Source of the DNA: an uncultured Clostridia bacterium
GTDB lineage: Bacteria > Bacillota > Clostridia > Christensenellales > Pumilibacteraceae
Assembly: GCA_948440265.1 (NCBI GenBank)
Contig: CAOJOK010000002.1
Coordinates: 1 to 64,000 of the forward strand
Reading direction: 5' to 3'
Length of the DNA stretch: 64,000 nucleotides
This document shows, one piece after another, positions 1 through 64,000 of this stretch (the first letter of the stretch is position 1; every line of letters begins with the position of its first letter). A program made the translations under genes and the position numbers. Below the pieces are notes generated by a model, which was not told where the DNA came from, made no database searches, and saw only the letters and a program-made list of their open reading frames with translations.

Positions 1-56
1 TATTTTTCCTATAAAGTCTTTTTGACTACTCTTTCTATTTATTTGTCAAGGTGCAC

Positions 57-75
57 GCTGTCACATAGGGACAGC
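57..75. promoter_or_regulatory. Dyad downstream of the left-edge promoter
   Basis: GCTGTC and GACAGC form a 6-bp inverted repeat around a 7-nt centre. It lies just downstream of the predicted start of the leftward transcript from the promoter at 82-111. It could be an operator or a hairpin at the 5' end of that mRNA. The gene served is outside the window. Confidence 0.3.
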
Positions 76-81
76 CTTGTT

Positions 82-111
82 ATAATAACATATATAATGG
101 GGCTTTGTCAA
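82..111 (-). promoter_or_regulatory. Sigma-A-like promoter pointing left off the window
   Basis: On the minus strand, TTGACA (106-111) and TATTAT (82-87) are separated by 18 bp. No gene follows within the window, so it should drive a gene left of base 1. Bases 1-185 hold no convincing coding sequence on either strand. Confidence 0.5.
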
Positions 112-185
112 GTATTTTTCACAAATTTTTCATCTTTTTTTATAAATAATTGCCGACTTAAACGGCGCGCGGCTTATCGACATCG

Positions 186-225
186 AAAAAAAGGAGTACT
201 CTTGTTTTGAATACCCCTTTTATTT
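186..225 (-). terminator. Terminator of the ger operon
   Basis: On the minus strand AAAAGGGGTA pairs with TACTCCTTTT (with a G-T pair) and is followed by a T run. It sits just after the gerAC stop codon. Confidence 0.7.
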
Positions 226-237
226 TTCTGTGTGATA

Positions 238-1512
238 TCATATTATCAGCAGTTCTATGTTTGTCTCGACTTCGAGTTTTTCGAAAAGCGCGCCGTCGGT
301 TTCCACGGTCTGCTTATATTTTTTCGCGTTTTTGCGATATAGCCTGCTGTCGTATTTAAAAGGGTCTACCTTTATTTCTTTGGCTTTCTCCCAACCGCCT
401 TTTATCTGCTTATCGATGTCTTCCTTCACGCTTTCTCTCAAAGCGTCCATCAATTGTTTTTCGGTGAAACCTTCTTTCTGCTTTTCCGACAGCTTATGAT
501 TGTCTTCCGTTTCCAACTGCACTTTCATTTTAACGGTCACGGTGGGTTTATTTTCATCGAATTTTGCTTTCACCGACACGCCTTTCTTCTTCATTCTGAA
601 CGTAAATCTGCCGAAGTCCTCTCCGTCGAATTCGAATTTATCCAACTTTATAAGTCCCCTGTCCGACTGCGGGTCTTGCCAGGTAAGGGCAAGAGTTGCC
701 TTTTCGTCGAACTCCGCGACGGCTTTATAGTCTTTGAAAATCAGCGCTTTATCCGCAGAAGCAATCTGTGCTTCCTGTCCGCCTTGACCGCCGCCCTGCT
801 GCTGTTCGCCCTGTTGTCCCTGACCGCCGCTTTGACCGCTCTGACCGCCGCCCTGCTCGCCTTGTCCGCCGCCGCTCTGCTCGCCGCTTCCGCTGTCACT
901 GCCGCCGAGACCGATTTTTACGAGAGGCAAGTATGCTCCTTTTCCCGCACTGCCGCTGTTGGACGCAAACCGCAAAAGAGATATCATAGGCACCTGTGCG
1001 TTTTCCACGGAGAACGACAGGAAACTGCCGAGAGAAAATGCCGCGGACTCCGAAAGTCCCGCCGCACCGTCTATAAACTCCTCCGCTTTGCCGTCCGAGG
1101 CAATAACGGACGCGCCGTCGGAAATCAGTCCCGATGCAATGAGATAACTGATTTCGTCTTCCACGCCTTTTTCGCAAAGGTCTCTGCCGAATACGACCAG
1201 ACCACAGTGCGACAGCTGTGCGTCTTTTCCGAGCGCGCCTGCAAGAGAGTCTATCGCGTCGTTCAAGCTGTCGCCCTCCGCGCTTGCGGTGGTTTCTTTA
1301 CCGCCGCTGCTTTCACTGCCGCCGCTTGCCACCGTTATCGCCGCAGTCAACATTATCTTGTCGTTTTCCGTCTTATCCAAGCCAATCGCCGTAATCATAA
1401 CGCGCGCGTCTATCTGCGGCTGTTTATCCGCAATGCCCGGATAGAACATAAACAGAAGTGCCACGCCTATGACGGCAAGCTTATAAAAAAGCAACTGCTT
1501 ACGCTTTGTCAA
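238..1512 (-). CDS. gerAC: Spore germination receptor subunit C (Ger(x)C family)
   Basis: This is the C subunit of a GerA-type nutrient germinant receptor in the spore inner membrane. The TTG start at 1512 is chosen because AAGGAGG lies 8-9 nt upstream; it overlaps the end of gerAB by 14 bp. The 424-residue product has one hydrophobic N-terminal segment (about residues 9-25) and then the family's strand-rich body, ending in the usual C-terminal domain. Two oddities are visible. Family members are normally lipoproteins, but no lipobox cysteine is present here, so the hydrophobic segment is probably a plain anchor. The middle also carries a Gly/Gln/Ser-rich low-complexity insert of about 45 residues (bases about 765-905). 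The assignment rests on family resemblance and operon position. Confidence 0.85.
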   Translation of the reverse strand: MTKRKQLLFYKLAVIGVALLFMFYPGIADKQPQIDARVMITAIGLDKTENDKIMLTAAITVASGGSESSGGKETTASAEGDSLNDAIDSLAGALGKDAQLSHCGLVVFGRDLCEKGVEDEISYLIASGLISDGASVIASDGKAEEFIDGAAGLSESAAFSLGSFLSFSVENAQVPMISLLRFASNSGSAGKGAYLPLVKIGLGGSDSGSGEQSGGGQGEQGGGQSGQSGGQGQQGEQQQGGGQGGQEAQIASADKALIFKDYKAVAEFDEKATLALTWQDPQSDRGLIKLDKFEFDGEDFGRFTFRMKKKGVSVKAKFDENKPTVTVKMKVQLETEDNHKLSEKQKEGFTEKQLMDALRESVKEDIDKQIKGGWEKAKEIKVDPFKYDSRLYRKNAKKYKQTVETDGALFEKLEVETNIELLII

Positions 1513-2650
1513 CTTCTTTTCCCTCCTTACGTTTTCGAACAAGCCAAACGACGAAACAGACCGCCGCGGCAATGAGCGGCAAGAGCTGTATTCCGACCGC
1601 AAGCGGCGCGGCATACACCGTGGCGAAATTAAAAAGACGAACGTCGCAGGGCGCTACGGTATGCATAAGAATATATACGGCAAGCGCGGTCAGCCAACTG
1701 TACAGCCACGGCTTTTTCACCCCAACGACCGACGTCAACGCGCGCACACAGCCCTGCTGGAACAGTCCCGTTTCCACAAGGAGTACGACCGACCACACCG
1801 TGAACACAATCAAATCTATACGCCCGAAATTATAATTGCTGACATACTGATTCATATCGGCGGCATTATTGCCGTAATAAATCAACTGCGTCACGGAGCC
1901 GTATGCCGCAGACAGCGCAAACGTCAATGCCGTCGCCAACGCGCCCGAAATCGCCGCCGCCGAAACGCATAACATTTTTGTGTGCTTTTTAAATTCCACA
2001 TTGCGGAAAAACCCGAAAAGTATCGGATAATTGCCCGTCCAAAGAGCGTACTTCAACGGGCTCTTGAACGCTTCGGCATTATTGTAAAGCGTGGGAAAAA
2101 TATTTCCGAAATCGACGTCGCCCGAAAAAGCCGTCAGCACAATCACCGCAACGGTTACCAATGCTATCGGCATCAAAAGCTCGCACAGTCTGCCGAGTCC
2201 CCTTGCACCCCCGCCGCCGAGCACCGCCGCCAAAGCGCAAAGCAAGCCGAGAAACACCAGCCAATCGAGATTGTCGTAAACCGTTTTCCCGAAGAACAAA
2301 CGCGCTTCGCCGATTAACAGCATCAGTTTGCACAGCGTCCAGAAAAACAGTATGACGCCGAATATGATTTTCAAAACGCGGTACGCCTTGCCGTCATATT
2401 TGCCTTTTTTCAAAAAGTCCATTACGGCAAGAGTGCAATACAGCGCCGCACAGTCGAATACGGACAGAAACAGCATTACAAGCCAGCCGTCCCTGCCGCC
2501 GTCCATAACAAGCAAAGCAGGCAGGTTGAGCATATTCAGCCCCAAGCCTATGATAAACGTCATACATATAAGCTGAAACGACGATATCGCTTTCGGACGC
2601 TTGCACTCGCGTGCGTTATCCGAATTCATAGTAAGTGTTGACGAAAACAT
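1499..2650 (-). CDS. gerAB: Spore germination receptor subunit B (GerAB-type, APC permease fold)
   Basis: This 383-residue polytopic protein has about ten hydrophobic segments and belongs to the spore-germination permease family (GerB, amino-acid/polyamine/organocation fold). In characterised receptors this subunit binds the germinant. The ATG at 2650 has AAAGGAGAG just upstream, so the in-frame extension toward 2824, which runs into gerAA, is rejected. The gene starts 17 bp after the gerAA stop and ends inside gerAC, as expected for a translationally linked A-B-C receptor operon. The ligand cannot be read from the sequence. Confidence 0.9.
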   Translation of the reverse strand: MFSSTLTMNSDNARECKRPKAISSFQLICMTFIIGLGLNMLNLPALLVMDGGRDGWLVMLFLSVFDCAALYCTLAVMDFLKKGKYDGKAYRVLKIIFGVILFFWTLCKLMLLIGEARLFFGKTVYDNLDWLVFLGLLCALAAVLGGGGARGLGRLCELLMPIALVTVAVIVLTAFSGDVDFGNIFPTLYNNAEAFKSPLKYALWTGNYPILFGFFRNVEFKKHTKMLCVSAAAISGALATALTFALSAAYGSVTQLIYYGNNAADMNQYVSNYNFGRIDLIVFTVWSVVLLVETGLFQQGCVRALTSVVGVKKPWLYSWLTALAVYILMHTVAPCDVRLFNFATVYAAPLAVGIQLLPLIAAAVCFVVWLVRKRKEGKEVDKA

Positions 2651-2667
2651 AAAACTCTCCTTTTGCC

Positions 2668-4074
2668 CTATTCTTTTTCTCTCGTTCGGTTGGACGTCGG
2701 TATTCCGAAAGGTCGCTTTTTCATATCCTTGCGCGGCGACAGCGTTACGCCGTCTTTCAAGTCGGACGCTATCATCGGCGCAAAAGGCGCAAGATAGGGA
2801 CTGCCGTAGCAATCCATACGGCACAGATAGTGTACCACATATATGCCCACGATGATTATACCGAGCGCACCCGCTATGCCGCCCGCCAAAGTGACAATCA
2901 TACGGAGCAGGCTCATAGTACCCACTTCGTTGGGCGAAGTAAACAGCGCTATACTCGACAACGCCGCAAGCATAACGGACGGCGAACTCACAAGTCCTGC
3001 TTTAACCGCCGTATCGCCCAGCACTATTGCGCCGACTATACTCATTGCCATACTGACCGCGCGCGGCATCCGCACGCTGGCGTCGCGTATAATTTCGAAC
3101 AGCAAAAGCACGAACATCATTTCCCACATAGGCGGAAGCGGCACTCCCTTGACCGCATTCATAAGCGTTATCAAAAACTTGTTCGGCAGCATATCATAGT
3201 GAAACACCTGAAAAGCTACATACACGCCCGGCAGCAGAACGGCGAAAAACACGGCAAGCAGACGGACGATACGGAGAAAGGACGTAAAGCCGCTGCGCTC
3301 GTAATAGTCGTCGCCCGACTGAAAATCTTCGGCAAGAAGAAACGGCAGCGTCAGCACCATAGGCGAACCGTCCGTTATGATTGCCACTCTGCCTTCGGCT
3401 ATCTTTGCCGCCGCAACGTCCGGCTTTTCCGTATACCCCACCTGTTTAAACAGAGAGTACGGACTTTTTTCCAAGTACGGCACGAGATAGTTGGAATCGA
3501 TAAGCGCGTCTATTTTGATATTCTTGATTTTATCGGTGACTTCGCGAACGATTTTTTTATCCGCCACCGAGCTCAAATACACCACTGTCACCGCCGTTTT
3601 GGACTGCTCGCCGACGGTCAGTTTTTCCATACAAAGCTTGGGTGATTTGAATCTCCTTTGCAAAAGCGACATATTCGTCTTTATATCTTCTGTGAAGCCC
3701 TCTCTCGGACCGCGGACAACCGTTTCCGTCGGCGGTTCCATAACCGCTCGTTTATCGTATTTTTTGGCATCGATGACGAGTATATCGGTTTCTCCGTCCA
3801 AGATAAAAGCTCCGTCGCCCGACAAAACAGCTTGCACGGCTTCGTTTTCATCGGTAACGATTTGTGTTTCCGAAATGAAAATCACGCTCTTATCTATGTC
3901 CGATATGCTTTTGCCGCCGCTTTGCGCCGACCGTATGAAGTCGCGCAGAATTTCCGAATCGGTCAGGTCGGGATTGAAAAACAGTGCGGCGTTTTTTTTG
4001 CCGCAAGCAAAATCCCTGCGCACGACATTGCATCCGCAATCGAATAAGTTTTGAAATTTATCTGCCTGTTCCAT
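2668..4074 (-). CDS. gerAA: Spore germination receptor subunit A (GerAA/SpoVAF family)
   Basis: The 468-residue protein has a long soluble N-terminal region with the conserved VRGPREGF segment, followed by membrane segments in its second half. This is the GerAA layout; in known receptors the A subunit helps form the germinant-gated complex. It is the first gene of the receptor operon. The ATG at 4074 was chosen; an in-frame TTG at 4101 is possible, and neither has a good Shine-Dalgarno site. A candidate forespore-type -10 (CATACTG) sits 5 nt before the ATG, which would make the mRNA almost leaderless. Confidence 0.88.
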   Translation of the reverse strand: MEQADKFQNLFDCGCNVVRRDFACGKKNAALFFNPDLTDSEILRDFIRSAQSGGKSISDIDKSVIFISETQIVTDENEAVQAVLSGDGAFILDGETDILVIDAKKYDKRAVMEPPTETVVRGPREGFTEDIKTNMSLLQRRFKSPKLCMEKLTVGEQSKTAVTVVYLSSVADKKIVREVTDKIKNIKIDALIDSNYLVPYLEKSPYSLFKQVGYTEKPDVAAAKIAEGRVAIITDGSPMVLTLPFLLAEDFQSGDDYYERSGFTSFLRIVRLLAVFFAVLLPGVYVAFQVFHYDMLPNKFLITLMNAVKGVPLPPMWEMMFVLLLFEIIRDASVRMPRAVSMAMSIVGAIVLGDTAVKAGLVSSPSVMLAALSSIALFTSPNEVGTMSLLRMIVTLAGGIAGALGIIIVGIYVVHYLCRMDCYGSPYLAPFAPMIASDLKDGVTLSPRKDMKKRPFGIPTSNRTREKE

Positions 4075-4079
4075 AAGGA

Positions 4080-4109
4080 CAGTATGAGTATTAGCACACA
4101 ATTTTATGA
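4080..4109 (-). promoter_or_regulatory. Possible forespore (sigma-G/F-like) promoter of gerA
   Basis: CATACTG (4080-4086) matches the sigma-G/F -10 CATACTA in six of seven bases. A weaker TCATAA lies 17 bp upstream (4104-4109). GerA operons are sigma-G dependent in Bacillus, which fits, but the -35 match is poor. Confidence 0.3.
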
Positions 4110-4117
4110 CGCAATTT

Positions 4118-4142
4118 AAAAAGACGCGGATTCATACCGCGC
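4118..4142 (-). terminator. Terminator after mazF
   Basis: On the minus strand GCGCGG pairs with CCGCGT around a short loop and is followed by TTTTT. It separates mazEF from the ger operon. Confidence 0.65.
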
Positions 4143-4163
4143 CTTCGCCGCTTGTCGATATAA

Positions 4164-4511
4164 TCATACAAAGCCGAGCGATATCAAAATAGCTCTGTCC
4201 ACTTTGGACATAGTGGCAGAATCGAGCTGCCCGATTTTCTCCTTCAACCGTCTTTTATCCAAAGTCCTTATCTGCTCCAACAATATAACCGAATCTTTCG
4301 GAAGCCCGAACTGCCCCTGTCGCACTTCTATGTGCGTCGGCAGTTTGGCTTTGGTCAGCTGGGACGTGACCGCACAGGCAATGACCGTCGGAGAGTACTT
4401 ATTGCCGACGTCGTTTTGTATGACGAGAACGGGACGGGTTCCGCCCTGCTCCGAGCCTACGACCGGGCTCAAATCGGCATAATATATTTGTCCCCGTTTC
4501 ACCTGTTCCAT
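4164..4511 (-). CDS. mazF: MazF/EndoA-type endoribonuclease toxin
   Basis: A 115-residue PemK/MazF-family toxin, close to the Bacillus NdoA (EndoA) type, which cleaves mRNA at specific short sites. The usual features are visible: the [11 protein letters not shown] start, the [12 protein letters not shown] segment holding the catalytic Arg, a Thr in the [10 protein letters not shown] strand, and a C-terminal helix ending LISLGFV. Length is normal for the family. It starts 22 bp after the antitoxin gene, the usual operon order. In Bacillus this pair is chromosomal and housekeeping-like, so it is not in itself a sign of a mobile element. Confidence 0.93.
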
Positions 4512-4533
4512 TCGGGTCCTGCATACCTCTTGT

Positions 4534-4740
4534 TTATTTAAGATTCGCCCACTGCAAATTCAGTTCGCCGCAAGCCTCATAGCCTTCTTTCATATCCTCT
4601 GTTTTTATGCTATGCGGGTCAATGGCAAAACGGTGCAACAAAAGCCGAATAAGTTGTTCCACGCTCATATTGCGCTCTCTTGCACTGCTTGCAAGTATTT
4701 TTTCCAACTCCGCGTCCACCTCGATAACGTATTTGCTCAC
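4534..4740 (-). CDS. mazE: MazE/EndoAI-type antitoxin (ribbon-helix-helix)
   Basis: The 68-residue protein has a short beta strand (KYVIEVD), two helices typical of the ribbon-helix-helix DNA-binding fold, and a C-terminal tail ([12 protein letters not shown]) like the toxin-binding tail of EndoAI. The GTG at 4740 is chosen because AAGGGG lies 11 nt upstream and the longer reading frame runs back through the promoter. The protein should neutralise MazF and repress its own promoter through the dyad at 4767-4783. Confidence 0.85.
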
Positions 4741-4758
4741 GATATTTATTACCCCTTT

Positions 4759-4786
4759 TTTATAACTTATACTGTTAGTATAACAA
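4759..4786 (-). promoter_or_regulatory. mazEF promoter with operator-like dyad
   Basis: On the minus strand TTGTTA (4781-4786) and TATAAA (4759-4764) are 16 bp apart. A perfect 7-bp inverted repeat, TTATACT-GTT-AGTATAA (4767-4783), fills the spacer. It is a natural target for the antitoxin or toxin-antitoxin complex. Confidence 0.6.
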
Positions 4787-4833
4787 CTTTTTCTATTTAT
4801 ATAGTGCGAAACAAAATATTTACGCATATAAAG

Positions 4834-4867
4834 AAAAACGCTTCGCATACGAACGCGGAGCATTTTT
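4834..4867 (-). terminator. Terminator after the NAD(P)HX repair gene
   Basis: On the minus strand AAAATGCTCCGC pairs with GCGAAGCGTTTT (one mismatch, one G-T pair) and ends in a T run. Confidence 0.65.
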
Positions 4868-4881
4868 GTGTTTTCTTAAAA

Positions 4882-6330
4882 TTATATATTGTCTATGACG
4901 TCGGACGCCAGCACGGAATTTTCACCGAGCCGCTCTGCCGCCCTTTCTCCCGCTTTTCCCATAATATAACAGGCCGCCGCCGCGCCTTGCAGCGTTCCCA
5001 GCCTTACCGACAAGGCGGCTATCGCCCCGACAAGAGAGTCGCCGCTTCCGCCCTTTGCCATAGCCGGCGAACCTGCCGTATTTAAATAGACGGCATTGCC
5101 GTCGCTTATCACCGTGCAGTTGGATTTATTTACAATCACCGCATTCAACTCTTTGGCGGCGGCTTTTGTTTTTTCTATTATTTCGTCTTCGCCGCACTCC
5201 CCGAAAAGCCGATAAAACTCGCGACGGTGCGGAGTAAGCACCAGTTTGCATCTGTGCCCGAATAATATTGCCGTGCGACCTTTAAGCGCGTTCAAGGCGT
5301 CGGCGTCGAGTATGACCGTTCCGTCAAAATGACGGCATAGATATTCTATTATTGCAGGCAGGTCTTTGTTCGCGCCCATTCCCATACCGATTGCCGCAAC
5401 GTCCGACGGCATAACGTACTCTTTCAATGCCGCTTCGTCAAACACGATATAGCCGTTTCTATCCGGCATAAAAGCAAGCGTAGCTTCTTTCGCCTTATCG
5501 TAAAACGCGTCTTTGATAGAGTCTGCTACGCACAGTTTTACCAAGCCCGCACCGTTCTTCAGCGCGCTCAAAGCGCACAATCGAACCGCGCCGGTCATAG
5601 TCGGACAGCCGCCCATTACGCACACTCTGCCGTAGCCGCCCTTGTTCGATACCCGCTTTCTCGGCGGTAAATACGGCACGTTTTTTTCGCACAGTATCGC
5701 ACCTTCCGATACGGGTATGCCTATGTTCCGCAAAAATATTCTGCCGCAAAAGTCGGCTCCGTCTCCCAAAAAATGTCCGTATTTATATGCGGCGAACGTC
5801 ACTGTCGCATCGGCTTTTACGGCACTGCCCATTACCTTTCCGCTGTCCGCATTAAGGCCCGACGGAATATCGACGGAGATAATTTTCGCATTGCCTGCGT
5901 TTATCAATTCTATTGCTTTTTCGAAATCGCCGCCGACTTCCCTGTTTAAACCCACCCCGAATATCGCATCGATAATCAGGTCGTACAAGTCCAATCGGTT
6001 TTCGAAATCGGATATTGTGCACACCTTTCCGCCGAGCGCGGCAAAAGCAAAAAGCCTTGCGCTCACGGCGGCATTTACGTTTTCCGCGACTTTAACGACG
6101 TGCACCTTATAACCTTTCAGTAAAAACAGGCGCGCCAAACTCGCACCGTCCGCACCGTTATTTCCGCCGCCGACAACGACTGCTATTTTGGTGTTTTTGC
6201 CGATTTCATTCTCGACGACGCTTACCATAGACGCCGCGGCATTCTCTATCAAAATGTCTTCGTTCAAGCCCGTTTTCACGGCTTGACGTTCGCATTCACG
6301 CATTTGCGCAACCGTCACTATTCTTTTCAT
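4882..6330 (-). CDS. nnr: Bifunctional NAD(P)H-hydrate epimerase / ADP-dependent NAD(P)H-hydrate dehydratase
   Basis: A metabolite-repair enzyme that restores damaged (hydrated) NADH and NADPH. The first part (about residues 1-215) is a YjeF_N epimerase domain with the GGGNNGADGASLAR nucleotide loop. The second part (about 225-482) is a ribokinase-like carbohydrate-kinase domain that dehydrates the S epimer using ADP, with the GGSGDSLVG signature near its end (GTGD in most relatives). The 482-residue length is normal for the fused form. It follows acpS by 10 bp, a common pairing in Bacillota. Confidence 0.93.
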   Translation of the reverse strand: MKRIVTVAQMRECERQAVKTGLNEDILIENAAASMVSVVENEIGKNTKIAVVVGGGNNGADGASLARLFLLKGYKVHVVKVAENVNAAVSARLFAFAALGGKVCTISDFENRLDLYDLIIDAIFGVGLNREVGGDFEKAIELINAGNAKIISVDIPSGLNADSGKVMGSAVKADATVTFAAYKYGHFLGDGADFCGRIFLRNIGIPVSEGAILCEKNVPYLPPRKRVSNKGGYGRVCVMGGCPTMTGAVRLCALSALKNGAGLVKLCVADSIKDAFYDKAKEATLAFMPDRNGYIVFDEAALKEYVMPSDVAAIGMGMGANKDLPAIIEYLCRHFDGTVILDADALNALKGRTAILFGHRCKLVLTPHRREFYRLFGECGEDEIIEKTKAAAKELNAVIVNKSNCTVISDGNAVYLNTAGSPAMAKGGSGDSLVGAIAALSVRLGTLQGAAAACYIMGKAGERAAERLGENSVLASDVIDNI

Positions 6331-6340
6331 AAAACACCTT

Positions 6341-6685
6341 CTACGAAACTATCGCGACGGCAACCGCCGTTTGCGCCGTGTGCGATAAGGATATTTCCAC
6401 CGTTCTTCCGCCGAGCAATTGTTTTGCCTTTCCGTGCAAAACGGCTATGGGTCTGCCGCTTTTATCGTGCGCGGTTTCTATGTCCGTCAAAGCAAATCTC
6501 ACACCGCTTCCGAGCGCTTTTGCCACCGCTTCTTTTACGCACCAAAAGCCCGCAAGCGACTCGTATGCGTCTTTTTTCTGCTCGAAATAAGCTCTCTCGC
6601 CCGTCGTAAACACACGCTCGAAAAAGCGACGGTTTTGCACCGCCTGCCGTATTCTGTCAATCTCTACTATATCCACGCCTATCAT
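6341..6685 (-). CDS. acpS: Holo-[acyl-carrier-protein] synthase
   Basis: AcpS transfers the 4'-phosphopantetheine arm of CoA to acyl carrier protein for fatty-acid synthesis. The 114-residue sequence has the expected GVDIVEIDRI start with its metal-binding Asp, the F..VKEAVAKALG helix with the second acidic ligand, and the SLSHT segment near the end. Length is normal. It begins 1 bp after the P1 peptidase stop, so the two are probably co-translated. Confidence 0.93.
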   Translation of the reverse strand: MIGVDIVEIDRIRQAVQNRRFFERVFTTGERAYFEQKKDAYESLAGFWCVKEAVAKALGSGVRFALTDIETAHDKSGRPIAVLHGKAKQLLGGRTVEISLSHTAQTAVAVAIVS

Positions 6686-6686
6686 A

Positions 6687-7574
6687 TTACGCTTTCACCG
6701 CATCTGCGACGGCTCGCGCCACGGCTTCTTCCGCCGCCACTCCGACCGCCATAAACTGCGCGTCTACTTTATTCGACGAAAGAGCAAACAGCGTGTCTCC
6801 GTCAAAGTCGGTGTGTACGGGACGAATGGCTCTCGCCATACCGTCGTGCGCAAGCGTCGCCAATTTATTGGCCTGCAATTTGGTGAGTTTGGCGTCCGTC
6901 AAAATACAGCCAATTGTCGTATTGCCGCCCGTCATCAACTTCATAAAATCGTTGTTGACGATACAGCCTGCCGTGTCTATAAAACTGCCGTCATTGGCTT
7001 TCGCGCCTGCTATTATCTTCCCGTCGGCGTCACGCACGTCGCCGCAGGCATTGACTACTACGATTGCCGTTACCGTAGCCGCTCCGACCGCCACTGTGGC
7101 TATTCCCAGACCGCCGTCGCTGGCAAATGCGTCGCCGCGTATTTTTCCGACGGTCGCGCCCCTGCCTGCACCGACTCTGCCGCGCAAGGGCTTGTCGCTT
7201 GCGCTCTCGCACGCCGCCTTCCCCGCATTCATATCCGGATAATGATAGCCGTCGCCTTTCAAGTCGTAAATGACGGCGCCTGCAACGAGCGGCACGATTT
7301 TGTCGCCCATTTTATAGCCGACGCCCTTATCTTTCAGCCACTCCATAACGCCGCAACAGGCTTGAAGTCCGTAAGACGAGCCGCCGCACAGCGCAACAGC
7401 GTGTACTTCTTCGATTGCTTTTTCCGGTCGCAAAAGGTCGGTTTCGCGCGTTCCGGGGGCGCAACCGCGCACGTCAACGCCGCCGACTGCGCCGTCGCAG
7501 AGTATGACGCTGACGCCCGTGTGTTCATCGTTCCAGTGTCCGAGTTTAAAGCCGTTCGGTATCTTTCTTTCCAT
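6687..7574 (-). CDS. P1 family (DmpA/S58) self-processing peptidase
   Basis: A 295-residue member of the DmpA-like N-terminal nucleophile family (beta-aminopeptidases and related enzymes). These precursors cut themselves before a Ser/Thr, which becomes the new N-terminus and nucleophile. Here the site is probably GGN|TTIGCI, and the conserved GSSYGLQA and GRVGAGRGATVGK segments are visible upstream. There is no signal peptide, so it is cytoplasmic. The natural substrate of most members is unknown. It sits between recX and acpS on one apparent transcript. Confidence 0.85.
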   Translation of the reverse strand: MERKIPNGFKLGHWNDEHTGVSVILCDGAVGGVDVRGCAPGTRETDLLRPEKAIEEVHAVALCGGSSYGLQACCGVMEWLKDKGVGYKMGDKIVPLVAGAVIYDLKGDGYHYPDMNAGKAACESASDKPLRGRVGAGRGATVGKIRGDAFASDGGLGIATVAVGAATVTAIVVVNACGDVRDADGKIIAGAKANDGSFIDTAGCIVNNDFMKLMTGGNTTIGCILTDAKLTKLQANKLATLAHDGMARAIRPVHTDFDGDTLFALSSNKVDAQFMAVGVAAEEAVARAVADAVKA

Positions 7575-7592
7575 TGTCTTTTCTCCTTTTCC

Positions 7593-8204
7593 TTATTCGT
7601 CGAACAAACCTTCGTCTTCCAAAATTTCCAATGCCGACGATATGTCGTCGCCGTTGCAGCCCTTTGCATAGAGCTTGTTTTTCAGTTTATATTTATCTCC
7701 GCCGCAGCTTTTGAAAAGCGAACGCGCAAGTTCGGCAACGGCTTCGCCTCGGTCGCATTCCGCAAGCTGTTCTTCTATAATATCCCTGCTCACACCGCGT
7801 TTTATAAGTTCGTTTTTCAAACGTATTGCCCCGTACCGCGATTTGTTTTCATCTATATACTGTCTTGCATAACTGCCGTCGTCAAGATACCCGAGCTGAA
7901 AAAGCCTGTCGCAGACCTTATCCGATACTTCCGACATATAGCCCTTGCTTTTCAGAAAATCCCTGATTTCGTACTCGCTTCTCGGACGAACGGCAAGGCG
8001 GTTCATCGCCCTGTCGAGCGCCGACCGATACTCCGATTCCGCCTGCAAGCGCGCAATCTCGTCGGCGTCTATTTCCCTGCCTATTTCCAAGCGGTGCTGC
8101 ATAGCCGTAAGTTCGTCCAAGCCGCACAAGAAGGCTCCGTCCAAAAACAGACTGACCCGCGTTTTATTGCCTTTTTGTCTGACTATATCCGTAATCTTTC
8201 CCAT
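7593..8204 (-). CDS. recX: Regulatory protein RecX
   Basis: RecX binds RecA filaments and limits recombinase activity. The 203-residue protein has the three-helix repeat pattern of the family: the SEYEIRDFLKSKGY repeat, the YLDDGSYARQYIDENKSRYGAIRLKNELIKRG core, and a third repeat near the C-terminus. The ATG at 8204 gives a standard N-terminus; a longer frame up to 8240 lacks a ribosome site. It is the first gene of the recX-peptidase-acpS-nnr run. Confidence 0.9.
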   Translation of the reverse strand: MGKITDIVRQKGNKTRVSLFLDGAFLCGLDELTAMQHRLEIGREIDADEIARLQAESEYRSALDRAMNRLAVRPRSEYEIRDFLKSKGYMSEVSDKVCDRLFQLGYLDDGSYARQYIDENKSRYGAIRLKNELIKRGVSRDIIEEQLAECDRGEAVAELARSLFKSCGGDKYKLKNKLYAKGCNGDDISSALEILEDEGLFDE

Positions 8205-8287
8205 ACTTTTACACGTCCTTTTTCCGAATAATCGCCGCACCCGATACGAATACTATATGCAACGAAATATATAGGAGGGAGCAACTT

Positions 8288-8482
8288 ATGCCCAATATTA
8301 CCACCAAGAGTCTTTCCAAACTCGGCGAACTGCTGGACTCGGAAAATCTCTCATACAAAAAATGCTGTAACTATGTGTCCGATATTTGCGACGAACATCT
8401 CAAAGCCAATGTCGGCAGATATGCAAACAACTGCAAGCACCGTTTCGAGACAATACTCAACTATCTCGAAAACCAAGACTGA
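8288..8482 (+). CDS. Small helical protein paired with a CotF-like coat protein
   Basis: A 64-residue protein with three cysteines, predicted to be two helices. The layout (LSKLGELLDSENLSYKKCCNYV ... ILNYLEN, shown in part) resembles the short helical partners found next to CotF-type coat proteins in Clostridia. GGAGGG lies 9 nt before the ATG. It is followed after 18 bp by the CotF-like gene, so the two are co-transcribed. A spore coat or mother-cell role is an inference from the neighbour. Confidence 0.65.
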   Translation: MPNITTKSLSKLGELLDSENLSYKKCCNYVSDICDEHLKANVGRYANNCKHRFETILNYLENQD

Positions 8483-8500
8483 AAAGGAGGATTGCCGATT

Positions 8501-8800
8501 ATGAAAACAGTAACCGATATAGCACAGCAGAACTGCAAACTCGACGACTATGACGTCATATCCGACATTTTGGGCTGCCACAAGTCGCTTGTGAAGCTCT
8601 ATGCCGACGCAATCATAGAATGTTCCGACGAAAACCTGCGCGAGCTTCTGCACACTCTTATGAACGAATGTGCCGCCGACCAATTCGACGCATTCCGTTA
8701 TATGAACGCAAACGGTATGTACGAAACCACCTGCGCCGAGTGCAGCGATATAAACTGTGCCTGCGAAAAATACTGCTCTTGCAGCGCAAACTGCGACTGA
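8501..8800 (+). CDS. CotF-like spore coat protein
   Basis: A 99-residue protein with the Coat_F pattern: DYDVISDILGCHKSLVKLY, then a second helix with LRELLHTLMNE, then the F.YMN..GMY ending seen in CotF relatives. These are small ferritin-like helical proteins of the spore coat. The tail carries seven cysteines in 22 residues (CAEC.DINCACEKYCSCSANC), suggesting metal binding or disulfide cross-linking in the coat. The ATG at 8501 has AGGAGG 8 nt upstream; a TTG 9 nt earlier is too close to that site. Confidence 0.8.
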   Translation: MKTVTDIAQQNCKLDDYDVISDILGCHKSLVKLYADAIIECSDENLRELLHTLMNECAADQFDAFRYMNANGMYETTCAECSDINCACEKYCSCSANCD

Positions 8801-8815
8801 CGGTAAAACTAAACC

Positions 8816-8851
8816 AAAGCGGCTTTTTCTTTGCGAAAGAGCCGTTTTTTT
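8816..8851. terminator. Bidirectional terminator between coat genes and PHP gene
   Basis: GGCT..CTTTGCGAAAG..AGCC forms a hairpin with a T7 run on the plus strand and an A-rich flank that serves the minus strand. It lies between convergent genes. Confidence 0.7.
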
Positions 8852-9659
8852 ATAAAAGTTTCAACGCCTTGACCGTTTCTTGCGATATCTCGCGCGGCAC
8901 GGGACGACTTCTCGTGGGCGAATGAAAGTCGCCGCCGTTTGTAATAAACAGACCGTTTTTAACGCCTATTTCCGCGAATCTTCTGACGGCTTCTTCCTGC
9001 GCCTGTTTATAACTTGCTTCTATACCCGAAAGTCCGTTCTTCGTCAGCATTTCTATATACGGCGGAAGTTTGTTCGGGTTCATACGTATGCGCACGGGAT
9101 GAGCAAGTACCGCAATGCCGCCGCAGTCGCAAATCAATCTTACCGCTTCGACGGGCGTTATCGCTTCGTTGGGGACATAACAGTCGCCGCCTGCCCGTAA
9201 CCACTTGTCGAAACAGCTTTTGACGTCGGGTTCGTATCCAGCGTCCACCATTCCCATAGCCGCGTGCGCGCGCGAAGGATTTCTTCTGGCAAGCGCGCGT
9301 ACTTTTTCATAATCGAGCGGCATACCGTGCTCGCATAACAGCTGTATCGTGCGCTTGAAACGCAATTCTCTCGACTCCGACAATTCGTTGTCGAATTTTT
9401 TAAACTTCGGATTGCTACTGTCGACGTAATATCCGAGAACGTGTATATCGCAACCGTCGTATGAGGAGATTTCCACGCCGGGCACAAACTTCAGTCCGAG
9501 CTGCTTTGCCGCCGCTTCCGCTTCGTCCACGCCCGCCATAGTGTCGTGGTCGGTCAGGGCAAACGCATCCGCTCCCGCGTCCAGCATATACTGCGCGAGC
9601 TCTTTCGGAGAGAGGTCTCCGTCGGAATAATAGGAATGTGCGTGCAAATCGGCTTTCAT
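8850..9659 (-). CDS. PHP-domain phosphoesterase (TrpH/RNase AM-like)
   Basis: A 269-residue metal-dependent phosphoesterase of the PHP superfamily. The metal-binding motifs are all present: DLHAHSYYSDG at the N-terminus, LTDHDT, LAHPVR and GGDFHSPTR near the end. Close relatives (YciV/RNase AM) act on 3',5'-nucleotide phosphates and RNA 5' ends; the substrate here is not proven. The ATG at 9659 has AAGGAG upstream, and the start nearly abuts the cca stop at 9662, so the two genes form an operon. Confidence 0.87.
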   Translation of the reverse strand: MKADLHAHSYYSDGDLSPKELAQYMLDAGADAFALTDHDTMAGVDEAEAAAKQLGLKFVPGVEISSYDGCDIHVLGYYVDSSNPKFKKFDNELSESRELRFKRTIQLLCEHGMPLDYEKVRALARRNPSRAHAAMGMVDAGYEPDVKSCFDKWLRAGGDCYVPNEAITPVEAVRLICDCGGIAVLAHPVRIRMNPNKLPPYIEMLTKNGLSGIEASYKQAQEEAVRRFAEIGVKNGLFITNGGDFHSPTRSRPVPREISQETVKALKLL

Positions 9660-9661
9660 CT

Positions 9662-11023
9662 CTACTCCTTTTTTGTCTTGACTTCCTTTTTCAAATTCTC
9701 CGCTCTGACTGCCGCTCGCTCCGTAAGCCACGACCTGTTGTTAAGGCGCGGATTGAGCAGACACACGTCCAGCATATCTTTTAAAAACAGTCCTATCTGT
9801 TCGCCTTCCAGACCTGCCGAATGACAGTCGTTTCCGTCTATTTCCAAATCGCCGACGTATATGGGCGCGCCGCTCTCTATCAGCTCCCACTTTACCGCAG
9901 TGAAACGGTTTTCGCCGAGCTGTTCTTTCGACGTCATACCCGTAGCCAACTTATCGGCATTTATCAAGTCTATGAGGTCGTCTATAATATCGAAATTCGC
10001 CGCGACGAACCGCTTGACTTTCGCGTCGGACGTATTGCCTGCCATATCGTACATATGGTTCAGCACAAGCTTTTTGACGAACGCGATTTCGTCGTTGCTG
10101 TATCGCAGTCCGTAATACCCCATTCGCCTTTCGGCTATCTGCGCGGACACCAATTCGTGACCGTACATATTGCCGTGTTTTTCCTGACAGTACGCTTTCC
10201 CCAAATCGTGGAACAAAGCCGCCAAACGAATCTTGGGCGGCGCATAAGCAACCGTTCTGAAAGTGTGTTCGGCAACGTCGTATTTGTGATAGGCAGGATT
10301 CTGCTCCACGCCCATACACTGCTCCACTTCAGGAATCAGATATTGGAACAGACCCATTTTAGCCAGCAGTTTAACTCCGCGATAATGTGCCTGGTCAATG
10401 CCGTTTGCCACGTCCGCCGTCAATATTTTATCGAGTTCTTCCCTCTTTCTCTCCGGCGTTATGTCTTTCAGCAGTTCCGCTTTCGCCATTGCGGCGGACG
10501 CAGTTGCGCCGTCTATTTTGAACCCGAGCTGGCAGGCAAAGCGCACAAGACGAATAATGCGCAAGCCGTCGGCAGAAAGCGTGCGCTCGGGCTTGTAAGA
10601 GCGAAGCACTCCGCGCTCTATATCCGCAATGCCGCCGACAAAGTCTATAAGCTCGTCGCCGATTATATCATAGTATACGCTGTTGCAAGTGAAATCGCGG
10701 CGGAGAGCGTCCTGCTTCATATCCGTCGTGAAATACACTTCGCTCGGCGTGTGTCCCTTGTCATAGTTCTCCACACGAAAAGGCGTATATTCATACACCT
10801 CTTTTCCGCATCTGATTTGCGCCGTTCCGAGACGGAAGTTGACCGTTTTTACCCTATACTTGGGCGACAATTTCAATGCGCTCACGGGTTGAGGTCCCGT
10901 AAGGTCTATGTCGGTCGGTTTAAGACCGCGCAGACTATTACGAACATAGCCCCCGACGAGATAGACGGGAACTCCTGCGGATTTGACGAGCAATTCCAAG
11001 CTTTTAGGTACTTCTATTTTCAT
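9662..11023 (-). CDS. cca: CCA-adding tRNA nucleotidyltransferase with HD domain
   Basis: The 453-residue class II tRNA nucleotidyltransferase / poly(A) polymerase family protein maintains tRNA 3' CCA ends. Its head has the GGYVRN loop (about residues 24-29) and the DID metal-binding pair (38-40). The linker has the DGLRIIRLVRFACQLGF segment. An HD phosphohydrolase-like domain follows (LFHDLGKAY and an HE pair). Class II enzymes use one site for CTP and ATP. Its promoter puts the transcript start only about 2-3 nt before the ATG, and there is no Shine-Dalgarno site. Confidence 0.92.
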   Translation of the reverse strand: MKIEVPKSLELLVKSAGVPVYLVGGYVRNSLRGLKPTDIDLTGPQPVSALKLSPKYRVKTVNFRLGTAQIRCGKEVYEYTPFRVENYDKGHTPSEVYFTTDMKQDALRRDFTCNSVYYDIIGDELIDFVGGIADIERGVLRSYKPERTLSADGLRIIRLVRFACQLGFKIDGATASAAMAKAELLKDITPERKREELDKILTADVANGIDQAHYRGVKLLAKMGLFQYLIPEVEQCMGVEQNPAYHKYDVAEHTFRTVAYAPPKIRLAALFHDLGKAYCQEKHGNMYGHELVSAQIAERRMGYYGLRYSNDEIAFVKKLVLNHMYDMAGNTSDAKVKRFVAANFDIIDDLIDLINADKLATGMTSKEQLGENRFTAVKWELIESGAPIYVGDLEIDGNDCHSAGLEGEQIGLFLKDMLDVCLLNPRLNNRSWLTERAAVRAENLKKEVKTKKE

Positions 11024-11032
11024 ACATAGGAT

Positions 11033-11061
11033 ATTATATCATTAAAAACGCGTTTTGGCAA
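11033..11061 (-). promoter_or_regulatory. cca promoter, nearly leaderless
   Basis: On the minus strand TTGCCA (11056-11061) and TATAAT (11033-11038) are 17 bp apart. The ATG of cca follows the -10 box by 9 nt, so the mRNA would begin about 2-3 nt before the start codon. Confidence 0.75.
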
Positions 11062-11079
11062 TCTTTTTCGTTATTTCTC

Positions 11080-11108
11080 TTGATATTTCGCTACAAAAAT
11101 GTTATAAT
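11080..11108 (+). promoter_or_regulatory. Sigma-A promoter of the lipid kinase gene
   Basis: TTGATA (11080-11085) and TATAAT (11103-11108) are 17 bp apart. It is back to back with the cca promoter. Confidence 0.8.
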
Positions 11109-11157
11109 GAAAAGCGGAAATTTACCTCAATGTTTTTACTTTAAGGAGAAAACGAAG

Positions 11158-12009
11158 ATGTACCGTTTTATAGTAAACCCCGGCAGCGGAAGCGGAAACG
11201 GAAAAAAATTGATTTCGCTCATAAACGAGTATATGTCAAGCAAGGAGATTCCGTTCGAGATTTGCGAAACGGCAAGAAAGGGTCACGCCAAACAGCTTTC
11301 CGAAGAATTCAAGGGTGAACGTATAATCGCTATCGGCGGAGACGGGACTTTTCACGAAGTGCTGAACGGTCTCGATACCGAAAACTGCGGTTTGGGTTTC
11401 ATTCCCTGCGGACGCGGCAACGACTTTGCCGAAGCATTCGGACTTTCCAAGAAACCGACGGAAGCTTTGAACGCCGCCATAAACGGCGAACCGACCGATA
11501 TTGATTATATACAGCTTGCCTGCGGATTGCGCTGTTTGAACATAGGCGGTACGGGATTGGACGTGTCCGTGCTCGAACGCGTGGAAAACAAGCGCGATAC
11601 GAAGTTGACGTACCTTATGTCTTTGATTTACTGCATATCGCACTTCACGCCCTATGAACTCGACGTCACAAGCGGTTCGGAAACCAAACACTATTCCTGC
11701 ATTATGGTGGGCGTCTGCAACGGCAGACAGTTCGGCGGCGGTATGAAAATATCCCCGAACTCCTCTTTCAACGACGGCAAATTGAATATAATAGCCGTCG
11801 AGCTTCCCAAAAACGGAAGAATAATGCGTGCGCTTATGGGCTTTACAAACGGTAAACATCTCGACAAACCGTATACGCACCACTTCGAGTGCGAGCAGGT
11901 CAAAATAAGTTCGCCGTTCAACTATCCGATAGAGCTGGACGGAGAAATATACAAAGACGTCGTTTTGGACTGCAAAGTCGTCAAAGGCGGACTGAAAACC
12001 TTTAAATGA
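11158..12009 (+). CDS. Diacylglycerol kinase-family lipid kinase (YegS/DgkB-like)
   Basis: A 283-residue protein with the DAGK catalytic fold: the VNPGSGSGNGKK start, the IGGDGTFHEVLNG nucleotide-binding loop, and the GFIPCGRGNDFAEAFG segment, with a C-terminal beta sandwich. Family members phosphorylate diacylglycerol or related lipids at the membrane using ATP. The ATG at 11158 has TAAGGAG upstream; the longer frame begins inside the promoter and is rejected. It is transcribed alone, between its own promoter and terminator. Confidence 0.9.
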   Translation: MYRFIVNPGSGSGNGKKLISLINEYMSSKEIPFEICETARKGHAKQLSEEFKGERIIAIGGDGTFHEVLNGLDTENCGLGFIPCGRGNDFAEAFGLSKKPTEALNAAINGEPTDIDYIQLACGLRCLNIGGTGLDVSVLERVENKRDTKLTYLMSLIYCISHFTPYELDVTSGSETKHYSCIMVGVCNGRQFGGGMKISPNSSFNDGKLNIIAVELPKNGRIMRALMGFTNGKHLDKPYTHHFECEQVKISSPFNYPIELDGEIYKDVVLDCKVVKGGLKTFK

Positions 12010-12031
12010 TAAAGACAATTTTTAAAGAATG

Positions 12032-12072
12032 AAAAAGAGTGAAGGGCTTTAAAGTCCTTCACTCTTTTTTTT
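12032..12072. terminator. Bidirectional terminator
   Basis: AAAAAGAGTGAAGG pairs perfectly with CCTTCACTCTTTTT around a 9-nt loop and is followed by more T. It ends the lipid kinase transcript and the convergent gene at 12090-12785. Confidence 0.85.
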
Positions 12073-12089
12073 GCCGAATGAATTGTAAT

Positions 12090-12785
12090 TCAGGGTTTGT
12101 TTTTTTCGCCGATTATCAGTTTCCATTTTACATTTCTTGCGCAAAAATAGTGTGCTTTAACTTGCCGTATTTGGGAAATTGTTTCTATAGAACTGTCTTC
12201 CGCCCAATAAATCAAATCGTTTGCAAAAAACACCGTAGAGTCGAATATTATGGGAAAATCGTTGTCTATAGCAATGCGCCCGTAATCTTTAAACAGATTG
12301 GTTTCCGCGTCGCCGTCAAGTTCGAATAATATTTCACTGCCCCACGTTGTGTCAAAATGAATGTACTGCTTTGTGCCGTCCGTATAAATATCTTTAATAT
12401 AAGAGTCGTGAAAGTTAAAAGAGGCGTACATTAAGCTTTTTACATCGGCTTCGTTTTTTATGTCAAACCATTCACAATCTTTAACCGCCCCCTGCAATGC
12501 TTTGCATTTATCGAAAACAGCGGTTTCGTTTATTTTGGTTTTAAAAAACTTTTTGGTTATATTTTCAAGAGCCCAGTCATACCCCTCAATCTTTCCCCTT
12601 TTAATCCACCCGTCTTTTTCTGCATTATAAATAAACACATCGGTTTCGGGTCCCCAGATTTTAACGAATTGTAAAGAAGTATAGTTTTCATTGAAAACCA
12701 AAACTTCCGATGACCATACTTTATTATAAATTGCAAATACAATTGAATTATAAAGCCCGTTTTTCGTTCTGATTTTTGCAATCAT
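12090..12785 (-). CDS. Uncharacterised protein, AT-rich gene
   Basis: No family was recognised for this 231-residue soluble protein. It is rich in aromatic residues (many W, F and Y), with no signal peptide or membrane segment. A FNFHDSYIKDI segment in the middle resembles a motif seen in several small orphan proteins, some of them immunity-like; this is only suggestive. The ATG at 12785 has AGGAG 6 nt upstream. The gene is visibly more AT-rich than its neighbours and stands alone between two terminators, which suggests recent acquisition. Confidence 0.7.
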   Translation of the reverse strand: MIAKIRTKNGLYNSIVFAIYNKVWSSEVLVFNENYTSLQFVKIWGPETDVFIYNAEKDGWIKRGKIEGYDWALENITKKFFKTKINETAVFDKCKALQGAVKDCEWFDIKNEADVKSLMYASFNFHDSYIKDIYTDGTKQYIHFDTTWGSEILFELDGDAETNLFKDYGRIAIDNDFPIIFDSTVFFANDLIYWAEDSSIETISQIRQVKAHYFCARNVKWKLIIGEKNKP

Positions 12786-12847
12786 TATAGCTCCTGTCAA
12801 TAATGTTATCTTAAATATTATACAACAAGCAGCTTAAAAAGTAAAAT

Positions 12848-12888
12848 AAAAAAAGCGCACCTACTCTGCTTGCAAAGTAAAATGCGCC
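12848..12888 (-). terminator. Terminator of the transglutaminase lipoprotein gene
   Basis: On the minus strand GCGCA..TACT pairs with AGTA..TGCGC and is followed by T7. Confidence 0.65.
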
Positions 12889-12918
12889 TATACTTCTTTC
12901 TGCGTAAATTTCCTATGA

Positions 12919-15621
12919 CTACAGTTTTACGGTAACCATTATATTCGCCGCCGATTCGAACATCAGTACGTCCACATTGCGATATCCCTTTTCCTTTAAA
13001 CGCAGGCTCAAAGGATTTACCGACGACTTCATCGTCGAGTGCAGTGCGCTTACGTATTTGTCCGAAGCCGCAAGCTCGATACCGAAATATACCCTTGCCT
13101 TTGTGCTGTTCATAATGGTTACGCTCTTTTTTATGCCGTTCAGCCTGTATGCGATATAATCGGCTATTTCGCGAAGTTCCGCGTCCATCGCACTTCCACC
13201 GACGTCGATAAAGGTGTCGACTTTCTTTTGCGCGCCGTTCGAATCGGTGTAAGTCAATTCCATTTTGTCGTAAATATTATAACTTTCCGCCGCCGTCACG
13301 GGGTTGTTCGTGGTGTGGTCGTATTCGTGCGTGTCGGCAATGTCCGCGTCGGAAACCAGCAAGTGGTCGTGCCAAGCCATTTCATAAACCGTCTTGGAAA
13401 ACAGCGAACCGATTTCCGCAGTCGAGTCGCCCCAAGTGGGGTCGCACACATACCATTCTCCGTCCACTTTGACTTTTGTCCAGGCGTGACCGCCCCACTG
13501 TTCGTTTTTAACAGCCAGGGCTTCCGCTCTCGTCAGTCCTGCAACCGACGGACCTGCTATGCCGGTCACGCGGTATGCCGGTATGCCTTCCATATTGCAC
13601 AGAAGCGACATCGCCTTGCTCATACCGTCGCACACGGCATATGCATTCGTCGTCGTCAGCACGCCTTCCAGCCAGTAAGCGTTATATTTTGCGCTGTCTA
13701 CTTCGTTGCTTGCAGACACTGCGGAATGGTCGTACTGCACATTCCACATAATCCAGTCGTAAATGCTGTGCACCTTTTCCGCGTCCGTCATATCGTCGGA
13801 GTTTATCTCTATAAGCAGTCTTTTTGCAAACGAATACAGCTTTTCCGCCGTCGACCCTTTTACAGGAACGGGACGCACGCCGTATTCGACTGCACGGAAC
13901 AGTTCTTCCGAGGTCATCACCGATTCATAGCGTGAATAAGTGTCCGTAACAAATTCGTGCGTGGAATTGCGCAGCAAGCTCTTGCCGAGCGCGGACGCGG
14001 TGTGCGGCTCCAAAGCGTCGTACTGCCGTATCGTCTGCGAATAATCGCCCGATTTGCTCGGCACGACGGTGTTGTCGCAGCCGACCGTTACCGTCATAAC
14101 GTCGCCTGCTTTTACCGAATATACCGTCTTGCCGTTCACTCTCGGCGGCTCGGTGGAATAATAACCCGTAGTCGCGCCGTAACTGAACGCATTGCCCAAA
14201 AGGGACGGTTCTCCCACGCTGCTGTAAGCCTTCTGCGCAGGCGTGTATGCCATATAGACGGTGAACTGAACTTTGGACGCCGTTTTACGGAAAGCCATAT
14301 AATAGGCATAAAGCTCGTTGAACTCGTCATCGCTCACTATATAATGGTCCAGCGTCGAACCGAGCACTTTGTTCTCCAATGTCGAAACGGCTTTGTCATT
14401 TATCTGGTTTACAGTCACGCTTTCGCTATACTGCGACTGCGTGTATATTCCGTTGTCACCGAGCGAACGCACGCTTATCCTGTACGACGCCAACTTTATA
14501 TCGATGAGTTCACCCAAATTGACGCTTGTTCCGTCAAAAAACTGTTTGGACGATATGTTGGACGAAGTTATGTTTTCCGAAACCTGCGTGACTTTGCCGT
14601 TTTCGATTTTCTCGATTTTTAGACCGTAATTCATATTTTCGGTATGCGGACAGTTCCAGGTCACAAAGATATTCGGATATACATTGTTATAGGACGCTTT
14701 AACTCCCGTAGGCGTAACGCTGCCCCTTGCGGTTATCACAAGCTCTTTTTTGCCGTCGATTAAGACGTCTTCGCCGTTGAGCTTGACCGTAACGGAATAT
14801 ATACCTGCCATCTCGGGCGTATAAGACCACTTTGCACCGCCTGCGAAATAGAGCTTGCCGTTGACATAATAGTCTATAAAAGGTTCGGGGTCGCCGTCCA
14901 CGGCGGAATAAGATACGGAAAGCTTCACCGACGTATAATCGTCGTTTTGTTCCAGCTCGCCGCTCGAAACAGCCGACGCGTTTTCCACTTTTTCGGTGAA
15001 CACTTTGACGCGGCTCTGCGCCTTGCACTCGCCGAGTTCCGCTTCGATCATATGTTCGCCCGCCTTGTCTTCGGGAATAAATTCGTACGAAGCCGAACTG
15101 TTTTCAATCGTCTCCCCGTCCACTTTCCATATAAAAGTGCTTTCGGGGTCAAGCTCGACGTCCGCCGCCGCGTGGAACGTCACGGGGGACACTTTGCCCA
15201 CATACTGCGCCACATTGCCGACCGTATTAAGCGTCAGAACCGTAGGCGTCGGATATCCGACGTTCACCGTTATCTCGGCTGTTATATTCGGATTGGCTTC
15301 CGCAAACGCCGTCACTGTGGCTTTTCCCGCCCCGACCGCCGTTATCTGTCTGCCTACGATTTCCACGACGTCATAGTCGTCGCTTTCCAGCGTGAAATTC
15401 TTGTTAGACGCAAGAGCAGGTTCGAAATCGAGCGCGGCAGTCGTAACCGTGTATACGTCGCCGATATTCAAATCTATCTGCGACTGCTTGAACGAAATAG
15501 CGGTCAACGACAGTCCGAAGCAACCGGAAAAACAGCCCGACAGCGCAGGCATCGCAAGTACCGCTATAAGCACTGTTATAAGGGGCGCTAAAACCGCCCT
15601 ATTTTTCTTGACTTTGACCAT
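12919..15621 (-). CDS. Surface lipoprotein with Ig-like repeats and a transglutaminase-like domain
   Basis: A 900-residue exported protein. The N-terminus is a lipoprotein signal with lipobox LSGC (Cys 30). The next 370 or so residues look like bacterial Ig-like (Big2 type) modules followed by a fibronectin-like stretch. The C-terminal third holds a transglutaminase/protease-like domain with the expected triad: Cys in AVCDGMSKA (about 663), His in GGHAWTKV (about 711) and Asp in CDPTWGDS (about 727). Such proteins are thought to act as cell-wall or surface peptidases or cross-linkers; the substrate is unknown. The promoter at 15628-15656 implies a leaderless mRNA. Confidence 0.83.
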   Translation of the reverse strand: MVKVKKNRAVLAPLITVLIAVLAMPALSGCFSGCFGLSLTAISFKQSQIDLNIGDVYTVTTAALDFEPALASNKNFTLESDDYDVVEIVGRQITAVGAGKATVTAFAEANPNITAEITVNVGYPTPTVLTLNTVGNVAQYVGKVSPVTFHAAADVELDPESTFIWKVDGETIENSSASYEFIPEDKAGEHMIEAELGECKAQSRVKVFTEKVENASAVSSGELEQNDDYTSVKLSVSYSAVDGDPEPFIDYYVNGKLYFAGGAKWSYTPEMAGIYSVTVKLNGEDVLIDGKKELVITARGSVTPTGVKASYNNVYPNIFVTWNCPHTENMNYGLKIEKIENGKVTQVSENITSSNISSKQFFDGTSVNLGELIDIKLASYRISVRSLGDNGIYTQSQYSESVTVNQINDKAVSTLENKVLGSTLDHYIVSDDEFNELYAYYMAFRKTASKVQFTVYMAYTPAQKAYSSVGEPSLLGNAFSYGATTGYYSTEPPRVNGKTVYSVKAGDVMTVTVGCDNTVVPSKSGDYSQTIRQYDALEPHTASALGKSLLRNSTHEFVTDTYSRYESVMTSEELFRAVEYGVRPVPVKGSTAEKLYSFAKRLLIEINSDDMTDAEKVHSIYDWIMWNVQYDHSAVSASNEVDSAKYNAYWLEGVLTTTNAYAVCDGMSKAMSLLCNMEGIPAYRVTGIAGPSVAGLTRAEALAVKNEQWGGHAWTKVKVDGEWYVCDPTWGDSTAEIGSLFSKTVYEMAWHDHLLVSDADIADTHEYDHTTNNPVTAAESYNIYDKMELTYTDSNGAQKKVDTFIDVGGSAMDAELREIADYIAYRLNGIKKSVTIMNSTKARVYFGIELAASDKYVSALHSTMKSSVNPLSLRLKEKGYRNVDVLMFESAANIMVTVKL

Positions 15622-15627
15622 ACTCGA

Positions 15628-15656
15628 ATTATAGCAGAAAAGCGCGTTTTTTTCAA
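15628..15656 (-). promoter_or_regulatory. Leaderless-type promoter of the transglutaminase lipoprotein
   Basis: On the minus strand TTGAAA (15651-15656) and TATAAT (15628-15633) are 17 bp apart. Only 6 nt separate the -10 box from the ATG at 15621, so transcription should begin at or next to the A of ATG. Confidence 0.75.
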
Positions 15657-15812
15657 CTGTTTTAGTATAAAAACATTTTTGTGATAAATATGTGCAAAAA
15701 AGTTAAGCAATTTTGAAAAACATATAATGTATTTATGCGCAGAATTATCGTTTTGTCCGAAAATTCGACCTTTTTCGTTCTATCGCACAATTCGGGCAAA
15801 TAAATTATTATT

Positions 15813-17342
15813 ATGAAAAAAGGTATCATAAAGGCAGTCTTTACCCTTTCGGCATTCACGGTCTTGGAAAGGACGATAGGCTTTGTATTCAAGATATATC
15901 TCTCGCGGCAGCTCGGCTCGGTATCGCTCGGCGTATATCAGGTCTCGCTTTCCGTATTCTATGTGCTTCTCGGCTTGGTCACAAGCGGCATACCGCTTGT
16001 CGTGAGCAAGCTGACCGCCAAATACGTTGCCGAAAAAAAATTCAAGTCGGCGCAATCGCTCGCGTCCGCGGCTATGATAACGGGCGTTTCGGTATCGGTG
16101 GCGGTGTGCGTGATATGCTTTTTGCTGAAAGATATTCTCGGCGGACTGTTTGCCGCCAAAGAGTCTATGACTCTCTTGCTCATAATGCTGCCGGGCTCCT
16201 GCTTTTCGGCGGTATACGCCGCACTGCGCGGCAACCTATGGGGCAACGAAAGATACACTCTCGTTTCCGTCGTGGAGGTCGTCGAACAGGTTATCAGAAT
16301 AGGCGTGTGCATAATAGCATTCTCGCTCGGGTTCGACAAAATGAAAAGCACGGCATTCGCTATGCTGCTCGGCTGTGCGTTGAGCTGTGCAAGCTGCGTC
16401 ATAGGCTATTTCGCACTCAAGGGCAGACTGTCGCCGCCGAAAGGACAGTTTGCCGCTCTCATAAAATCGGCTCTGCCGATAACAGCCGTCAAAACGTCGG
16501 GAAGTATTTTAAACTCTTTGATAGCTTTGATTGTTCCGCAGCTGCTGATATCGAGCGGTATGAGCATTGCGCAGGCTATGAGCGCATACGGCGCGTCCGT
16601 CGGTATGGCTATGCCGCTTCTGTACATACCGATAACTGTCATAGGCTCGCTTGCCTTTGTTATGATACCCACGCTGTCCACGGCACGCGCGAACGGAGAC
16701 GGAGAATCAGTCAAGCGGCAGATTGAAAACGCCATTGCCTTTTCCATAACCCTGTCCGCGCTGTTCGTCCCTATGTTCTTCGAACTCGGCGAACCGATTG
16801 GCATATTCGTATATGACAGCGCGGAAAGCGGACGCTTCCTGTCTTTCTCGGCGTGGCTCTTGATACCGATTGCCGTCGAAAGCATAACTTCGTCTATGAT
16901 GAACTCGCTCGACCTTGAAATCAAAAGCCTGATAAACTATCTTATAGGCAGTGCCGTGCTGTTTGCGATATTGTTCCTTTTCAGAAATAATTTCAACGTC
17001 AATATTCTGTCGATAGCTATGGGCATAAATCTCACGCTCTCGTCCGTTCTCGACATCATAGACATAAAGCGCAAAACGCACATAAAGCTTTCCTTTATCC
17101 CTGCGCTTGTCAAATCGGTATGTCTGATTTTCCCTGCCATACTGCTGAACAGGTGGCTTTATGCGCTGTGCTATGCCCTGCCCGCGTTTTTCCGAATTGC
17201 AGTCGCAGGCGGAGTGTCGCTTATCTTTATGATTGTCTTGAACCTTGTGTTCGCCACATTCGATTTGAGTATGTTCGTGAAGAAAAAAGAAAAAGTTTCG
17301 AAAAAGAAGGCGAAAACCGTTGCAAAAACCCGTCGGGCATAG
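15813..17342 (+). CDS. SpoVB-like MOP-superfamily polysaccharide/lipid flippase
   Basis: A 509-residue integral membrane protein with about 12-14 hydrophobic segments and a lysine-rich cytoplasmic tail. The opening (VLERTIGFVFKIYLSRQLG...G.YQV) is the hallmark of the SpoVB / polysaccharide biosynthesis branch of the MOP exporter superfamily. Relatives flip lipid-linked sugars (wall or spore cortex precursors) across the membrane. In spore formers SpoVB is needed for cortex, but Clostridia have several paralogues, so the exact role is open. No Shine-Dalgarno site precedes the ATG. Confidence 0.85.
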   Translation: MKKGIIKAVFTLSAFTVLERTIGFVFKIYLSRQLGSVSLGVYQVSLSVFYVLLGLVTSGIPLVVSKLTAKYVAEKKFKSAQSLASAAMITGVSVSVAVCVICFLLKDILGGLFAAKESMTLLLIMLPGSCFSAVYAALRGNLWGNERYTLVSVVEVVEQVIRIGVCIIAFSLGFDKMKSTAFAMLLGCALSCASCVIGYFALKGRLSPPKGQFAALIKSALPITAVKTSGSILNSLIALIVPQLLISSGMSIAQAMSAYGASVGMAMPLLYIPITVIGSLAFVMIPTLSTARANGDGESVKRQIENAIAFSITLSALFVPMFFELGEPIGIFVYDSAESGRFLSFSAWLLIPIAVESITSSMMNSLDLEIKSLINYLIGSAVLFAILFLFRNNFNVNILSIAMGINLTLSSVLDIIDIKRKTHIKLSFIPALVKSVCLIFPAILLNRWLYALCYALPAFFRIAVAGGVSLIFMIVLNLVFATFDLSMFVKKKEKVSKKKAKTVAKTRRA

Positions 17343-17407
17343 TATACTGTAACTGTTTTGCCGCGACAAACGGCAGAATATAAATTCAAAAAGGAGAACG
17401 CCCGACA

Positions 17408-18031
17408 TTGAGAAATAACACCGAGGCAAAAACGCCGAGGGTTTCTCAACAGGAAATTGCAACTCCGAACAATTGCAATAGCCTCAAAAAGAAACCCTCA
17501 CTATCGTACACAAAAGGATTGACTTACACCGCCGCGCTGACCGCGCTGGCACTGGTACTGAAACTCGTGGGTCAAATTTGGGGCGGCGCACTTATGCTGT
17601 TCAATCTGAAATTGAGTTTCATCTATATCGCCTGGATTCTTGCCGCAGTCATACTCGGCCCGCTCGGCGGTATGGCAGTCGGATTTCTGTCCGACGTACT
17701 CGGCACTTTCCTACTGCCCACGACAGGCGGAATAATTCCCCTGCTTGTGGTGTCGAACACGTTGTTTCCGCTGTTTATAGGACTTGCCGTCAAGTATATA
17801 CCCGTTAAAAACCTGTTTTTGAAGATTGTAATCGGCACAGTCGTATCTATGCTCGTATGCACGCTCGGGCTATCGACGTTGGGACTGTCGTTGAATACTA
17901 TGGGCGAAGTTCCCTTTCTCGCAATGCTTGCCACCCGCTGGCCGCAGCCCATTGTCATAACGCTGAATCTGGTCATAGTCGGAGCATTGCTGCCCGTACT
18001 GAAACGGCTAAAAATAGTTCCCGAAATGTAA
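17408..18031 (+). CDS. ECF transporter S component, FolT-like
   Basis: A 207-residue membrane protein with six hydrophobic segments and the S-component pattern (LKLSFIYIAWILAAVILGPLGG, shown here as key positions: G, P and a GF.SD loop). It most resembles FolT, which binds folate and docks on the shared EcfAAT energising module; no EcfAAT genes are in the window. The TTG start at 17408 has AAGGAG 11 nt upstream. This gives a 34-residue hydrophilic N-terminal extension that FolT proteins normally lack. The DNA for this extension holds nested inverted repeats (17423-17499), so it may also be a regulatory RNA. The substrate is inferred. Confidence 0.75.
   Translation: MRNNTEAKTPRVSQQEIATPNNCNSLKKKPSLSYTKGLTYTAALTALALVLKLVGQIWGGALMLFNLKLSFIYIAWILAAVILGPLGGMAVGFLSDVLGTFLLPTTGGIIPLLVVSNTLFPLFIGLAVKYIPVKNLFLKIVIGTVVSMLVCTLGLSTLGLSLNTMGEVPFLAMLATRWPQPIVITLNLVIVGALLPVLKRLKIVPEM
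17423..17499 (+). repeat. Nested inverted repeats in the FolT 5' region
   Basis: GAGGGTTTCT (17437-17446) pairs perfectly with AGAAACCCTC (17490-17499). Inside it, ATTGCAA (17456-17462) pairs with TTGCAAT (17473-17479) around a 10-nt loop. GAGGC (17423-17427) can instead pair with GCCTC (17481-17485), giving two mutually exclusive folds. It does not match a riboswitch that I recognise. Confidence 0.6.
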
Positions 18032-18041
18032 AACGAAAAGC

Positions 18042-18072
18042 AAAAAGCAACTCGAAATCGAGTTGCTTTTTT
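18042..18072. terminator. Bidirectional terminator
   Basis: AAAAAGCAACTCGA pairs with TCGAGTTGCTTTTT around a 2-nt loop. It lies between the convergent FolT-like gene and the first zinc-ribbon membrane gene. Confidence 0.85.
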
Positions 18073-18122
18073 CCATACAGCTATATACTTCCAATTCACT
18101 TGTTTTAACTTGAACTTTTAAA

Positions 18123-18905
18123 TTATAAATATGTAGATTTGAAGCCTACGCCGCCGCAATGATTGCACACACCGCCATAATCATTGCGCTGATATTGTAG
18201 GGTCGTTTCGTATGTTCGTGAGACATTACCCTGCACATCGGCAATTTTGATATCGTTCGCATACAACGCACCTAAATTTTGCTTTTCTTTTTTGGTTTTA
18301 TATTTTGTTTCCGACCAGTTTTCCGAGCCTGTAAAATAGTAATTTATGCAAAACATACGCTTGCATTGACTACACCGCTGCCATTTTAAGTAATGCGCCG
18401 TAATAGCAACAGCATAACAGATTTGCGAAGCGGCAACAGTCGGAAGTATAATCGGTAATAATTCGAAAATTGACCCTTTACCCGTGTTTTGCACTTTTTC
18501 AAACAAAACAACCATAGAATCGTAACCCGATATGCTCATCCAAATTATAATACAAGTAAAAGCAAGCGGTAATATCAAAATCCAAATTACTCCGAAAAAT
18601 GTATGCGGACAATGCCGAACGCAATCGGTTTTCCCATTGTAAAACCAATCATTGAAGGTGCCGAGCCACAACCATATAACACTGCAAATAGTTCCGATAA
18701 TTCCGCTGACAATCATATAGTCAAGTACACCCATTTTGTGTGCAAACGGGTCCATAGCAAGAAACCCTTCAGCAAATGAGTTCAAAAACTCGGCGACAGG
18801 ATTCCAAATCATCGATACAATCATTGTCAGAATAAATGTTACCACCGTAACAACAACCACAGTTCCAACACTGCGCAGAAAATTTTTTATAAAAATCCAT
18901 ATCAT
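18123..18905 (-). CDS. Membrane protein with split zinc ribbon (paralogue 1 of 3)
   Basis: A 260-residue protein of unknown function, distantly related to the next two genes. About four hydrophobic segments fill the first 170 residues. A cytoplasm-type tail follows with CSQCKRMFC, then about 60 residues, then CNHCG. The two CxxC pairs look like halves of one zinc ribbon held apart by an insert containing a conserved NLG.....I...DV segment. The ATG at 18905 has GAGG 8 nt upstream and begins about 25 nt after the predicted transcript start. Expression is probably set by the nine-G promoter at 18938-18965. Confidence 0.75.
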   Translation of the reverse strand: MIWIFIKNFLRSVGTVVVVTVVTFILTMIVSMIWNPVAEFLNSFAEGFLAMDPFAHKMGVLDYMIVSGIIGTICSVIWLWLGTFNDWFYNGKTDCVRHCPHTFFGVIWILILPLAFTCIIIWMSISGYDSMVVLFEKVQNTGKGSIFELLPIILPTVAASQICYAVAITAHYLKWQRCSQCKRMFCINYYFTGSENWSETKYKTKKEKQNLGALYANDIKIADVQGNVSRTYETTLQYQRNDYGGVCNHCGGVGFKSTYL

Positions 18906-18937
18906 CCCGATTTACCTCGCTTAAAATCGATAATGAT

Positions 18938-18965
18938 ATGATAACACATCCCCCCCCCGCGTCAA
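18938..18965 (-). promoter_or_regulatory. Promoter with nine-G spacer (candidate phase-variable), copy 1
   Basis: On the minus strand: TTGACG (18960-18965), a 16-bp spacer made of C, nine G (18950-18958) and ATGTGT, then TATCAT (18938-18943). Gain of one G would give the ideal 17-bp spacer. Confidence 0.75.
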
Positions 18966-18995
18966 GCAAAAAACTGCATTATTTTGCTTGACGCG

Positions 18996-19058
18996 AAAAA
19001 CCGCTCGAGTTTTACTCGTACTTCAAAATTGAAGCCCCCATTGCTTTCGGGCGGTTGC
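18996..19058 (-). terminator. Terminator of paralogue 2
   Basis: On the minus strand an outer stem (CCGCCCGA with TCGAGCGG) encloses a smaller CTTCAA/TTGAAG hairpin and is followed by TTTTT. Confidence 0.6.
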
Positions 19059-19081
19059 TATTTTATCGAAGTTATCTGTTT

Positions 19082-19900
19082 TTACAGAAGTTTGTGTGAA
19101 TATTCACCGCCTTCGTTACCGCAATAGTGACACTTATAATGATAGTACGTCACCTTCTTGCGGGACGTATAATTGTGTCTGCGCGTCACGTCGGCATAAA
19201 CCTGTATGTCGCCGATAGAGCCGATATTTTCCCTGCTTGTTTTATCAACATAGCCCTGCTTTTCATATACTTTTTCGTCCAATATCTTTTTTTCGATAAA
19301 GAACGCGTGCTTACACTTTTTACATACAAATTCTTTATAGCCTATGCAAGTGAAAACAAAATAGAATATCTGCGAAACAATGACGGACTCAACGACGAGC
19401 CAAACCGTTATCATAACCGTGTTATCTTTAAGCGCCGCATCTATGTCTTGAAAAATCACTCCCGACAGCCAACTGCTTTTTATCAAAATAAATACCGCTC
19501 CCGATACGGCAAACAGCAAACATACGATAAGCTGTAATACGCATAATTCGGAAAAACTCGGGGCGACTTGTTTTGCCCCGTTATAGCGCGTTTGATTGGA
19601 CGGGTCGAGATATTCACTCGCATCCTTGCCGTCTTTCTTTTTACACAGAAAACATTTGCCGTCGTCTCTTGCTATTTTGCAGGCAAGTTTCATACCGAAG
19701 CCTGCGCCGACAAAAGCAAGCGCGGTGTTAAGAATCACAAGCGCAAGAATGGACGGCATTATAATGCGTATCCCCGCATATAACAAAGTGCCGACAATCT
19801 CCGTTGCAACCACGACAACAGCCGCGATAATCGCAGACGCCACTGCGTCTCGAATAACGTGCTTGAAAAACGCTTTTGCAAATCCACCGAATTTAGCCAT
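19082..19900 (-). CDS. Membrane protein with split zinc ribbon (paralogue 2 of 3)
   Basis: A 272-residue relative of the 20137-20964 product, sharing long blocks such as ASEYLDPSNQ, IFQDIDAALKDNT and YHYKCHYCG. The N-terminal third has a basic amphipathic start and two hydrophobic segments; a second pair of hydrophobic segments follows a charged loop. The tail carries CKKCKHAFF and CHYCG, a split four-cysteine zinc site. No catalytic motif was recognised. GGGAG lies 8 nt before the ATG. The 5' leader from the G-run promoter is about 105 nt, longer than in its two paralogues. Confidence 0.78.
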   Translation of the reverse strand: MAKFGGFAKAFFKHVIRDAVASAIIAAVVVVATEIVGTLLYAGIRIIMPSILALVILNTALAFVGAGFGMKLACKIARDDGKCFLCKKKDGKDASEYLDPSNQTRYNGAKQVAPSFSELCVLQLIVCLLFAVSGAVFILIKSSWLSGVIFQDIDAALKDNTVMITVWLVVESVIVSQIFYFVFTCIGYKEFVCKKCKHAFFIEKKILDEKVYEKQGYVDKTSRENIGSIGDIQVYADVTRRHNYTSRKKVTYYHYKCHYCGNEGGEYSHKLL

Positions 19901-20013
19901 TTTTTATTCTCCCGATATATTCACTTATTGTTCTTACCGATTGCAAAGAAAAATGAAACAATAAATATTATTACCCAAAGTAAAACCATTCCGCCACCAA
20001 ACCGTTTTTTTAT

Positions 20014-20041
20014 ATGATACCATATCCCCCCCCCGCGTCAA
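20014..20041 (-). promoter_or_regulatory. Promoter with nine-G spacer (candidate phase-variable), copy 2
   Basis: On the minus strand: TTGACG (20036-20041), C plus nine G (20026-20034) plus ATATGG (16 bp in all), then TATCAT (20014-20019). Confidence 0.75.
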
Positions 20042-20071
20042 GCAAAAAGCCGCATTATTTTGCTTGACGCG

Positions 20072-20133
20072 AAAAACCGCCCGAGTTTTACGCGTACTTC
20101 AAAATTGAAGCCCAATCGCTTTCGGGCGGTTTT
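20072..20133 (-). terminator. Terminator of paralogue 3
   Basis: On the minus strand ACCGCCCGA pairs with TCGGGCGGT, encloses a CTTCAA/TTGAAG hairpin and is followed by TTTT. Confidence 0.65.
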
Positions 20134-20136
20134 GAT

Positions 20137-20964
20137 TTAGTCTGTTTGATAGTGTTTATGTCTGGTACAAACGCCTTCGTCGCCGCAATAATGACATTTA
20201 TAATGATATCTCGTCGTTGTGTGGTGGTCGGTATAATATTTTCTGTGCGTCACGTCCGCATATATTTGCACTTCGCCGATAGACCCGACATTTTCACGTT
20301 TTGTTTTGTCTTTATAGCCCTGTTTTTGAGAATGCGTACTGCTTAACTCCACCTTTTCCAAAAAGAATGCGTGTTTGCATTTCGGACACACCTGTCCGCT
20401 GTAATCGGCAGCGCAAAAACCGAAGTAGAAAAACTGTGAAATAATAACGCTCTCTACAGCAAGCAATATCGTCACCATAATCGTATTGTCTTTAAGTGCC
20501 GCGTCTATATCTTGAAAGATTATCCCCGTAAACCAATCCCATTTTAACCAAATAAATATTGCGCCGGAGCCTGCAAACATCAAGAATATGATGAATTTCA
20601 AAAAATGCAATTGCGTGACGCGCGGACTTGCTTTCTTTGCGCCCTTATAGTACTTTTGGTTGGACGGGTCGAGATATTCGCTCGCGTCCTTGTCGTCTTC
20701 CTTTTTATAAACAAAATACTCGTCATCTTCGCTTCCGATTTTGTAGGCAATGTTCATTCCCACGCCCGAACCGATAAGCCCGAAAATCGTGTTTAAAATT
20801 ACAAGGCCGAGAATGGACGGCATTATAATGCGTATTCCCACATATAAAAACATACCTATAAGCAATGTGGCAATCACCACAACAACCGCGATAATCAAAG
20901 TCGCAATAAAATCGCGGAGAAAGTGTTTAAAAAACATTTTAACAAATCCACGTAATTTAGCCAT
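20137..20964 (-). CDS. Membrane protein with split zinc ribbon (paralogue 3 of 3)
   Basis: A 275-residue paralogue of the 19082-19900 product with the same order: hydrophobic pair, charged loop with KDASEYLDPSNQ, hydrophobic pair, CPKCKHAFF, a segment with KRENVGSIGEVQIYADV, then CHYCG. The function is unknown. The ATG at 20964 has AGGAGA 4 nt upstream, which is better supported than the in-frame start at 20979. The leader from its promoter is about 18 nt. It is the first of three consecutively duplicated genes, each with its own promoter and terminator rather than a shared operon. Confidence 0.78.
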   Translation of the reverse strand: MAKLRGFVKMFFKHFLRDFIATLIIAVVVVIATLLIGMFLYVGIRIIMPSILGLVILNTIFGLIGSGVGMNIAYKIGSEDDEYFVYKKEDDKDASEYLDPSNQKYYKGAKKASPRVTQLHFLKFIIFLMFAGSGAIFIWLKWDWFTGIIFQDIDAALKDNTIMVTILLAVESVIISQFFYFGFCAADYSGQVCPKCKHAFFLEKVELSSTHSQKQGYKDKTKRENVGSIGEVQIYADVTHRKYYTDHHTTTRYHYKCHYCGDEGVCTRHKHYQTD

Positions 20965-20989
20965 TTTGTCTCCTATCATATTTTTTTAT

Positions 20990-21017
20990 ATAATAACATA
21001 TCCCCCCCCCGCGTCAA
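20990..21017 (-). promoter_or_regulatory. Promoter with nine-G spacer (candidate phase-variable), copy 3
   Basis: On the minus strand: TTGACG (21012-21017), C plus nine G (21002-21010) plus ATATGT (16 bp), then TATTAT (20990-20995). The inverted repeat found at the other two copies is absent; only one half (GCGTCAAGCG) remains. Confidence 0.75.
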
Positions 21018-21133
21018 GCGTTTTTCGCACTTTGCCGTTTCTTTGTCGGATTATATGCAGTTCCATTCGATTGCAGTTTTATTCGGCGAAAACAAAAAAC
21101 CGCAGCAAAAAATCAATGCCGCGGATAAAAGTC

Positions 21134-21172
21134 AAAACACCCGTACCGAAAACGGTGACGGGTGTTTCTTCT
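21134..21172. terminator. Terminator after recR
   Basis: AAACACCCGT..ACCG pairs with CGGT..ACGGGTGTTT around a 4-nt loop. T-rich flanks occur on both sides. The remaining 21018-21244 region shows no gene. Confidence 0.75.
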
Positions 21173-21244
21173 TTTGTTAAAAATTTTTCCGCACTGTCTG
21201 CTCGCACAGAACAAACAAACGGACTTTTTCGGATTGAAATTTTT

Positions 21245-21829
21245 TTAAAGTTCCGTTCTGCTCTCTATCGCACGCGAAAGCGTCACTTCGTCGGCATACT
21301 CTATATCGCTTCCCATAGATATGCCCTGCGCGGGACGGGTAACGCGAACGCCGAGCGGCTTTAAGAGTTTGGCAATATACATTGCCGTCGCTTCGCCTTC
21401 CACGTCGGGATTGGTGGCGATTATGACTTCTTCCACGCCGTCCAAACGCTTCAAAAGCTCCTTGATTCTTATATCGTCCGCCCCTCTGCCTTCCAGCGGA
21501 CTCATAGTGCCGTGCAGGACGTGATATACCCCCGTAAACGCGCCCGTCTTTTCCACGGCGGCAACGTCCTTGGGCTGTGCCACAACGCAGATAAGCGATT
21601 TATCGCGCATACGGCAAATGTCGCATACTTCCGTTTCGGAAAAATTTCCGCACTCCGAGCAGTAGCGCACGTTTTTCTTGACGTCGTATATGGCTTCGGC
21701 AAACTCCGCCGCTTCCGCTTCAGACATCTCGACAATGGCGTAAGCGTAGCGCTGTGCCGTCTTATACCCCACGCCGCCGAGCTTTGCGAACTTATTTATG
21801 AGTTTGGCTATGCTTTCCGGTTGTTTCAC
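21245..21829 (-). CDS. recR: Recombination mediator protein RecR
   Basis: RecR works with RecF/RecO to load RecA at single-strand gaps. The 194-residue protein has the N-terminal helix-hairpin-helix (LGGVGYKTAQRYA), the four-cysteine zinc site (CSECGNF...CDICR) and a Toprim domain (ICVVAQPKDVAAVEKT, with EEVIIATNPDVEGEATA). Length is normal. The order dnaX-ybaB-recR is one of the most conserved small operons in bacteria and is intact here. Confidence 0.96.
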   Translation of the reverse strand: MKQPESIAKLINKFAKLGGVGYKTAQRYAYAIVEMSEAEAAEFAEAIYDVKKNVRYCSECGNFSETEVCDICRMRDKSLICVVAQPKDVAAVEKTGAFTGVYHVLHGTMSPLEGRGADDIRIKELLKRLDGVEEVIIATNPDVEGEATAMYIAKLLKPLGVRVTRPAQGISMGSDIEYADEVTLSRAIESRTEL

Positions 21830-21838
21830 ATTCCGCTC

Positions 21839-22153
21839 CTAAATCTGAAAAGGCACAAGCTGTTTTTCCAATTCCTCGGCTTTGCCGAAAGCGTCGTTAT
21901 ACGCCGCGACAATCAAGTCTTCCAACATTTCCAAATCGTCCATATCCACGGCTTCGGGGTCTATGGAAACCGCGCTCATTTTCTTTTTGCCGTTCATAGT
22001 GACGGTGACAAGACCGCCGCCCGCACTTCCTTCGACTTCGGCTTCTTCCAATTCCTCCTGCGCTTTTGCCATTTGTTCCTGCATTTTCTGCGCCTGCTTC
22101 ATCATCTGCTGCATATTCATTCCGCCGCCGCCGAAACCGTTAAATCTTGCCAT
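21839..22153 (-). CDS. ybaB: YbaB/EbfC family nucleoid-associated protein
   Basis: A 104-residue DNA-binding protein with the expected helix rich in Met and Gln ([19 protein letters not shown]), a central beta sheet ([20 protein letters not shown]), and the [12 protein letters not shown] helix. YbaB dimers bind DNA and associate with the nucleoid. It lies between dnaX and recR, 21 bp after dnaX and 9 bp before recR. Confidence 0.95.
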
Positions 22154-22174
22154 TGCCGTTACCTCCGATACCTG

Positions 22175-23698
22175 TTATTTTTTCTTTATATCCAAATCGA
22201 CGCCGCCCATCATACTTTTCAGTTTATCTATACGGGCATCAAAATCGATTCTCTTTCTCTTGTCTATTACGGGAGTGAGATTGCTTCCGACCGCTTTCAA
22301 GCCGCGCACCAAAAGTTCTTCCGTCTCGGGCTCGGAAAACTGCAGGTAATTGTCGTCGTTGCACCAAACCACAAGTTTGCCGTCCTTTATCTCCACATCG
22401 GACTGTTCCCCGAAAAGAGAGAACAACCGCATAGAACCGTTGGTTCTCGCAAAAGTGACCAGCTTGCCCCAAACGGTGAAAGCGTCTTCATTCGCCGTCT
22501 GCTCTTTTGCGACGGTTTTTTTCTGTTCGGGCTCGGGCGCCTGCACTGCCTTTTGCGGCACTGCCACCGCTCCGCTTTCCAACCGCGCAATGCGGCGCTC
22601 GAGCGCGGTATAATCCGCCGACGCCAGATTTGCGGCTTTCAGGCAGACCGTTTCCAACGCTATTCTCGGCGATACCGAATATCTCAAAGCCGAATCGGCT
22701 TCGGCGAAAATACCGATAAGCGCGGCAAGATATTGCGGGTCGCAGTCCTGCGCTTCGTTTTTCATAATCTCTATATTTTCTTCGGTATCCACAATCATAC
22801 GCGTATTGCCCGTCTTGACCACAAGCAGGTCGCGCACATACCGAAGCAATTCTTTGGCTATCAGGCTCATACTCTTGCCGCCGCCTGCCATTTCGTCTAT
22901 GCTCTTGAACATATCCGCCAAATCGCCGTTTTTCACCGCCGCAAACAGCCGTCTTATAATGCTTCTGTCCGCGCCGCCCGTAACCGTCATAACGTCGGCA
23001 AGCGTAAGTTTCTTATCGCTGTAATTGAAACATATATCCGCTACGGAAAGCATATCGCGCGAAGACCCTTCGCCTGCGCGCGCGATAAAGCGCAAAGCCG
23101 ATTCTTCGTATTTTTTGCCTTCTTTGTCGAAAATCTTTTTCAACTGTTCGTACAGTTCGTCCACGCCGATAAGCCTGAAATCGAAACGCATACAGCGCGA
23201 CAGAATGGTCGCCGGAAGTTTATGCACTTCGGTTGTCGCAAGTATGAACACGGCGTGCGACGGCGGTTCTTCCAACGTCTTTAAAAGCGCATTGAACGCC
23301 GACGCGCTCAACATATGTACTTCGTCTATGATATATACTTTATATCTGCCGTATACGGGCGTATACTTTACTCTTTCTCTGATTTCTCGAGCGTCGTCCA
23401 CGCCGTTGTTGGACGCCGCGTCGATTTCCATTATGTCTATATTATTGCTCTCGGAAAGCGCCTTACAGCACTCGCACTTTCCGCACGGCGAACCGTTTAC
23501 GGGGTTTTTGCAGTTTATCGCCCGCGCAAATATCTTCGCGCAGGTGGTCTTACCCGTTCCGCGGCTGCCCGTAAAAAGATATGCGTGCGAAACCCTGTCG
23601 TGCTTTATCTGATTTTTGAGCGTATCTACTATATGATTCTGTCCGTACACGTCGTCGAAAATCTGCGGACGGTATTTTCTGTACAATGCGTTAGCCAT
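22175..23698 (-). CDS. dnaX: DNA polymerase III subunit gamma/tau
   Basis: DnaX is the clamp-loader ATPase of the replisome. The 507-residue protein starts with the highly conserved ANALYRKYRPQ, which fixes the ATG at 23698. It has the Walker A TGSRGTGKTT, a four-cysteine zinc module (C..NPVNGSPCGKCECC), Walker B IIDEVH, sensor 1 ATTE and the SRCMRFDF segment. The C-terminal tau-like part is short. No slippery A-run typical of programmed gamma/tau frameshifting was noticed. Transcription appears to begin at the ATG itself. Confidence 0.96.
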   Translation of the reverse strand: MANALYRKYRPQIFDDVYGQNHIVDTLKNQIKHDRVSHAYLFTGSRGTGKTTCAKIFARAINCKNPVNGSPCGKCECCKALSESNNIDIMEIDAASNNGVDDAREIRERVKYTPVYGRYKVYIIDEVHMLSASAFNALLKTLEEPPSHAVFILATTEVHKLPATILSRCMRFDFRLIGVDELYEQLKKIFDKEGKKYEESALRFIARAGEGSSRDMLSVADICFNYSDKKLTLADVMTVTGGADRSIIRRLFAAVKNGDLADMFKSIDEMAGGGKSMSLIAKELLRYVRDLLVVKTGNTRMIVDTEENIEIMKNEAQDCDPQYLAALIGIFAEADSALRYSVSPRIALETVCLKAANLASADYTALERRIARLESGAVAVPQKAVQAPEPEQKKTVAKEQTANEDAFTVWGKLVTFARTNGSMRLFSLFGEQSDVEIKDGKLVVWCNDDNYLQFSEPETEELLVRGLKAVGSNLTPVIDKRKRIDFDARIDKLKSMMGGVDLDIKKK

Positions 23699-23704
23699 AG
23701 TTGA

Positions 23705-23734
23705 ATTATATAACAAATCGGCGGAGTTTGTCAA
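23705..23734 (-). promoter_or_regulatory. Leaderless-type consensus promoter of dnaX
   Basis: On the minus strand TTGACA (23729-23734) and TATAAT (23705-23710) are 18 bp apart, and the certain ATG of dnaX is 6 nt after the -10 box. There is no room for a Shine-Dalgarno site in the mRNA. Confidence 0.8.
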
Positions 23735-24507
23735 GAAGTTTCCACAAGCGCACGCACACTCTGCGTCTGTTTCGCCGACCCTTCATACAGCGGAGTAAAC
23801 ACGCCCCTGTTAAGCGCGCACTGCCGCGCGTCCACTCCGACTGCCAGCTTGACATAGCCGTGTGTCGCAGGCTTATTGTTTGTGCAGTCGAACGCACGCC
23901 AATGCCCGTCTATATAGCATTCGTTCCAGGCGTGCGTTTCGCCCACGCCCTGCAATAGTCCTGCGACATACCGTGTGGGAACGCCCAAAAGCCGCATCAA
24001 AGAGCAATAGATATGAGCATAGTCCTGACATACTCCCTTTTGCATTTGCAATGCTTCGACCGCCGTCGTATCGGAATCGGTCGCGTTTTCGGTGTATACA
24101 AGCAGCGAATTTACGCGCTCCATAACCTCCAGCGCAAGCTCGTAATTCCTTTTTCTGCTCTCCCATATTTTAGCCGTCTCTCTCAAAACTTCGTCGGGTT
24201 CGGTGACCGACGTAAAGTGCAGAAAAGCCAAATGCGGCGGCGTTACGTCATAGCCTTCGCGCTCGAAAACTCTGCCGTGCGTGTGCGCCGTGAACTCCGT
24301 ATGCTCGAAGCCGACGCTGCCCATAAGCGTGCCGCTTTCGTTTCCGCTTCCTCTCCACAAGACGCTGTGCGGAAAAATTTCCGCTTTCACTCCGTCGGGC
24401 AATTGCGATAAATCGCACAGCGGCAGACAGCGCAATATAAAGCGGTGGTCCGCAACGGGCGAAGAAAAGGTCAGTTTAAGCTCGTAATCGAAATCAAGAA
24501 AACTCAT
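23731..24507 (-). CDS. Transglutaminase-like protease of the ATP-grasp/alpha-E cluster
   Basis: A 258-residue cytoplasmic protein with an N-terminal beta domain (bacterial transglutaminase N type) followed by a transglutaminase-like core. The triad is visible: Cys in KGVCQDYAHIY, His in ETHAWNECYI and Asp in AFDCTNNK. GGAGAG lies before the ATG at 24507, and the gene overlaps the alpha-E gene by 14 bp. This trio is a known conserved cluster proposed to make or trim a peptide-like product; the product is unknown. The stop lies 33 nt upstream of dnaX, overlapping its -35 region. Confidence 0.87.
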   Translation of the reverse strand: MSFLDFDYELKLTFSSPVADHRFILRCLPLCDLSQLPDGVKAEIFPHSVLWRGSGNESGTLMGSVGFEHTEFTAHTHGRVFEREGYDVTPPHLAFLHFTSVTEPDEVLRETAKIWESRKRNYELALEVMERVNSLLVYTENATDSDTTAVEALQMQKGVCQDYAHIYCSLMRLLGVPTRYVAGLLQGVGETHAWNECYIDGHWRAFDCTNNKPATHGYVKLAVGVDARQCALNRGVFTPLYEGSAKQTQSVRALVETS

Positions 24508-25105
24508 TATTGCTCTCCAAATGCGGCGTCCTGCTTTTAATCGTAACAATGTTATTCGCCCGTATATCGTCGTCAATCAGCCGCACCGCGCAGCGCGAAA
24601 TCATATTCTCCACCGCCGCGCTCTGTCCGCAGGCTTCTATCAGTCTGTCAAGCGCCTGCCTTGCGTCGGAAGTATCTTCGTTGAAACGGGATATCAAATC
24701 CAGCTGTTCGCACATTCGCCCTGCCGTGATACAGCACCGCGCGGTGGTATCCAAGGTCAAGTCGTCCGTCATTCCGAAAAATGCATACGCGTACAAAACG
24801 ATATTATCGAAATTGCCGGTCTCGCTCTCGTTCACGCTTTTCTCCGCCAGCTTTACCGCCCTGCCCGAGAGTACATAGCGCAAACACAGAACATTCTCGC
24901 GCCACATACGGAGCGCCGCCGTCACGGCGCCGTCTTTTGCCAGCAATGCGTTTTCGGGAAGCAAGCCGCGGCAGTCAATGCCGAGCCGGTTCAAAAATTC
25001 GCGCCGCAGCCCGTTGTCGGACGGCAGGGCGTTATACCGCTCGTATATGCCGCGCGCACGCTCGCAATATCTTCCCGACCAAAACAGTTTATCCAAGTCA
25101 TTCAT
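24494..25105 (-). CDS. Alpha-E domain protein (DUF403-like)
   Basis: A 203-residue, almost wholly helical protein. It starts LFWSGRYCERARG, the typical opening of alpha-E family proteins (LFWLGRYLERAE in most), and has the usual LRRE, ENVLCLR and C-terminal segments. It is somewhat shorter than the family norm (about 310), ending soon after the second helical half. It starts by ATGA overlap with the ATP-grasp stop, so the two are translationally coupled. Its biochemical role is not established. Confidence 0.83.
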   Translation of the reverse strand: MNDLDKLFWSGRYCERARGIYERYNALPSDNGLRREFLNRLGIDCRGLLPENALLAKDGAVTAALRMWRENVLCLRYVLSGRAVKLAEKSVNESETGNFDNIVLYAYAFFGMTDDLTLDTTARCCITAGRMCEQLDLISRFNEDTSDARQALDRLIEACGQSAAVENMISRCAVRLIDDDIRANNIVTIKSRTPHLESNNEFS

Positions 25106-26433
25106 TGAAACGACACCCACGTATCTTTAAAACCTCCGCCCTGTGAAGAATTTACCATAAGCGAGTCTTTTGCCGCAAACCGCGTCAACCCGCTTTCCCA
25201 TACTCTCGTTTTATCCGACGTCACCACAAACGCACGCAAATCGGCTTTTACCGCTCCGCAGTCCGAAGGCAGTTCTTCTATGTCCACGATTTCCTGTGCG
25301 ATAAACCGCCTGGGAAAAGCCGCTATTTCGGCTTTAAGCTCGGCTTTTTCGGCTTCGTTAAGCGTTGCTCCGAAACGCACGCCGAAGCCGCCCGATTCGG
25401 ATACGTCCTTTATGACAAGCCTGTCGAAATTATCTACTATATACCGCATTTCGCCACCCCGTGTCGGCAAAAACGTCTGCGGCTGCCGCAAAATCGCGTC
25501 CTGTCCGAGATAGTATTTTATGAGCTGCGGCACAAAGCAGTACACCCCTTTATCGTCCGCCGCGCCGCAACCGAAAGCATTTAACACGGCGACGTTTCCT
25601 GCGGCGTATGCCGAGAAAAGATTGGGCGTCCCCACCGTCGAAGTAGAGCGGAAAGCCAAAGGGTCGGCATACACGCCGTCCACACGCGTATACAGCGCGC
25701 CCACTCTCTGCACCCCGTCCGCTCCCTTGAAATACAGCGCGTCGGAATCCGTAAACAAATCGTTTCCGCAAGCCAGCGCGCTTCCCGTGATTTCCGCGAG
25801 ATAACCGTGTTCGAAATATGCGCAATTATTTCTGCCGGGCGTAAGCACGCAATCGATACCGCCGCAGGAAACATAATCGAAAACCTGTTTAAGCATATCG
25901 CCGTAATCGGACGAATCGACGATATCGGCGCCGCTTTTGCCGATATCTTTCAGCGCGCGCCGAGCGGCAAGCGGATATGACACGCCCGACGGCACGCGCA
26001 GATTGTCTTCCAAAACAAACCACTCGCCGCCCTTGCTCTTGACAAGGTCTATGCCCGCAATATGCGCATACACGCCGCACCGCGGCTTTATGCCGATACA
26101 GCGCGGCAGAAAGCCCTGCGACGACAGCACGAAGTCGGCAGGCACGACGCCGTCTTTCAGTATTTTGCAATCGCCGTACACGTCGTTTAAAAAAGCGTTC
26201 AGCGCGTCCGTTCTCTGAATCAGACCGCGTTTTAAAAACTCGAATTCCTCTCTTGCGATGATTCGCGGATTGGGGTCGAACGGCAGATTTCTTTCGCTTT
26301 TGACTCCGTTTAACATAACCCCGAACCTCGGCGCATAATCGTTAAACGCACGCACGAGTTTTGATTTCTCGTCCGCAAAATCGAGCGGCATAATATACCG
26401 CGCGGTGTCGGGTAATTCGAATGTCTCCGCCAA
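25102..26433 (-). CDS. Circularly permuted ATP-grasp peptide ligase-like protein
   Basis: The 443-residue protein belongs to the circularly permuted ATP-grasp type 2 group (DUF404/DUF407). Key segments are RDL-like spacing after IIAREEFEFLKRGL, DFVLSSQGFLPRCIGI, HIAGIDLV.....W.VLEDNLRVPSG, and the late VIKDVSESGGFGVRFG nucleotide-binding loop. Family members probably ligate amino acids or peptides using ATP. The TTG at 26433 is chosen for its AAGGAG 6 nt upstream; a longer in-frame start at 26559 would add a hydrophobic stretch unlike the family. It is the first gene of the trio. Confidence 0.85.
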   Translation of the reverse strand: MAETFELPDTARYIMPLDFADEKSKLVRAFNDYAPRFGVMLNGVKSERNLPFDPNPRIIAREEFEFLKRGLIQRTDALNAFLNDVYGDCKILKDGVVPADFVLSSQGFLPRCIGIKPRCGVYAHIAGIDLVKSKGGEWFVLEDNLRVPSGVSYPLAARRALKDIGKSGADIVDSSDYGDMLKQVFDYVSCGGIDCVLTPGRNNCAYFEHGYLAEITGSALACGNDLFTDSDALYFKGADGVQRVGALYTRVDGVYADPLAFRSTSTVGTPNLFSAYAAGNVAVLNAFGCGAADDKGVYCFVPQLIKYYLGQDAILRQPQTFLPTRGGEMRYIVDNFDRLVIKDVSESGGFGVRFGATLNEAEKAELKAEIAAFPRRFIAQEIVDIEELPSDCGAVKADLRAFVVTSDKTRVWESGLTRFAAKDSLMVNSSQGGGFKDTWVSFQ

Positions 26434-26577
26434 AATTTTCTCCTTGTGCTGCCGTTTATAAGCAGTATATCTCTTTATGCCGACAAATATGCGACCGCAA
26501 ATTGCCGCCACAAAGGGGCGATAGAAATTTATAAGCAAAAAAATTACGAAAATTTTCAAAAAGCAAGGTCATAACTC

Positions 26578-26607
26578 TTGCAATTATCCGCATTATTGTG
26601 TTATATT
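26578..26607 (+). promoter_or_regulatory. Possible promoter of the giant surface protein
   Basis: TTGCAA (26578-26583) and TATATT (26602-26607) are 18 bp apart, about 65 nt before the ATG. The surroundings are very AT-rich, so other choices are possible. Confidence 0.4.
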
Positions 26608-26672
26608 ATATATATATTAAATAAGATAATAGCTGTAATTTCGACTTTATTCGATAAAAGTTTCAAACGCCT

Positions 26673-29600
26673 ATGAAAGAAAAATACGTCAGCAGATTCA
26701 AATTGTTTTTTCTGTTGCTGCCCGTAATGGCAGTGGCTTTTTACGTGCTGTCGTCAATCACGGGCGGCGGCGCGGCGAACGTATTCACTCCCGCGGAAAT
26801 AGTAAACAGCATATGCGAAATGGAGCAGCCCCCCGAAAGCGGCACGCCGCTCGACTATTCCCCTATGGAGAATTTTCGATTCGCCAATTTCATTATTTAC
26901 AATTCGAGCTATTTTCAAGCCGATTCCGTCGGTACTTGCGTTGCCGACCTCGGGTTCACGAAATACAATCAGAACGTACGCAATTCACGCAAGGTAAAAC
27001 AGAAAACCGTATTTGCGGAAACGGTTTCTACATCTTCGCTCGTATCGGTTGCCGAGCAGAAATATATAACGCCCGACGACGTCGTGCTTTATCGTCCCTC
27101 GACCAAAATCCGCGGCGAGAACGTCACGTGGAGCGATTCCATATATCCGATGAGCACCGATACGTTTTTCTCGAAGTACGGCGCCGTACCGCGCGAAATC
27201 ACCAAATATTCCGTGACGGAAGAATCGGTTATTTCCGCAAAGTTCATATCATTCGGAAACGACGAGTATGTCTATGAGTTCGAACTCGACCCCGAACTCG
27301 GCGGAAAATATTTCAAAAACGAAATACGCACCCTTGCAAGCGCGGCGCAAAATCCCGTCATTCATTCTATGACGCTTACTATGACCATCGATTCGAAATG
27401 GTATGCGAAAACCGTGCTCTGCGTGGACACCTATGACATAGCCATTCCCGTGCTCGGAAGTATGTCCTGCGTGTCCACAATGCTGGATACGTTCTCCTAT
27501 ATCAACGAAGATATGGCTTTGACGGAAAGCGAGATTTTCGAGCCGTTTTTACCCAAGGACGGAGACATTTCGGACATTCCCGATATACCTGCGGAAAAAA
27601 ATGCTTCCACGTATCTTGCCGAAGCGTTCGCCCCCTATTTGAACGGCGAAAAACTGGTTATAGAAGCCGACGCGCTCATTCTCGGCAGCAGACGCAACAT
27701 CAAGGCAAGCGTGGATATATCCGAAATGAATATAAACGCGCTTATCGACGACGCGCTGTACTTCGGATATGACAAAGAGCGCGCTTATATAGGCGCAGGC
27801 ATAATCAAGGGTTATCTCCCGATTTCGGCACTGTCATCGCTTTCGGGAACAGACTTCGGTTTCGACATAGGCGATATGCAAATCGGCGGAATGGATTTGA
27901 GCGCGCTTTTAAACGCCGATTTTAATTCTATGCTGACCGACGATATCATCGGTTCGCTGTTTGCCGATTCCGACCTGATAAAGGAAGACGGTCTTGTCAC
28001 GATAACTTTGAAATTCAAGCTGTCCGACCTTTTGAAGCCCGACTGCGAGCTTTACGAACTTGCAGGCAAAATCGCTTTGGACGTCGACCTTGTCATAAAC
28101 GACGGAGAAAAGGTTTCGTTAAACGGCATCAACGCCACAATTAAAATCAACGGCGTTCCCGTTATCGTGGAAGTGTCCCCGAAAGACGGTTTCGACTTCC
28201 CAGACACGTCCGACTTTGTTTCGCTCGAACCCGTGCTCGATTTTATCGAACCTGCGCTGAACACCGCAAAGGCACAGAGCTTTAATATACGTTTGTCCGC
28301 AAACATAGAAAGCAAGGATTTTACCGATAACATCGCGGCAGACATTATGCTGAACCGCGACTTGACGTTGAACGGTAAAATACTGCTGGAAAAACTCGGC
28401 TTCGAGTTCGACGTGTGTTACGACGGCAAAACCGTATACATAAAGTGCGGCAACATAGGCGTGAAAGCCGACGTAAACGACTTCGGCGATTTGAAAACAA
28501 AAGTCACCGAATTGTTAGCATCGCTCGGTATAGCTATGCCCGACTTGGGCGAGCTTCCCGACGCGGACGTTTCGCAAATCATAAATACGATTGTAAACGT
28601 CGATTTAAACGGTCTCTTTGCCCACATAACCGAATTCGACGCGACAGACGGCAAACTGCGCGCGGCTGTCGAAATCAAAGAAGAAACTTACGGCATAACG
28701 CTTTGCCACGACGGCAAGTATCTCTCCTCTTTGGACGTAGACGAATTCACGTCCGGCAATACGAAAATCAAATTGAATATTTCCCTTTCCGCGCAGGAAA
28801 CGGCGGAAAGCGTCACGGTGCCGAATATAGAGTTTATCGCCGCCGATGACCTTCTTATGTTTGCCGACCCGATTTTACAGTTGATTGACAAGCGCGGAGC
28901 AATCGCCGATTTCCGTGTGGTCATAAGCCCCGAAAACAGCGCAAGCATAACCGTTACGGGACAGATAGCTTTTGTCGTAAGAAGCAGCGGAACCGATTTC
29001 CAAATCAATCTTTTGATACCGCAAGCCGACGGCAGCGTAATACCCGTCGTGTTCTCGCAAAGCGGAAGCGACTATCGATTTATTTACGACGAGCTTCGCA
29101 TTTGCGGAAACAAAAACGATTTGGACGCATTTATGCAGACCGTCAGTCCTATGCTTCCCAAATTCCTCCCCCGCTTGATTGCCGACATACAGAATAAACT
29201 CGACGACGCCGCACCCGATTTGAGCGTCAATTCCGTACTCGATATGATTGACTATGCTGTAGTGGAAAACGGCAACACGCTTAAAGCGGGAATCAAATTC
29301 GGCGAAGTCGGTTTGGACGTTAAAGTAAACTTGAAAAACGGCGCGATAGACGGCATAACTTTGCAGACGGAGCTGTTCGACCAAACAATAGGCACGGTTT
29401 GTCTAAACGCTCTGCTGAATCTGGAGCAGACTCTCGACGCCGCAGAAGCGGAAGACTATGTTCTCTCCTCTTTAAATCTCGACTATACTTCTGCAGGCGA
29501 ACTGGTAAAATACTTCAACGCCATTGTCAACACGTTCAAGCAGCAGGCATACAGAGTGACTTTCAACGATATCCGCGTGTGGTACAAGGACAAAACGCAC

Positions 29601-31691
29601 AAAGTCAACGGCTTTGTGGATTTTATACCCACAAACGGTATACCCAACCTGCGTCTCGGGTTCGACGTTTATGAAACGTCGGCAACGGGCGTGAACGCAA
29701 GTTTCGACGGCATATCCCCCAGACATACTTTCGACATTATGATAACGGACGGAGACCCGTTGCAGGAAATATATCTGACCTACAACGGCGTCAAGTTTAA
29801 GTTGACCGTCGCGGAAGTGCTTAACCTGCTCGGCAACGTCAAGGATGTCCTGGACATTAAAGACGGCACCGTTCTCGACTTTATCATACCGCAAGACAGA
29901 GAAAAGGTATCGGGTGAATTTTTGAAAGACTTCGGCATAGAAGGTCTTTCGCAAATGAGCGAACTCATAAACGGTATGCTCGACGTCATAACTCAAGTCT
30001 ACTATGAAGCCCAAGAATTTATGTACGACTATGATTACGACTATACCGAATTCGTAAGCACGGCAAGCGGCGTGATAAATAAAGTTTCCGCGCTTTTGGG
30101 TATGAATAATATATCGGCACCGAGCGTCGGAGAAATTGTCAATCTCATACAAAAACTGCCGAGAGTAAGTCTCAAAAACGCGACAGCCGAAAACGGCGAA
30201 ACGTCGACAATGACGGTAAACGTCGGAGAAACGGTGTTTGAGCTTACACGCACAAACGGAAACAATGCCGTGCTAACCGACTGGAAAATGAGCAATCTGC
30301 ACACGTCCGAATCGGTGACGACGTTCCACATAAGTCTGGACTGCCCTGCCGCAAGCGATATCGTCATCGACCGCCCCGTATATCACGACTACAATTATGC
30401 GACAAGCGCAGGCGGAACTTATAAGCGGCAAGAACTTATCGACAGTATTTTAGGCGGCAAATTCGACGGAGTGAGCCTGCCCAACTACACCGAAGAATAC
30501 GTTCGTCACGACGTATCGTATACGGAAGACGATATAATCAAGAAGCACAGATACAGCGGCGCTTTGGGCTTGATTCAGAAAAACAGCGGCAACTATGTCA
30601 AAATAAGAAACGGCAAAGTCTTGAAGAAAGACGACTTCATAAACGGCATAAAAGACTTGACTTATGTCGAGTACAACGGAGAATATTGGACGTACGACGA
30701 ATTCCACACAATGAAAAACACTGTGTCGGATAACGGCAAAACAACGTCTTTGGACGAATATTTCGCCGCCTGGTTCGAGCGCACTTACGGTATGAATTAC
30801 GACGCTTACTACAAGCAGTATCTCGAAGGCAACTGTTTGAACGATTTGTCCGATGTTTCCGATTTGACTACCGCTCTTTTGAATACGGCAAATCTTACCG
30901 ATTTCCACATCTCGGGAAATCTCAATGTGCATATAGGAATTATAAATATAGACATAAATATTCCCATAGACGCAAGGGTCAAACTTATCCCCACCCCCCA
31001 ACCCGACGGCAGCATACAAAACAAACCGCTGGTCATAATTTCACTGTCCACGCAAAAGAAATCGGTGCTTGTCACGCTTTTGGAGCGTTCGGCATCTCAA
31101 ATATACTATCTCGACGGATATATGTATTTCAATAAGCTCGACCAAAACGGCAAATATAATTTCGTCAAAATAGCGGTAGGCGATTTGATGAACGAAATTT
31201 CCGGCGAGGACGGCATAACGAACATTATGGAATATGTCTACTATGTCGCGCCTATTATGGGAACATTGCGCAGCACGATTAACGAGCAAATAGCAAAAGG
31301 CGGCGACACTGCCCCCGGAGAGTTTAAGGACTTCTATAAATACTACTATTTCAAAGACAGCCGTCACTATGCAAAAATAGATTTGGGCAGTCTCGCCGGC
31401 AACACCAGTCTGTCGGAAGCGGAACTGTTCATAGGCACGCGCAAAACCGACATAGGATACGGAGAAAGAACTTTCATAAGCGAGCTCGGTTTCTCCACAT
31501 CTATGGTAAACATCGTAACAATGAAGTTCGAAGCCGTGCTTACCGATATAGGCGACGAAATTACTTCTTACCGCGTCGCTACGGGCTTCAACGGCGAAAC
31601 GCCGATATATGACGAGCGCCCCATAGAGACATTGCAAGAGTACTTAAATTCCCACTCCTACGGAACGATAAAAGCTCCCGTTCAGGAATAA
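26673..31691 (+). CDS. Giant membrane-anchored surface protein with degenerate repeats
   Basis: A 1,672-residue protein that I do not recognise. One hydrophobic segment (about residues 10-28) acts as anchor or uncleaved signal; the rest is predicted to be outside. The body is rich in Asp, Asn and beta-type sequence and seems built from long degenerate modules. Each has a helix-like lead (LEPVLDFIEPALNTAK, LVKYFNAIVNTFKQQ), alternating strands, then a YDGKTVYIK / YNGVKFKLT-like strand pair and an ending like LLGNVKDVLDI. This resembles lipid-carrier lipoproteins of the LolA/LppX type in general style only. No catalytic or wall-sorting motif is visible. No Shine-Dalgarno site was found. Confidence 0.75.
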   Translation: MKEKYVSRFKLFFLLLPVMAVAFYVLSSITGGGAANVFTPAEIVNSICEMEQPPESGTPLDYSPMENFRFANFIIYNSSYFQADSVGTCVADLGFTKYNQNVRNSRKVKQKTVFAETVSTSSLVSVAEQKYITPDDVVLYRPSTKIRGENVTWSDSIYPMSTDTFFSKYGAVPREITKYSVTEESVISAKFISFGNDEYVYEFELDPELGGKYFKNEIRTLASAAQNPVIHSMTLTMTIDSKWYAKTVLCVDTYDIAIPVLGSMSCVSTMLDTFSYINEDMALTESEIFEPFLPKDGDISDIPDIPAEKNASTYLAEAFAPYLNGEKLVIEADALILGSRRNIKASVDISEMNINALIDDALYFGYDKERAYIGAGIIKGYLPISALSSLSGTDFGFDIGDMQIGGMDLSALLNADFNSMLTDDIIGSLFADSDLIKEDGLVTITLKFKLSDLLKPDCELYELAGKIALDVDLVINDGEKVSLNGINATIKINGVPVIVEVSPKDGFDFPDTSDFVSLEPVLDFIEPALNTAKAQSFNIRLSANIESKDFTDNIAADIMLNRDLTLNGKILLEKLGFEFDVCYDGKTVYIKCGNIGVKADVNDFGDLKTKVTELLASLGIAMPDLGELPDADVSQIINTIVNVDLNGLFAHITEFDATDGKLRAAVEIKEETYGITLCHDGKYLSSLDVDEFTSGNTKIKLNISLSAQETAESVTVPNIEFIAADDLLMFADPILQLIDKRGAIADFRVVISPENSASITVTGQIAFVVRSSGTDFQINLLIPQADGSVIPVVFSQSGSDYRFIYDELRICGNKNDLDAFMQTVSPMLPKFLPRLIADIQNKLDDAAPDLSVNSVLDMIDYAVVENGNTLKAGIKFGEVGLDVKVNLKNGAIDGITLQTELFDQTIGTVCLNALLNLEQTLDAAEAEDYVLSSLNLDYTSAGELVKYFNAIVNTFKQQAYRVTFNDIRVWYKDKTHKVNGFVDFIPTNGIPNLRLGFDVYETSATGVNASFDGISPRHTFDIMITDGDPLQEIYLTYNGVKFKLTVAEVLNLLGNVKDVLDIKDGTVLDFIIPQDREKVSGEFLKDFGIEGLSQMSELINGMLDVITQVYYEAQEFMYDYDYDYTEFVSTASGVINKVSALLGMNNISAPSVGEIVNLIQKLPRVSLKNATAENGETSTMTVNVGETVFELTRTNGNNAVLTDWKMSNLHTSESVTTFHISLDCPAASDIVIDRPVYHDYNYATSAGGTYKRQELIDSILGGKFDGVSLPNYTEEYVRHDVSYTEDDIIKKHRYSGALGLIQKNSGNYVKIRNGKVLKKDDFINGIKDLTYVEYNGEYWTYDEFHTMKNTVSDNGKTTSLDEYFAAWFERTYGMNYDAYYKQYLEGNCLNDLSDVSDLTTALLNTANLTDFHISGNLNVHIGIINIDINIPIDARVKLIPTPQPDGSIQNKPLVIISLSTQKKSVLVTLLERSASQIYYLDGYMYFNKLDQNGKYNFVKIAVGDLMNEISGEDGITNIMEYVYYVAPIMGTLRSTINEQIAKGGDTAPGEFKDFYKYYYFKDSRHYAKIDLGSLAGNTSLSEAELFIGTRKTDIGYGERTFISELGFSTSMVNIVTMKFEAVLTDIGDEITSYRVATGFNGETPIYDERPIETLQEYLNSHSYGTIKAPVQE

Positions 31692-31697
31692 CAAAAA

Positions 31698-31735
31698 ACA
31701 AAGCTGTCCGTAAAATCGAACAGCTTTTATTTTTA
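31698..31735 (+). terminator. Terminator of the giant surface protein gene
   Basis: AAAGCTGT pairs with ACAGCTTT around a 12-nt loop, followed by T-rich sequence. Confidence 0.7.
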
Positions 31736-31739
31736 ATAT

Positions 31740-31770
31740 AAAAACGGCGTACCGTTATCGGGTACGCCGT
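31740..31770 (-). terminator. Terminator of the corA-fmdB-nitroreductase operon
   Basis: ACGGCGTACC (31744-31753) pairs perfectly with GGTACGCCGT (31761-31770); a T run follows on the minus strand. Confidence 0.75.
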
Positions 31771-31774
31771 GAAT

Positions 31775-32338
31775 TTATTTTACGAAGTTTACTATACCGT
31801 GCGCACGGTCTTTAAGCGGAGAGCTTTTCAGAGCATAACCGACGGCAAGCGCGGCATACACTTTATTCTCTTTCGGCACGTTCATTTCGTCAAGCACGGC
31901 TCGGACACCTGCGTTTTCGCTTGCCCCGTTTCCGAGCTGATTTATCCAGCAAGTGCCGAGAGAGAGCGACGTTGCCGCAAGCATCATATTTTCCATAGCG
32001 CACCCTGCGTCTTCTCTCGGATACAGCGCATTATCCGACATAGACACGATTATGAGCACGGGCGCATTGTAGTAAAAATTATAGGTATCGTCTGTCGAGC
32101 GGGCGCGTATCCTTTCTTCCTCGGATTGAGACGCCAAAGCCTTGACCGCCGTATTCAGTTTCAAAAGCAGTTCTTTGTTTTCGACGACGGTGAAATGCCA
32201 CGCCTGCCTGTTCATTGCGCTGGGCGCATATGCTCCCGCCTTTACTATTTCGGTCAAAATATTTTCCGACACGGTCTTTGCCGTGTCGAATACGCGCACA
32301 CTGCGCCTTTCGAGTATTGTTTTGATTGTGGAATTCAT
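31775..32338 (-). CDS. Nitroreductase-family FMN oxidoreductase
   Basis: The 187-residue protein opens with ILERRSVRVFD, the FMN-binding start of the nitroreductase family, followed by AGAYAPSAMNRQAWHF and the late MLAATSLSLGTCWINQLG segment. Members use NAD(P)H and FMN to reduce nitroaromatics, quinones or flavins; the substrate cannot be told. AAAAGGAGAG precedes the ATG. It is the last gene of an apparent operon with corA and the zinc-ribbon gene. Confidence 0.9.
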   Translation of the reverse strand: MNSTIKTILERRSVRVFDTAKTVSENILTEIVKAGAYAPSAMNRQAWHFTVVENKELLLKLNTAVKALASQSEEERIRARSTDDTYNFYYNAPVLIIVSMSDNALYPREDAGCAMENMMLAATSLSLGTCWINQLGNGASENAGVRAVLDEMNVPKENKVYAALAVGYALKSSPLKDRAHGIVNFVK

Positions 32339-32353
32339 ATTCTCTCCTTTTAT

Positions 32354-32545
32354 TTAACAGCCGCAGCAGTGCTTGCAATCGCCGCTGCAATTATGCTTCT
32401 TCACGGAATTGACTTTAAGCCTGCCGTTGTAATTCTGGTCCATTTTACCGCCGCACTTACCGCACTTCGGATACTTGCCGTTTGCTGAAACAAGTTCTTC
32501 GCTTTCATATCCGCACTTGGAGCATTTGAGTTCAATCAAAGGCAT
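32354..32545 (-). CDS. FmdB-type zinc-ribbon protein
   Basis: A 63-residue protein with the FmdB/CxxC regulatory pattern: CSKCGYESEE, then CGKCGGKM, forming a zinc ribbon. A second cluster at the end (CSGDCKHCCGC) adds five cysteines and could bind another metal. The function of such proteins is poorly known. It lies between corA and the nitroreductase, 15 bp from each, with AAGGAGAG before the ATG. Confidence 0.8.
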   Translation of the reverse strand: MPLIELKCSKCGYESEELVSANGKYPKCGKCGGKMDQNYNGRLKVNSVKKHNCSGDCKHCCGC

Positions 32546-32560
32546 AATAATCTCTCCTTG

Positions 32561-33505
32561 CTAAAACATTCGTTTTCTGAACATTATAATCACTACGGGA
32601 ATAAGTACCGCAACCGTTATTCCGACTATGATAAAGAATCCCGCAAGTCCGGGAAGGTCCGCAAACGGCACGGCTACGTTCATTCCCCAAAACGAAGCTA
32701 TAATCGTGGGAATGGTCATACAAATGGTAATTGCCGCCAAAAGTTTCATAACGATATTTTGGTTGTTTCCTATGACCGAAGCGAACGCGTCCATCGTGCC
32801 GCCCATAATATCTCGGTATATAGTCGCCATTTCTATCGCCTGTTTGTTCTCGACTATGACGTCGTCTATTATATCGTTATCGTCCTCGAAGTGTTTAAGC
32901 GTGGACAGGCTTTTCAATCTGTCTATAACTATCTGATTGGAATTCAAAGACGTGGAAAAGTAGACAAGCGCTTTTTCGAGGTCCAGCAGCTGTATCAATT
33001 CCTTATTCTTCATAGAGCGGTGCAAATGCTGCTGCACGCGCGACGAGGTCTTGTCGATTTGTTTGAGATAGCCCAAAAATTTTATTGCATTCACATACAA
33101 AATCTGATATACGAATCTTGTACGCTTATTCAAATCGAAATTTTTGACGCGATGATTGATAAAGTCTCCCAAAACCGCCGTATCGCGCAAACAAACGGTT
33201 ACGAAATAAGAATCGTTGTAAACCATTGCAAGCGGCAATGTGGAATACACATACCAATCTTTATCCCCTGTCATAACCGGTATATCTACGAGAATCAAAG
33301 TGCAGCCGTCGTCGGTTTCGATATGCGCGCGTTCTTCTTCGTCCAGAGCGGCTTTAAGCATATCTTCGGGAATACCCGTAACAGCCGAAGTTTCTTCGAT
33401 TTCCTTATCCGACGGATTTTCCAGGTTTATCCAGCAGCCGTGAACTGCCGTCTGCACCTGTTCGAGCGACCTTTCGCCGCTTTTCATAACGTAAATGTCT
33501 TTCAT
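32561..33505 (-). CDS. corA: CorA family divalent cation transporter
   Basis: A 314-residue CorA-type channel for Mg2+ (or Co2+/Ni2+). A large cytoplasmic N-terminal domain with long helices is followed by two C-terminal membrane helices. The pore signature GMN is present in FWGMNVAVPF, and the protein ends with basic residues after TM2, as usual. The 5' leader is long (about 190 nt or more) and includes a 19-codon upstream reading frame within strong inverted repeats, suggesting control by translation-coupled attenuation. Confidence 0.92.
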   Translation of the reverse strand: MKDIYVMKSGERSLEQVQTAVHGCWINLENPSDKEIEETSAVTGIPEDMLKAALDEEERAHIETDDGCTLILVDIPVMTGDKDWYVYSTLPLAMVYNDSYFVTVCLRDTAVLGDFINHRVKNFDLNKRTRFVYQILYVNAIKFLGYLKQIDKTSSRVQQHLHRSMKNKELIQLLDLEKALVYFSTSLNSNQIVIDRLKSLSTLKHFEDDNDIIDDVIVENKQAIEMATIYRDIMGGTMDAFASVIGNNQNIVMKLLAAITICMTIPTIIASFWGMNVAVPFADLPGLAGFFIIVGITVAVLIPVVIIMFRKRMF

Positions 33506-33700
33506 AATAACTATCCGCGAAACATAAAAAAGGACGTCCTACCCAAAAGAAGCACGCCCCGCGCAAAAACAGCCCTTGAAGTTTTTACAAAACCGTCAAG
33601 GCGGGGCAATCTCTTTTATTTCGTGGACTGTGTCCGTCTTCCATTTTATCGCCCCTCCTTAAAGGAATAGTCGGTAAATCTACCGCTACTATATAATAAC
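33506..33700 (-). promoter_or_regulatory. Structured corA leader (candidate attenuator)
   Basis: Reading 5' to 3' on the minus strand: TATTAT (a possible -10, about 33694), a hairpin with CGGTA/TACCG inside TAGT/ACTA (about 33668-33692), AAGGAGG (33654-33660), the leader reading frame, and a long hairpin whose arms GCCCCGC (33600-33606) and GCGGGGC flank CCTTGA/TCAAGG. Then comes AGGACGTCCT with a T6 run (about 33524-33540), and finally corA. It does not match the M-box Mg2+ riboswitch. Confidence 0.6.
33585..33644 (-). CDS. 19-residue leader peptide upstream of corA
   Basis: ATG at 33644 with the near-perfect AAGGAGGGG 9 nt upstream, ending in TAA at 33585. The peptide is MEDGHSPRNKRDCPALTVL. 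It begins with acidic residues and has prolines at positions 7 and 14, reminiscent of the acidic/Pro-rich start of enterobacterial MgtL, which destabilises ribosomes in low Mg2+. The coding region overlaps the 5' arm of the main leader hairpin, so ribosome position would decide which RNA fold forms. That it is translated is inferred from the ribosome site alone. Confidence 0.6.
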   Translation of the reverse strand: MEDGHSPRNKRDCPALTVL

Positions 33701-33783
33701 ACAAAAATCGGATTTTTGCACCTATATTTACGCTGTTTTTTAATTTTTTTTATTGTATTGTTCTTTTGCGTTTTTGTAAGCGA

Positions 33784-35217
33784 TTACTTGACAAGCAAAT
33801 GAGTAAAATCGTCCACGCACATTAAAGCACGACTGTCTTTCATTCCGCCTATAACGATAACGCTCGCCCCTGCCGAAAGTGCCGATTCTATGCCTGCGGC
33901 GGAATCTTCGAACACCACGCATTTTTTAGGCGATACGCCGAGCCGTTTCATAGCGGCAATATAAATATCGGGCGACGGTTTTTTGGGAAACGGCGCATTG
34001 CCGTCAATCACCGTATCGAATATGTTTTTCATATCTAGCCGCGCTATCATATTTCCTGCCGTTTTCGCAGATGACGCGACGGCAGTCTTGATACACGCGC
34101 CGTTTATGCGTGACGCAAACTCTCGCGCGCCGACTATCATATCGTCGTCATTCACGCCTGCCGCCAAACTCGCAAACTTTGCATCTTTAAGTTCGGCTAT
34201 CTTTGCTTTTTGTTCGTCGGTGAATTTTTCGCCGCGCTTACGCTCGACAGCCGCGATAATGTTCTTCTTGCCAGTGCTTTTAAGCGGCAAATAATCTTTA
34301 TCGGTAAACGTCGCGCCCATTGCGGAAAACGCGTGCTTCCACGCCGCAAAATGGAACTTTTCGGTATCGGCAATCACGCCGTCAAAGTCGAATATGCACG
34401 CGTCAAACGCTTTCGCTTTGCCGTCTGCTTCGATTACATACTCTCCTGCGATACAGTCGCAGATTAACTTATTGAGCCGCGCGCTCGCCGCGACTACGAC
34501 ACCGTTGTCTCCCAATCTGTAAGGCATACCTTTCAGATTGGTCACGACAGCGCCCGCTTCTCTGCAAATGGCTATTCCCGGCGCAATGTCCCACAGGTTT
34601 TTTGTGATGACCACCGTGCCGTGCGTTCTTCTTTGAGCCACAAACGAAAAATCCATACACGCCGCACCGAACATACGAATTTTTGCTATACGCGAATACA
34701 GTTTTTTTATGGCAGTATGCTGAATTTCCGCCGCATTATATTTATTTGCGTGAGGATAGTCTCCGAAACTGACAATGGCATTATTGAATTCCACGTCGGC
34801 ATCGACGGTTATTTTTTTGCCGTTAAAATAACAGCCGTCGCCCTTACCTGCATAGATAGTCTCGCCGAAATGCGGCAAATACACTGCGCCGACAACTATC
34901 TCCCCGTTACTTATCAGCGCACACTGAACGCCGAACAATTTAGAGCCGTTTGCCATATTGCACGTTCCGTCTATCGGGTCCACCGTCCAGGTTCTGCCCT
35001 CTATGCTCTCGTTATACGAAAACTCCTCGCCGTGAATACGGTCTGTCGGAAAGGCTTTATGAATAGCGTCGGTTATATACTTTTCTATTTTTATGTCTAT
35101 ATCCGTAACGAGGTCGAAATTGCTTTTCTGCACGGTATTGAGACTCTCGCCGCCGTACTTATCAAACGCGGCGCGCATAATCACGCTTATAAACTCTATC
35201 TCGTTTTTATATTTCAT
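33784..35217 (-). CDS. Fused inositol-monophosphatase-like and HAD (beta-phosphoglucomutase-like) phosphatase
   Basis: A 477-residue fusion. Residues 1 to about 255 form an IMPase-family domain with its metal sites intact: GEE (63-65), DPIDGT (80-85) and WDIAPG (209-214). Residues about 270-477 form a HAD domain of the beta-phosphoglucomutase type: DFDGVIADT (277-285), SS in AVASSAKT, the Lys of PFPKKPSPD, and VFEDSAAGIESA. Relatives act on sugar, inositol or nucleotide phosphates. The start lies 1 bp after the TIR gene stop, with GGAG inside that gene, so the two are translationally coupled. Both active sites look complete. Confidence 0.87.
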   Translation of the reverse strand: MKYKNEIEFISVIMRAAFDKYGGESLNTVQKSNFDLVTDIDIKIEKYITDAIHKAFPTDRIHGEEFSYNESIEGRTWTVDPIDGTCNMANGSKLFGVQCALISNGEIVVGAVYLPHFGETIYAGKGDGCYFNGKKITVDADVEFNNAIVSFGDYPHANKYNAAEIQHTAIKKLYSRIAKIRMFGAACMDFSFVAQRRTHGTVVITKNLWDIAPGIAICREAGAVVTNLKGMPYRLGDNGVVVAASARLNKLICDCIAGEYVIEADGKAKAFDACIFDFDGVIADTEKFHFAAWKHAFSAMGATFTDKDYLPLKSTGKKNIIAAVERKRGEKFTDEQKAKIAELKDAKFASLAAGVNDDDMIVGAREFASRINGACIKTAVASSAKTAGNMIARLDMKNIFDTVIDGNAPFPKKPSPDIYIAAMKRLGVSPKKCVVFEDSAAGIESALSAGASVIVIGGMKDSRALMCVDDFTHLLVK

Positions 35218-35218
35218 A

Positions 35219-36253
35219 TCACATCTCCAACAACTTGGCTTCGCTCTTTAAATATTCGTATGACGATTCGCAAAAATCAAATACGGGCGACACGGCTTGA
35301 CGTTCCACAAAAAACGAAGGGTTGTTTATCCCCTGTATATTGTTTGCGTAGTATTGCAGTATCAAATAATCGTCCACGAATATCATATTCATACGCGGCG
35401 GCTTATCGTAAGTATATATCGACATAGCGTCGCGGTTTGCAGGTAAAGAATCGCGAATATCGAGAGCGGTTTCTATATTGACGTTTGTAATATTCTTTAT
35501 CCTTCCCGTCCTTAACCCTTCCTCCTGCTCTCGCAGCGGCGTATATTTGCCTTCGGGGTCCAAGAAAAGTATTTCAATCTTGCCGCCTCGCGCTATACAG
35601 TTTTTTATAGCGCTGGGATTGATGCGCGCAGTCAGCTCGGAATTGGATATCCCCACCGCTCTGACGCACTTTGCCGTCGCAACCAAATCATCAAAATGAC
35701 AACTCTGATTCATAGACGCGCGCGTCGCAAAGACCTCTTTTATCTCGGACGTAATCTGCGTCTCGTTCCACGACGCTGTTTTTTCCAAGCGCTCGTCTAT
35801 CCAGTCGTACACCGTACCGAACGTGGTTTCGACATCTTTATCCGCGTAAAAATGCGTGCGTTTGGAAAACAGCTCGTGCAGGAATGCTTCGTCTCCCTTA
35901 TGCCAATCGCCGCAGGCAAGTATCTTCGCGTCCTTGACCGTGGCATCGCCGAGTTGCGTCAACGCATAAAACGCATCGATTTCGGTGGACAGTTCATAAT
36001 GTCTATGCGAATCGATACGCTTATTTTCGTCGGTATGTATGGTCGGAGTGCAAATAAGCAAAAACAACCGCGACTTCATAACTTCGATTATATTGGCTTT
36101 ATATGTGTCCTTAGCCGCACGCGGAAAGAAAAAACATTTTTTGCCGAGCTTGGTGAGATACTCATATAATTTTTCGGCATACTCCGCAGAACTGCCGCTT
36201 TCGTAACTGCCGTGGTATGCTATAAAAACATCGTATTCCTTTTTTAATTGCAT
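35219..36253 (-). CDS. TIR-domain protein with DUF5919-like C-terminal domain
   Basis: A 344-residue soluble protein. The N-terminal about 155 residues look like a TIR domain: YDVFIAYHGS (strand A and loop), AEKLYEYLTKLGKKCFFFP (strand B), LFLLICTP (strand D-like), and a helix with Glu 87 and Glu 91, one of which may be the NADase glutamate. The C-terminal half (ILFLDPEGKYTPLREQEEG, then MNMIFVDDYLILQYYANN) resembles the DUF5919/phospholipase D-like regions of signalling proteins and lacks HxK motifs. Bacterial TIR proteins commonly cleave NAD+ in phage defence or make signal nucleotides. The role is inferred. Confidence 0.75.
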   Translation of the reverse strand: MQLKKEYDVFIAYHGSYESGSSAEYAEKLYEYLTKLGKKCFFFPRAAKDTYKANIIEVMKSRLFLLICTPTIHTDENKRIDSHRHYELSTEIDAFYALTQLGDATVKDAKILACGDWHKGDEAFLHELFSKRTHFYADKDVETTFGTVYDWIDERLEKTASWNETQITSEIKEVFATRASMNQSCHFDDLVATAKCVRAVGISNSELTARINPSAIKNCIARGGKIEILFLDPEGKYTPLREQEEGLRTGRIKNITNVNIETALDIRDSLPANRDAMSIYTYDKPPRMNMIFVDDYLILQYYANNIQGINNPSFFVERQAVSPVFDFCESSYEYLKSEAKLLEM

Positions 36254-36295
36254 TTGCTTTCCTCGCTTTCGTTATTCAAAGTACCGATTGCCGTC

Positions 36296-36324
36296 GGTAT
36301 AACTTATCTCTTGATACTTTTCAA
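36296..36324 (-). promoter_or_regulatory. Promoter of the TIR operon with overlapping dyad
   Basis: On the minus strand TTGAAA (36319-36324) and TATACC (36296-36301) are 17 bp apart. A 6-bp inverted repeat ATACTT/AAGTAT (36314-36328) overlaps the -35 box. Confidence 0.6.
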
Positions 36325-36381
36325 GTATAACACAATATTACCGATTTGACAAGACATATACAAAGAATTTCCGATTAACAT

Positions 36382-36413
36382 ATTAAAACCCTGCCGTCAA
36401 GCAAGGTTTTAAT
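36382..36413 (-). terminator. Hairpin after the thioredoxin reductase gene
   Basis: ATTAAAACC (36382-36390) pairs perfectly with GGTTTTAAT (36405-36413). There is no clean T run, so it is only a probable terminator. Confidence 0.45.
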
Positions 36414-36457
36414 CAACTTTTCTTCTGCCGCACCGAGACGCCTTTTTAGTCAAGCGT

Positions 36458-37345
36458 TTATTTCTGTTCGCGCGGCGACGATTTAATTTCCCTAATTGCG
36501 CTCATAGCCGCAACAGCCCCGTCGCCTGCGGCAGTGACAACCTGACGCAAGGTTTTCGAACAGACGTCGCCTGCGGCAAATACTCCTTTAACGCTCGTCT
36601 GCATTTGCGAGTCCGTCAATATAAACCCGTTTGAGTCGGTTTTCAACTGCCCTGCAAACAGTATGCCGTCGGGCTTTATTCCCACGTCTACGAAAAGAGC
36701 GGGCGTTTCAATCTCGCGCCGTATCCCTTCACCGGTTACAACCACTTTTTCCAGCGGTCTGCCGACAAGCTCCGTCACTTCGCATTTCTGCAGCACTTCC
36801 ACGTTTTCTCTGCTCTCGCCTTCGAATACGCCCTGTGTGACGTAAAAAACCTTTTTGCATACGCCGGCAAGATAATTCAAATCTTTCTGTGCGCGGTCGC
36901 CGTAGCCCGTCAAAACCACTTCTCTGCCGCGATACAGCGCGCCGTCGCAAACCGCACAGTAGCTGACGCCGCTTCCTGCGAGTTCTTCTTCTCCCTTTAA
37001 CCCGAGCTTGCCGCTCTTTGCTCCCGTCGCGATAATAATCGACAGCGCGCAGTAAGTTTTTCCGCCTGCCGTCACCGTCAGATTTTTGAAATCTACGGAC
37101 TCGACCTTCTCATATATAAACTCCGCGCCGCACTTGACCGCCTGTTTACGCATAGTTTCGGCAATTGTAAAACCGTCTTCGGACTCCGCGCCCGGATAGT
37201 TCTCGATAACGGGAGTAACGGCGAGCTGTCCGCCCGCCGTCAGTTTTTCGAAAACAGCGGTTTTCTTGTTCGCTCTTGCGAGATACATCGCCGCCGTAAG
37301 TCCGGCAGGTCCCGCACCGATAATAACCGCATCATAATTTATCAT
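36458..37345 (-). CDS. trxB: Thioredoxin reductase-like flavoprotein, probably not NADPH-dependent
   Basis: A 295-residue FAD protein with the thioredoxin reductase layout: GAGPAGL dinucleotide motif (10-16), the redox pair CAVC (130-133), and the late FAAGDV flavin motif. The second nucleotide domain is abnormal. The usual GGGDSA is replaced by TGYGDRAQK (146-154), and the HRR...R motif that binds the NADPH 2'-phosphate is missing (YVTQGVFEG instead). This is the pattern of ferredoxin-dependent flavin thioredoxin reductases described in Clostridium, so the electron donor may be ferredoxin. No thioredoxin gene is adjacent. Confidence 0.85.
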   Translation of the reverse strand: MINYDAVIIGAGPAGLTAAMYLARANKKTAVFEKLTAGGQLAVTPVIENYPGAESEDGFTIAETMRKQAVKCGAEFIYEKVESVDFKNLTVTAGGKTYCALSIIIATGAKSGKLGLKGEEELAGSGVSYCAVCDGALYRGREVVLTGYGDRAQKDLNYLAGVCKKVFYVTQGVFEGESRENVEVLQKCEVTELVGRPLEKVVVTGEGIRREIETPALFVDVGIKPDGILFAGQLKTDSNGFILTDSQMQTSVKGVFAAGDVCSKTLRQVVTAAGDGAVAAMSAIREIKSSPREQK

Positions 37346-37401
37346 TACTCTCTACTCCTCGAAAAGCGTTATTTCTATTATAGCCGCCTTCCGCCGCATT
37401 G

Positions 37402-38742
37402 TCAAGCGGTAAGCCTGCCACCGTAGCTGTTCACCACTTTCAATGCTTTTACCCTCTCTCCCGTAACCGCATCCACATAGACGTAAAACTCCATTTCGTC
37501 GAATGTTCCGTGCACTTCATAGCATACGGCTTCCGTCTCCTTATCGGGAATGACGCACAGGCGTACGGAGTCATATTCAATGCCCGAAAGCTCTGCCGCC
37601 GTTCTTTCGCTTATCGCCGCCGTTATGTCTCTGTCTATATGATTGCGGCAATATCCGGTTGCTTCCAAACCAAGCAGCGTACCGTCCGTCAGCGATATTT
37701 TGACTTTGACAATGTCGGTATACAAGACGGCGTCCCCGACGGTCGGCGTCATATTGATATATGCCACGCTTCCGCTTTGAAGATACCATACGGGAGTCAA
37801 ATCTCCGTAACCGAGTTTTGCGGCATACTCGGCTGCGTGCGTATATGCGTCTTCTTCGTCGAGATTTACCCGATTTCCCGTTTTGTCGGCAATGGACAGG
37901 GACAGGAACATTCCGCCCTTGACGGAAACGGAGCCGTACATATCGCCTGCTTCTATTTCGTAAGCGTCGGGTTCACTGCTTCTGCCTATCACCTTGGCGC
38001 CCTTTACGTTTAAAATCTGTTCGAAACGATATATTGCCTCCTGTTCGTCTACTTCTTCCAGATTTTCCAAGCTTTTGAAAGACACGGGAAGCTTGCCGTC
38101 GGAAAACGGACCGTCGTAAATCATCTCGGGATAATCGGGCGTGACTTCCTGCTTGTCATCGCCGACAGTCATATTCGACGGAGAAAACGAATGACTTACT
38201 ATCTTGCCGTTTCTTCTCGAAATTTCCTCCATTTCGTCCACTCTCTGCTGCAAAGTTTCCGCCGCCCGTCTGAAATCGGAAGCGCTCTTTACATAGCTTT
38301 CCGTATCGAAACCGCGTCCCACCGCACTGTTATAGCTCGCGGCAAAATCCACTATCTGGTTCAACAGCTTCATTGCCGGATATGTTTTCTCTCCGTCTAT
38401 CGGCAGCCGCGACAGCGCACAAGCGCCTTCCGCCGCATACATAGAAAGCTCGTTTAACGTTTCGCTCGTCGTGGCTCTGCTCATATTCAGCGACAGTTTC
38501 GACAGGTTGAGCACGACTTCGTCCACACTGTCAGATAGCTCGCTTACCGCTTCGAAATAGTAATCGTTAAGCCGCATTTCGGCATTTCTCTTGCCCAAAT
38601 CACGGGCGACAAACGCCGCCGTCACAGCCGCCAGCATTACGGCAAGCCCCACTATTATTCCTATAAAAACCATATTCGCGCCGCGGTGTTTCCGCTCTGC
38701 TTTTGCACCGTATACGCCGCTGTCAGAATCGTATTTTTTCAT
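37402..38742 (-). CDS. ypeB: Germination protein YpeB
   Basis: The 446-residue protein has one N-terminal membrane segment (about residues 25-46), a helical middle region, and C-terminal PepSY-type repeats (LDEEDAYTHAAEYAAKLGY and RTAAELSG). YpeB stabilises and localises the cortex-lytic enzyme SleB in the spore. It lies 26 bp downstream of sleB, the standard order. Confidence 0.92.
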   Translation of the reverse strand: MKKYDSDSGVYGAKAERKHRGANMVFIGIIVGLAVMLAAVTAAFVARDLGKRNAEMRLNDYYFEAVSELSDSVDEVVLNLSKLSLNMSRATTSETLNELSMYAAEGACALSRLPIDGEKTYPAMKLLNQIVDFAASYNSAVGRGFDTESYVKSASDFRRAAETLQQRVDEMEEISRRNGKIVSHSFSPSNMTVGDDKQEVTPDYPEMIYDGPFSDGKLPVSFKSLENLEEVDEQEAIYRFEQILNVKGAKVIGRSSEPDAYEIEAGDMYGSVSVKGGMFLSLSIADKTGNRVNLDEEDAYTHAAEYAAKLGYGDLTPVWYLQSGSVAYINMTPTVGDAVLYTDIVKVKISLTDGTLLGLEATGYCRNHIDRDITAAISERTAAELSGIEYDSVRLCVIPDKETEAVCYEVHGTFDEMEFYVYVDAVTGERVKALKVVNSYGGRLTA

Positions 38743-38768
38743 TGCTCTTGCTCCTTAAATATATTTTA

Positions 38769-39455
38769 TCAGCCCCTGGCAAAACTGTGTTTTCCTATCT
38801 TCAATTCCACCTTTAAAGACCATATCCACTTGCTTGTGGCGGTCGCGGGATTGTAATAGTATAAACACCCGTTTGTAGGGTCCCAGCCGTTTAAGGCGTC
38901 TTTCGCCGCCTTATATGCGGTCTCGTTCGGAGTAAGGTTGATTTGACCGTCCGCCACGGCGGTAAATGCCAGCGGCTGATAGATGACGCCCGATATGCTG
39001 TTCGGGAACTTCGAACTGCGCACACGGTTAAGCACCACGGCGGCAACCGCAACCTGTCCGGTATACGGCTCTCCTCGGGCTTCCGCATACACGCACCGCG
39101 CCAATAGATTAAGGTTGGACGAGCTTATATTGCCCGACGACGCCGACGAAGAACTGTCTCCCGACAGTGTGATTTTAAGCGCCTTTTCCGTATTTTTTCC
39201 CACTATGCCGTCCACGGTCAGACCGTAGTCGCGTTGAAAGTTTTTGACGGCGGCAAGCGTTTTGCTACCCCATATTCCGTCCACTTTAATCTTGTAGTAC
39301 CCAAGCTCCTTCAACCGCGTCTGTACGGCGGTTATGTTCTGCTTCGTGTCGCCTTTGATTATGTTCTTTGCCTCCGCATTCGTGATGCCTGCCGCGGCAA
39401 GAGCAAAAAAGCAAAGGCACACCGACAAGACGATAGCCGTAACTCTCTTTCTCAA
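38769..39455 (-). CDS. sleB: Spore cortex-lytic enzyme SleB
   Basis: The 228-residue precursor has a signal peptide, a peptidoglycan-binding domain (VQTRLKELGYYKIKVDGIWG), a Ser-rich linker, and a Hydrolase_2 catalytic domain with the catalytic Glu in YAEARGEPYTGQVAVAAV. SleB is a lytic transglycosylase that breaks the spore cortex at germination. The TTG at 39455 has GGGAGG 9 nt upstream; the ATG-like start further up lies within spoIIR. It follows spoIIR by 16 bp. Confidence 0.93.
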   Translation of the reverse strand: MRKRVTAIVLSVCLCFFALAAAGITNAEAKNIIKGDTKQNITAVQTRLKELGYYKIKVDGIWGSKTLAAVKNFQRDYGLTVDGIVGKNTEKALKITLSGDSSSSASSGNISSSNLNLLARCVYAEARGEPYTGQVAVAAVVLNRVRSSKFPNSISGVIYQPLAFTAVADGQINLTPNETAYKAAKDALNGWDPTNGCLYYYNPATATSKWIWSLKVELKIGKHSFARG

Positions 39456-39471
39456 AATAAAATACCTCCCG

Positions 39472-40053
39472 TTATTTACGAAAGGTATCCACAAATTTTT
39501 TCCACAACTCCATTATCAGCGACTTATAATGCACACTGCCTTCGCCGCCGCCCGACACATAACACAGCGGCGGATAAACCACGCACCACCAATTGTCGCC
39601 TTTGCCCTCGCCCAGTTCGACAATCAGCGCGTCATAGTAACCGCTCTCCACGACAATGCCTTCGTAAGTCCGCGTCGGAAAATATTCGTTGTTCAGCCGC
39701 ACTCGGCATTTGTAAGAAAAACCGTTTTCTTTCAGAACGCCGTCGCCTGCACGCCGCAGGTCCTCTTTCATACCGTTAAGTTTGCGGTATGCCGTATCGA
39801 AGCTGTCGCCCTCGTCGATTTCTGCGACTATCAAGTCGTTTAAAGCGTCTCGAACTTTGAGTTTGACAGCTTGGTCGCTCTCCGAATTGCTGTTGGCGCG
39901 GACGTGTATGCGGATAAGTTTATACCCTTCGTCGGTATTAGTATGTACACACCCGAACATAAATATCGACAAAGACAATAAAAATATCGCCGACAGTAAA
40001 ACGGAACCGACTTTCGGTATCACGCCTGTTTTCTTCTTGCTTTTGCTTTTCAT
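39472..40053 (-). CDS. spoIIR: Stage II sporulation protein R
   Basis: SpoIIR is the forespore-made signal that triggers SpoIIGA to process pro-sigma-E in the mother cell. The 193-residue protein has a signal segment with a cysteine (FMFGC), then conserved stretches LIRIHVRANSNSESDQAVKLKVRDA, FPTRTYEGIV and GEGKGDNWWCVVYPPLCY (given as key positions). It is the first gene of spoIIR-sleB-ypeB, all forespore products. GGAGG lies 10 nt before the ATG. Confidence 0.94.
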   Translation of the reverse strand: MKSKSKKKTGVIPKVGSVLLSAIFLLSLSIFMFGCVHTNTDEGYKLIRIHVRANSNSESDQAVKLKVRDALNDLIVAEIDEGDSFDTAYRKLNGMKEDLRRAGDGVLKENGFSYKCRVRLNNEYFPTRTYEGIVVESGYYDALIVELGEGKGDNWWCVVYPPLCYVSGGGEGSVHYKSLIMELWKKFVDTFRK

Positions 40054-40085
40054 ACGGTATTTACCTCCGAAACCGATATACTGCG

Positions 40086-40113
40086 ATTATCGACATTTCG
40101 AAAAAATATATAC
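40086..40113 (-). promoter_or_regulatory. Possible sigma-F-like promoter of spoIIR
   Basis: On the minus strand GTATA (40109-40113) and GTCGATAAT (40086-40094) are 14 bp apart, close to the sigma-F pattern GYATA and GGNNANANT. spoIIR is a sigma-F gene in Bacillus. Confidence 0.4.
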
Positions 40114-40132
40114 CGTAATAATAAATTTATTT

Positions 40133-41020
40133 TTAAACTATAACTATGCCGTCGGGCATTGTTTTAAGCGCAAACACCTTTTTATGTCCCTGCCCGTTTA
40201 AAACGTCGACGGCGTATTTTGCCTGCGGCAGATTTTCGTAAATACCGACGCAAGCCGAACCGCTGCCCGTCATAAATGATTTTGCCGCGCCCGTTTTTTC
40301 CAACGCCGCAATTCTGTCCGCAATGCTTTTATCCATTTGCAAAGCGCTCTCTGTCAAAGCGTTGCCGCAATGTTTTGCAATCTCTCTTGCATCTCCCTTG
40401 CACAGTTCGGCTATCAGCCTATCGTTGTCCGACGGAGCGAAAGCACAAGTCGGATAAAGAGCGTCAAACCGCGCAAAGCACTCGGCGCTGCTTACGCCCC
40501 TGTCTCCGCAGAGCAGTACTATGTACAAATCATTGCCCGCGCCAATCCTTTCCACGCTCTCTCCCATTCCCGTCAAACGGCAAAACCCGCCGCGACACAT
40601 AAGCGGTACGTCGCTGCCCACTTCTCCTGCCGCTTTCGAAATGTCCAAACCTTGCTCATAAAATCCGAACAGCTCGCTTGCCAGCACTATTGCCGCCGCG
40701 GCGTCCGCGCTCGAACCGCCTACGCCTGCGCCTTCGGGCAAATGTTTTTCCACGTCTATGTCCAGCCCGAAGTTGCCGAATCGTTTCTGCAAAAAAACGA
40801 CGGCTTTTTTCACGCTGTCGTTTTTATATGCAGACGGCTTACCGCCGTATGTGACGTTAACCTGCGAATCGAAACGCTCGCAAACGGTAACGGCATCGGC
40901 GATAGACACCGATGCAGTAACCGAATCCAGAAGGTGCATACCTTCTCCGTTTTTGCCGCTCACGTTAAGGGACAAATTTATTTTCGCGTAGGATAGCGCA
41001 CGAAGTTTTCTTTTTTTCAT
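40133..41020 (-). CDS. ispE: 4-diphosphocytidyl-2-C-methyl-D-erythritol kinase
   Basis: IspE phosphorylates CDP-methylerythritol in the non-mevalonate isoprenoid pathway. The 295-residue GHMP kinase has SYAKINLSLNV at the N-terminus, the ATP loop LPEGAGVGGSSADAAA, the DVPLMCRGG segment and a C-terminal SGSGSACVGIY. The start at 41020 is the only ATG available. The -10 box lies 6 nt before it, so the transcript should be leaderless, although GGGAG occupies the gap. Confidence 0.94.
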   Translation of the reverse strand: MKKRKLRALSYAKINLSLNVSGKNGEGMHLLDSVTASVSIADAVTVCERFDSQVNVTYGGKPSAYKNDSVKKAVVFLQKRFGNFGLDIDVEKHLPEGAGVGGSSADAAAAIVLASELFGFYEQGLDISKAAGEVGSDVPLMCRGGFCRLTGMGESVERIGAGNDLYIVLLCGDRGVSSAECFARFDALYPTCAFAPSDNDRLIAELCKGDAREIAKHCGNALTESALQMDKSIADRIAALEKTGAAKSFMTGSGSACVGIYENLPQAKYAVDVLNGQGHKKVFALKTMPDGIVIV

Positions 41021-41026
41021 ACTCCC

Positions 41027-41055
41027 ATTGTATCACTTTTGACTTTTTAAGTAAA
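41027..41055 (-). promoter_or_regulatory. Leaderless-type promoter of ispE
   Basis: On the minus strand TTTACT (41050-41055) and TACAAT (41027-41032) are 17 bp apart; the ATG follows after 6 nt. Confidence 0.65.
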
Positions 41056-41090
41056 GCGGTAGCGAGAGTTGTTTTCCTGCACAGTTCGAT

Positions 41091-42617
41091 TTATTTCGCT
41101 TTCTTTTCCATTTTGCGGTAGGCAACCAATCTTTCACCGCCGGCACACGGCATAGCGACGTCGGGATTCTGTCTCGACACTTCTTCCGGCGTGAGTCCGA
41201 GCGCCTTTGCGGCATCCCAAACCGTTTCGCCTTTTCTTGCTATGTGCACGGAAATTGCCGCTTCTCTCGGCTGTTTGACTTCGCCGATTTTAACTTCGGA
41301 TATAATCGCCGACACTCCCGTTTTAACGGGCGTCAATCTCATACATATATCCGCACGCAAGCTCAATTCGTTGCCGCGTCTGATTTTCACGGTGACGTCC
41401 TTGACGCCTGCCGCCGCCGTAACGAAGTCACCTTCTTCGACATTGTCGCCGTTCAGCGTCAGCGAGAACGGAACCTGTGCAAACACCGTATTCGACCCGC
41501 GTTCCGTGTTCACGTAAACTATATTGCAGCCGAGCATACCTTCGACGGTCACTCTGCCGTCACCGGCAAGCACGTTGGAAATGCTCACGCGAGAACCGAA
41601 CACTCCCGAAATCGCGTCGGCAAGAGGCAGCTTCTCGTCGATAGCCACATTGCCTTCGACGGTATCCGTCGCCGTAAAGTCGCCTTTCGGCATACTTATT
41701 TCCACGCTTTGAACGGTGGAAAGCAGTTCGTTTTCCAAACAGAACGTGTCAATGGAAGGCGTTATCTCGTCGTTTCTGAACACCAAAATATCGGCTTTAA
41801 GCGTCAGCTCCAATTCGGCAACGGTTTCCTCTCCGCCGCCCGACGTCGACACGGACACGTTTTTCACACAGATGCCGCCCGTCGTTATATCCCCGACGCG
41901 AGCGCCGTCGGCGCGGCACTGCCAATCTATCGGAATATATATTCTCTTGCCCGAAAGCTCTCCGCTCGGCGAACGCAATACGAGCGTGGCAACCGCTTCT
42001 CCCGTTATGGCAACGGAGTCGTCGAAGCTGTCTATTCTGCTCACGAAAGCTTCCGCTTCCGTGGCGATGATTTCACAGCCTTTCAAATCGGTCGCAGTAT
42101 CGGAAACGATAAACGTATCGTTTGCTTCCGCAACGAGATTACAGCATTTAACTCTGTCTTCGCGCGTATAAACGTTTTCTCCGCCGCGCGCAAGATATTT
42201 GATATTTTCGCGGTCGCAGCCGTAAAGCGTGACTTCCACTACGGCGGCAAGTTTGACAACGTCTTCTTCCGCCGCTATGATATCCATATCGAGTATGGTT
42301 GCGTTAAAACAAGTCTTTGTCGCGGCGCCCACGCCCTTTGCTTCCATTTTGTCGGAAAAATCGGCGTTGTAATCCAGCATTTCCACGCCGCCCTCCGTTG
42401 TTTCGAACAGCACCTTAAAGTTTACTCTTCCGGAATAGCGCGCTTCGCCGGTGAACGCCTCCGCCGCTCCGATGCTTATTTGAGACGACGTGGACAGCAC
42501 CTTTGCTATGCGCGTTTCGGGTCTGGGAAGAAGCCGCGCTTCCACCACAGCCTGACCCGTCCCAAGTCGGCGGTAAGTATCGAAAACCGCCGTGTCGTAT
42601 ACCGGTTCAAAAGCCAT
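41091..42617 (-). CDS. DUF3794/SPOCS and LysM-domain spore protein (SipL-like)
   Basis: A 508-residue protein with three DUF3794 (SPOCS) repeats of about 120 residues, each holding a RVNFKVLF / LVLRSPSGEL / GCNIVYVN strand, and a C-terminal LysM motif (ARKGETVWDAAKALGLTPEEV). Clostridial relatives such as SipL tie the coat basement layer to the forespore. There is no signal peptide, as expected for a mother-cell coat protein. AGGAGG lies 11 nt before the ATG. The 112 bp upstream hold no clear sigma-A promoter, consistent with sporulation control. Confidence 0.87.
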   Translation of the reverse strand: MAFEPVYDTAVFDTYRRLGTGQAVVEARLLPRPETRIAKVLSTSSQISIGAAEAFTGEARYSGRVNFKVLFETTEGGVEMLDYNADFSDKMEAKGVGAATKTCFNATILDMDIIAAEEDVVKLAAVVEVTLYGCDRENIKYLARGGENVYTREDRVKCCNLVAEANDTFIVSDTATDLKGCEIIATEAEAFVSRIDSFDDSVAITGEAVATLVLRSPSGELSGKRIYIPIDWQCRADGARVGDITTGGICVKNVSVSTSGGGEETVAELELTLKADILVFRNDEITPSIDTFCLENELLSTVQSVEISMPKGDFTATDTVEGNVAIDEKLPLADAISGVFGSRVSISNVLAGDGRVTVEGMLGCNIVYVNTERGSNTVFAQVPFSLTLNGDNVEEGDFVTAAAGVKDVTVKIRRGNELSLRADICMRLTPVKTGVSAIISEVKIGEVKQPREAAISVHIARKGETVWDAAKALGLTPEEVSRQNPDVAMPCAGGERLVAYRKMEKKAK

Positions 42618-42729
42618 ATACAGTATTGCCTCCTATAAAATATAATTTGTCCCTCGCTATCCGTGCGGATAACAATATATTCTATAATGGACATACCGAA
42701 TTTATGACCGTTTTTTCAAAAACTTTTTA

Positions 42730-42969
42730 TTAAACTCTCGTCAGCTTTATATCGCCGCAAATCACGTCGGAATATGAAAACGACAGTAAATCTATATTCT
42801 TGTCCGACGTTATTCTCAAAGTAAATACGGCAGGATACAGTTGCGCTATCTCGCCGTCATATTTGAGAACTCTCTTTCTTCCCTTGTTTACGCTTATTTT
42901 CAGGCTTTCGCCTTTCAAACCTTCTATATTCTTTTTGACTTCTTCGACGGAAACCGCTCTCTTTCTCAA
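42730..42969 (-). CDS. veg: Veg family protein
   Basis: A 79-residue protein of the Bacillus Veg family (a small SH3-like fold; in B. subtilis it affects biofilm matrix genes). It opens with VEEVKKNIEGLKGESLKI..NKGRKR, and the rest matches the family in length and strand pattern. The TTG at 42969 has AAGGAG 11 nt upstream; no in-frame ATG exists. It lies just upstream of the DUF3794 gene on the same strand. Confidence 0.88.
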   Translation of the reverse strand: MRKRAVSVEEVKKNIEGLKGESLKISVNKGRKRVLKYDGEIAQLYPAVFTLRITSDKNIDLLSFSYSDVICGDIKLTRV

Positions 42970-43066
42970 ACCGATTCACGCTCCTTTCTTTATGTACGGT
43001 CGATTGCGAAAAGGCGTTGTTATCATATTGTTTCCCACAAGGATATAAATAATTCCTTTCACTATG

Positions 43067-43103
43067 AAAAAAAGCGCTCGGTCGTTTTGAGCCGAACGCT
43101 TTT
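43067..43103 (-). terminator. Terminator after the acidic zinc-ribbon gene
   Basis: AAAAGCG.TCGG pairs with CCGAACGCTTTT; on the minus strand T7 follows. Confidence 0.65.
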
Positions 43104-43107
43104 GTTA

Positions 43108-43596
43108 TCAGAAATCTTCGTCGTCGTCTTCATCGTCTTCTTCGTCTTCGTCATCCTCTTCGAAATCGTTGGGGTCGACGTCGTAATCGAAGTCGTCGGG
43201 TTCTTTTTCTCCTTCGTATTCTTCATCGTCGTCTTCTTCGCTTTCTTCGTCTTCGAGTTCCGACAGCGGAATGATATCCAGTCCTTCGTCGGTATCGGCG
43301 TCTTCCGCCATTTCATTTCCTTCGAAATCGTCTTCCTGTTCTGCTTCCGACGCCTTTTCCTCGCGCTCCTTCGCGCACATAAAGCAGATGTCTTCGTCTT
43401 CGTCGAGATAGTTGACGTGACAAACGGGACACAGCCTTTCCACACCGGCTTCTTCGTCGTCGGGAATCAAGATATCTCTCGCGACCAAACCGAGCTCGGC
43501 TTTGCATACATTGCAGTACTTATCTTTTTTGTTTATATAGTTCAACTCGCAGCGCGGGCAAAGAATATAAACAGGTTTCTTTTCGTCTTTTTTCAT
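43108..43596 (-). CDS. Tandem zinc-ribbon protein with long acidic tail
   Basis: A 162-residue protein of unknown role. The N-terminal 80 residues carry two CxxC...CxxC zinc sites (CPRC..CNVC and CPVC..CFMC). The remaining half is almost entirely Asp and Glu (calculated by eye at over 60 percent acidic), ending EDDDEDF. Such tails occur on proteins that contact RNA polymerase or basic partners, but none is identified here. It has its own sigma-A promoter and terminator. Confidence 0.75.
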   Translation of the reverse strand: MKKDEKKPVYILCPRCELNYINKKDKYCNVCKAELGLVARDILIPDDEEAGVERLCPVCHVNYLDEDEDICFMCAKEREEKASEAEQEDDFEGNEMAEDADTDEGLDIIPLSELEDEESEEDDDEEYEGEKEPDDFDYDVDPNDFEEDDEDEEDDEDDDEDF

Positions 43597-43651
43597 AGTT
43601 TCTCCACCGTTGTTTTTATTACCGCATTAACTGCGGTATCAAATCGCCACT

Positions 43652-43680
43652 ATTATATGCGTTTTGATTCGTTTTGTAAA
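43652..43680 (-). promoter_or_regulatory. Promoter of the acidic zinc-ribbon gene
   Basis: On the minus strand TTTACA (43675-43680) and TATAAT (43652-43657) are 17 bp apart. The leader contains a small ACCGCA/TGCGGT hairpin (about 43620-43637). Confidence 0.7.
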
Positions 43681-43729
43681 CTGTTTGACAGTAGTTTTAT
43701 AAATTTTTTTCTTCTGAAATCGATTTTTT

Positions 43730-44218
43730 TTATTTCCCGCGAGTGTGCTTGATAAACCGCCTTAATCGCAGGGCAATCAGACCTACTCCGAGAATACCGT
43801 CAAATATGAAACTCCAGGTATATACTGACACGGCAAACAACGCGGCAATGAAAATCAGGATAGCGACAAGCTCTCTGATAAAGACTCCGAGAGCGCTCGA
43901 TTTGGAATGTACGTCGAAGCCGTCGTCATAATAAATGGGAATGAGTCTCGGAAAATACAGCAGTCCCACAAACCCCGTCACTATGCCCAGCCATATCCGC
44001 GCAGAAAAAAGAGTTATTTCCGAAGTGACGCGTATCATAAAAAAGCCGTCCGCTATCAATATTATCAAGAGCACTAAAAACAGCGTTATGTATATCGGCG
44101 TGCGCCAGCGCAGAAAATCCAGCACGGCATATTTTCTGCCGTATACATAATTCGGCAATTCGTAAGCGAGCGGAATCAGCAGCACGACTACTATTACGGC
44201 AACTACTACGTATACCAT
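43730..44218 (-). CDS. Small integral membrane protein
   Basis: No family was recognised. The 162-residue protein has about five hydrophobic segments (near residues 2-20, 43-60, 75-92, 112-128 and 132-148) and a basic C-terminus. It starts 1 bp after the stop of the acetyltransferase gene, so both are on one transcript. Confidence 0.7.
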   Translation of the reverse strand: MVYVVVAVIVVVLLIPLAYELPNYVYGRKYAVLDFLRWRTPIYITLFLVLLIILIADGFFMIRVTSEITLFSARIWLGIVTGFVGLLYFPRLIPIYYDDGFDVHSKSSALGVFIRELVAILIFIAALFAVSVYTWSFIFDGILGVGLIALRLRRFIKHTRGK

Positions 44219-44219
44219 T

Positions 44220-44699
44220 TCAATCCTTCTTCTTCACTTTTTTAACCATCATCAGCACCTGTTCGGGCAAGCCTTCATAGGCATACTCTTTGAAAACTTT
44301 TTTGACTTTAAAACCGCGTTTTTCGTACAGTGCGGTCGCGCCCGTGTTCGTTGCCCTGACAAACAGGACGATTTTCCTATACCTGCCCGCCGCTTTATCC
44401 AGCGCCGCGTCCAGCAGTCTGCCGCCGTAGCCTTGATTTCGGTATTCTTTGCGCAGACCTATTCCCAACCTGCCGCCCTTAAAGCCGTACGGCACGATAT
44501 CGCACCAACCTGCAACCGTATGCCCGTCCTTCAAAAAGAGCTGTACGGCGTTACTGCGGGCGCAATAGCGCATAAAAGCCAAGCTGTCGGACAAAGAAAA
44601 CCCTTTGCTCACCGAAAGCCACTTGCCTTCGCACGCCACGGCGTCGACGGCATCGCAATAGCTTTTGGCAAGGTCTATTGTCGCATCGGCAATCTCCAT
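44220..44699 (-). CDS. GNAT family N-acetyltransferase
   Basis: The 159-residue protein shows the GNAT core: GWCDIVPYGFKGGRLGIGL strand, then the acetyl-CoA loop RKEYRNQGYGGRLLDAALDKA, then FVRATNTGATALYEKRGFK. It is close to ribosomal-protein/small-molecule acetyltransferases, but the acceptor is unknown. GGGAG precedes the ATG. Confidence 0.88.
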   Translation of the reverse strand: MEIADATIDLAKSYCDAVDAVACEGKWLSVSKGFSLSDSLAFMRYCARSNAVQLFLKDGHTVAGWCDIVPYGFKGGRLGIGLRKEYRNQGYGGRLLDAALDKAAGRYRKIVLFVRATNTGATALYEKRGFKVKKVFKEYAYEGLPEQVLMMVKKVKKKD

Positions 44700-44750
44700 T
44701 ATTTCTTTGCTCCCGATAAGTCAGTTGAAATCTGCAAAGCAGTGCTATTT

Positions 44751-44779
44751 AGTATAGCACTTTAACGCCCAAAAGGCAA
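44751..44779 (-). promoter_or_regulatory. Promoter of the acetyltransferase gene
   Basis: On the minus strand TTGCCT (44774-44779) and TATACT (44751-44756) are 17 bp apart. Confidence 0.6.
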
Positions 44780-44813
44780 CGATTTTCAGCGGTATTTTTT
44801 GTCAAAAAATCGA

Positions 44814-44845
44814 AGAGCCGAGACCGTTTTTCCAATCTCGGCTCC
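44814..44845 (-). terminator. Terminator of the first GH3 operon
   Basis: GAGCCGAGA pairs perfectly with TCTCGGCTC around a 12-nt loop; a T run follows on the minus strand. Confidence 0.75.
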
Positions 44846-44910
44846 TCTCTGCCTTTCGGCTGGTTTGGAGAAAAATGTATGTCGAATGACCTGAATGTCA
44901 ATCGAAAGGT

Positions 44911-47900
44911 TTATTCGTCGGTCTTAGGCGATTTGTTTCCCTTTCTCTTCAAGACTTCGGTAACGACTATCCACGCCACACTGCCTGCAAACAGGACGGC
45001 GAGTCCGACGTTGAGACCGATAAGCAGTCCCTGCCACCAGGGAATAACTTTCACTACGTCCGAGTCCGCGGAAATGCCGTTCATAGCATTGCTCTGCACG
45101 ACGGTGTAGAGTATTCTGTGCATAGATTCGCGCATAGCCCAAGCCACATCGGCGTGACCGGTTTTGCACAGGTCGAGATGCGCCGCATCCTGCTGACCGT
45201 CTACAAGGTCGGTACCTGCGGCAACCATAGCCGCAAGGTTCATATAAGGGGTTGTAGCGCCCATCCACATATCGGTTACCGCAATGCCCGTCATTCCGCA
45301 CTCTTCGCGCAAGAAGCCCGTCATAAGCCCTTTATTCATTGCGCTCCAATACAGTCCCATTCTGTTAAACGCCGTCATAACGCCGCTGGCTCCGCGCAGG
45401 GTAATATCCTTGCCCTTATAATTATACGTCTTGCCTGCAATCGTAATCGGCAACTCGAAGGCTTTCATATATATTTCTCTGATAGCCTGCTCGTTCGACC
45501 AAGTGCCGATACCGCGTCTCAAATCTTCCTGGTCGTTCAGTCCGATATGCTTGTTGTAGACATATAAACCGCGATTTTCCATTGCCGCACATTCGTATGC
45601 GCAAATCATACCCGAAAGGAATCCGTCTTCGCTGTAATACTCGAAATTTCTTCCCGAGTACGGCGTGCGCTGTATATTGGAACCCGGTCCGTAAAGTCCG
45701 GAATAGCCTGCCCACAATGCGTCGTCGCCTATCGTATCGCCTATTTCAAACATCAAATCGACGTTCAACGTTGCCGCAAGAATACCGCCCGACGGATAAC
45801 AGTTGGCGTGCTGCGTACGCAGTTTGTCTTTTGTCTTATTCGCCAGACCGCGTTTGCCTATCGCGTATATTTCCGTCAGTCCCGAAGGTCCGTTATGGTC
45901 AATAGTTTCGGGTTTGTTTATCGAAGTCAAAAGCTCCGTTCTTCTCATTCCGTAACGTATCGTATCCACGCACTCTTTCCAGGTAAGCTGGTCGAGCAAT
46001 TGCTCCCAAAGCGGGTCGTCGTAAGCTATCTTATTGCCCTGCTCGTCGACGCGAAGGTCTATCAATTGCAATTTGATTTCGTTTCCGTGCTCGTCCTTTT
46101 TGTAAGTGCCGTAAGAGGGGTATGCGCCGTTATCTTCTGGCAAAGCAACGGTACCGCGCCTTCCCAAAGCATTCATATCCGTCGCAAGTTTGTCGCTCCA
46201 ATGAAGTACGACATTGTCGCCCGTTTTTGTCAGAGTAGTTCCCGACCAATTGTTTCGGGTCATATACGTAACGGAATCGCTTCCTTTGTTTGCATACTTG
46301 TTGAAATCGGCAAATTCGAACTGATTCTTTATCTTAACGCTTTTCTTCGAATCGGTAGCCGCCGTAGTCGAATACGTCACTTCATCGAAAGCAAGCGCTA
46401 TCACGTCGCCGACGGCAGCGGCATTGCCTGCGTCGTCCATACGTCCCGACGTGCCGCTCGGCGTATACCCTCTTTTTGCAAGGATATTATTGACCGCCGA
46501 ATGAGCGTTGTCTGCCACGGTAAGATAATAGTCGCCGCCCGTAATCACATATGTTTCCGCTTTGTTTGCGTCATAGGAAGCGAACTGCCTTTCTTCGACG
46601 TCGATTTTTACAATTTCGCTGTCGCCGCTTTGACCGTGCGGAGCAAGCTCTCCCGTTTTTGCAAAACCGACAAGTTCAGCCGCAGGCGCTTCTATACCGT
46701 TGTCGATATTGTATTTACCGTAAGGCTTTTTCAGGTATACCTGCACGCCCTTTTTGCCTGCCGTCGCGCCCGTGTTCGTAACTTTTACCGAAACGGTATA
46801 TTTGGTTTGCGCACCGCTGCCGCTCTTTTCCACGCTCATATCGGAATATTCGAAGTCGGTGTAAGACAGACCGTATCCGAACGGATATGTTACCGTTGCG
46901 GCATAATCGTAAGCGCCCACATTCGCCGCCTGCGTCACATAGTCTTCATATCTTGTTTCCGTATAGCGATAGCCGACATACACGCCTTCCTGATAGACGA
47001 CATAAGTTTGGTCGGCGTCTATTTCGTCAAGCGCCACATTGCCGCCTATGCCGCCGGCAGCCTGCGACCCTGCATAAGGATATACGCCGAAATTGTAAAG
47101 AGCCGGATTTTCCTTATGCCTGCGCCAGAAGGTTGCCGACAGACTTCCCGACGGATTGACGTTGCCCGCAAGAATTTCCGCAACGGCGTTGAGTCCGGTA
47201 GTGCCCGTAGTGCCTATCCACATTGCGGCGTCTATGCCGTATTGCTCATCCTGTAAAAAGTCTGCTTCTATCTGGTTTGTGGTATTTAACACCACAATAA
47301 TCTTTTCCACCTTTCCTGCGTCTTTTTTGGCTTTTACGCCGGCAAGCAGTGCCTTCTCCTTCGGGGACAGCTTCAAATAATCTCCGTCCGTGGAATCTCC
47401 GCCGCTTCCCGTGGAATCGTCAAGCTTGCTCAAAGACAGCTTGCCTCTCGGCATATCCGAACCTTCTCCGCCGATACGCGCAAGCGTGACTATCGCGGCA
47501 TTGCCGTATTGTTCAAGCGTGCTGCCGCAAGCCGCGTCCACCTCGCTCCAAGGCGCTTCTCCGATAACTTTTATGCCCGTAACGCCGTTGCCCGTGGAAC
47601 CGGTCTTTCTCAAATATTTATGCCCCGCGCCCGTGTTATACCAATCCCACAGCGTGGAATTCACTTCGAATCCGCTCTTTTCCAAAGCCGATTTCCAGGT
47701 AGGCGCGGAAGATACTTCCACCGAACCGGAACCCGTGCCGCCGTATACGGGGTCTACGCTTGCCACGCCGAACAGAGTTACCTTTCTCGAGCCAGATTTA
47801 AGCGGCAGAGCATTGTTTTCGTTTTTCAAAAGCACCGCGCCCTCTCCCATAGCTCTTTCTCCGAGAGCGTTGCCTGCTTTTATCAAGTCGGACAAATTGT

Positions 47901-48486
47901 CGTAATTGCTTTTATAGTAATCTTCTGCCGCAGTGCCGCCGCCCACGACCTCAAAGCTCGTGGTTCCGAGCGCGCCGTTTATGGCAGGCGCGTTTTCGTT
48001 CGCTATCACGGTTCCTGCCACGATAATTCCGAGCAAAACCGCCGTTGCCGAAACGGAAAGCTTCTGCAACCACATACTTGCCTTATAATTCAGGCAGAAC
48101 GACGTTATGTTTAAAGCGATGCCCGCAATAAACAATATAATAGTCACGAAAAACTGCGCGTCCCACGTGGAGTCGATACCGACAGCCGCCGCCGAAACAT
48201 AGGGATATATCGCGTATACATAAAACAGAAACGCCAGAAAATGTATAACGCTCATAGCGACGCTCTGCCATACGTCGAGCTTGAATATTATAAGTACAAC
48301 GGAAGCCGCGACGGCTGCAAACAGCAGCGAGAACGCCGTCCAGGACATAGAGTCTATAACCCTGTTGCCGCCGGCATAGCAGACGGCATATACGATTGCA
48401 GTTATTAAAGATAAAGCAACCGAAGCCAGCGACACCGAAAACTTTTTAATATCTCTGCCCTCAAGAAATTTTTTAAAATCGAACAT
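44911..48486 (-). CDS. Membrane-tethered glycoside hydrolase family 3, inverted domain order
   Basis: A 1,191-residue beta-glucosidase-like protein. Five hydrophobic segments (about residues 17-160) come first. Next is the GH3 C-terminal alpha/beta sandwich (GAVLLKNENNALPL...TTGTTGLNAVAEILAGNVNPSG), then an FnIII-like domain (YPFGYGLSYTDFEYS...VKVTNTG). Only then does the GH3 N-terminal barrel follow (NHNGPSG-like, GRNFEYYSEDGFLSG), with the nucleophile Asp in AVTDMW (about 1072). A final membrane segment is near 1152-1175. This is the reverse of the classical barrel-first order. The catalytic part should face outside. It follows a lipoprotein gene. Confidence 0.85.
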   Translation of the reverse strand: MFDFKKFLEGRDIKKFSVSLASVALSLITAIVYAVCYAGGNRVIDSMSWTAFSLLFAAVAASVVLIIFKLDVWQSVAMSVIHFLAFLFYVYAIYPYVSAAAVGIDSTWDAQFFVTIILFIAGIALNITSFCLNYKASMWLQKLSVSATAVLLGIIVAGTVIANENAPAINGALGTTSFEVVGGGTAAEDYYKSNYDNLSDLIKAGNALGERAMGEGAVLLKNENNALPLKSGSRKVTLFGVASVDPVYGGTGSGSVEVSSAPTWKSALEKSGFEVNSTLWDWYNTGAGHKYLRKTGSTGNGVTGIKVIGEAPWSEVDAACGSTLEQYGNAAIVTLARIGGEGSDMPRGKLSLSKLDDSTGSGGDSTDGDYLKLSPKEKALLAGVKAKKDAGKVEKIIVVLNTTNQIEADFLQDEQYGIDAAMWIGTTGTTGLNAVAEILAGNVNPSGSLSATFWRRHKENPALYNFGVYPYAGSQAAGGIGGNVALDEIDADQTYVVYQEGVYVGYRYTETRYEDYVTQAANVGAYDYAATVTYPFGYGLSYTDFEYSDMSVEKSGSGAQTKYTVSVKVTNTGATAGKKGVQVYLKKPYGKYNIDNGIEAPAAELVGFAKTGELAPHGQSGDSEIVKIDVEERQFASYDANKAETYVITGGDYYLTVADNAHSAVNNILAKRGYTPSGTSGRMDDAGNAAAVGDVIALAFDEVTYSTTAATDSKKSVKIKNQFEFADFNKYANKGSDSVTYMTRNNWSGTTLTKTGDNVVLHWSDKLATDMNALGRRGTVALPEDNGAYPSYGTYKKDEHGNEIKLQLIDLRVDEQGNKIAYDDPLWEQLLDQLTWKECVDTIRYGMRRTELLTSINKPETIDHNGPSGLTEIYAIGKRGLANKTKDKLRTQHANCYPSGGILAATLNVDLMFEIGDTIGDDALWAGYSGLYGPGSNIQRTPYSGRNFEYYSEDGFLSGMICAYECAAMENRGLYVYNKHIGLNDQEDLRRGIGTWSNEQAIREIYMKAFELPITIAGKTYNYKGKDITLRGASGVMTAFNRMGLYWSAMNKGLMTGFLREECGMTGIAVTDMWMGATTPYMNLAAMVAAGTDLVDGQQDAAHLDLCKTGHADVAWAMRESMHRILYTVVQSNAMNGISADSDVVKVIPWWQGLLIGLNVGLAVLFAGSVAWIVVTEVLKRKGNKSPKTDE

Positions 48487-48508
48487 TTTACTTCTCCTTT
48501 TTTAAAAC

Positions 48509-48539
48509 AAACGCGGCGCGTTTGTTTGCCGCCGCGTTT
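48509..48539 (-). terminator. Intercistronic hairpin between lipoprotein and GH3 genes
   Basis: AAACGCGGCG pairs perfectly with CGCCGCGTTT around a 10-nt loop, followed by GTTTT on the minus strand. It may reduce read-through into the GH3 gene. Confidence 0.5.
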
Positions 48540-48551
48540 GCTCTGCCTTTA

Positions 48552-49241
48552 TTACGCTTTCGCGAAAGTAGTAGCTTCCTTGTCTATCGTAACCGTCATT
48601 GCTTCGAAAGTATCTCCGCAGTCGACGAAATACATAGAGTTGAAATAATAGAAGAATTTACCCGGATAAAGTATGTCGTCTATGTCGGCAACCGGCACGT
48701 CGATATTTGCGTAGTTCGCGCTGAATCTGCAATATGCCGCTCCGGCACCTGCAACGACCACTCTGCCCGTAACCTTATCGGGCGTTGCCAGCGTCACCTT
48801 TGTTTTGTCCGATTTGTCTTCAGTGTATTTTCCCGTGAAAGTAAGAGTAACGGCAAGGTCGCCTTCCCCTTCGTATCCGGTGAGTTTTTTGCCCGCCTCT
48901 TCCGTCTTAACCGTTTTGGTAAGCGTGTAGTTTCCGCCTTTGAGCTCGAGCTTTACGGTGTAATAGTTCTCGACGTTTTTTGCCTGCTGAACATCCATAT
49001 TGCCTTCCGCGTTCATAAGGCTCGGACACATCATCATATAGAGCTGATTGATTTTAACGTACTTGCCGGGACAAGACGCTATATCGTCCTTAACTTCCTG
49101 CGCACCGAAAAACGTTTTCGAGTCCATTGCAACGGTATACGTTCCTTCCGCATTTTCTCCGCAGCCTGTCAAAGCAAAGCAAGCCACGCAGAGAGTCGCT
49201 GCCGCAACCAAGACGGCAATCATAGTTTTGAGTTTCTTCAT
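48552..49241 (-). CDS. Predicted lipoprotein upstream of GH3
   Basis: A 229-residue secreted protein with a lipobox LTGC (Cys 27). The body is beta-rich, with a repeated GNYTLTKTVKTEEAGKK / YTEDKSDKTKVTLATP pattern. No known domain was recognised. AAGGAG lies 7 nt before the ATG. It is transcribed together with the GH3 enzyme downstream, so a substrate-capturing or accessory role is plausible but unproven. Confidence 0.75.
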   Translation of the reverse strand: MKKLKTMIAVLVAAATLCVACFALTGCGENAEGTYTVAMDSKTFFGAQEVKDDIASCPGKYVKINQLYMMMCPSLMNAEGNMDVQQAKNVENYYTVKLELKGGNYTLTKTVKTEEAGKKLTGYEGEGDLAVTLTFTGKYTEDKSDKTKVTLATPDKVTGRVVVAGAGAAYCRFSANYANIDVPVADIDDILYPGKFFYYFNSMYFVDCGDTFEAMTVTIDKEATTFAKA

Positions 49242-49357
49242 TTTTTTCTCCTTGAAATTTTATTTTTTCCGACTTCTCGGAATCATCGCTATAATAGCAC
49301 AACATTGTTATATATCACAATACAAACGGCAAAATAGGACGATTTGACTTCCCAAAT

Positions 49358-49402
49358 AAAAAAGCCGTCTCTCTTAAAGAAACGGTTTCTTTCTTATGCG
49401 GC
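49358..49402 (-). terminator. Terminator of the LytTR/GHKL operon
   Basis: GCCG and CGGC enclose an AAGAAAC/GTTTCTT stem, with T6 following on the minus strand. Confidence 0.6.
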
Positions 49403-49408
49403 ATTAAG

Positions 49409-51478
49409 TTATTTCTTCGGCAAGACAATGCCGATGACAAATTCGTTGTTTTCTTTATATACGGCAAAGCTTCCGCCGTATTTTTGAGCAATGCTCTTTA
49501 TCGATTTAATTCCGAACCCGTGAAAACCGTCATCTCTCTTTGTCGTGGCAAGCTCGCCTTTTTTATTGAGCTTCAATTCTCCTTCGTATCTGTTCTTGAC
49601 GGAAATACTCACAAGACTTCCCTGTGCCGCCACCGAAATCTTCACCAATCGTTTTTCGGCAGGCAGGGTCATAACATATTCTATCGCATTATCGAGTGCG
49701 TTGCCGAACAGAGAATATATATCGGACGGAGACATAAACGACACCTGACTGCCGTCCGCCATAACCGTCATATTTATTTTATTTTTTACGCAATACAGAT
49801 TTTTGTCGGTTATGACGACGTCGAGAGCTTCGTTTCCGGTCTTTATTGCACTGTCGTAAATTTCTATCGATTCGCTCAACTGTTTAAGATAATCTTCGTC
49901 CAAAGATTTATTGCCTTTCAGTACAAGAAGCTGGTGTTTCAAATCGTGGCATTTCAAATTTATAATGTCTATATTCTCCTTGGTCATTTCATACTGCTTC
50001 AACTTCATTTCCTGCATATGCCGAACAGTATCGGTTTCGTGCTTTTTCAAAACTTCTTTTGCCAGCAGGAACTGCACAAAAAGAACCGTCATACAACAAA
50101 TAATATTGCATACGTTCAAAGTAATGCTCAACAGTTCGTTTTGCTTGCTGTATGCCGTGGAAAAACTGCGAATTATCACCAATGAGAGAATGACCACTAA
50201 AAACAGAAACACCGTGGGCGCAGAGTAAACCTCGGCGACTTCGGCAACGTCGCTTGCCCGTCTTGCAAAAATAAAATATGCGGCGACATATAACGGCACA
50301 TACGATAAAAGCCAAATGCAAACGGAAGCCGCCGAAACCGAAACAAGCGACGGGAACTGCAATGAGGGATTTATAAGACCTATAATAAAGTGAAACATAT
50401 TGCCGATGTTCTGAAGCGAATATGCCGCCACCGAAACATATATAATCGTTATCGGTTTTTCTTCGAAACAGACAAAAAGTCCGCCCGTCACAAAAACAAA
50501 AATAATGATGTGCGTAATCAGATTCATAATAGAATACAACATCGGGTATTTTCCGAATACTTCGTAAAACCCGTAAATCAGCTGTATTGCCAAAAAACCG
50601 AGCAATACAGACAGCCCGAGACAGACGGCAATGCTCGAAACGCAACGTATAACGAAATGCTTTCTTCTTTTCAAAGACAGCGCAAAAATGATTGACGCTA
50701 TGATTTGCCAAAACATATACACGATACGAAGCAAGTAAAAATACAGCTCCTCATTCATAAGCTTCCCCCCCCCCGAAAAACCGATATAGGCATTGAGCGC
50801 GCAGACAAACGCCTTTTTCTTCGCTCTGCTGATTTTAAGTTTCTCCTCGCCCACCGTCACATATTCCGTTTCTATTTTTCGCACGTGCCTGAGATTTACT
50901 ATGTAGCTCGAATTACAACAGGCGAAACATTCTTTCGGCAAAATCTGCTCCGTTTGTTTCATACTGCCGCGGGTATCGATAACGCCAAAATCGGTGTGAT
51001 ACAAAACTCTGTGAAGGTTGACTTCGGCATATAAAAGAGAAATAAGCGGTATGCGCACAAAACCGACGCTGCTTTTCACGGTGATATAGCCGCCGAGACG
51101 TCTTTTGACTTTTTCGATGACAGACGCAAGCGCGGTTTCCGCCGCTTCTTTCGTCACGGGTTTCAATATATAATCGACAGCTCCGACCTCATACCCCTTG
51201 GCGGCATAGCGCGCCAGGCTCGTAACAAATACAAGCGGAACATCGGGGTCAACTTTGCGCAATTGTTTCGCTCCGTCCATTCCGTCCATACCCGGCATTT
51301 TTACATCCATAAACACGGCGTCGGCTTCCGCTTTATACGGATATAAAAATTGCAGCGGATTTTCGAAAATCCGCATTTCGCTTTCCATTCCCTGTTCCCT
51401 GCAAATATCCGTTAAAAAGCCGCTTAACCTGCTCGCTTCCCGCGCATCGTCTTCTATAATCGCCACTCTCATCTTCAT
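49409..51478 (-). CDS. LytTR response regulator fused in frame to a GHKL sensor kinase across a ten-G run
   Basis: As written this is one 689-residue frame. Residues 1 to about 234 are a complete response regulator: receiver with Asp 58 (FMDVKM), then a LytTR DNA-binding domain. After SGGGKL (the ten-G run at 50765-50774) comes a normal kinase start, MNEELYF (ATG at 50758). Seven or so membrane segments follow, then the CHDLKHQ histidine box and a GHKL ATPase domain (N box SLFGNALDNAIEY, GFHGFGIKSIK). With nine G the regulator would stop at TGA overlapping that ATG, giving two coupled genes; with eleven G it would also stop. Confidence 0.8.
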   Translation of the reverse strand: MKMRVAIIEDDAREASRLSGFLTDICREQGMESEMRIFENPLQFLYPYKAEADAVFMDVKMPGMDGMDGAKQLRKVDPDVPLVFVTSLARYAAKGYEVGAVDYILKPVTKEAAETALASVIEKVKRRLGGYITVKSSVGFVRIPLISLLYAEVNLHRVLYHTDFGVIDTRGSMKQTEQILPKECFACCNSSYIVNLRHVRKIETEYVTVGEEKLKISRAKKKAFVCALNAYIGFSGGGKLMNEELYFYLLRIVYMFWQIIASIIFALSLKRRKHFVIRCVSSIAVCLGLSVLLGFLAIQLIYGFYEVFGKYPMLYSIMNLITHIIIFVFVTGGLFVCFEEKPITIIYVSVAAYSLQNIGNMFHFIIGLINPSLQFPSLVSVSAASVCIWLLSYVPLYVAAYFIFARRASDVAEVAEVYSAPTVFLFLVVILSLVIIRSFSTAYSKQNELLSITLNVCNIICCMTVLFVQFLLAKEVLKKHETDTVRHMQEMKLKQYEMTKENIDIINLKCHDLKHQLLVLKGNKSLDEDYLKQLSESIEIYDSAIKTGNEALDVVITDKNLYCVKNKINMTVMADGSQVSFMSPSDIYSLFGNALDNAIEYVMTLPAEKRLVKISVAAQGSLVSISVKNRYEGELKLNKKGELATTKRDDGFHGFGIKSIKSIAQKYGGSFAVYKENNEFVIGIVLPKK
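50765..50774 (-). repeat. Ten-G run at the regulator/kinase junction
   Basis: Ten G on the coding (minus) strand. The length decides between a fused regulator-kinase (ten) and separate proteins (nine or eleven). With separate genes, the G run plus AAG would also serve as the kinase Shine-Dalgarno region. Confidence 0.8.
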
Positions 51479-51506
51479 AGTATCCCAACCCCTTTTTCAC
51501 CTTATG

Positions 51507-51547
51507 ATTATAGCACAAATATGCCGCAAAAGTCAATATTGCGGCAT
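51507..51547 (-). promoter_or_regulatory. Promoter of the regulator/kinase operon with 9-bp dyad
   Basis: On the minus strand TTGACT (51531-51536) and TATAAT (51507-51512) are 18 bp apart. ATGCCGCAA (51521-51529) and TTGCGGCAT (51539-51547) form a perfect inverted repeat that surrounds the -35 box. No T run follows it, so an operator is likelier than a terminator. Confidence 0.65.
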
Positions 51548-51581
51548 AATCGGTCGGTTTCAACTCTCAACTCGATATAAT

Positions 51582-52283
51582 TTACTTACAAAGATATTCG
51601 TTAAGGATTCGGGAAAACTCTTTCGCCCGATTGTAACTCACTTTCAGCACCCTATTGCCCACGGTCACTTCGCTGCCCGTAAAATTCTTCACATAACGCA
51701 GGTTCACGAGATAGCATTTATGACAGCGGGCAAAACCTTTTCCTTCGAATATCTTTTCGGGTTTGGATAAAGCCGCCCATTCGAAAACATCATCGCCTTC
51801 CGTGTGATAGACAAGCTTATGTCCGAACGCTTCGATGTATAAAATTTCTTCGCTTTTCAAAAGCACGGTGCCCGTGGCGGTATGAACGTCGATAACGGCA
51901 TTGCGGTATTCCGATATTTTACGCCGCGCCCTGTCCATAGTCGCAAAGAAAGGATATTTTTCTATCGGCTTGATAATATAGTCGAGCGCTTGCACCGAAT
52001 AGCCGTCGATGGCAAGCCGAGCCACATTCGTGACAAAAATAAGCACCACTCTGTCATCGCGCTCGCGAATCTTTTTCGCCGCCGACATTCCGTCCGTCCC
52101 CGGCAATTCTATATCAAAAAATATTATATCGAAATCGCAGGAGTAGTTTTCGATAAAAGGCTCGGCTTGCGTATAAGCGGAAATAACAAACTCACAGCCG
52201 TTTGCTTCTCCGTAAAGTTTTAAAAACTTACGCAGCCTTTCCTGTTCCGCACTGTCGTCTTCCACTATACAGACTTTAATCAT
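51582..52283 (-). CDS. LytTR-family response regulator
   Basis: A 233-residue AgrA/LytR-type regulator. The receiver has the acidic pair at 9-10, Asp 57 in FFDIEL, and a Lys in IIKPIEK. The LytTR domain has EEILYIEAFGHKLVYHT and CHKCYLVNLRYVKNF. It follows the esterase lipoprotein gene by 16 bp and has no kinase directly beside it on the same transcript, though kinases lie at 49.4 and 62.8 kb. GAGGT lies before the ATG. Confidence 0.9.
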   Translation of the reverse strand: MIKVCIVEDDSAEQERLRKFLKLYGEANGCEFVISAYTQAEPFIENYSCDFDIIFFDIELPGTDGMSAAKKIRERDDRVVLIFVTNVARLAIDGYSVQALDYIIKPIEKYPFFATMDRARRKISEYRNAVIDVHTATGTVLLKSEEILYIEAFGHKLVYHTEGDDVFEWAALSKPEKIFEGKGFARCHKCYLVNLRYVKNFTGSEVTVGNRVLKVSYNRAKEFSRILNEYLCK

Positions 52284-52299
52284 ATTTACCTCTTATAAG

Positions 52300-53223
52300 T
52301 CACGCCTGCGCAAGTGTCAAAATCGGCTCGTCGAGATAGGTCGCAGGGTCAACGCCTTTTTTGCTTTCGTCTTTGAAGCCCATAAAATTCAGCACGTTTT
52401 CCGCCGATACTTTTCCGACGCGTTTCAACGCCTCCGCATTCAAATGCAGTTTATCGTCGCGCATATATTCCGGTCTGCTCAAAAAATAGGTTGCGCTTTC
52501 TTTACAGCACACTATTATATCATCGTGCTCCTGTGCAATCTTTTTCTTTGCGGCATTATGAGCATTGACTTTTTCCAAAAGCCGCTCGCTCATATTATCT
52601 CCGTCTTCGCCGACATAAATAGTTGCGCCGAATTCTATCTGCGGAAATTTTTCTTTGAGACTGTTATGAAAGCTCATATACTGTTTCTCATAAGTTTCGC
52701 CTGCCATAGCTATATCCGTGCTTCCTTGAAACATAACGTAGAAACAGCGTCCGACGCTATATCCCTCTTTTTTCATATAATCGAGACACTTTTGATACTT
52801 TGTCAAAATATCGGGAAGCAGGTCGCCGTATTTCGAAAACCGAGTTATACTGCTGCCGCCGCAAGCCGAAAGCATAACCATCATCTTATGTCCCGTCGCC
52901 GCTATATAATCGGCGCAGAATTGCGGAATAAGGCTGGACCCCGACGACGCTTCCAGCGTCCCGTAAGGTTCGCCCATAGGATTTTTTACGGCATAAATTT
53001 TGTCGGTCTTGGCTTTGTATTCATACGCCGTTTGGTCGGGTATCTCCACTTCGTAACGGTCGGTTTCCCGTCCCACCATATTCGACTGTCCCGTGAAAAG
53101 CACCAAGTCGAACACCTTATCCGGTTCCGTGGGATTTGCAGGCGGCTTTTCGTTACACGCAACGAAAGCAAACATCGAGCATATAATCATTGCCGCCAAA
53201 ATAAAAGAAAATGCTTTTTTCAA
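52300..53223 (-). CDS. SGNH/SASA-type carbohydrate esterase lipoprotein
   Basis: A 307-residue exported protein. The lipobox is FVAC (Cys 23), followed by a Pro-rich linker. The SASA (sialate O-acetylesterase-like) domain has GQSNMVGR with Ser 47 as nucleophile, an AACGGSS-like oxyanion loop (LSACGGSS), and a late DDKLHLNAEALKRVG with the Asp-His pair. Such enzymes remove acetyl groups from polysaccharides such as xylan or sialoglycans; the substrate is not known here. It starts at TTG with GAGG 8 nt upstream and is co-transcribed with a LytTR regulator. Confidence 0.83.
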   Translation of the reverse strand: MKKAFSFILAAMIICSMFAFVACNEKPPANPTEPDKVFDLVLFTGQSNMVGRETDRYEVEIPDQTAYEYKAKTDKIYAVKNPMGEPYGTLEASSGSSLIPQFCADYIAATGHKMMVMLSACGGSSITRFSKYGDLLPDILTKYQKCLDYMKKEGYSVGRCFYVMFQGSTDIAMAGETYEKQYMSFHNSLKEKFPQIEFGATIYVGEDGDNMSERLLEKVNAHNAAKKKIAQEHDDIIVCCKESATYFLSRPEYMRDDKLHLNAEALKRVGKVSAENVLNFMGFKDESKKGVDPATYLDEPILTLAQA

Positions 53224-53253
53224 TACCGTACACCTCTGTTTTTTCTTACCTAC

Positions 53254-53282
53254 ATTTTAACAGAAGCGGTCGTTTCTTTCAA
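53254..53282 (-). promoter_or_regulatory. Promoter of the esterase/regulator operon
   Basis: On the minus strand TTGAAA (53277-53282) and TAAAAT (53254-53259) are 17 bp apart. Confidence 0.65.
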
Positions 53283-53320
53283 TACTCTCGGCATATCGGG
53301 TAGGTTTCGGCTCGTGAAAT

Positions 53321-53352
53321 GCAAAACGCTCCTACTTGATTCGGAGCGTTGT
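53321..53352 (-). terminator. Terminator of pckA
   Basis: AACGCTCC (53325-53332) pairs perfectly with GGAGCGTT (53343-53350), with TTTT following on the minus strand. Confidence 0.65.
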
Positions 53353-53381
53353 TTCGGAATACTCTATTTATTGCAAATCAT

Positions 53382-54962
53382 TTAAGCCTTGGGACCGGCG
53401 TTGACTATTTCTTCCGGCATACCCTCGTACTTCTTGAAGTTCTCCACGAAATCGTGCGCAAGCTTCTTCGCCAAGCGGTCGTATTCGGCTTTATCGCTCC
53501 ATACGTTTCTCGGGTTGAGAATGTTGCTGTCCACGTTCTCGCAGGTTTTCGGGACGTTGAGTCCGAAGTAAGGTTCGGTTTCGTATTCGACCTTTGCAAG
53601 CGAACCGTTCAAAGCCGCAGTCACTATTGCGCGCGTCGCAGGAAGGCTCATACGCTTGCCGACGCCGTATGCGCCGCCCGTCCAGCCTGTGTTTATAAGG
53701 TATACGTCTGCGCCGTGCTTTTCGATTTTTTCGCCCAAAAGCTCGGCATATACCGAAGACCTAAGGGGCAGGAACGGCGAACCGAAGCAGGTGGAGAACG
53801 TGCAGACAGGGTCGGTTATTCCGCGTTCCGTGCCGGCAACTTTCGACGTATAGCCGGAAACGAAATAATACATTGCCTGCTCTTTCGTGAGCTTGCTGAC
53901 TGGAGGAAGCACGCCGAATGCGTCTGCCGTCAAGAAGATTATCGTCTTGGGATGTCCGCCGACGCCGGGAATTACGGCGTTGTCGATGTAGTGAACGGGA
54001 TAGGACACGCGCGTGTTTTCCGTAAGGCTGTTATCGGTGTAATCGGGCTTTCTCGTAACGTCGTCGATAACCACGTTTTCCACAACGGAGCCGTGCTTTA
54101 TCGCGCGGTAAATGTCGGGTTCTTTTTCTTCGGAAAGGTCTATGCACTTCGCATAGCAGCCGCCTTCTATATTGAATATGCCTTCTTCCGACCAGCCGTG
54201 TTCGTCATCGCCTATAAGACCTCTGTTGGGGTCTGCCGAAAGAGTGGTCTTGCCCGTTCCCGACAAGCCGAAGAACAGAGCGGTATCGCCGCTGCCGTCG
54301 GTTGCCATATTGGCAGAACAGTGCATACCCAAAACACCCATATGCGGCAAAAGGTAATTCATAACGCTGAACACGCCTTTTTTCATTTCGCCGCAGTACT
54401 TGCTGCCTGCTATTATGAGCAGTTTTCTCTTGAAGCTGACTATGATTGCAGCTTCGGAATTGATGCCTTCGGTTTTCGGATTGAGCTTGAGACCGGGCGC
54501 GCATATAAGCGTGAACTCGGGCTTATAGGTTTTGAGTTCTTCTTCCGTGGGACGCAAAAGCATATTGTGCATAAACAGGTTTTGCGACGCATACTCGTTT
54601 ATGACGCGCACGTTCAAACGGAACTTCGGGTCTGCGCCTGCATATCCGTCGAATATGAATATGTTGCGGTTATTGAGATAGCTCTCAATCTTGCCCAGAA
54701 TCGAATCGAACTGCTCCACGGAAATCTTCTTGTTCTCCGCGCCCCAGTTTATCTCCTTGTTTATGGGAGCTTCGTCGACGATAAAGCGGTCCTTGGGGCT
54801 TCTGCCGGTATACTTGCCCGTCTCGACAAGCAATGCGCCCGTGTCGGTAAGTCGGCAGTCCTCGGTCTTTAAAGCCAACTCGGTAAGCACGGCAGGCTCT
54901 AAATTGCGATAGACATTCAGCGGATTAAAGATATTCAGTTTCTCAATCCCATAGGTCTTCAT
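53382..54962 (-). CDS. pckA: Phosphoenolpyruvate carboxykinase (ATP)
   Basis: PckA interconverts oxaloacetate and phosphoenolpyruvate with ADP/ATP. In fermenting Clostridia it often runs in the carboxylating direction. The 526-residue protein has the ATP-type P loop GLSGTGKTTLS, the DDEHGWS metal site, GRSPKDRF at the substrate end, and NTGWTGGAYGVGKR. Length is normal. The ATG at 54962 has GGAGG 10 nt upstream. It is transcribed alone from the promoter at 55046-55074. Confidence 0.96.
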   Translation of the reverse strand: MKTYGIEKLNIFNPLNVYRNLEPAVLTELALKTEDCRLTDTGALLVETGKYTGRSPKDRFIVDEAPINKEINWGAENKKISVEQFDSILGKIESYLNNRNIFIFDGYAGADPKFRLNVRVINEYASQNLFMHNMLLRPTEEELKTYKPEFTLICAPGLKLNPKTEGINSEAAIIVSFKRKLLIIAGSKYCGEMKKGVFSVMNYLLPHMGVLGMHCSANMATDGSGDTALFFGLSGTGKTTLSADPNRGLIGDDEHGWSEEGIFNIEGGCYAKCIDLSEEKEPDIYRAIKHGSVVENVVIDDVTRKPDYTDNSLTENTRVSYPVHYIDNAVIPGVGGHPKTIIFLTADAFGVLPPVSKLTKEQAMYYFVSGYTSKVAGTERGITDPVCTFSTCFGSPFLPLRSSVYAELLGEKIEKHGADVYLINTGWTGGAYGVGKRMSLPATRAIVTAALNGSLAKVEYETEPYFGLNVPKTCENVDSNILNPRNVWSDKAEYDRLAKKLAHDFVENFKKYEGMPEEIVNAGPKA

Positions 54963-55045
54963 AGTTATGTATCCTCCAAAAAAAGTAATTCTGTATTGTC
55001 GGTGCAAAATCGAAACGGTAAATCGCCTCAATCTCCACCGATATA

Positions 55046-55074
55046 ATTATATCTTAAAATTGTCAAATCGGCAA
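55046..55074 (-). promoter_or_regulatory. pckA promoter
   Basis: On the minus strand TTGCCG (55069-55074) and TATAAT (55046-55051) are 17 bp apart; the leader is about 80 nt. Confidence 0.65.
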
Positions 55075-55105
55075 CTGTTTTTACACGGTTTTAAAATTTT
55101 CACAA

Positions 55106-56314
55106 TTATAATAAACCGTCCGACGGCAGTCCGCGCTTTAATCTGCTCTCTATCATATCGGCAAGCTGCTTGGCGGCTCTGCCGCTTCTTCCGCCCTTTT
55201 TCAAAGCATAGCGCTCGGCAAGAGTTTCGGCGGTTTTCAAATCTATCTCTATATTTCTGTCCGAAAGAATACCTTTCAAAATCTCGACGAATTCTCTCTT
55301 GTCGGGACTTAAAAAGGTGACGACAAGTCCGAACCTGTCCGACAGCGACGCCTGTTCCTGCAAAGTATCGTTTATGTGCACGTCGTTTTGTCTGGACTCG
55401 AAACTTTCGCGCACAAGATGACGGCGGTTTGTAGTGGCATAAATAAGTGCGTTTTCCGGTTTATACACCGACCCTTCCAATGCCGCTTTCAATTCGGAAA
55501 AATCGTCCGTACCTTCGACAAACGTCAAGTCGTCGATAAATATTATAAACTTGAAAATTTTGAACCTGCCTATGATATCGAAAAGCGCGGGGAAATGCTT
55601 AATCGACGATTTGTTGAGTTCGACAAGCCGCAGTCCCCTGCCCTTATATTCGTTCAAAATCGCGTGAACGGTGCTCGACTTTCCCGAGCCCCTGTCCCCG
55701 TACAAAAGCACGTTGTTCGCAGGCAGTCCGTCGATAAAGTCCGCCGTATTGTCCGCGACCGCTTTTTTGCAGTCGTCGTACAGTTTCAAATCGGATAAAC
55801 TTATTTCGCTGATACTGTCAATCGATATGAGCAATTTTCCGTCGAACCTGTATGCCGCCGATTTAGACACATTGCCGTAACCGTTCTTCTCGATTTGTTT
55901 TTTCAGTTCCGCCGCGTCGGGCAGTTTGCTTTTACCGCTTTCCCACTGCGCGGAAACCGCATTCACGTCCGCATATTTATCGGCGAAATCGGCAGGCGTC
56001 ACGGCGGCGAGAGCGGCTATGATTTTCAGTTCGAAATTTACTCTCTCTGTCAAACCGCTCACGTCTTCTCTCGCAGCCACTCTGCGTGCGAATACATTGT
56101 CGTCGGTCAAAACCAGACGGCGGAAATAATCCGCGGCATTTTTCTCGCATCCGCAATTTGCAAGCGTGTTGAAATAACTTGCCCAAAGCTCCGTAAATCT
56201 TTTTTTCTCGGGCAGACAAATCATTTCCGAAAGCGCCTTCACGCCGACGTCGCTCTTTAAATTCTCGAATATCGACAAAGAGCGGACGGCGATATCGATT
56301 TGTTCAAACGTCAT
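55106..56314 (-). CDS. AAA-type ATPase, DUF815 family
   Basis: A 402-residue protein with a helical N-terminal half of about 190 residues. An ATPase domain follows: Walker A YGDRGSGKSST, Walker B FIIFIDDL, sensor ATTNRRHL, and a late GRSGRAAKQL segment. This is the DUF815 layout, a widespread ATPase group without assigned function. The ATG at 56314 has GAGAGG upstream. Its promoter is back to back with that of ilvC. Confidence 0.85.
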   Translation of the reverse strand: MTFEQIDIAVRSLSIFENLKSDVGVKALSEMICLPEKKRFTELWASYFNTLANCGCEKNAADYFRRLVLTDDNVFARRVAAREDVSGLTERVNFELKIIAALAAVTPADFADKYADVNAVSAQWESGKSKLPDAAELKKQIEKNGYGNVSKSAAYRFDGKLLISIDSISEISLSDLKLYDDCKKAVADNTADFIDGLPANNVLLYGDRGSGKSSTVHAILNEYKGRGLRLVELNKSSIKHFPALFDIIGRFKIFKFIIFIDDLTFVEGTDDFSELKAALEGSVYKPENALIYATTNRRHLVRESFESRQNDVHINDTLQEQASLSDRFGLVVTFLSPDKREFVEILKGILSDRNIEIDLKTAETLAERYALKKGGRSGRAAKQLADMIESRLKRGLPSDGLL

Positions 56315-56349
56315 TTTTCGATACCTCTCTTTCTTTATAAGCAAAAACA

Positions 56350-56378
56350 ATTATATCAAAACGACATTACCTCGTCAA
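56350..56378 (-). promoter_or_regulatory. Promoter of the DUF815 ATPase gene
   Basis: On the minus strand TTGACG (56373-56378) and TATAAT (56350-56355) are 17 bp apart. Confidence 0.8.
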
Positions 56379-56383
56379 TAAAT

Positions 56384-56412
56384 TTGACAAACGCCGTTAC
56401 GAATTGTATAAT
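56384..56412 (+). promoter_or_regulatory. ilvC promoter
   Basis: TTGACA (56384-56389) and TATAAT (56407-56412) are 17 bp apart, a perfect sigma-A consensus. The 61-nt leader shows no T-box and no leader peptide. Confidence 0.88.
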
Positions 56413-56470
56413 TGATACAATATAGCGCGTTAAAGTGTTGAAAGATAAAAATCATTTTCAAGGAGTATAA

Positions 56471-57481
<1,011 letters not shown>

Positions 57482-57492
57482 TCAATGGGCAC

Positions 57493-57526
57493 AAAAAACG
57501 GCAGTCAAACGACTGCCGTTTTTTTT
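57493..57526. terminator. Bidirectional terminator between ilvC and GH3
   Basis: AAAAAACGGCAGTC pairs perfectly with GACTGCCGTTTTTT around a 4-nt loop. Confidence 0.88.
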
Positions 57527-57536
57527 GTTATTGCCC

Positions 57537-60500
57537 TTACTTCTTTTTGGCGGAACGCTTGGTCTCGTATTCCGCAAGCTTTTCCGTCAACGTCTCGACG
57601 CTTCGCTTAAGCTCCGCTATCTCCGCTTCCAGCACGCCGATACGCTCGCTGTCGGACGGACCTGTTTTCACGGGCTCTCCGCTGCCTGCAACTTCAAACA
57701 CGTCTTCTTCCGCTTTCTTTTTCTTCCGTTTGAAAACGTCGAAGAAGCCGCCCTTTTTCTTGCCGCCGTCCGCACCGGACACTTCGACTTCCGCATCCGC
57801 ATTTCCTGCCGCGACCGCCTTGCGCTTGGGCAGGAACGCCACCAATCCGCGCCATATAAGCACGCCGAATACGGCAATGTTTATGACCACAACCACGGGT
57901 ATCCACCACTCGAAGCTCTTTTTCAAGACGCGCGGTCCTGCCAAATCGGTGGAGTATTCGTTTTTATCGGTATTGTGTTTTGCGAAATAGTAAGTGTTGC
58001 ACGACGCGTAAATTATCTGTTTTGCAGACTCTCTTGCGAGATTCATATCCACGACGTCGTTCATATCCAAACGTCCGTATTTGCCCGCCTTTTCGTAAAG
58101 CGGATTAAGCTGGGTATTGACGCCCGCTCTTATGCCTGCGCGCAGCTTCATATTGGAATCTCCGCCGTCGTCATAGTCGGTCACGACTATTCCCTTGAAG
58201 CCGAACTCGGTGCGCAGAATTCCGTCTATCATAGCCTGGTTTGCCCCTGCCCAAGTGGCGCCTATCTTGTTAAAGGACACCATTGCGCCGATTGCTTCGC
58301 CTTTCTTTATGGCTATTTCGAAAGGTTTTAAATAGTTTTCGCGGAAGTTCTGTTCCGTACACCAAACGCGCTTATCCGTGTAAGGCGACGAATCGTACAG
58401 AGCGAGATGTTTCAAGAAGGAATATACGCCGTTCGACTTTGCGCCGCGGACGAAATTCGCCGCAAGGAAACCGCTCAAAATCGGGTCTTCGCTGTAACAC
58501 TCATAGTTTCTGCCGTTAAGCATTTCGCGGTGCAGATTTATGCAGGGCGCATATATGCCGGACACACCGAAATTCTGACCGTCGATTCCCACTATTTGTC
58601 CCGACTGATAGACAAGCTGTTTATTCCACGTCTGCGCCACCAGGTTTTCCGCAGGCAAAGCCGTCATCTTGGAACCCTTGACCGTGGGCGAAAGGTTGGT
58701 GCGGTTGAAGCCCGACGGACCGTCATAGTCCCACCAGATGAGTTTTCCTATGCTTGCCGCCGCTCTCGTGCCGTATCCGCCGTCTTCGACTATGGTGCGC
58801 AAATCTTCCGCCGTCAACTGGTTTAAAAGCGTATCCCATTCTTCGCACTGCCAATTCTCTTTCTGTCCGAGCTTGAAAATCAATTCTTCGTTGTATTTCA
58901 GGGAGGCTTCTTTTTTACCCGTCAGTTCGTCCAAGGACGCCGAGCTTCCGTCTTCTTTCGTAACAAGGCGCAAGCCGCTGTCTTTATTCGTAGTCGGCAT
59001 TGCCGTGTAATCGTAAAGCTCGTACTGATAGTCCACATAAGGTGCGAGAGCCTTATCCGCAAGCCCCTTGCATCTCTCTTTAGGCACGGTTCCCGCTATG
59101 TCGCTTCTCGAAAGATACGTCCAATCCACGCCCAGCGTAGAACCGTCCAGAGCGCACTCTCCGTAAGCCAAGTCGCCCGTAAAGCGATTTCTTATTCTGC
59201 CCTGACTGACGGGGTCTTTGCGGTAACGCAATTCGAAGTCTTTAATCTCGTAAGTGATGGTATTGTTTTCCATCTGTTTGAGATGATGAGAGTCGGTCAT
59301 AAGCTTGATTTCGTATTTGCCGACGTCGAGTTCCCAGCCCGTCGTTCCCGTATCGTTCTTGTCATAGCAGTCATAGCTTGCCATTTCGTACGGCGTGAAC
59401 TTGAACGTGACGGTGTCCGATTCCTTCGGTTTCAGCGATACCGTCTTGGCAAAATCCAAAAGGTTCACCGCAGACTTTTCCACTCCGCCCTTTATGTACG
59501 GCGCGGAATAATACAACTGAACTACGTCTTTGCCTTCCTTGCTGCCGCTGTTCGTAACCTTGACTTTCAATTCTATTTCGGTTTCTTTCGTCAGTTCTTC
59601 GCCGTCGGCAAGGCTTACGGATTCGATTTCCCAATCGAACGTCGTGTAAGACAAGCCGTGTCCGAAAGGATATTGCACAACCGCGTCATAACCCGTTTTT
59701 CCGAATTTGGTCTTATCTTTGAAATAGCCTTCTTTGTCCGCCGTTTCATAGAACTTATAGCCGATATAAATGTCTTCCGCATATACGATATCTTTCGACT
59801 CGCCGTTTACGCGGGAAATCTCGTTGACGTCGGGGTCGTAAAGCACCGTATCGGCAAGCTTGCCGCTCGGATTGACTTCGCCCGATAAAATCTTCGGAAT
59901 CGCCGTCGCGCCCGACTGACCCATATATCCGACGTTCAATGCCGCGCCTATCGTTCCGAAATTTTCTTCGTCGTCGATAAACGTCATATCCATAATAGAG
60001 CCCGTATTGAACACGACGATAACTCTATCGAAGTTGGACGTACACATCTTTATCAGCGTTTCTTCTTCCGTACTGATTTCGCTGACCGAACGCGTGGTAT
60101 CTTCCGGCAAGCCCACCTTTTTCTGCGTCGAGCTTATTCTGCCGATATACTCGCCGCTGTAACGGGACAATACTATCACCGCCGTATCGGAAAACTCTTT
60201 CGCGCGCGCCACAACGTCGTCGGGGAAAGCCACTGCCGTCTGCGGCTCTTTCAGTTTGGTGTTATACCGATTGCCCCAGTTCGCGCTTTCTCCCCAGTCG
60301 GCGTCTTCCGTCGTCCTGTGCTTTTCGTATATCTTGATGATTTCTTCGTTATAGCTGTATCCGCTCTGTTTGAACGCCTGCAAAAGCGTCACTTTGTTGT
60401 CGGGATGCACATACGAGCGGCCCGAGCCGTTGCCTGCAAGCAGGAAGCCTGCGTCGGTGGCATACCAGCCGAATATGTTTACGTTTTTCTGCGAAGCCGG

Positions 60501-60791
60501 AAGCGGCAAAGTATTTCCGCCGCCGCTTTTCATAGGCGCGTTTTTCATAAGCACCACGCCGTCGTTCGCCAGCTTTCTCACGACTTCGTCGCCGCTCTTT
60601 GCGCCTTCTTCCACTTTTTCCGTATCGCCTTCGAGCTGTTCCGTGCAGCCGAGGAAGGTGGATATAACGGGAGCGTATTTCGACGCAAAACAGTCCGCCG
60701 TTATCATAATCGCGGTTACGACGACCGCAACGACTATTATGACAATTTGAGACGGTTTAAGCAGCATTTTTTTCTTTGTCTTATTTTCCAT
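57537..60791 (-). CDS. Membrane-tethered glycoside hydrolase family 3, inverted domain order, coiled-coil tail
   Basis: A 1,084-residue beta-glucosidase-like protein. One N-terminal membrane segment (about 14-35) is followed by the GH3 alpha/beta sandwich (DGVVLMKNAP...), an FnIII-like domain (YPFGHGLSYTTFDWE), then the GH3 barrel (YDGPSGFN, GRNYECYSEDPILSG) with the nucleophile Asp in VVTDYDDGG (about 872). A second membrane segment (about 963-985) is followed by a basic linker and a cytoplasmic-type coiled coil near 1050-1080. The catalytic region should be outside, between two anchors. It starts 15 bp after the CBM-like lipoprotein gene. Confidence 0.87.
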   Translation of the reverse strand: MENKTKKKMLLKPSQIVIIVVAVVVTAIMITADCFASKYAPVISTFLGCTEQLEGDTEKVEEGAKSGDEVVRKLANDGVVLMKNAPMKSGGGNTLPLPASQKNVNIFGWYATDAGFLLAGNGSGRSYVHPDNKVTLLQAFKQSGYSYNEEIIKIYEKHRTTEDADWGESANWGNRYNTKLKEPQTAVAFPDDVVARAKEFSDTAVIVLSRYSGEYIGRISSTQKKVGLPEDTTRSVSEISTEEETLIKMCTSNFDRVIVVFNTGSIMDMTFIDDEENFGTIGAALNVGYMGQSGATAIPKILSGEVNPSGKLADTVLYDPDVNEISRVNGESKDIVYAEDIYIGYKFYETADKEGYFKDKTKFGKTGYDAVVQYPFGHGLSYTTFDWEIESVSLADGEELTKETEIELKVKVTNSGSKEGKDVVQLYYSAPYIKGGVEKSAVNLLDFAKTVSLKPKESDTVTFKFTPYEMASYDCYDKNDTGTTGWELDVGKYEIKLMTDSHHLKQMENNTITYEIKDFELRYRKDPVSQGRIRNRFTGDLAYGECALDGSTLGVDWTYLSRSDIAGTVPKERCKGLADKALAPYVDYQYELYDYTAMPTTNKDSGLRLVTKEDGSSASLDELTGKKEASLKYNEELIFKLGQKENWQCEEWDTLLNQLTAEDLRTIVEDGGYGTRAAASIGKLIWWDYDGPSGFNRTNLSPTVKGSKMTALPAENLVAQTWNKQLVYQSGQIVGIDGQNFGVSGIYAPCINLHREMLNGRNYECYSEDPILSGFLAANFVRGAKSNGVYSFLKHLALYDSSPYTDKRVWCTEQNFRENYLKPFEIAIKKGEAIGAMVSFNKIGATWAGANQAMIDGILRTEFGFKGIVVTDYDDGGDSNMKLRAGIRAGVNTQLNPLYEKAGKYGRLDMNDVVDMNLARESAKQIIYASCNTYYFAKHNTDKNEYSTDLAGPRVLKKSFEWWIPVVVVINIAVFGVLIWRGLVAFLPKRKAVAAGNADAEVEVSGADGGKKKGGFFDVFKRKKKKAEEDVFEVAGSGEPVKTGPSDSERIGVLEAEIAELKRSVETLTEKLAEYETKRSAKKK

Positions 60792-60806
60792 TGAATTAAA
60801 CCTCCT

Positions 60807-62753
60807 CTAATAGCGAATTTCAATCTTATCGATGTTTGCCGCACGTTGACTTCCGCCATCATTTATCGTCCCTATACATTCGATGGTGATTTTGGTAAAC
60901 CCTGCTTTCAAATCTATTTCGGAAATTAAATTCTTCGTCCACAGGAACCATATACTTTCGCCGTTGCCCTGCGTTTTACCTTTAACAAGAACATCGTCAG
61001 GTACGGTGATTTCCACGTCGTCCACCGAAAGCTTGAACAGCTGATTGAACTTCAAATCTTCGGTAAAGCCGCTTCCGCGCTTCAAAGACGCCGCCACAAA
61101 CACCAGCTCGGCATTCTGCACCGCCTGCTCGCTGTACACATAGAAATCTATCTTGGTTCCCACGCCGACGTCGCTTACGCTTGCGCTGCCGTTCAAACCT
61201 TTTCCCGCTTCTATCTTATTCTTTCCCGATATGACGGTATAGCTTTCGCTAGTGGGAGTTTCGGCGCCGCTTGCCAGCGTGCTTTCTGCTTCCACCGATA
61301 TAAGTTGAGTTTCGCGCACGCTGATGTCCAATTTCTTTTCGAAAGTTTTGAATTTGAGCATTACGAACGTATCGTCTTTCGTGAGTTCGCCGTTCGGGGT
61401 CCAAGTCAGGCGGTTTGCGCCGAGATTGACGTCGCCGTCATAACCGTTTTTATAAACCGCGTCGAACACTATGCCGTCGGGCGAGAAGAACTCTCCTTCC
61501 TTATAAGACAGCTTCGACGGAGCCGTCTTTATCACGATATCCGTACAGACGTCGCCGCGCGTTACGACGTCGGGGTCGTCGTCGGAAAGACGCACGTCCA
61601 GTCTGTCTATGTTCGGCGTTCTCGGATAGTTACTGCTGTCGGGGATTCCGCCGATACATACGACTTTGACTTTATTGAAGCCTTTTTTGATATCTATTTT
61701 GCCGAACGGCACGTCCGCCCAGTTCGTCCACTTGTTTCCGCCGCTGTTGGCTTCGGGGAAAGGCTTGCCGGGAATTACGATATCGTCGTCTATATAAACT
61801 TCTTCGTTTTCTTCGCCCACATATACTTTGCAGAATTTGTTGAACTGCATATCGAGCATAGTATTATTCGGCACGTCCTGAACGGTGGAAGCCGCCAAAA
61901 GCACCAAATCGGCGTTGGGAATTTCGCCTTCCGAATAGATATAGAATTCTATTTCGAAACCTTTTTCTATACTGCCGATATAGCCCGTGCCCGTCCAGGT
62001 ACAGTCGGTTTTCACTTCGCCCTTTCCTTTCATCGTCGTATAGCTTGCGTCCGTCGGAGCGGTGTCGCCGCTTTTCACGACGTCTTCCGCCTGAACGGTA
62101 ATGCCGCCGTAAACGTGAATTACAAAGGTATCGGTTTTGGTTATTTCCCCTACTTTTAAGGTTACGGTCAAATGCAAGTCCTTAACCGCTTCGTCCAAAA
62201 CGGTGCCCTGCACATATTCTTTTCCTTCTTTGTCGGTTATCGTATATCCGACTTCGTTGTCGACGTCGCCTTCTTCATAAGACGCTTTCACGACAAGTCC
62301 GCTCAAATCCAACGGGTCGCCGAGCGAATACGCCGTTATATCGGGCTCGCGCGTGATTTCCATACCGAGCAGTTTTTTATCCGCCACCGTTATGGGAAGC
62401 TTCTTCTCGAAACCTTCGAACAGCAAAGTCATCTCCGTAACACTGCTATTCAGTACGCCTCTGGGCGACCACCCGTCCAAATCTCCGCCCGTCAGATTCT
62501 TGTCTCCGTCAAAGCCGTTTTTATATACGGCGTCGAACACAAGTCCCGCGGGACTGAACTTTTCTCCGCTCTTATACTCGAGCTTCGTCGGCATCTTTGT
62601 TATATTCAAATCGATGCAGACGTCGCCCTCCGTTATCTTCGCGGGGGGGGGATTCTCGGGCTGCGGCGGATTATTACCGCCGCAAGCGGCAAATACAAGC
62701 GCGCAGACGAGCAAAATTGCCGCCAAGGCATATATCCGCTTACTCTTTTTCAT
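60807..62753 (-). CDS. Lipoprotein with duplicated Ig-like and CBM-like modules
   Basis: A 648-residue exported protein with lipobox FAAC (Cys 24) and a Pro/Asn linker holding nine consecutive C bases. The body is an internal duplication. Each half has a Big_3-like Ig module (KLEYKSGEKFSPAGLVFDAVYKNG, and again KLSYKEGEFFSPDGIVFDAVYKNG) followed by a beta-sandwich domain like CBM6/35 (VQAEDVVKSGDTAPTDASY / VEAESTLASGAETPTSESY). It probably binds polysaccharide for the GH3 enzyme downstream. Loss or gain of one C at 62643-62651 would stop translation within about 25 codons. Confidence 0.82.
   Translation of the reverse strand: MKKSKRIYALAAILLVCALVFAACGGNNPPQPENPPPAKITEGDVCIDLNITKMPTKLEYKSGEKFSPAGLVFDAVYKNGFDGDKNLTGGDLDGWSPRGVLNSSVTEMTLLFEGFEKKLPITVADKKLLGMEITREPDITAYSLGDPLDLSGLVVKASYEEGDVDNEVGYTITDKEGKEYVQGTVLDEAVKDLHLTVTLKVGEITKTDTFVIHVYGGITVQAEDVVKSGDTAPTDASYTTMKGKGEVKTDCTWTGTGYIGSIEKGFEIEFYIYSEGEIPNADLVLLAASTVQDVPNNTMLDMQFNKFCKVYVGEENEEVYIDDDIVIPGKPFPEANSGGNKWTNWADVPFGKIDIKKGFNKVKVVCIGGIPDSSNYPRTPNIDRLDVRLSDDDPDVVTRGDVCTDIVIKTAPSKLSYKEGEFFSPDGIVFDAVYKNGYDGDVNLGANRLTWTPNGELTKDDTFVMLKFKTFEKKLDISVRETQLISVEAESTLASGAETPTSESYTVISGKNKIEAGKGLNGSASVSDVGVGTKIDFYVYSEQAVQNAELVFVAASLKRGSGFTEDLKFNQLFKLSVDDVEITVPDDVLVKGKTQGNGESIWFLWTKNLISEIDLKAGFTKITIECIGTINDGGSQRAANIDKIEIRY
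62643..62651 (-). repeat. Nine-C run after the lipoprotein signal peptide
   Basis: Nine C on the coding strand encode the PPP of the linker at residues 35-37. A change to eight or ten C puts translation out of frame with an early stop. Confidence 0.8.
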
Positions 62754-62826
62754 ACATAGTCCTCCTTTTTACGGTCTTAAACCGTTACAAAAAACGGCAT
62801 AACCTTTATTTTGGGTTACACCGTAC

Positions 62827-62854
62827 ATTATAAATATAAATCGTTATTTTTCAA
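62827..62854 (-). promoter_or_regulatory. Promoter of the lipoprotein-GH3 operon
   Basis: On the minus strand TTGAAA (62849-62854) and TATAAT (62827-62832) are 16 bp apart, overlapping the 3' end of the kinase gene. Just downstream a hairpin (ACGG.GTAACC with GGTTAT.CCGT, about 62792-62825) with T6 lies in the leader; it may end the kinase transcript or attenuate this one. Confidence 0.6.
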
Positions 62855-64000
62855 TAGCTATTTCGTTATCCGTCGATTTACGAGCGTAAACCGTTTTCGG
62901 AAAGATAATATTCAGATTAAATACCTGATTTTCCGTCTTTATAGACATTTCGCCGCCGTACTTGTCGCATAAAAGCTTCACGCTTTTCATTCCGTATCCG
63001 TGATATGCGCTGTCGCCCTTTGTGGTTTTCGGAAGTTTGTTTTCAAACGCGATTTCTCCGCCGTAATAATTATGTATGTTTATCGTCAAAAAGCCGCTCG
63101 TTTCCTTTATGGAAAGGCTTATCGTCCTTTTGCCTTCGTCGAGCGGTTCCACCGCTTCCATAGCGTTGTCTATTATATTTCCGAACAGAGCGTATAAATC
63201 GGCTTGCGACATAAATTCCAGTTTCTTTCCGTCTATTATACAGCATAGTTTTATGCCGTGACTGTTGCAGTACAGACTTTTTTCGGTCAATATTATGTCC
63301 AGAGCTTCGTTACCCGTCTTTACCGACGAGTCGTAAATAGATATGACGTCTTCGATTTCCTTTACCACGCTTTTATCCAAAGAGCCGCTTTCGCCAATCG
63401 AACGTATCTGATGTTTCAAATCGTGGCATTTCTGATTTATCAGTTCGATGTTCGACTTACTCACTCTGTACTGTTCTTCTTTTTCTTCCCAAAGGCGTTT
63501 TATGACCGACAAATCGTTTTCCAGCTTTCCCCTGTCGTCGACGTCGAACTGCAAATACACCGCGAAAATACAGCAGAATATATTGAACAAATCGAGCAGA
63601 ATCACATATATCCTGTTGAAGTCCCTTCTGCTGTACCAAGCAATTACCGAACTTATAATCACGTCGAAAAACAGAATTATCGCGGCAAGCACAAACATTT
63701 TTTTATTGTCTATCGCAAAATCTTTTCTGTCCCCGATACGTTTCTTTATGAACAGATAGCCGAAGAAATACGTCATTCCCCATATAAAGGCGTATACCAT
63801 AATCGTAAAGGGATTGCCGCTGACGAACATTTCCCCGTCGCTGTTCGGAATGGTTATGAAATCGAAAGCTCCGCTGCCCTGCACGTTGGATACATTGGAA
63901 ATTCCCATAAGCACGACACAGAGATTAAACAACTCATACGCTATATGCTGCAAAGTGTATGCTGCGACGCCGCAAAAAACTATTTTTATAAGCCGCTCAT
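62844..64000 (-). CDS. GHKL-domain sensor histidine kinase (partial, runs off right edge)
   Basis: The visible 384 residues are the C-terminal part of an AgrC-like kinase. The reading frame is open to base 64000, so the true start is outside the window. The first visible stretch (VFCGVAAYTLQHIAYELF) aligns with VSVAAYSLQNIGNMFHF of the 49.4 kb kinase, showing that the two are paralogues. Three or more membrane segments precede the CHDLKHQ histidine box and a GHKL ATPase domain (ALFGNIIDNAMEAVEP, AYHGYGMKSVK). It lies directly upstream of the lipoprotein-GH3 operon on the same strand. Confidence 0.88.
   Translation of the reverse strand, partial: ERLIKIVFCGVAAYTLQHIAYELFNLCVVLMGISNVSNVQGSGAFDFITIPNSDGEMFVSGNPFTIMVYAFIWGMTYFFGYLFIKKRIGDRKDFAIDNKKMFVLAAIILFFDVIISSVIAWYSRRDFNRIYVILLDLFNIFCCIFAVYLQFDVDDRGKLENDLSVIKRLWEEKEEQYRVSKSNIELINQKCHDLKHQIRSIGESGSLDKSVVKEIEDVISIYDSSVKTGNEALDIILTEKSLYCNSHGIKLCCIIDGKKLEFMSQADLYALFGNIIDNAMEAVEPLDEGKRTISLSIKETSGFLTINIHNYYGGEIAFENKLPKTTKGDSAYHGYGMKSVKLLCDKYGGEMSIKTENQVFNLNIIFPKTVYARKSTDNEIAIEK

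Follow-up and report, generated by a model that had tools for sequence, protein, structure and literature searches.

The locus described here raises the question of why three neighbouring genes for membrane proteins are each preceded by a run of nine guanines lodged between the -35 and -10 boxes of the promoter. The genes lie in a stretch of 64,000 nucleotides (hereafter, the window) from the metagenome-assembled genome of an uncultured Clostridia bacterium of the family Pumilibacteraceae, and the following elements were recognised, with promoters assigned by match to consensus -35 and -10 boxes:

18123 to 18905, minus strand: gene 1, membrane protein of 260 aa with two CxxC motifs
18937 to 19056, minus strand: block of ~121 bp upstream of gene 1, with a terminator-like hairpin, the palindrome CGCGTCAAGCAAAA...TTTTGCTTGACGCG and the promoter
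18938 to 18965, minus strand: promoter 1, with -35 TTGACG (18960-18965), G9 (18950-18958), -10 TATCAT (18938-18943) and a 16-bp spacer
19082 to 19900, minus strand: gene 2, paralogue of 272 aa
20012 to 20132, minus strand: second copy of the ~121-bp block, upstream of gene 2, delimited by alignment
20014 to 20041, minus strand: promoter 2, with -35 TTGACG, G9 (20026-20034), -10 TATCAT and a 16-bp spacer
20137 to 20979, minus strand: gene 3, 280 aa as called
20990 to 21017, minus strand: promoter 3, with -35 TTGACG, G9 (21002-21010), -10 TATTAT and a 16-bp spacer

Read on the minus strand, promoter 1 (18965-18938) is TTGACG C GGGGGGGGG ATGTGT TATCAT, promoter 2 (20041-20014) is TTGACG C GGGGGGGGG ATATGG TATCAT, and promoter 3 (21017-20990) is TTGACG C GGGGGGGGG ATATGT TATTAT, with TG preceding the -10 box in all three. 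The original prediction had described three minus-strand arrays of TTGACG, C, nine G, six nucleotides and TATCAT or TATTAT with 16-bp spacers, and on rereading of the sequence this description was exact to the base. Promoters 1 and 2 are not independent, since the 121 bp upstream are common to genes 1 and 2; upstream of gene 3 only a 39-bp promoter core is shared with these two. The palindrome located at the -35 of promoters 1 and 2 was considered as an essential part of the arrangement and discarded, being missing at promoter 3. A 22-codon hydrophobic ORF (MVLLWVIIFIVSFFFAIGKNNK; 19921-19989, minus strand) was further observed upstream of gene 2, in the leader that follows promoter 2.

The three genes encode membrane proteins in which the CxxC...CxxC arrangement is invariant, with an identity of 58.8% between genes 2 and 3, and of 20-22% between gene 1 and genes 2/3. 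For gene 3, an alternative start (ATG at 20964) has a better ribosome-binding site and would give a product of 275 aa. No relative of genes 1-3 was found in Pfam, NCBIfam or PDB, the structure model of gene 1 obtained from the three sequences was poor (mean pLDDT 56), and a profile of the three paralogues gave 0 matches in 73 other genomes of the family. A fourth paralogue was recovered by profile search in the same genome only (contig C4, 25927-26679), and a G-run promoter was not found within ~330 bp upstream of it. With paralogues confined to one genome and a fourth copy without the G-run promoter, the gene family was ruled out as the key to the finding. The earlier view had concentrated too narrowly on these genes, which are orphans confined to one genome; what is novel is the system to which their promoters belong.

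On the sequence evidence given below, we consider it likely that the G9 runs of the window are slipped-strand switches in a genome-wide poly-G contingency system common to Pumilibacteraceae and some related families. Replication slippage would gain or lose one G, shifting the distance between the -35 and -10 boxes by 1 bp, and RNA polymerase would use the promoter well only near a spacing of 17-18 bp. Transcription of each gene would alternate, in a heritable and reversible manner, between a weak or off state (e.g., 15-16 or 19-20 bp) and a strong state (17-18 bp), the latter being reached at the window promoters with 10 or 11 G. The same system would act on promoter spacers and, in the organism's own genome, also on G/C tracts within genes, with lipoproteins, membrane/surface proteins, transporters and LytTR two-component genes as main targets. 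We infer that slippage takes place in living populations, that it affects transcription, and that it is of benefit to these bacteria.

Throughout the 1.86-Mb genome that contains the window, pattern searches and sequence stretches revealed runs of eight or more G (G8+) at 51 places, corresponding to 46 distinct runs once duplicates and artefacts at contig ends are set aside, 12 of these runs being G10 or longer. Fifteen of the 46 lie between TTGAC and TANNNT, while 2000 trials with shuffled flanks placed a mean of 0.25 and a maximum of 3 runs in promoter spacers. As regards immediate context, promoters and genes alike, the preceding base is C in 37/46 runs and the following base is A or T in 43/46. 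It was also observed that two contigs of this genome, at the end of G000:C2 (264593-264620) and the start of G000:C4 (9-36), both stop ~10 bp beyond one G9 promoter but differ in the sequence upstream of it; this is a repeated copy of the promoter, which assembly did not resolve.

The arrangement is not restricted to this genome. A survey of 74 Pumilibacteraceae genomes, searched with TATAAT as the only -10 box, detected 68 distinct G-run promoters in 24 of them, and 0 sites with the backwards pattern. In the order-wide sample, matches were present in 25/219 genomes, with three other families contributing several, and many of the matches listed from a GTDB-wide scan belong to Clostridia and Bacilli of the animal gut. 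The matches also include Helicobacter, where poly-G phase variation is known. Furthermore, the sequenced isolates Pumilibacter muris CLA-AA-M08 (G002) and P. intestinalis CLA-AA-M10 (G019) carry G-run promoters (seven runs in P. muris), and because of this such promoters do not originate in metagenome assembly. Homopolymers can indeed be miscounted by assemblers, and the 50-G runs at two contig ends (L076, L079) are evidently artefacts, but the window runs lie inside the contig, between unique flanking sequences, and belong to the same class as those of the isolates, P. muris having been sequenced at ~365x. An assembly or sequencing artefact in the metagenome-assembled genome is thereby an extremely improbable explanation, and as to the existence of the runs it is largely refuted.

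The position of the run within the spacer bears on whether it might be a fixed promoter element, read by a regulator or a sigma factor, or acting as a DNA structure (e.g., G-quadruplex), which would define an envelope regulon without switching. G9 is the commonest length (37/68 family sites), a dominance also expected of a fixed element; moreover, C stands directly before all 15 promoter runs of the own genome, the targets have a common theme, and copies ~75-92% identical often retain G9. Nevertheless, the run starts 0-6 nt after TTGAC and ends 0-13 nt before the -10 box with no favoured position, so that no constant distance from either box is kept, and run length and spacer length both vary. 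Like G/C tracts also occur within genes whose frames are broken there, where such an element would have no role, and we regard a fixed element as unlikely.

Spacer length is where G-run promoters depart from ordinary ones. Among the matches listed for two family genomes, ordinary promoters have a spacer of 17-18 bp in 123/142 cases, in contrast to 11/68 of the family's G-run promoters, whose modes are 15-16 and 19-21 bp (Fisher p ~2e-11, for exactly 17 bp and likewise for 16-18 bp), the search pattern being neutral as to spacer length over the 15-21 range compared. The dip at 17-18 bp recurs in the order sample and among the matches listed in the GTDB sample. Genes 1-3 are probably weak or off at G9, because one more G would be needed to reach the usual spacing; more generally, most G-run promoters appear to be off or weak in their assembled, commonest state, a gain or loss of one or two Gs away from the on state.

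The genes downstream have a common character as well. Within the family, 54 of the 62 target genes with a ribosome-binding site are predicted to encode lipoproteins, signal-peptide or membrane proteins, versus 10/27 genes under ordinary promoters (p = 4e-6), these 27 coming, all but one, from the own genome, and envelope classes being assigned by a simple hydropathy and lipobox rule. In the own genome alone, all G-run target genes (13/13) fall in envelope classes. Pfam names among the targets comprise ABC transporters, BspA-type LRR, Listeria-Bacteroides repeats, Ig-like domains, GH3, sialyltransferase-like proteins and LytTR response regulators. Envelope bias and avoidance of 17-18 bp point to selection and against passive expansion, in which mutation would lengthen the G-runs of promoters that are duplicated along with their genes, no role of the runs being selected. 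Such expansion would agree with the duplicated 121-bp block upstream of genes 1 and 2, and with upstream repeats common to several own-genome sites; yet flanks are unrelated at most sites, and C-runs are nearly missing from the same place (1 site with a C-run replacing G, against 68), which makes this explanation very unlikely.

Differences in run length between related copies were found directly. Two copies in one genome with 95.5% identity have G11 and G12 (L294/L295), two in one metagenome-assembled genome have G11 and G10 (L189/L267), another pair has G10 and G8 (L099/L134), and other sets of related copies show G8, G9 and G10. Of the pairs at least 85% identical, 6/25 differ in run and spacing, while outside the run there are 0.08 gap openings per 10 bp; this is a roughly threefold difference, and indels in the run are put at ~2.5-5 times the flanking rate. 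The excess is modest, and the pairs behind it are few and partly non-independent. These differences at conserved flanks come from copies elsewhere in the family and beyond.

Tracts within genes extend the slipped-strand reading beyond promoters. An AraC regulator of the own genome has 12 G between its cupin-domain frame and its helix-turn-helix frame, a group-1 glycosyltransferase is split into two frames at a 10-G tract, and a GH3 enzyme is likewise split at a 10-C tract (tract sites L034, L070 and L068, respectively). Several lipoprotein genes are also frame-broken at a tract near the signal peptide, and all these breaks resemble those of translational phase variation. Other tracts leave the reading frame intact, including that of one lipoprotein gene of the window:

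62643 to 62651, minus strand: 9-C coding tract immediately following a lipoprotein lipobox, with the frame intact in the assembly

The four other lipoprotein genes noted (L083, L033, L037, L075), with the tract directly following or near the signal peptide or start, are all out of frame in the assembly.

Since the promoter arrangement and the in-gene G-runs recur in the genome and in the family, surface genes are probably switched on and off by slippage, as in Neisseria and Campylobacter. The phase variation originally proposed for the three window promoters is supported in part, and gains considerably from the recurrence of the arrangement at ~12 further sites of the own genome and in other family members, by off-optimum spacers, from single-G differences between copies, from envelope targets, and from genes broken at coding tracts. 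The original prediction had also pointed to related genomes as a place to seek length variation, and here single-G differences do appear between copies elsewhere, the three window sites being all G9. Its view of 10 G as the optimum fits the ordinary promoters of the family (17-18 bp), with the reservation that the TG before the -10 box may loosen the spacing requirement at the three window promoters. The eight expression states it derived from three switches are arithmetic, not evidence.

The proposed poly-G switching is best compared with systems already described. For Neisseria, PMC5320596 states that a homopolymer between the -35 and -10 boxes alters expression of fetA (citing Carson 2000), and that a homopolymer in the spacer alters expression of porA (van der Ende 1995 cited). 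The earlier comparison with porA was apt: in porA and fetA, as here, a homopolymer occupies a sigma-70 spacer, with a tract of ~9-14 and an envelope gene downstream. Spacing alters expression in Neisseria, whereas such an effect is here proposed from the sequence. Neisseria, in addition, is Gram-negative with few promoters of this kind (for a gonococcal strain, PMC5320596 gives three that act on transcription), while the Clostridia genome studied here has ~15, nearly always with G on the coding strand.

In Campylobacter, the poly-G phasome is established (PhasomeIt, PMC6321876), and resembles the present case in the many long G tracts per genome, the surface-glycan or surface-protein targets, and the genes split at the tract. 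On our side, the counterparts are the 46 G8+ runs and the frame-broken AraC, glycosyltransferase, GH3 and lipoprotein genes. Campylobacter tracts are mostly in reading frames, and the usual MutS and MutL are lacking in this genus, a trait typical of Campylobacter that does not strictly define such systems. Here, in contrast, promoter spacers are a main class, and both MutS and MutL were found (868- and 627-aa frames, respectively). Loss of mismatch repair was accordingly ruled out as a cause, and a general mutator state is therefore no explanation.

Closer in habitat, Bifidobacterium breve is, like the present bacterium, a gut commensal of Gram-positive lineage with G tracts, and slippage has been measured at the G10-G11 coding tracts of its pilus genes; it differs in belonging to Actinomycetota and in the coding location of the tracts, promoter-spacer tracts being mentioned without description (PMC9187656). 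Invertons of gut bacteria and Clostridioides difficile also produce promoter phase variation of surface genes, Clostridia included, but by site-specific recombination in place of the slippage proposed here (PMC11892184, PMC8890394). In the available text of a 2025 review, Clostridia appear only for inversion switches and related signalling (PMC11868660). In the open-access literature searched, which is a part of the whole literature, no paper was found to describe promoter switches of the poly-G type for Clostridia. Phase variation in gut Firmicutes has been studied mainly as DNA inversion.

In this context, the kind of mechanism is known from porA and fetA, and it is the lineage, the size of the repertoire and the apparent default-off spacing that look new; the three window promoters exemplify a wider repertoire that has apparently gone undescribed. 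If the slippage reading is true, short-read assemblies and single reference genomes would routinely misstate the surface genes that these commensals express. Pumilibacter muris offers a cultured host where default-off promoter switching would be directly measurable, and the off-optimum spacer distribution would provide a simple statistical sign of phase-variable promoters, usable on any genome.

Another type of tract in the window joins a regulator gene to a kinase gene:

50765 to 50774, minus strand: G10 run where a LytTR response-regulator gene meets a GHKL histidine-kinase gene, the two forming a single open frame with 10 G (49412-51496)

The fused frame encodes 695 aa; at 9 G, as read from the sequence, the regulator would stop at a TGA that overlaps the ATG of the kinase. 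A run exactly where the downstream kinase gene begins was seen in at least four LytTR response-regulator genes of the own genome, and orthologous junctions in other genomes (L355-L357) retain G9 or G10. The junction run may thus toggle the signalling proteins between a fused and a separate form; we know of no signalling-wiring switch of this regulator-kinase fusion type. More tentatively, and with much less confidence than we place in slipped-strand switching itself, poly-G contingency may operate in a whole group of gut Clostridia on three levels, namely off-optimum promoter spacers, post-lipobox tracts, and tracts at LytTR regulator-kinase junctions. Were this so, spacers would stand one or two Gs off 17-18 bp with most targets off by default, and one G more or less at a junction would turn a coupled two-gene unit into a fused or mis-coupled product.

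Runs of G8-G10 were noted at the LytTR response-regulator/histidine-kinase junctions L028, L035, L073 and L078, and the runs L035 and L041 belong to response-regulator genes. In a survey of LytTR response regulators citing G000, G001, G008, G023, G056, G070, G072, G076 and G078, many other genomes of the family had 0 matches at the same cut-off, and in several members the family of regulators is much expanded, with 14-23 copies per genome.

Follow-up and report, generated by a model that had tools for sequence, protein, structure and literature searches.

The corA gene of the window (by which we mean the whole stretch of 64,000 nucleotides analysed) is probably controlled by a cis-acting attenuator in which the ribosome senses Mg2+ while translating a short leader peptide; translation, termination and the Mg2+ response are inferred, in the absence of expression data. 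The parts of this proposed device exist, are conserved, are linked to Mg2+ transporter genes and to M-boxes, and their switching is thermodynamically feasible. With somewhat less assurance, we favour the wider view that leader peptides gauging Mg2+ form a family spread over the class Clostridia, in which ribosome instability serves as sensor for corA and mgtE. These leaders would share the spacing of MgtL and would be connected to intrinsic terminators or to different platforms. In several lineages they would follow an M-box and add a further Mg2+ sensor that is independent of it.

All elements of the locus lie on the minus strand. corA (32561..33505, ATG at 33505) encodes a CorA Mg2+ transporter of 314 aa (PF01544, E 1.4e-52) and its start codon is preceded by a weak Shine-Dalgarno (SD) sequence only. 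A putative promoter is composed of a -35 element GTGCAA (33716..33721), which is a consensus match only, and a -10 element TATTAT (33693..33698), from which consensus scoring infers a transcript start at about 33686. By the same scoring, the place of these elements and their 17-bp spacing are common to the window, to G001 (the only congener compared) and to most loci of the family. The SD of the leader, AAGGAGGGG (33652..33660), is followed by the ORF MEDGHSPRNKRDCPALTVL of 19 codons plus stop (33585..33644; ATG at 33644-33642, TAA at 33587-33585), which ends 79 nt upstream of corA, and a T6 tract is found at 33526..33531. The elements listed in the earlier sequence-only reading (SD, ATG, reading frame, stop, T6 and corA) are thus all present. 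That reading had also described a hairpin formed by GCCCCGC, within the leader frame (33607-33601), and GCGGGGC (33562-33556). The pairing inside the frame stands, but the T6 tract does not follow this hairpin: it is preceded by a competing one, GGGGCGU...ACGUCCU (33560-33531), the GGGGC strand being common to both. The product of the neighbouring gene upstream of corA (33784-35217, minus strand) is a fusion of an inositol-monophosphatase domain with a HAD hydrolase.

Three segments of the leader RNA can accordingly be named. Region 1 (33601..33618, TAAAAGAGATTGCCCCGC, nt 27-44 of the ORF), delimited by duplex energy against shuffled sequences, would be the 5' arm of an antiterminator. Region 2 (33542..33564) is a shared arm, pairing either with region 1 or, as terminator, with region 3. 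The predicted intrinsic terminator itself is the stem-loop GGGGCGTGCTTCTTTTGGGTAGGACGTCCT (33531..33560, -12.5 kcal/mol). These folding calculations thus predict base pairing between late codons of the window's leader and the 5' arm of the intrinsic terminator. A further pairing can be drawn between the SD stretch of the leader (33660-33648) and the ORF codons ATTGCCCCGCCTT (33610-33598), with 4 bp, a mismatch and 8 bp; as a third alternative structure, it could restrict renewed initiation at the leader.

According to the model we propose, transcription would start just upstream of the strong SD and the 19-codon leader ORF. Ribosomes translating the first residues, M-E-D-G-H-S-P, would be prone to dissociate at low Mg2+; the proposed destabilising segment, the acidic start MEDGHSPR (33621..33644), is delimited by comparison with G001 and by the class-wide motif described below. 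With early loss of the ribosome, region 1 would pair with region 2, and this antiterminator would block the region 2:3 terminator, allowing transcription of corA. When Mg2+ is ample, the ribosome would reach the stop codon and cover region 1, leaving region 2 to pair with region 3 before the T6 tract, and transcription would terminate upstream of corA. That the ribosome drops off, that this depends on Mg2+ and that the switch works in this direction are inferences.

The folding of the window is consistent with the alternative structures, as far as predictions go. The 215-nt leader folds at -63.9 kcal/mol against a shuffled mean of -51.3 (z -2.84; 2 of 200 shuffles equally good), and the duplex between regions 1 and 2 reaches -22.8 kcal/mol against a shuffled mean of -15.6, equalled by 1% of shuffles. 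The corresponding arms of G001 form a duplex of -22.6 kcal/mol (0.5% of shuffles). When only the RNA downstream of the ribosome is folded, the predicted terminator probability in the window rises from 0.06 with a ribosome near codon 5 to 0.88 with a ribosome at the stop codon, and in G001 from 0.00 to 0.83. Extended to the 46 loci with a terminator, this downstream-only model gives an increase of more than 0.3 from the early to the stop-codon ribosome in 24 loci and a decrease in none, while shuffled ORFs give 15% up and 0% down. A stricter model masks the ribosome and leaves the RNA behind it free to pair as well. Under it the window does not switch, its terminator being low in every state (0.14, 0.04, 0.12); 21 of the 46 loci still go up and 3 go in the wrong direction by more than 0.3.

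The reading frame is kept among relatives. In the Pumilibacteraceae, the family within the Clostridia in which NCBI places the window's genome, CorA was found in 25 of 74 genomes, at 26 loci. At the expected place, 21 of these loci carry a short ORF that is preceded by an SD and opens with acidic residues, such as MEDGHSPR, MEDPGRSK, MEDAGKPSRSK, MDYHSRKK, MDDYPS[KRQ] or MD[SLG]SD[SGD]S. Loss of the frame in relatives would have refuted the sequence-only reading; this outcome was not met, and the motif extends to the whole class. G001 shows a single synonymous difference (CAC/CAT) in the first 26 nt of the ORF, the later codons diverging between it and the window. Five family loci are without a normally placed ORF: none was found in L006, L025 and L026, that of L016 is displaced, and L027 is truncated by a contig end. 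The preceding gene extends into corA in L006, and the promoter lies directly against the SD of corA in L050 and L055, so that absence of the leader is real in these cases. In L016 (genome G052) about 280 nt of extra DNA separate the leader (MDDYHSRRYHNLSAPPISAA, at -428) from corA, which looks like an insertion inside the attenuator. In L025 (G005) a tandem repeat stretch of about 100 nt (AATACAACAAATCACGATTACGAAAAGGACG...) occupies the place of the leader upstream of corA.

Comparison of codon conservation with stem changes, which had been suggested as a check, separates the two halves of the ORF: in the early codons the peptide is kept, in the late ones the pairing arms of the RNA. Across five loci from the genus Pumilibacter, 94.5% of cells are paired in the antiterminator and 98.2% in the terminator. 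Compensatory changes in the shared arm turn U-A into C-G at two antiterminator pairs and A-U into G-C at one terminator pair. An F-to-S change in the late codons accompanies the change in the shared arm, which argues that RNA and not peptide is kept there. This covariation is weak, with five sequences only and scores reached by 36 to 67 of 500 shuffles.

Terminator hairpins were detected in 46 of 106 leader loci, and a second set of criteria gave 38 of 106 against 6.7 in shuffles; the other 60 loci have no intrinsic terminator under the criteria used. The antiterminator duplex exceeds 95% of shuffles in only 15 of the 46. Genus g2 appears as an exception: no good antiterminator was found there, the candidates being worse than shuffles (L015 1.0, L018 0.96, L024 0.90). 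In the same genus (L013-L015, L017-L024), the corA start codon has no recognisable SD, and the predicted -10 element ends just 16-18 nt upstream of the leader start codon. Other lineages keep the peptide start, and some of them appear to use SD-hiding hairpins, not terminators; these hairpins were seen by eye and are uncounted.

Beyond the family, in the order, the class and the phylum, the peptide takes the general form M-[D/E]-x-[D/E]-P at its start, and x-[S/G] frequently comes next. At 184 non-duplicate corA loci (210 minus 26 duplicates), we searched the 300 nt in front of corA for the strict form, defined as an ORF of no more than 45 codons that has an SD and opens with M[D/E]x?[D/E]P. 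It occurs at 72 of them on the sense strand and at none on the reverse strand, with 0.15 expected from dinucleotide shuffles, which leads us to reject an ordinary chance ORF. A broader acidic form gave 115 sense and 1 reverse occurrences, with 4.9 expected in shuffles. The strict form is also present at 8 of 29 readable corA loci of a phylum-wide sample, and in the cultured Ruminiclostridium cellobioparum (MDCDPDSS) and Christensenella sp. (MDADPKRT), with close variants in Caloramator, Paradesulfitobacterium and Anaerosolibacter. It is missing in family f6 and in most of the listed class loci after L219. The corA loci compared here were taken from top-scoring matches and not at random, favouring close CorA relatives; in the order, 75 further loci were read out of 194 genomes with a match. 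Moreover, the loci are related and the counts do not represent independent events.

Among 60 distinct ORFs, the Pro5 codon is CCT in 38, CCG in 9, CCC in 7 and CCA in 6, the wobble base of Asp2 varies and codon 3 takes 12 forms. Such variable wobble bases in the early codons point to a constraint on the peptide. In these 60 leaders, AGT encodes 49 of the 62 serines at codons 6-10, while it accounts for 136 of 1397 serine codons in corA genes; this preference possibly reflects a slow codon or an RNA element. The peptide of the window departs from the consensus: its proline is at position 7, not 5, and it has only two adjacent acidic residues.

The link with Mg2+ transport does not rest only on searches anchored at corA. 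A search free of gene context for an SD followed by this start, in 396 genomes of the order, gave 53 places distributed over 47 genomes; corA follows at 28 of these places. A looser pattern applied to 291 genomes of the class matched at 42 places distributed over 39 genomes; corA follows at 16 of them and an MgtE-type gene at 2. Both totals are unique places after our merging of overlapping rows, and reversed-pattern controls gave fewer places than either search. CNNM/CorC-type proteins in which the motif M[D/E]x[D/E]P is read in their own N-terminus were encountered in L249, L268 and L350, the last assigned by sequence alone, without Pfam. Since a wider CNNM sample (30 loci, 118 genomes searched) had the motif in 0 of 18 readable N-termini, we treat these three cases as chance or membrane-topology effects.

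The M-box (ykoK) riboswitch, RF00380, turns off transcription of the same transporter genes in response to Mg2+. Of 80 corA loci scanned with Rfam, 13 have an M-box upstream (L147, L149, L153, L163, L165, L177, L194, L214, L215, L216, L230, L235 and L237), and in all 13 the interval from the M-box to corA contains a leader ORF that starts with acidic residues. Nine are strict and four are variants (L147, L153, L163, L215); the leaders of L235 and L237, which exceed the 45-codon limit of the script, were read by eye. The order is the M-box with a U-tract-flanked hairpin, then the leader, then corA. In 20 additional sources (16 corA loci and 4 others) the sole M-box match is at the mgtE of L262, again followed by a leader. 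That leaders occur together with an established Mg2+ sensor is the strongest evidence at hand for Mg2+ as their signal, and a stacked M-box and leader would form two putative Mg2+ sensors in series on one transcript. Together with the acid-x-acid-Pro spacing of MgtL across the class, the leaders at M-box loci and before mgtE lend support to the proposal, already made from the sequence-only reading, of a ribosome-sensed control of clostridial corA akin to that by MgtL or CorL, the Mg2+ response being inferred. The window itself is not of the stacked type: in agreement with the sequence-only reading it has no M-box match, either above the gathering score or at E up to 1. No other Rfam family was matched there among 4227 models (it is unconfirmed that these include the gammaproteobacterial corA motif), and a known RNA was consequently rejected.

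Criteria of the MgtL-type IRD (ribosome-destabilising) class include Mg2+-dependent abortion of translation, counteracted by bL31, and Rho-dependent termination in the leader, in place of which an intrinsic terminator is predicted for the window. On paper the clostridial element resembles leaders of the MgtL/CorL kind; this rests on comparison, and membership among ribosome-destabilising leaders needs a translation assay. The window meets the criteria of a short SD-led ORF upstream of a Mg2+ transporter gene, of early acidic residues with a proline (MEDGHSP, its proline later than in the consensus) and, by prediction only, of mutually exclusive structures overlapping the ORF. According to the accessible parts of the cited papers, E. 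coli MgtL (MEPDP) requires Glu2 and Asp4 of its EPDP motif, the ribosome dissociating at low Mg2+ with induction of mgtA (PMC11282234), and its leader RNA adopts two alternative structures, leader translation lowering expression of the transporter (PMC11552253). The likeness to MgtL, which precedes mgtA in E. coli and Salmonella, lies in the short ORF before a Mg2+ transporter gene, in the two alternative RNA structures and in the acidic residues 2 and 4 and Pro5, which match the clostridial M[D/E]x[D/E]P; the sequences were compared at the first residues only. MgtL is Rho-dependent and controls mgtA, whereas clostridial leaders show intrinsic terminators at many loci and precede corA or mgtE, sometimes behind an M-box.

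The same partial sources describe CorL as an uORF of corA in E. coli and Salmonella with two exclusive structures, its translation being inverse to corA expression (PMC11552253), and assign its RNA to the gammaproteobacterial corA motif (PMC6429828). It shares with our element the position upstream of corA and the exclusive structures, but has a UUG start, depends on Rho and is poorer in proline and acidic residues (PMC11552253). Salmonella MgtQ (mgtC-mgtB; SD AGGAGG) switches alternative stems through ribosome destabilisation dependent on Asp2 and Glu5, to judge from the accessible part of its description (PMC8092293); this is again similar, yet MgtQ is intergenic and acts on mgtB translation. 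In M. tuberculosis pe20, the conserved uORF2 (Rv1805A) follows an M-box, precedes the regulated genes and has a conserved N-terminus with proline, as do small ORFs behind clostridial M-boxes. The available portion of that report describes a mycobacterial peptide of unclear role, on a translational M-box platform with Rho (PMC12810186). Intrinsic terminators in many lineages and stacking with M-boxes distinguish the clostridial element from all these known leaders.

Other explanations of the same leader have to be considered. It could be translated and control corA in response to something other than Mg2+-dependent drop-off, for instance slow decoding at Pro or AGU Ser codons or general translation stress. 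The AGT bias of leader serines speaks of a decoding or RNA constraint beyond acidity, and the leaders of genus g2 (MDSSDSSC) have no proline, which also favours such a signal. We nevertheless judge it unlikely, given that leaders adjoin M-boxes and precede both corA and mgtE, pointing to Mg2+, and that their acid-x-acid-Pro spacing is that of MgtL.

The RNA alone could also be a riboswitch-like sensor of divalent ions, the ORF being incidental or merely setting the kinetics of folding. The strong folding of the leader, and alternative pairings with some compensatory changes, would fit; against this, there is no Rfam match, and a class-wide peptide start with variable wobble bases, followed by lineage-specific RNA, is the opposite of what a riboswitch aptamer would leave, which makes this explanation very improbable. 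We give hardly any more room, and indeed slightly less, to a short ORF without regulatory role, which would only couple corA to leader translation or stabilise its mRNA. Coupling is compatible with the SD of corA being weak or absent in the window and genus g2, but the distance between leader stop and corA in the window is not in its favour, nor are the many loci with a strong corA SD and an intervening intrinsic terminator. An Mg2+ attenuator sensed by the ribosome remains our preferred reading.

Ribosome-destabilising Mg2+ leaders have been characterised in enterobacteria only, as far as the accessible parts of the literature cited here tell (PMC11552253, PMC8092293, PMC11282234), and no description of a clostridial leader of the MgtL/CorL kind was found in the literature searched, from which subscription papers were mostly absent. 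If our interpretation is correct, one peptide signature governs Mg2+ import across Clostridia, dual Mg2+ sensing is predicted on one mRNA, and sensing of Mg2+ via ribosome stability would be ancient or repeatedly invented. Dozens of leaders with one conserved start, on varied platforms and with or without an M-box, constitute a natural series for testing ribosome-destabilising nascent residues.

In the Pumilibacteraceae, ORFs of this type also precede mgtE at 3 of 20 loci examined (L277, L281, L286), the genomes of which gave no match in the CorA search; conversely, the window's genome gave no match for MgtE. In family f1, the two transporters almost exclude each other: no MgtE above the cut-off is present where CorA is matched, and most of the other genomes have one.
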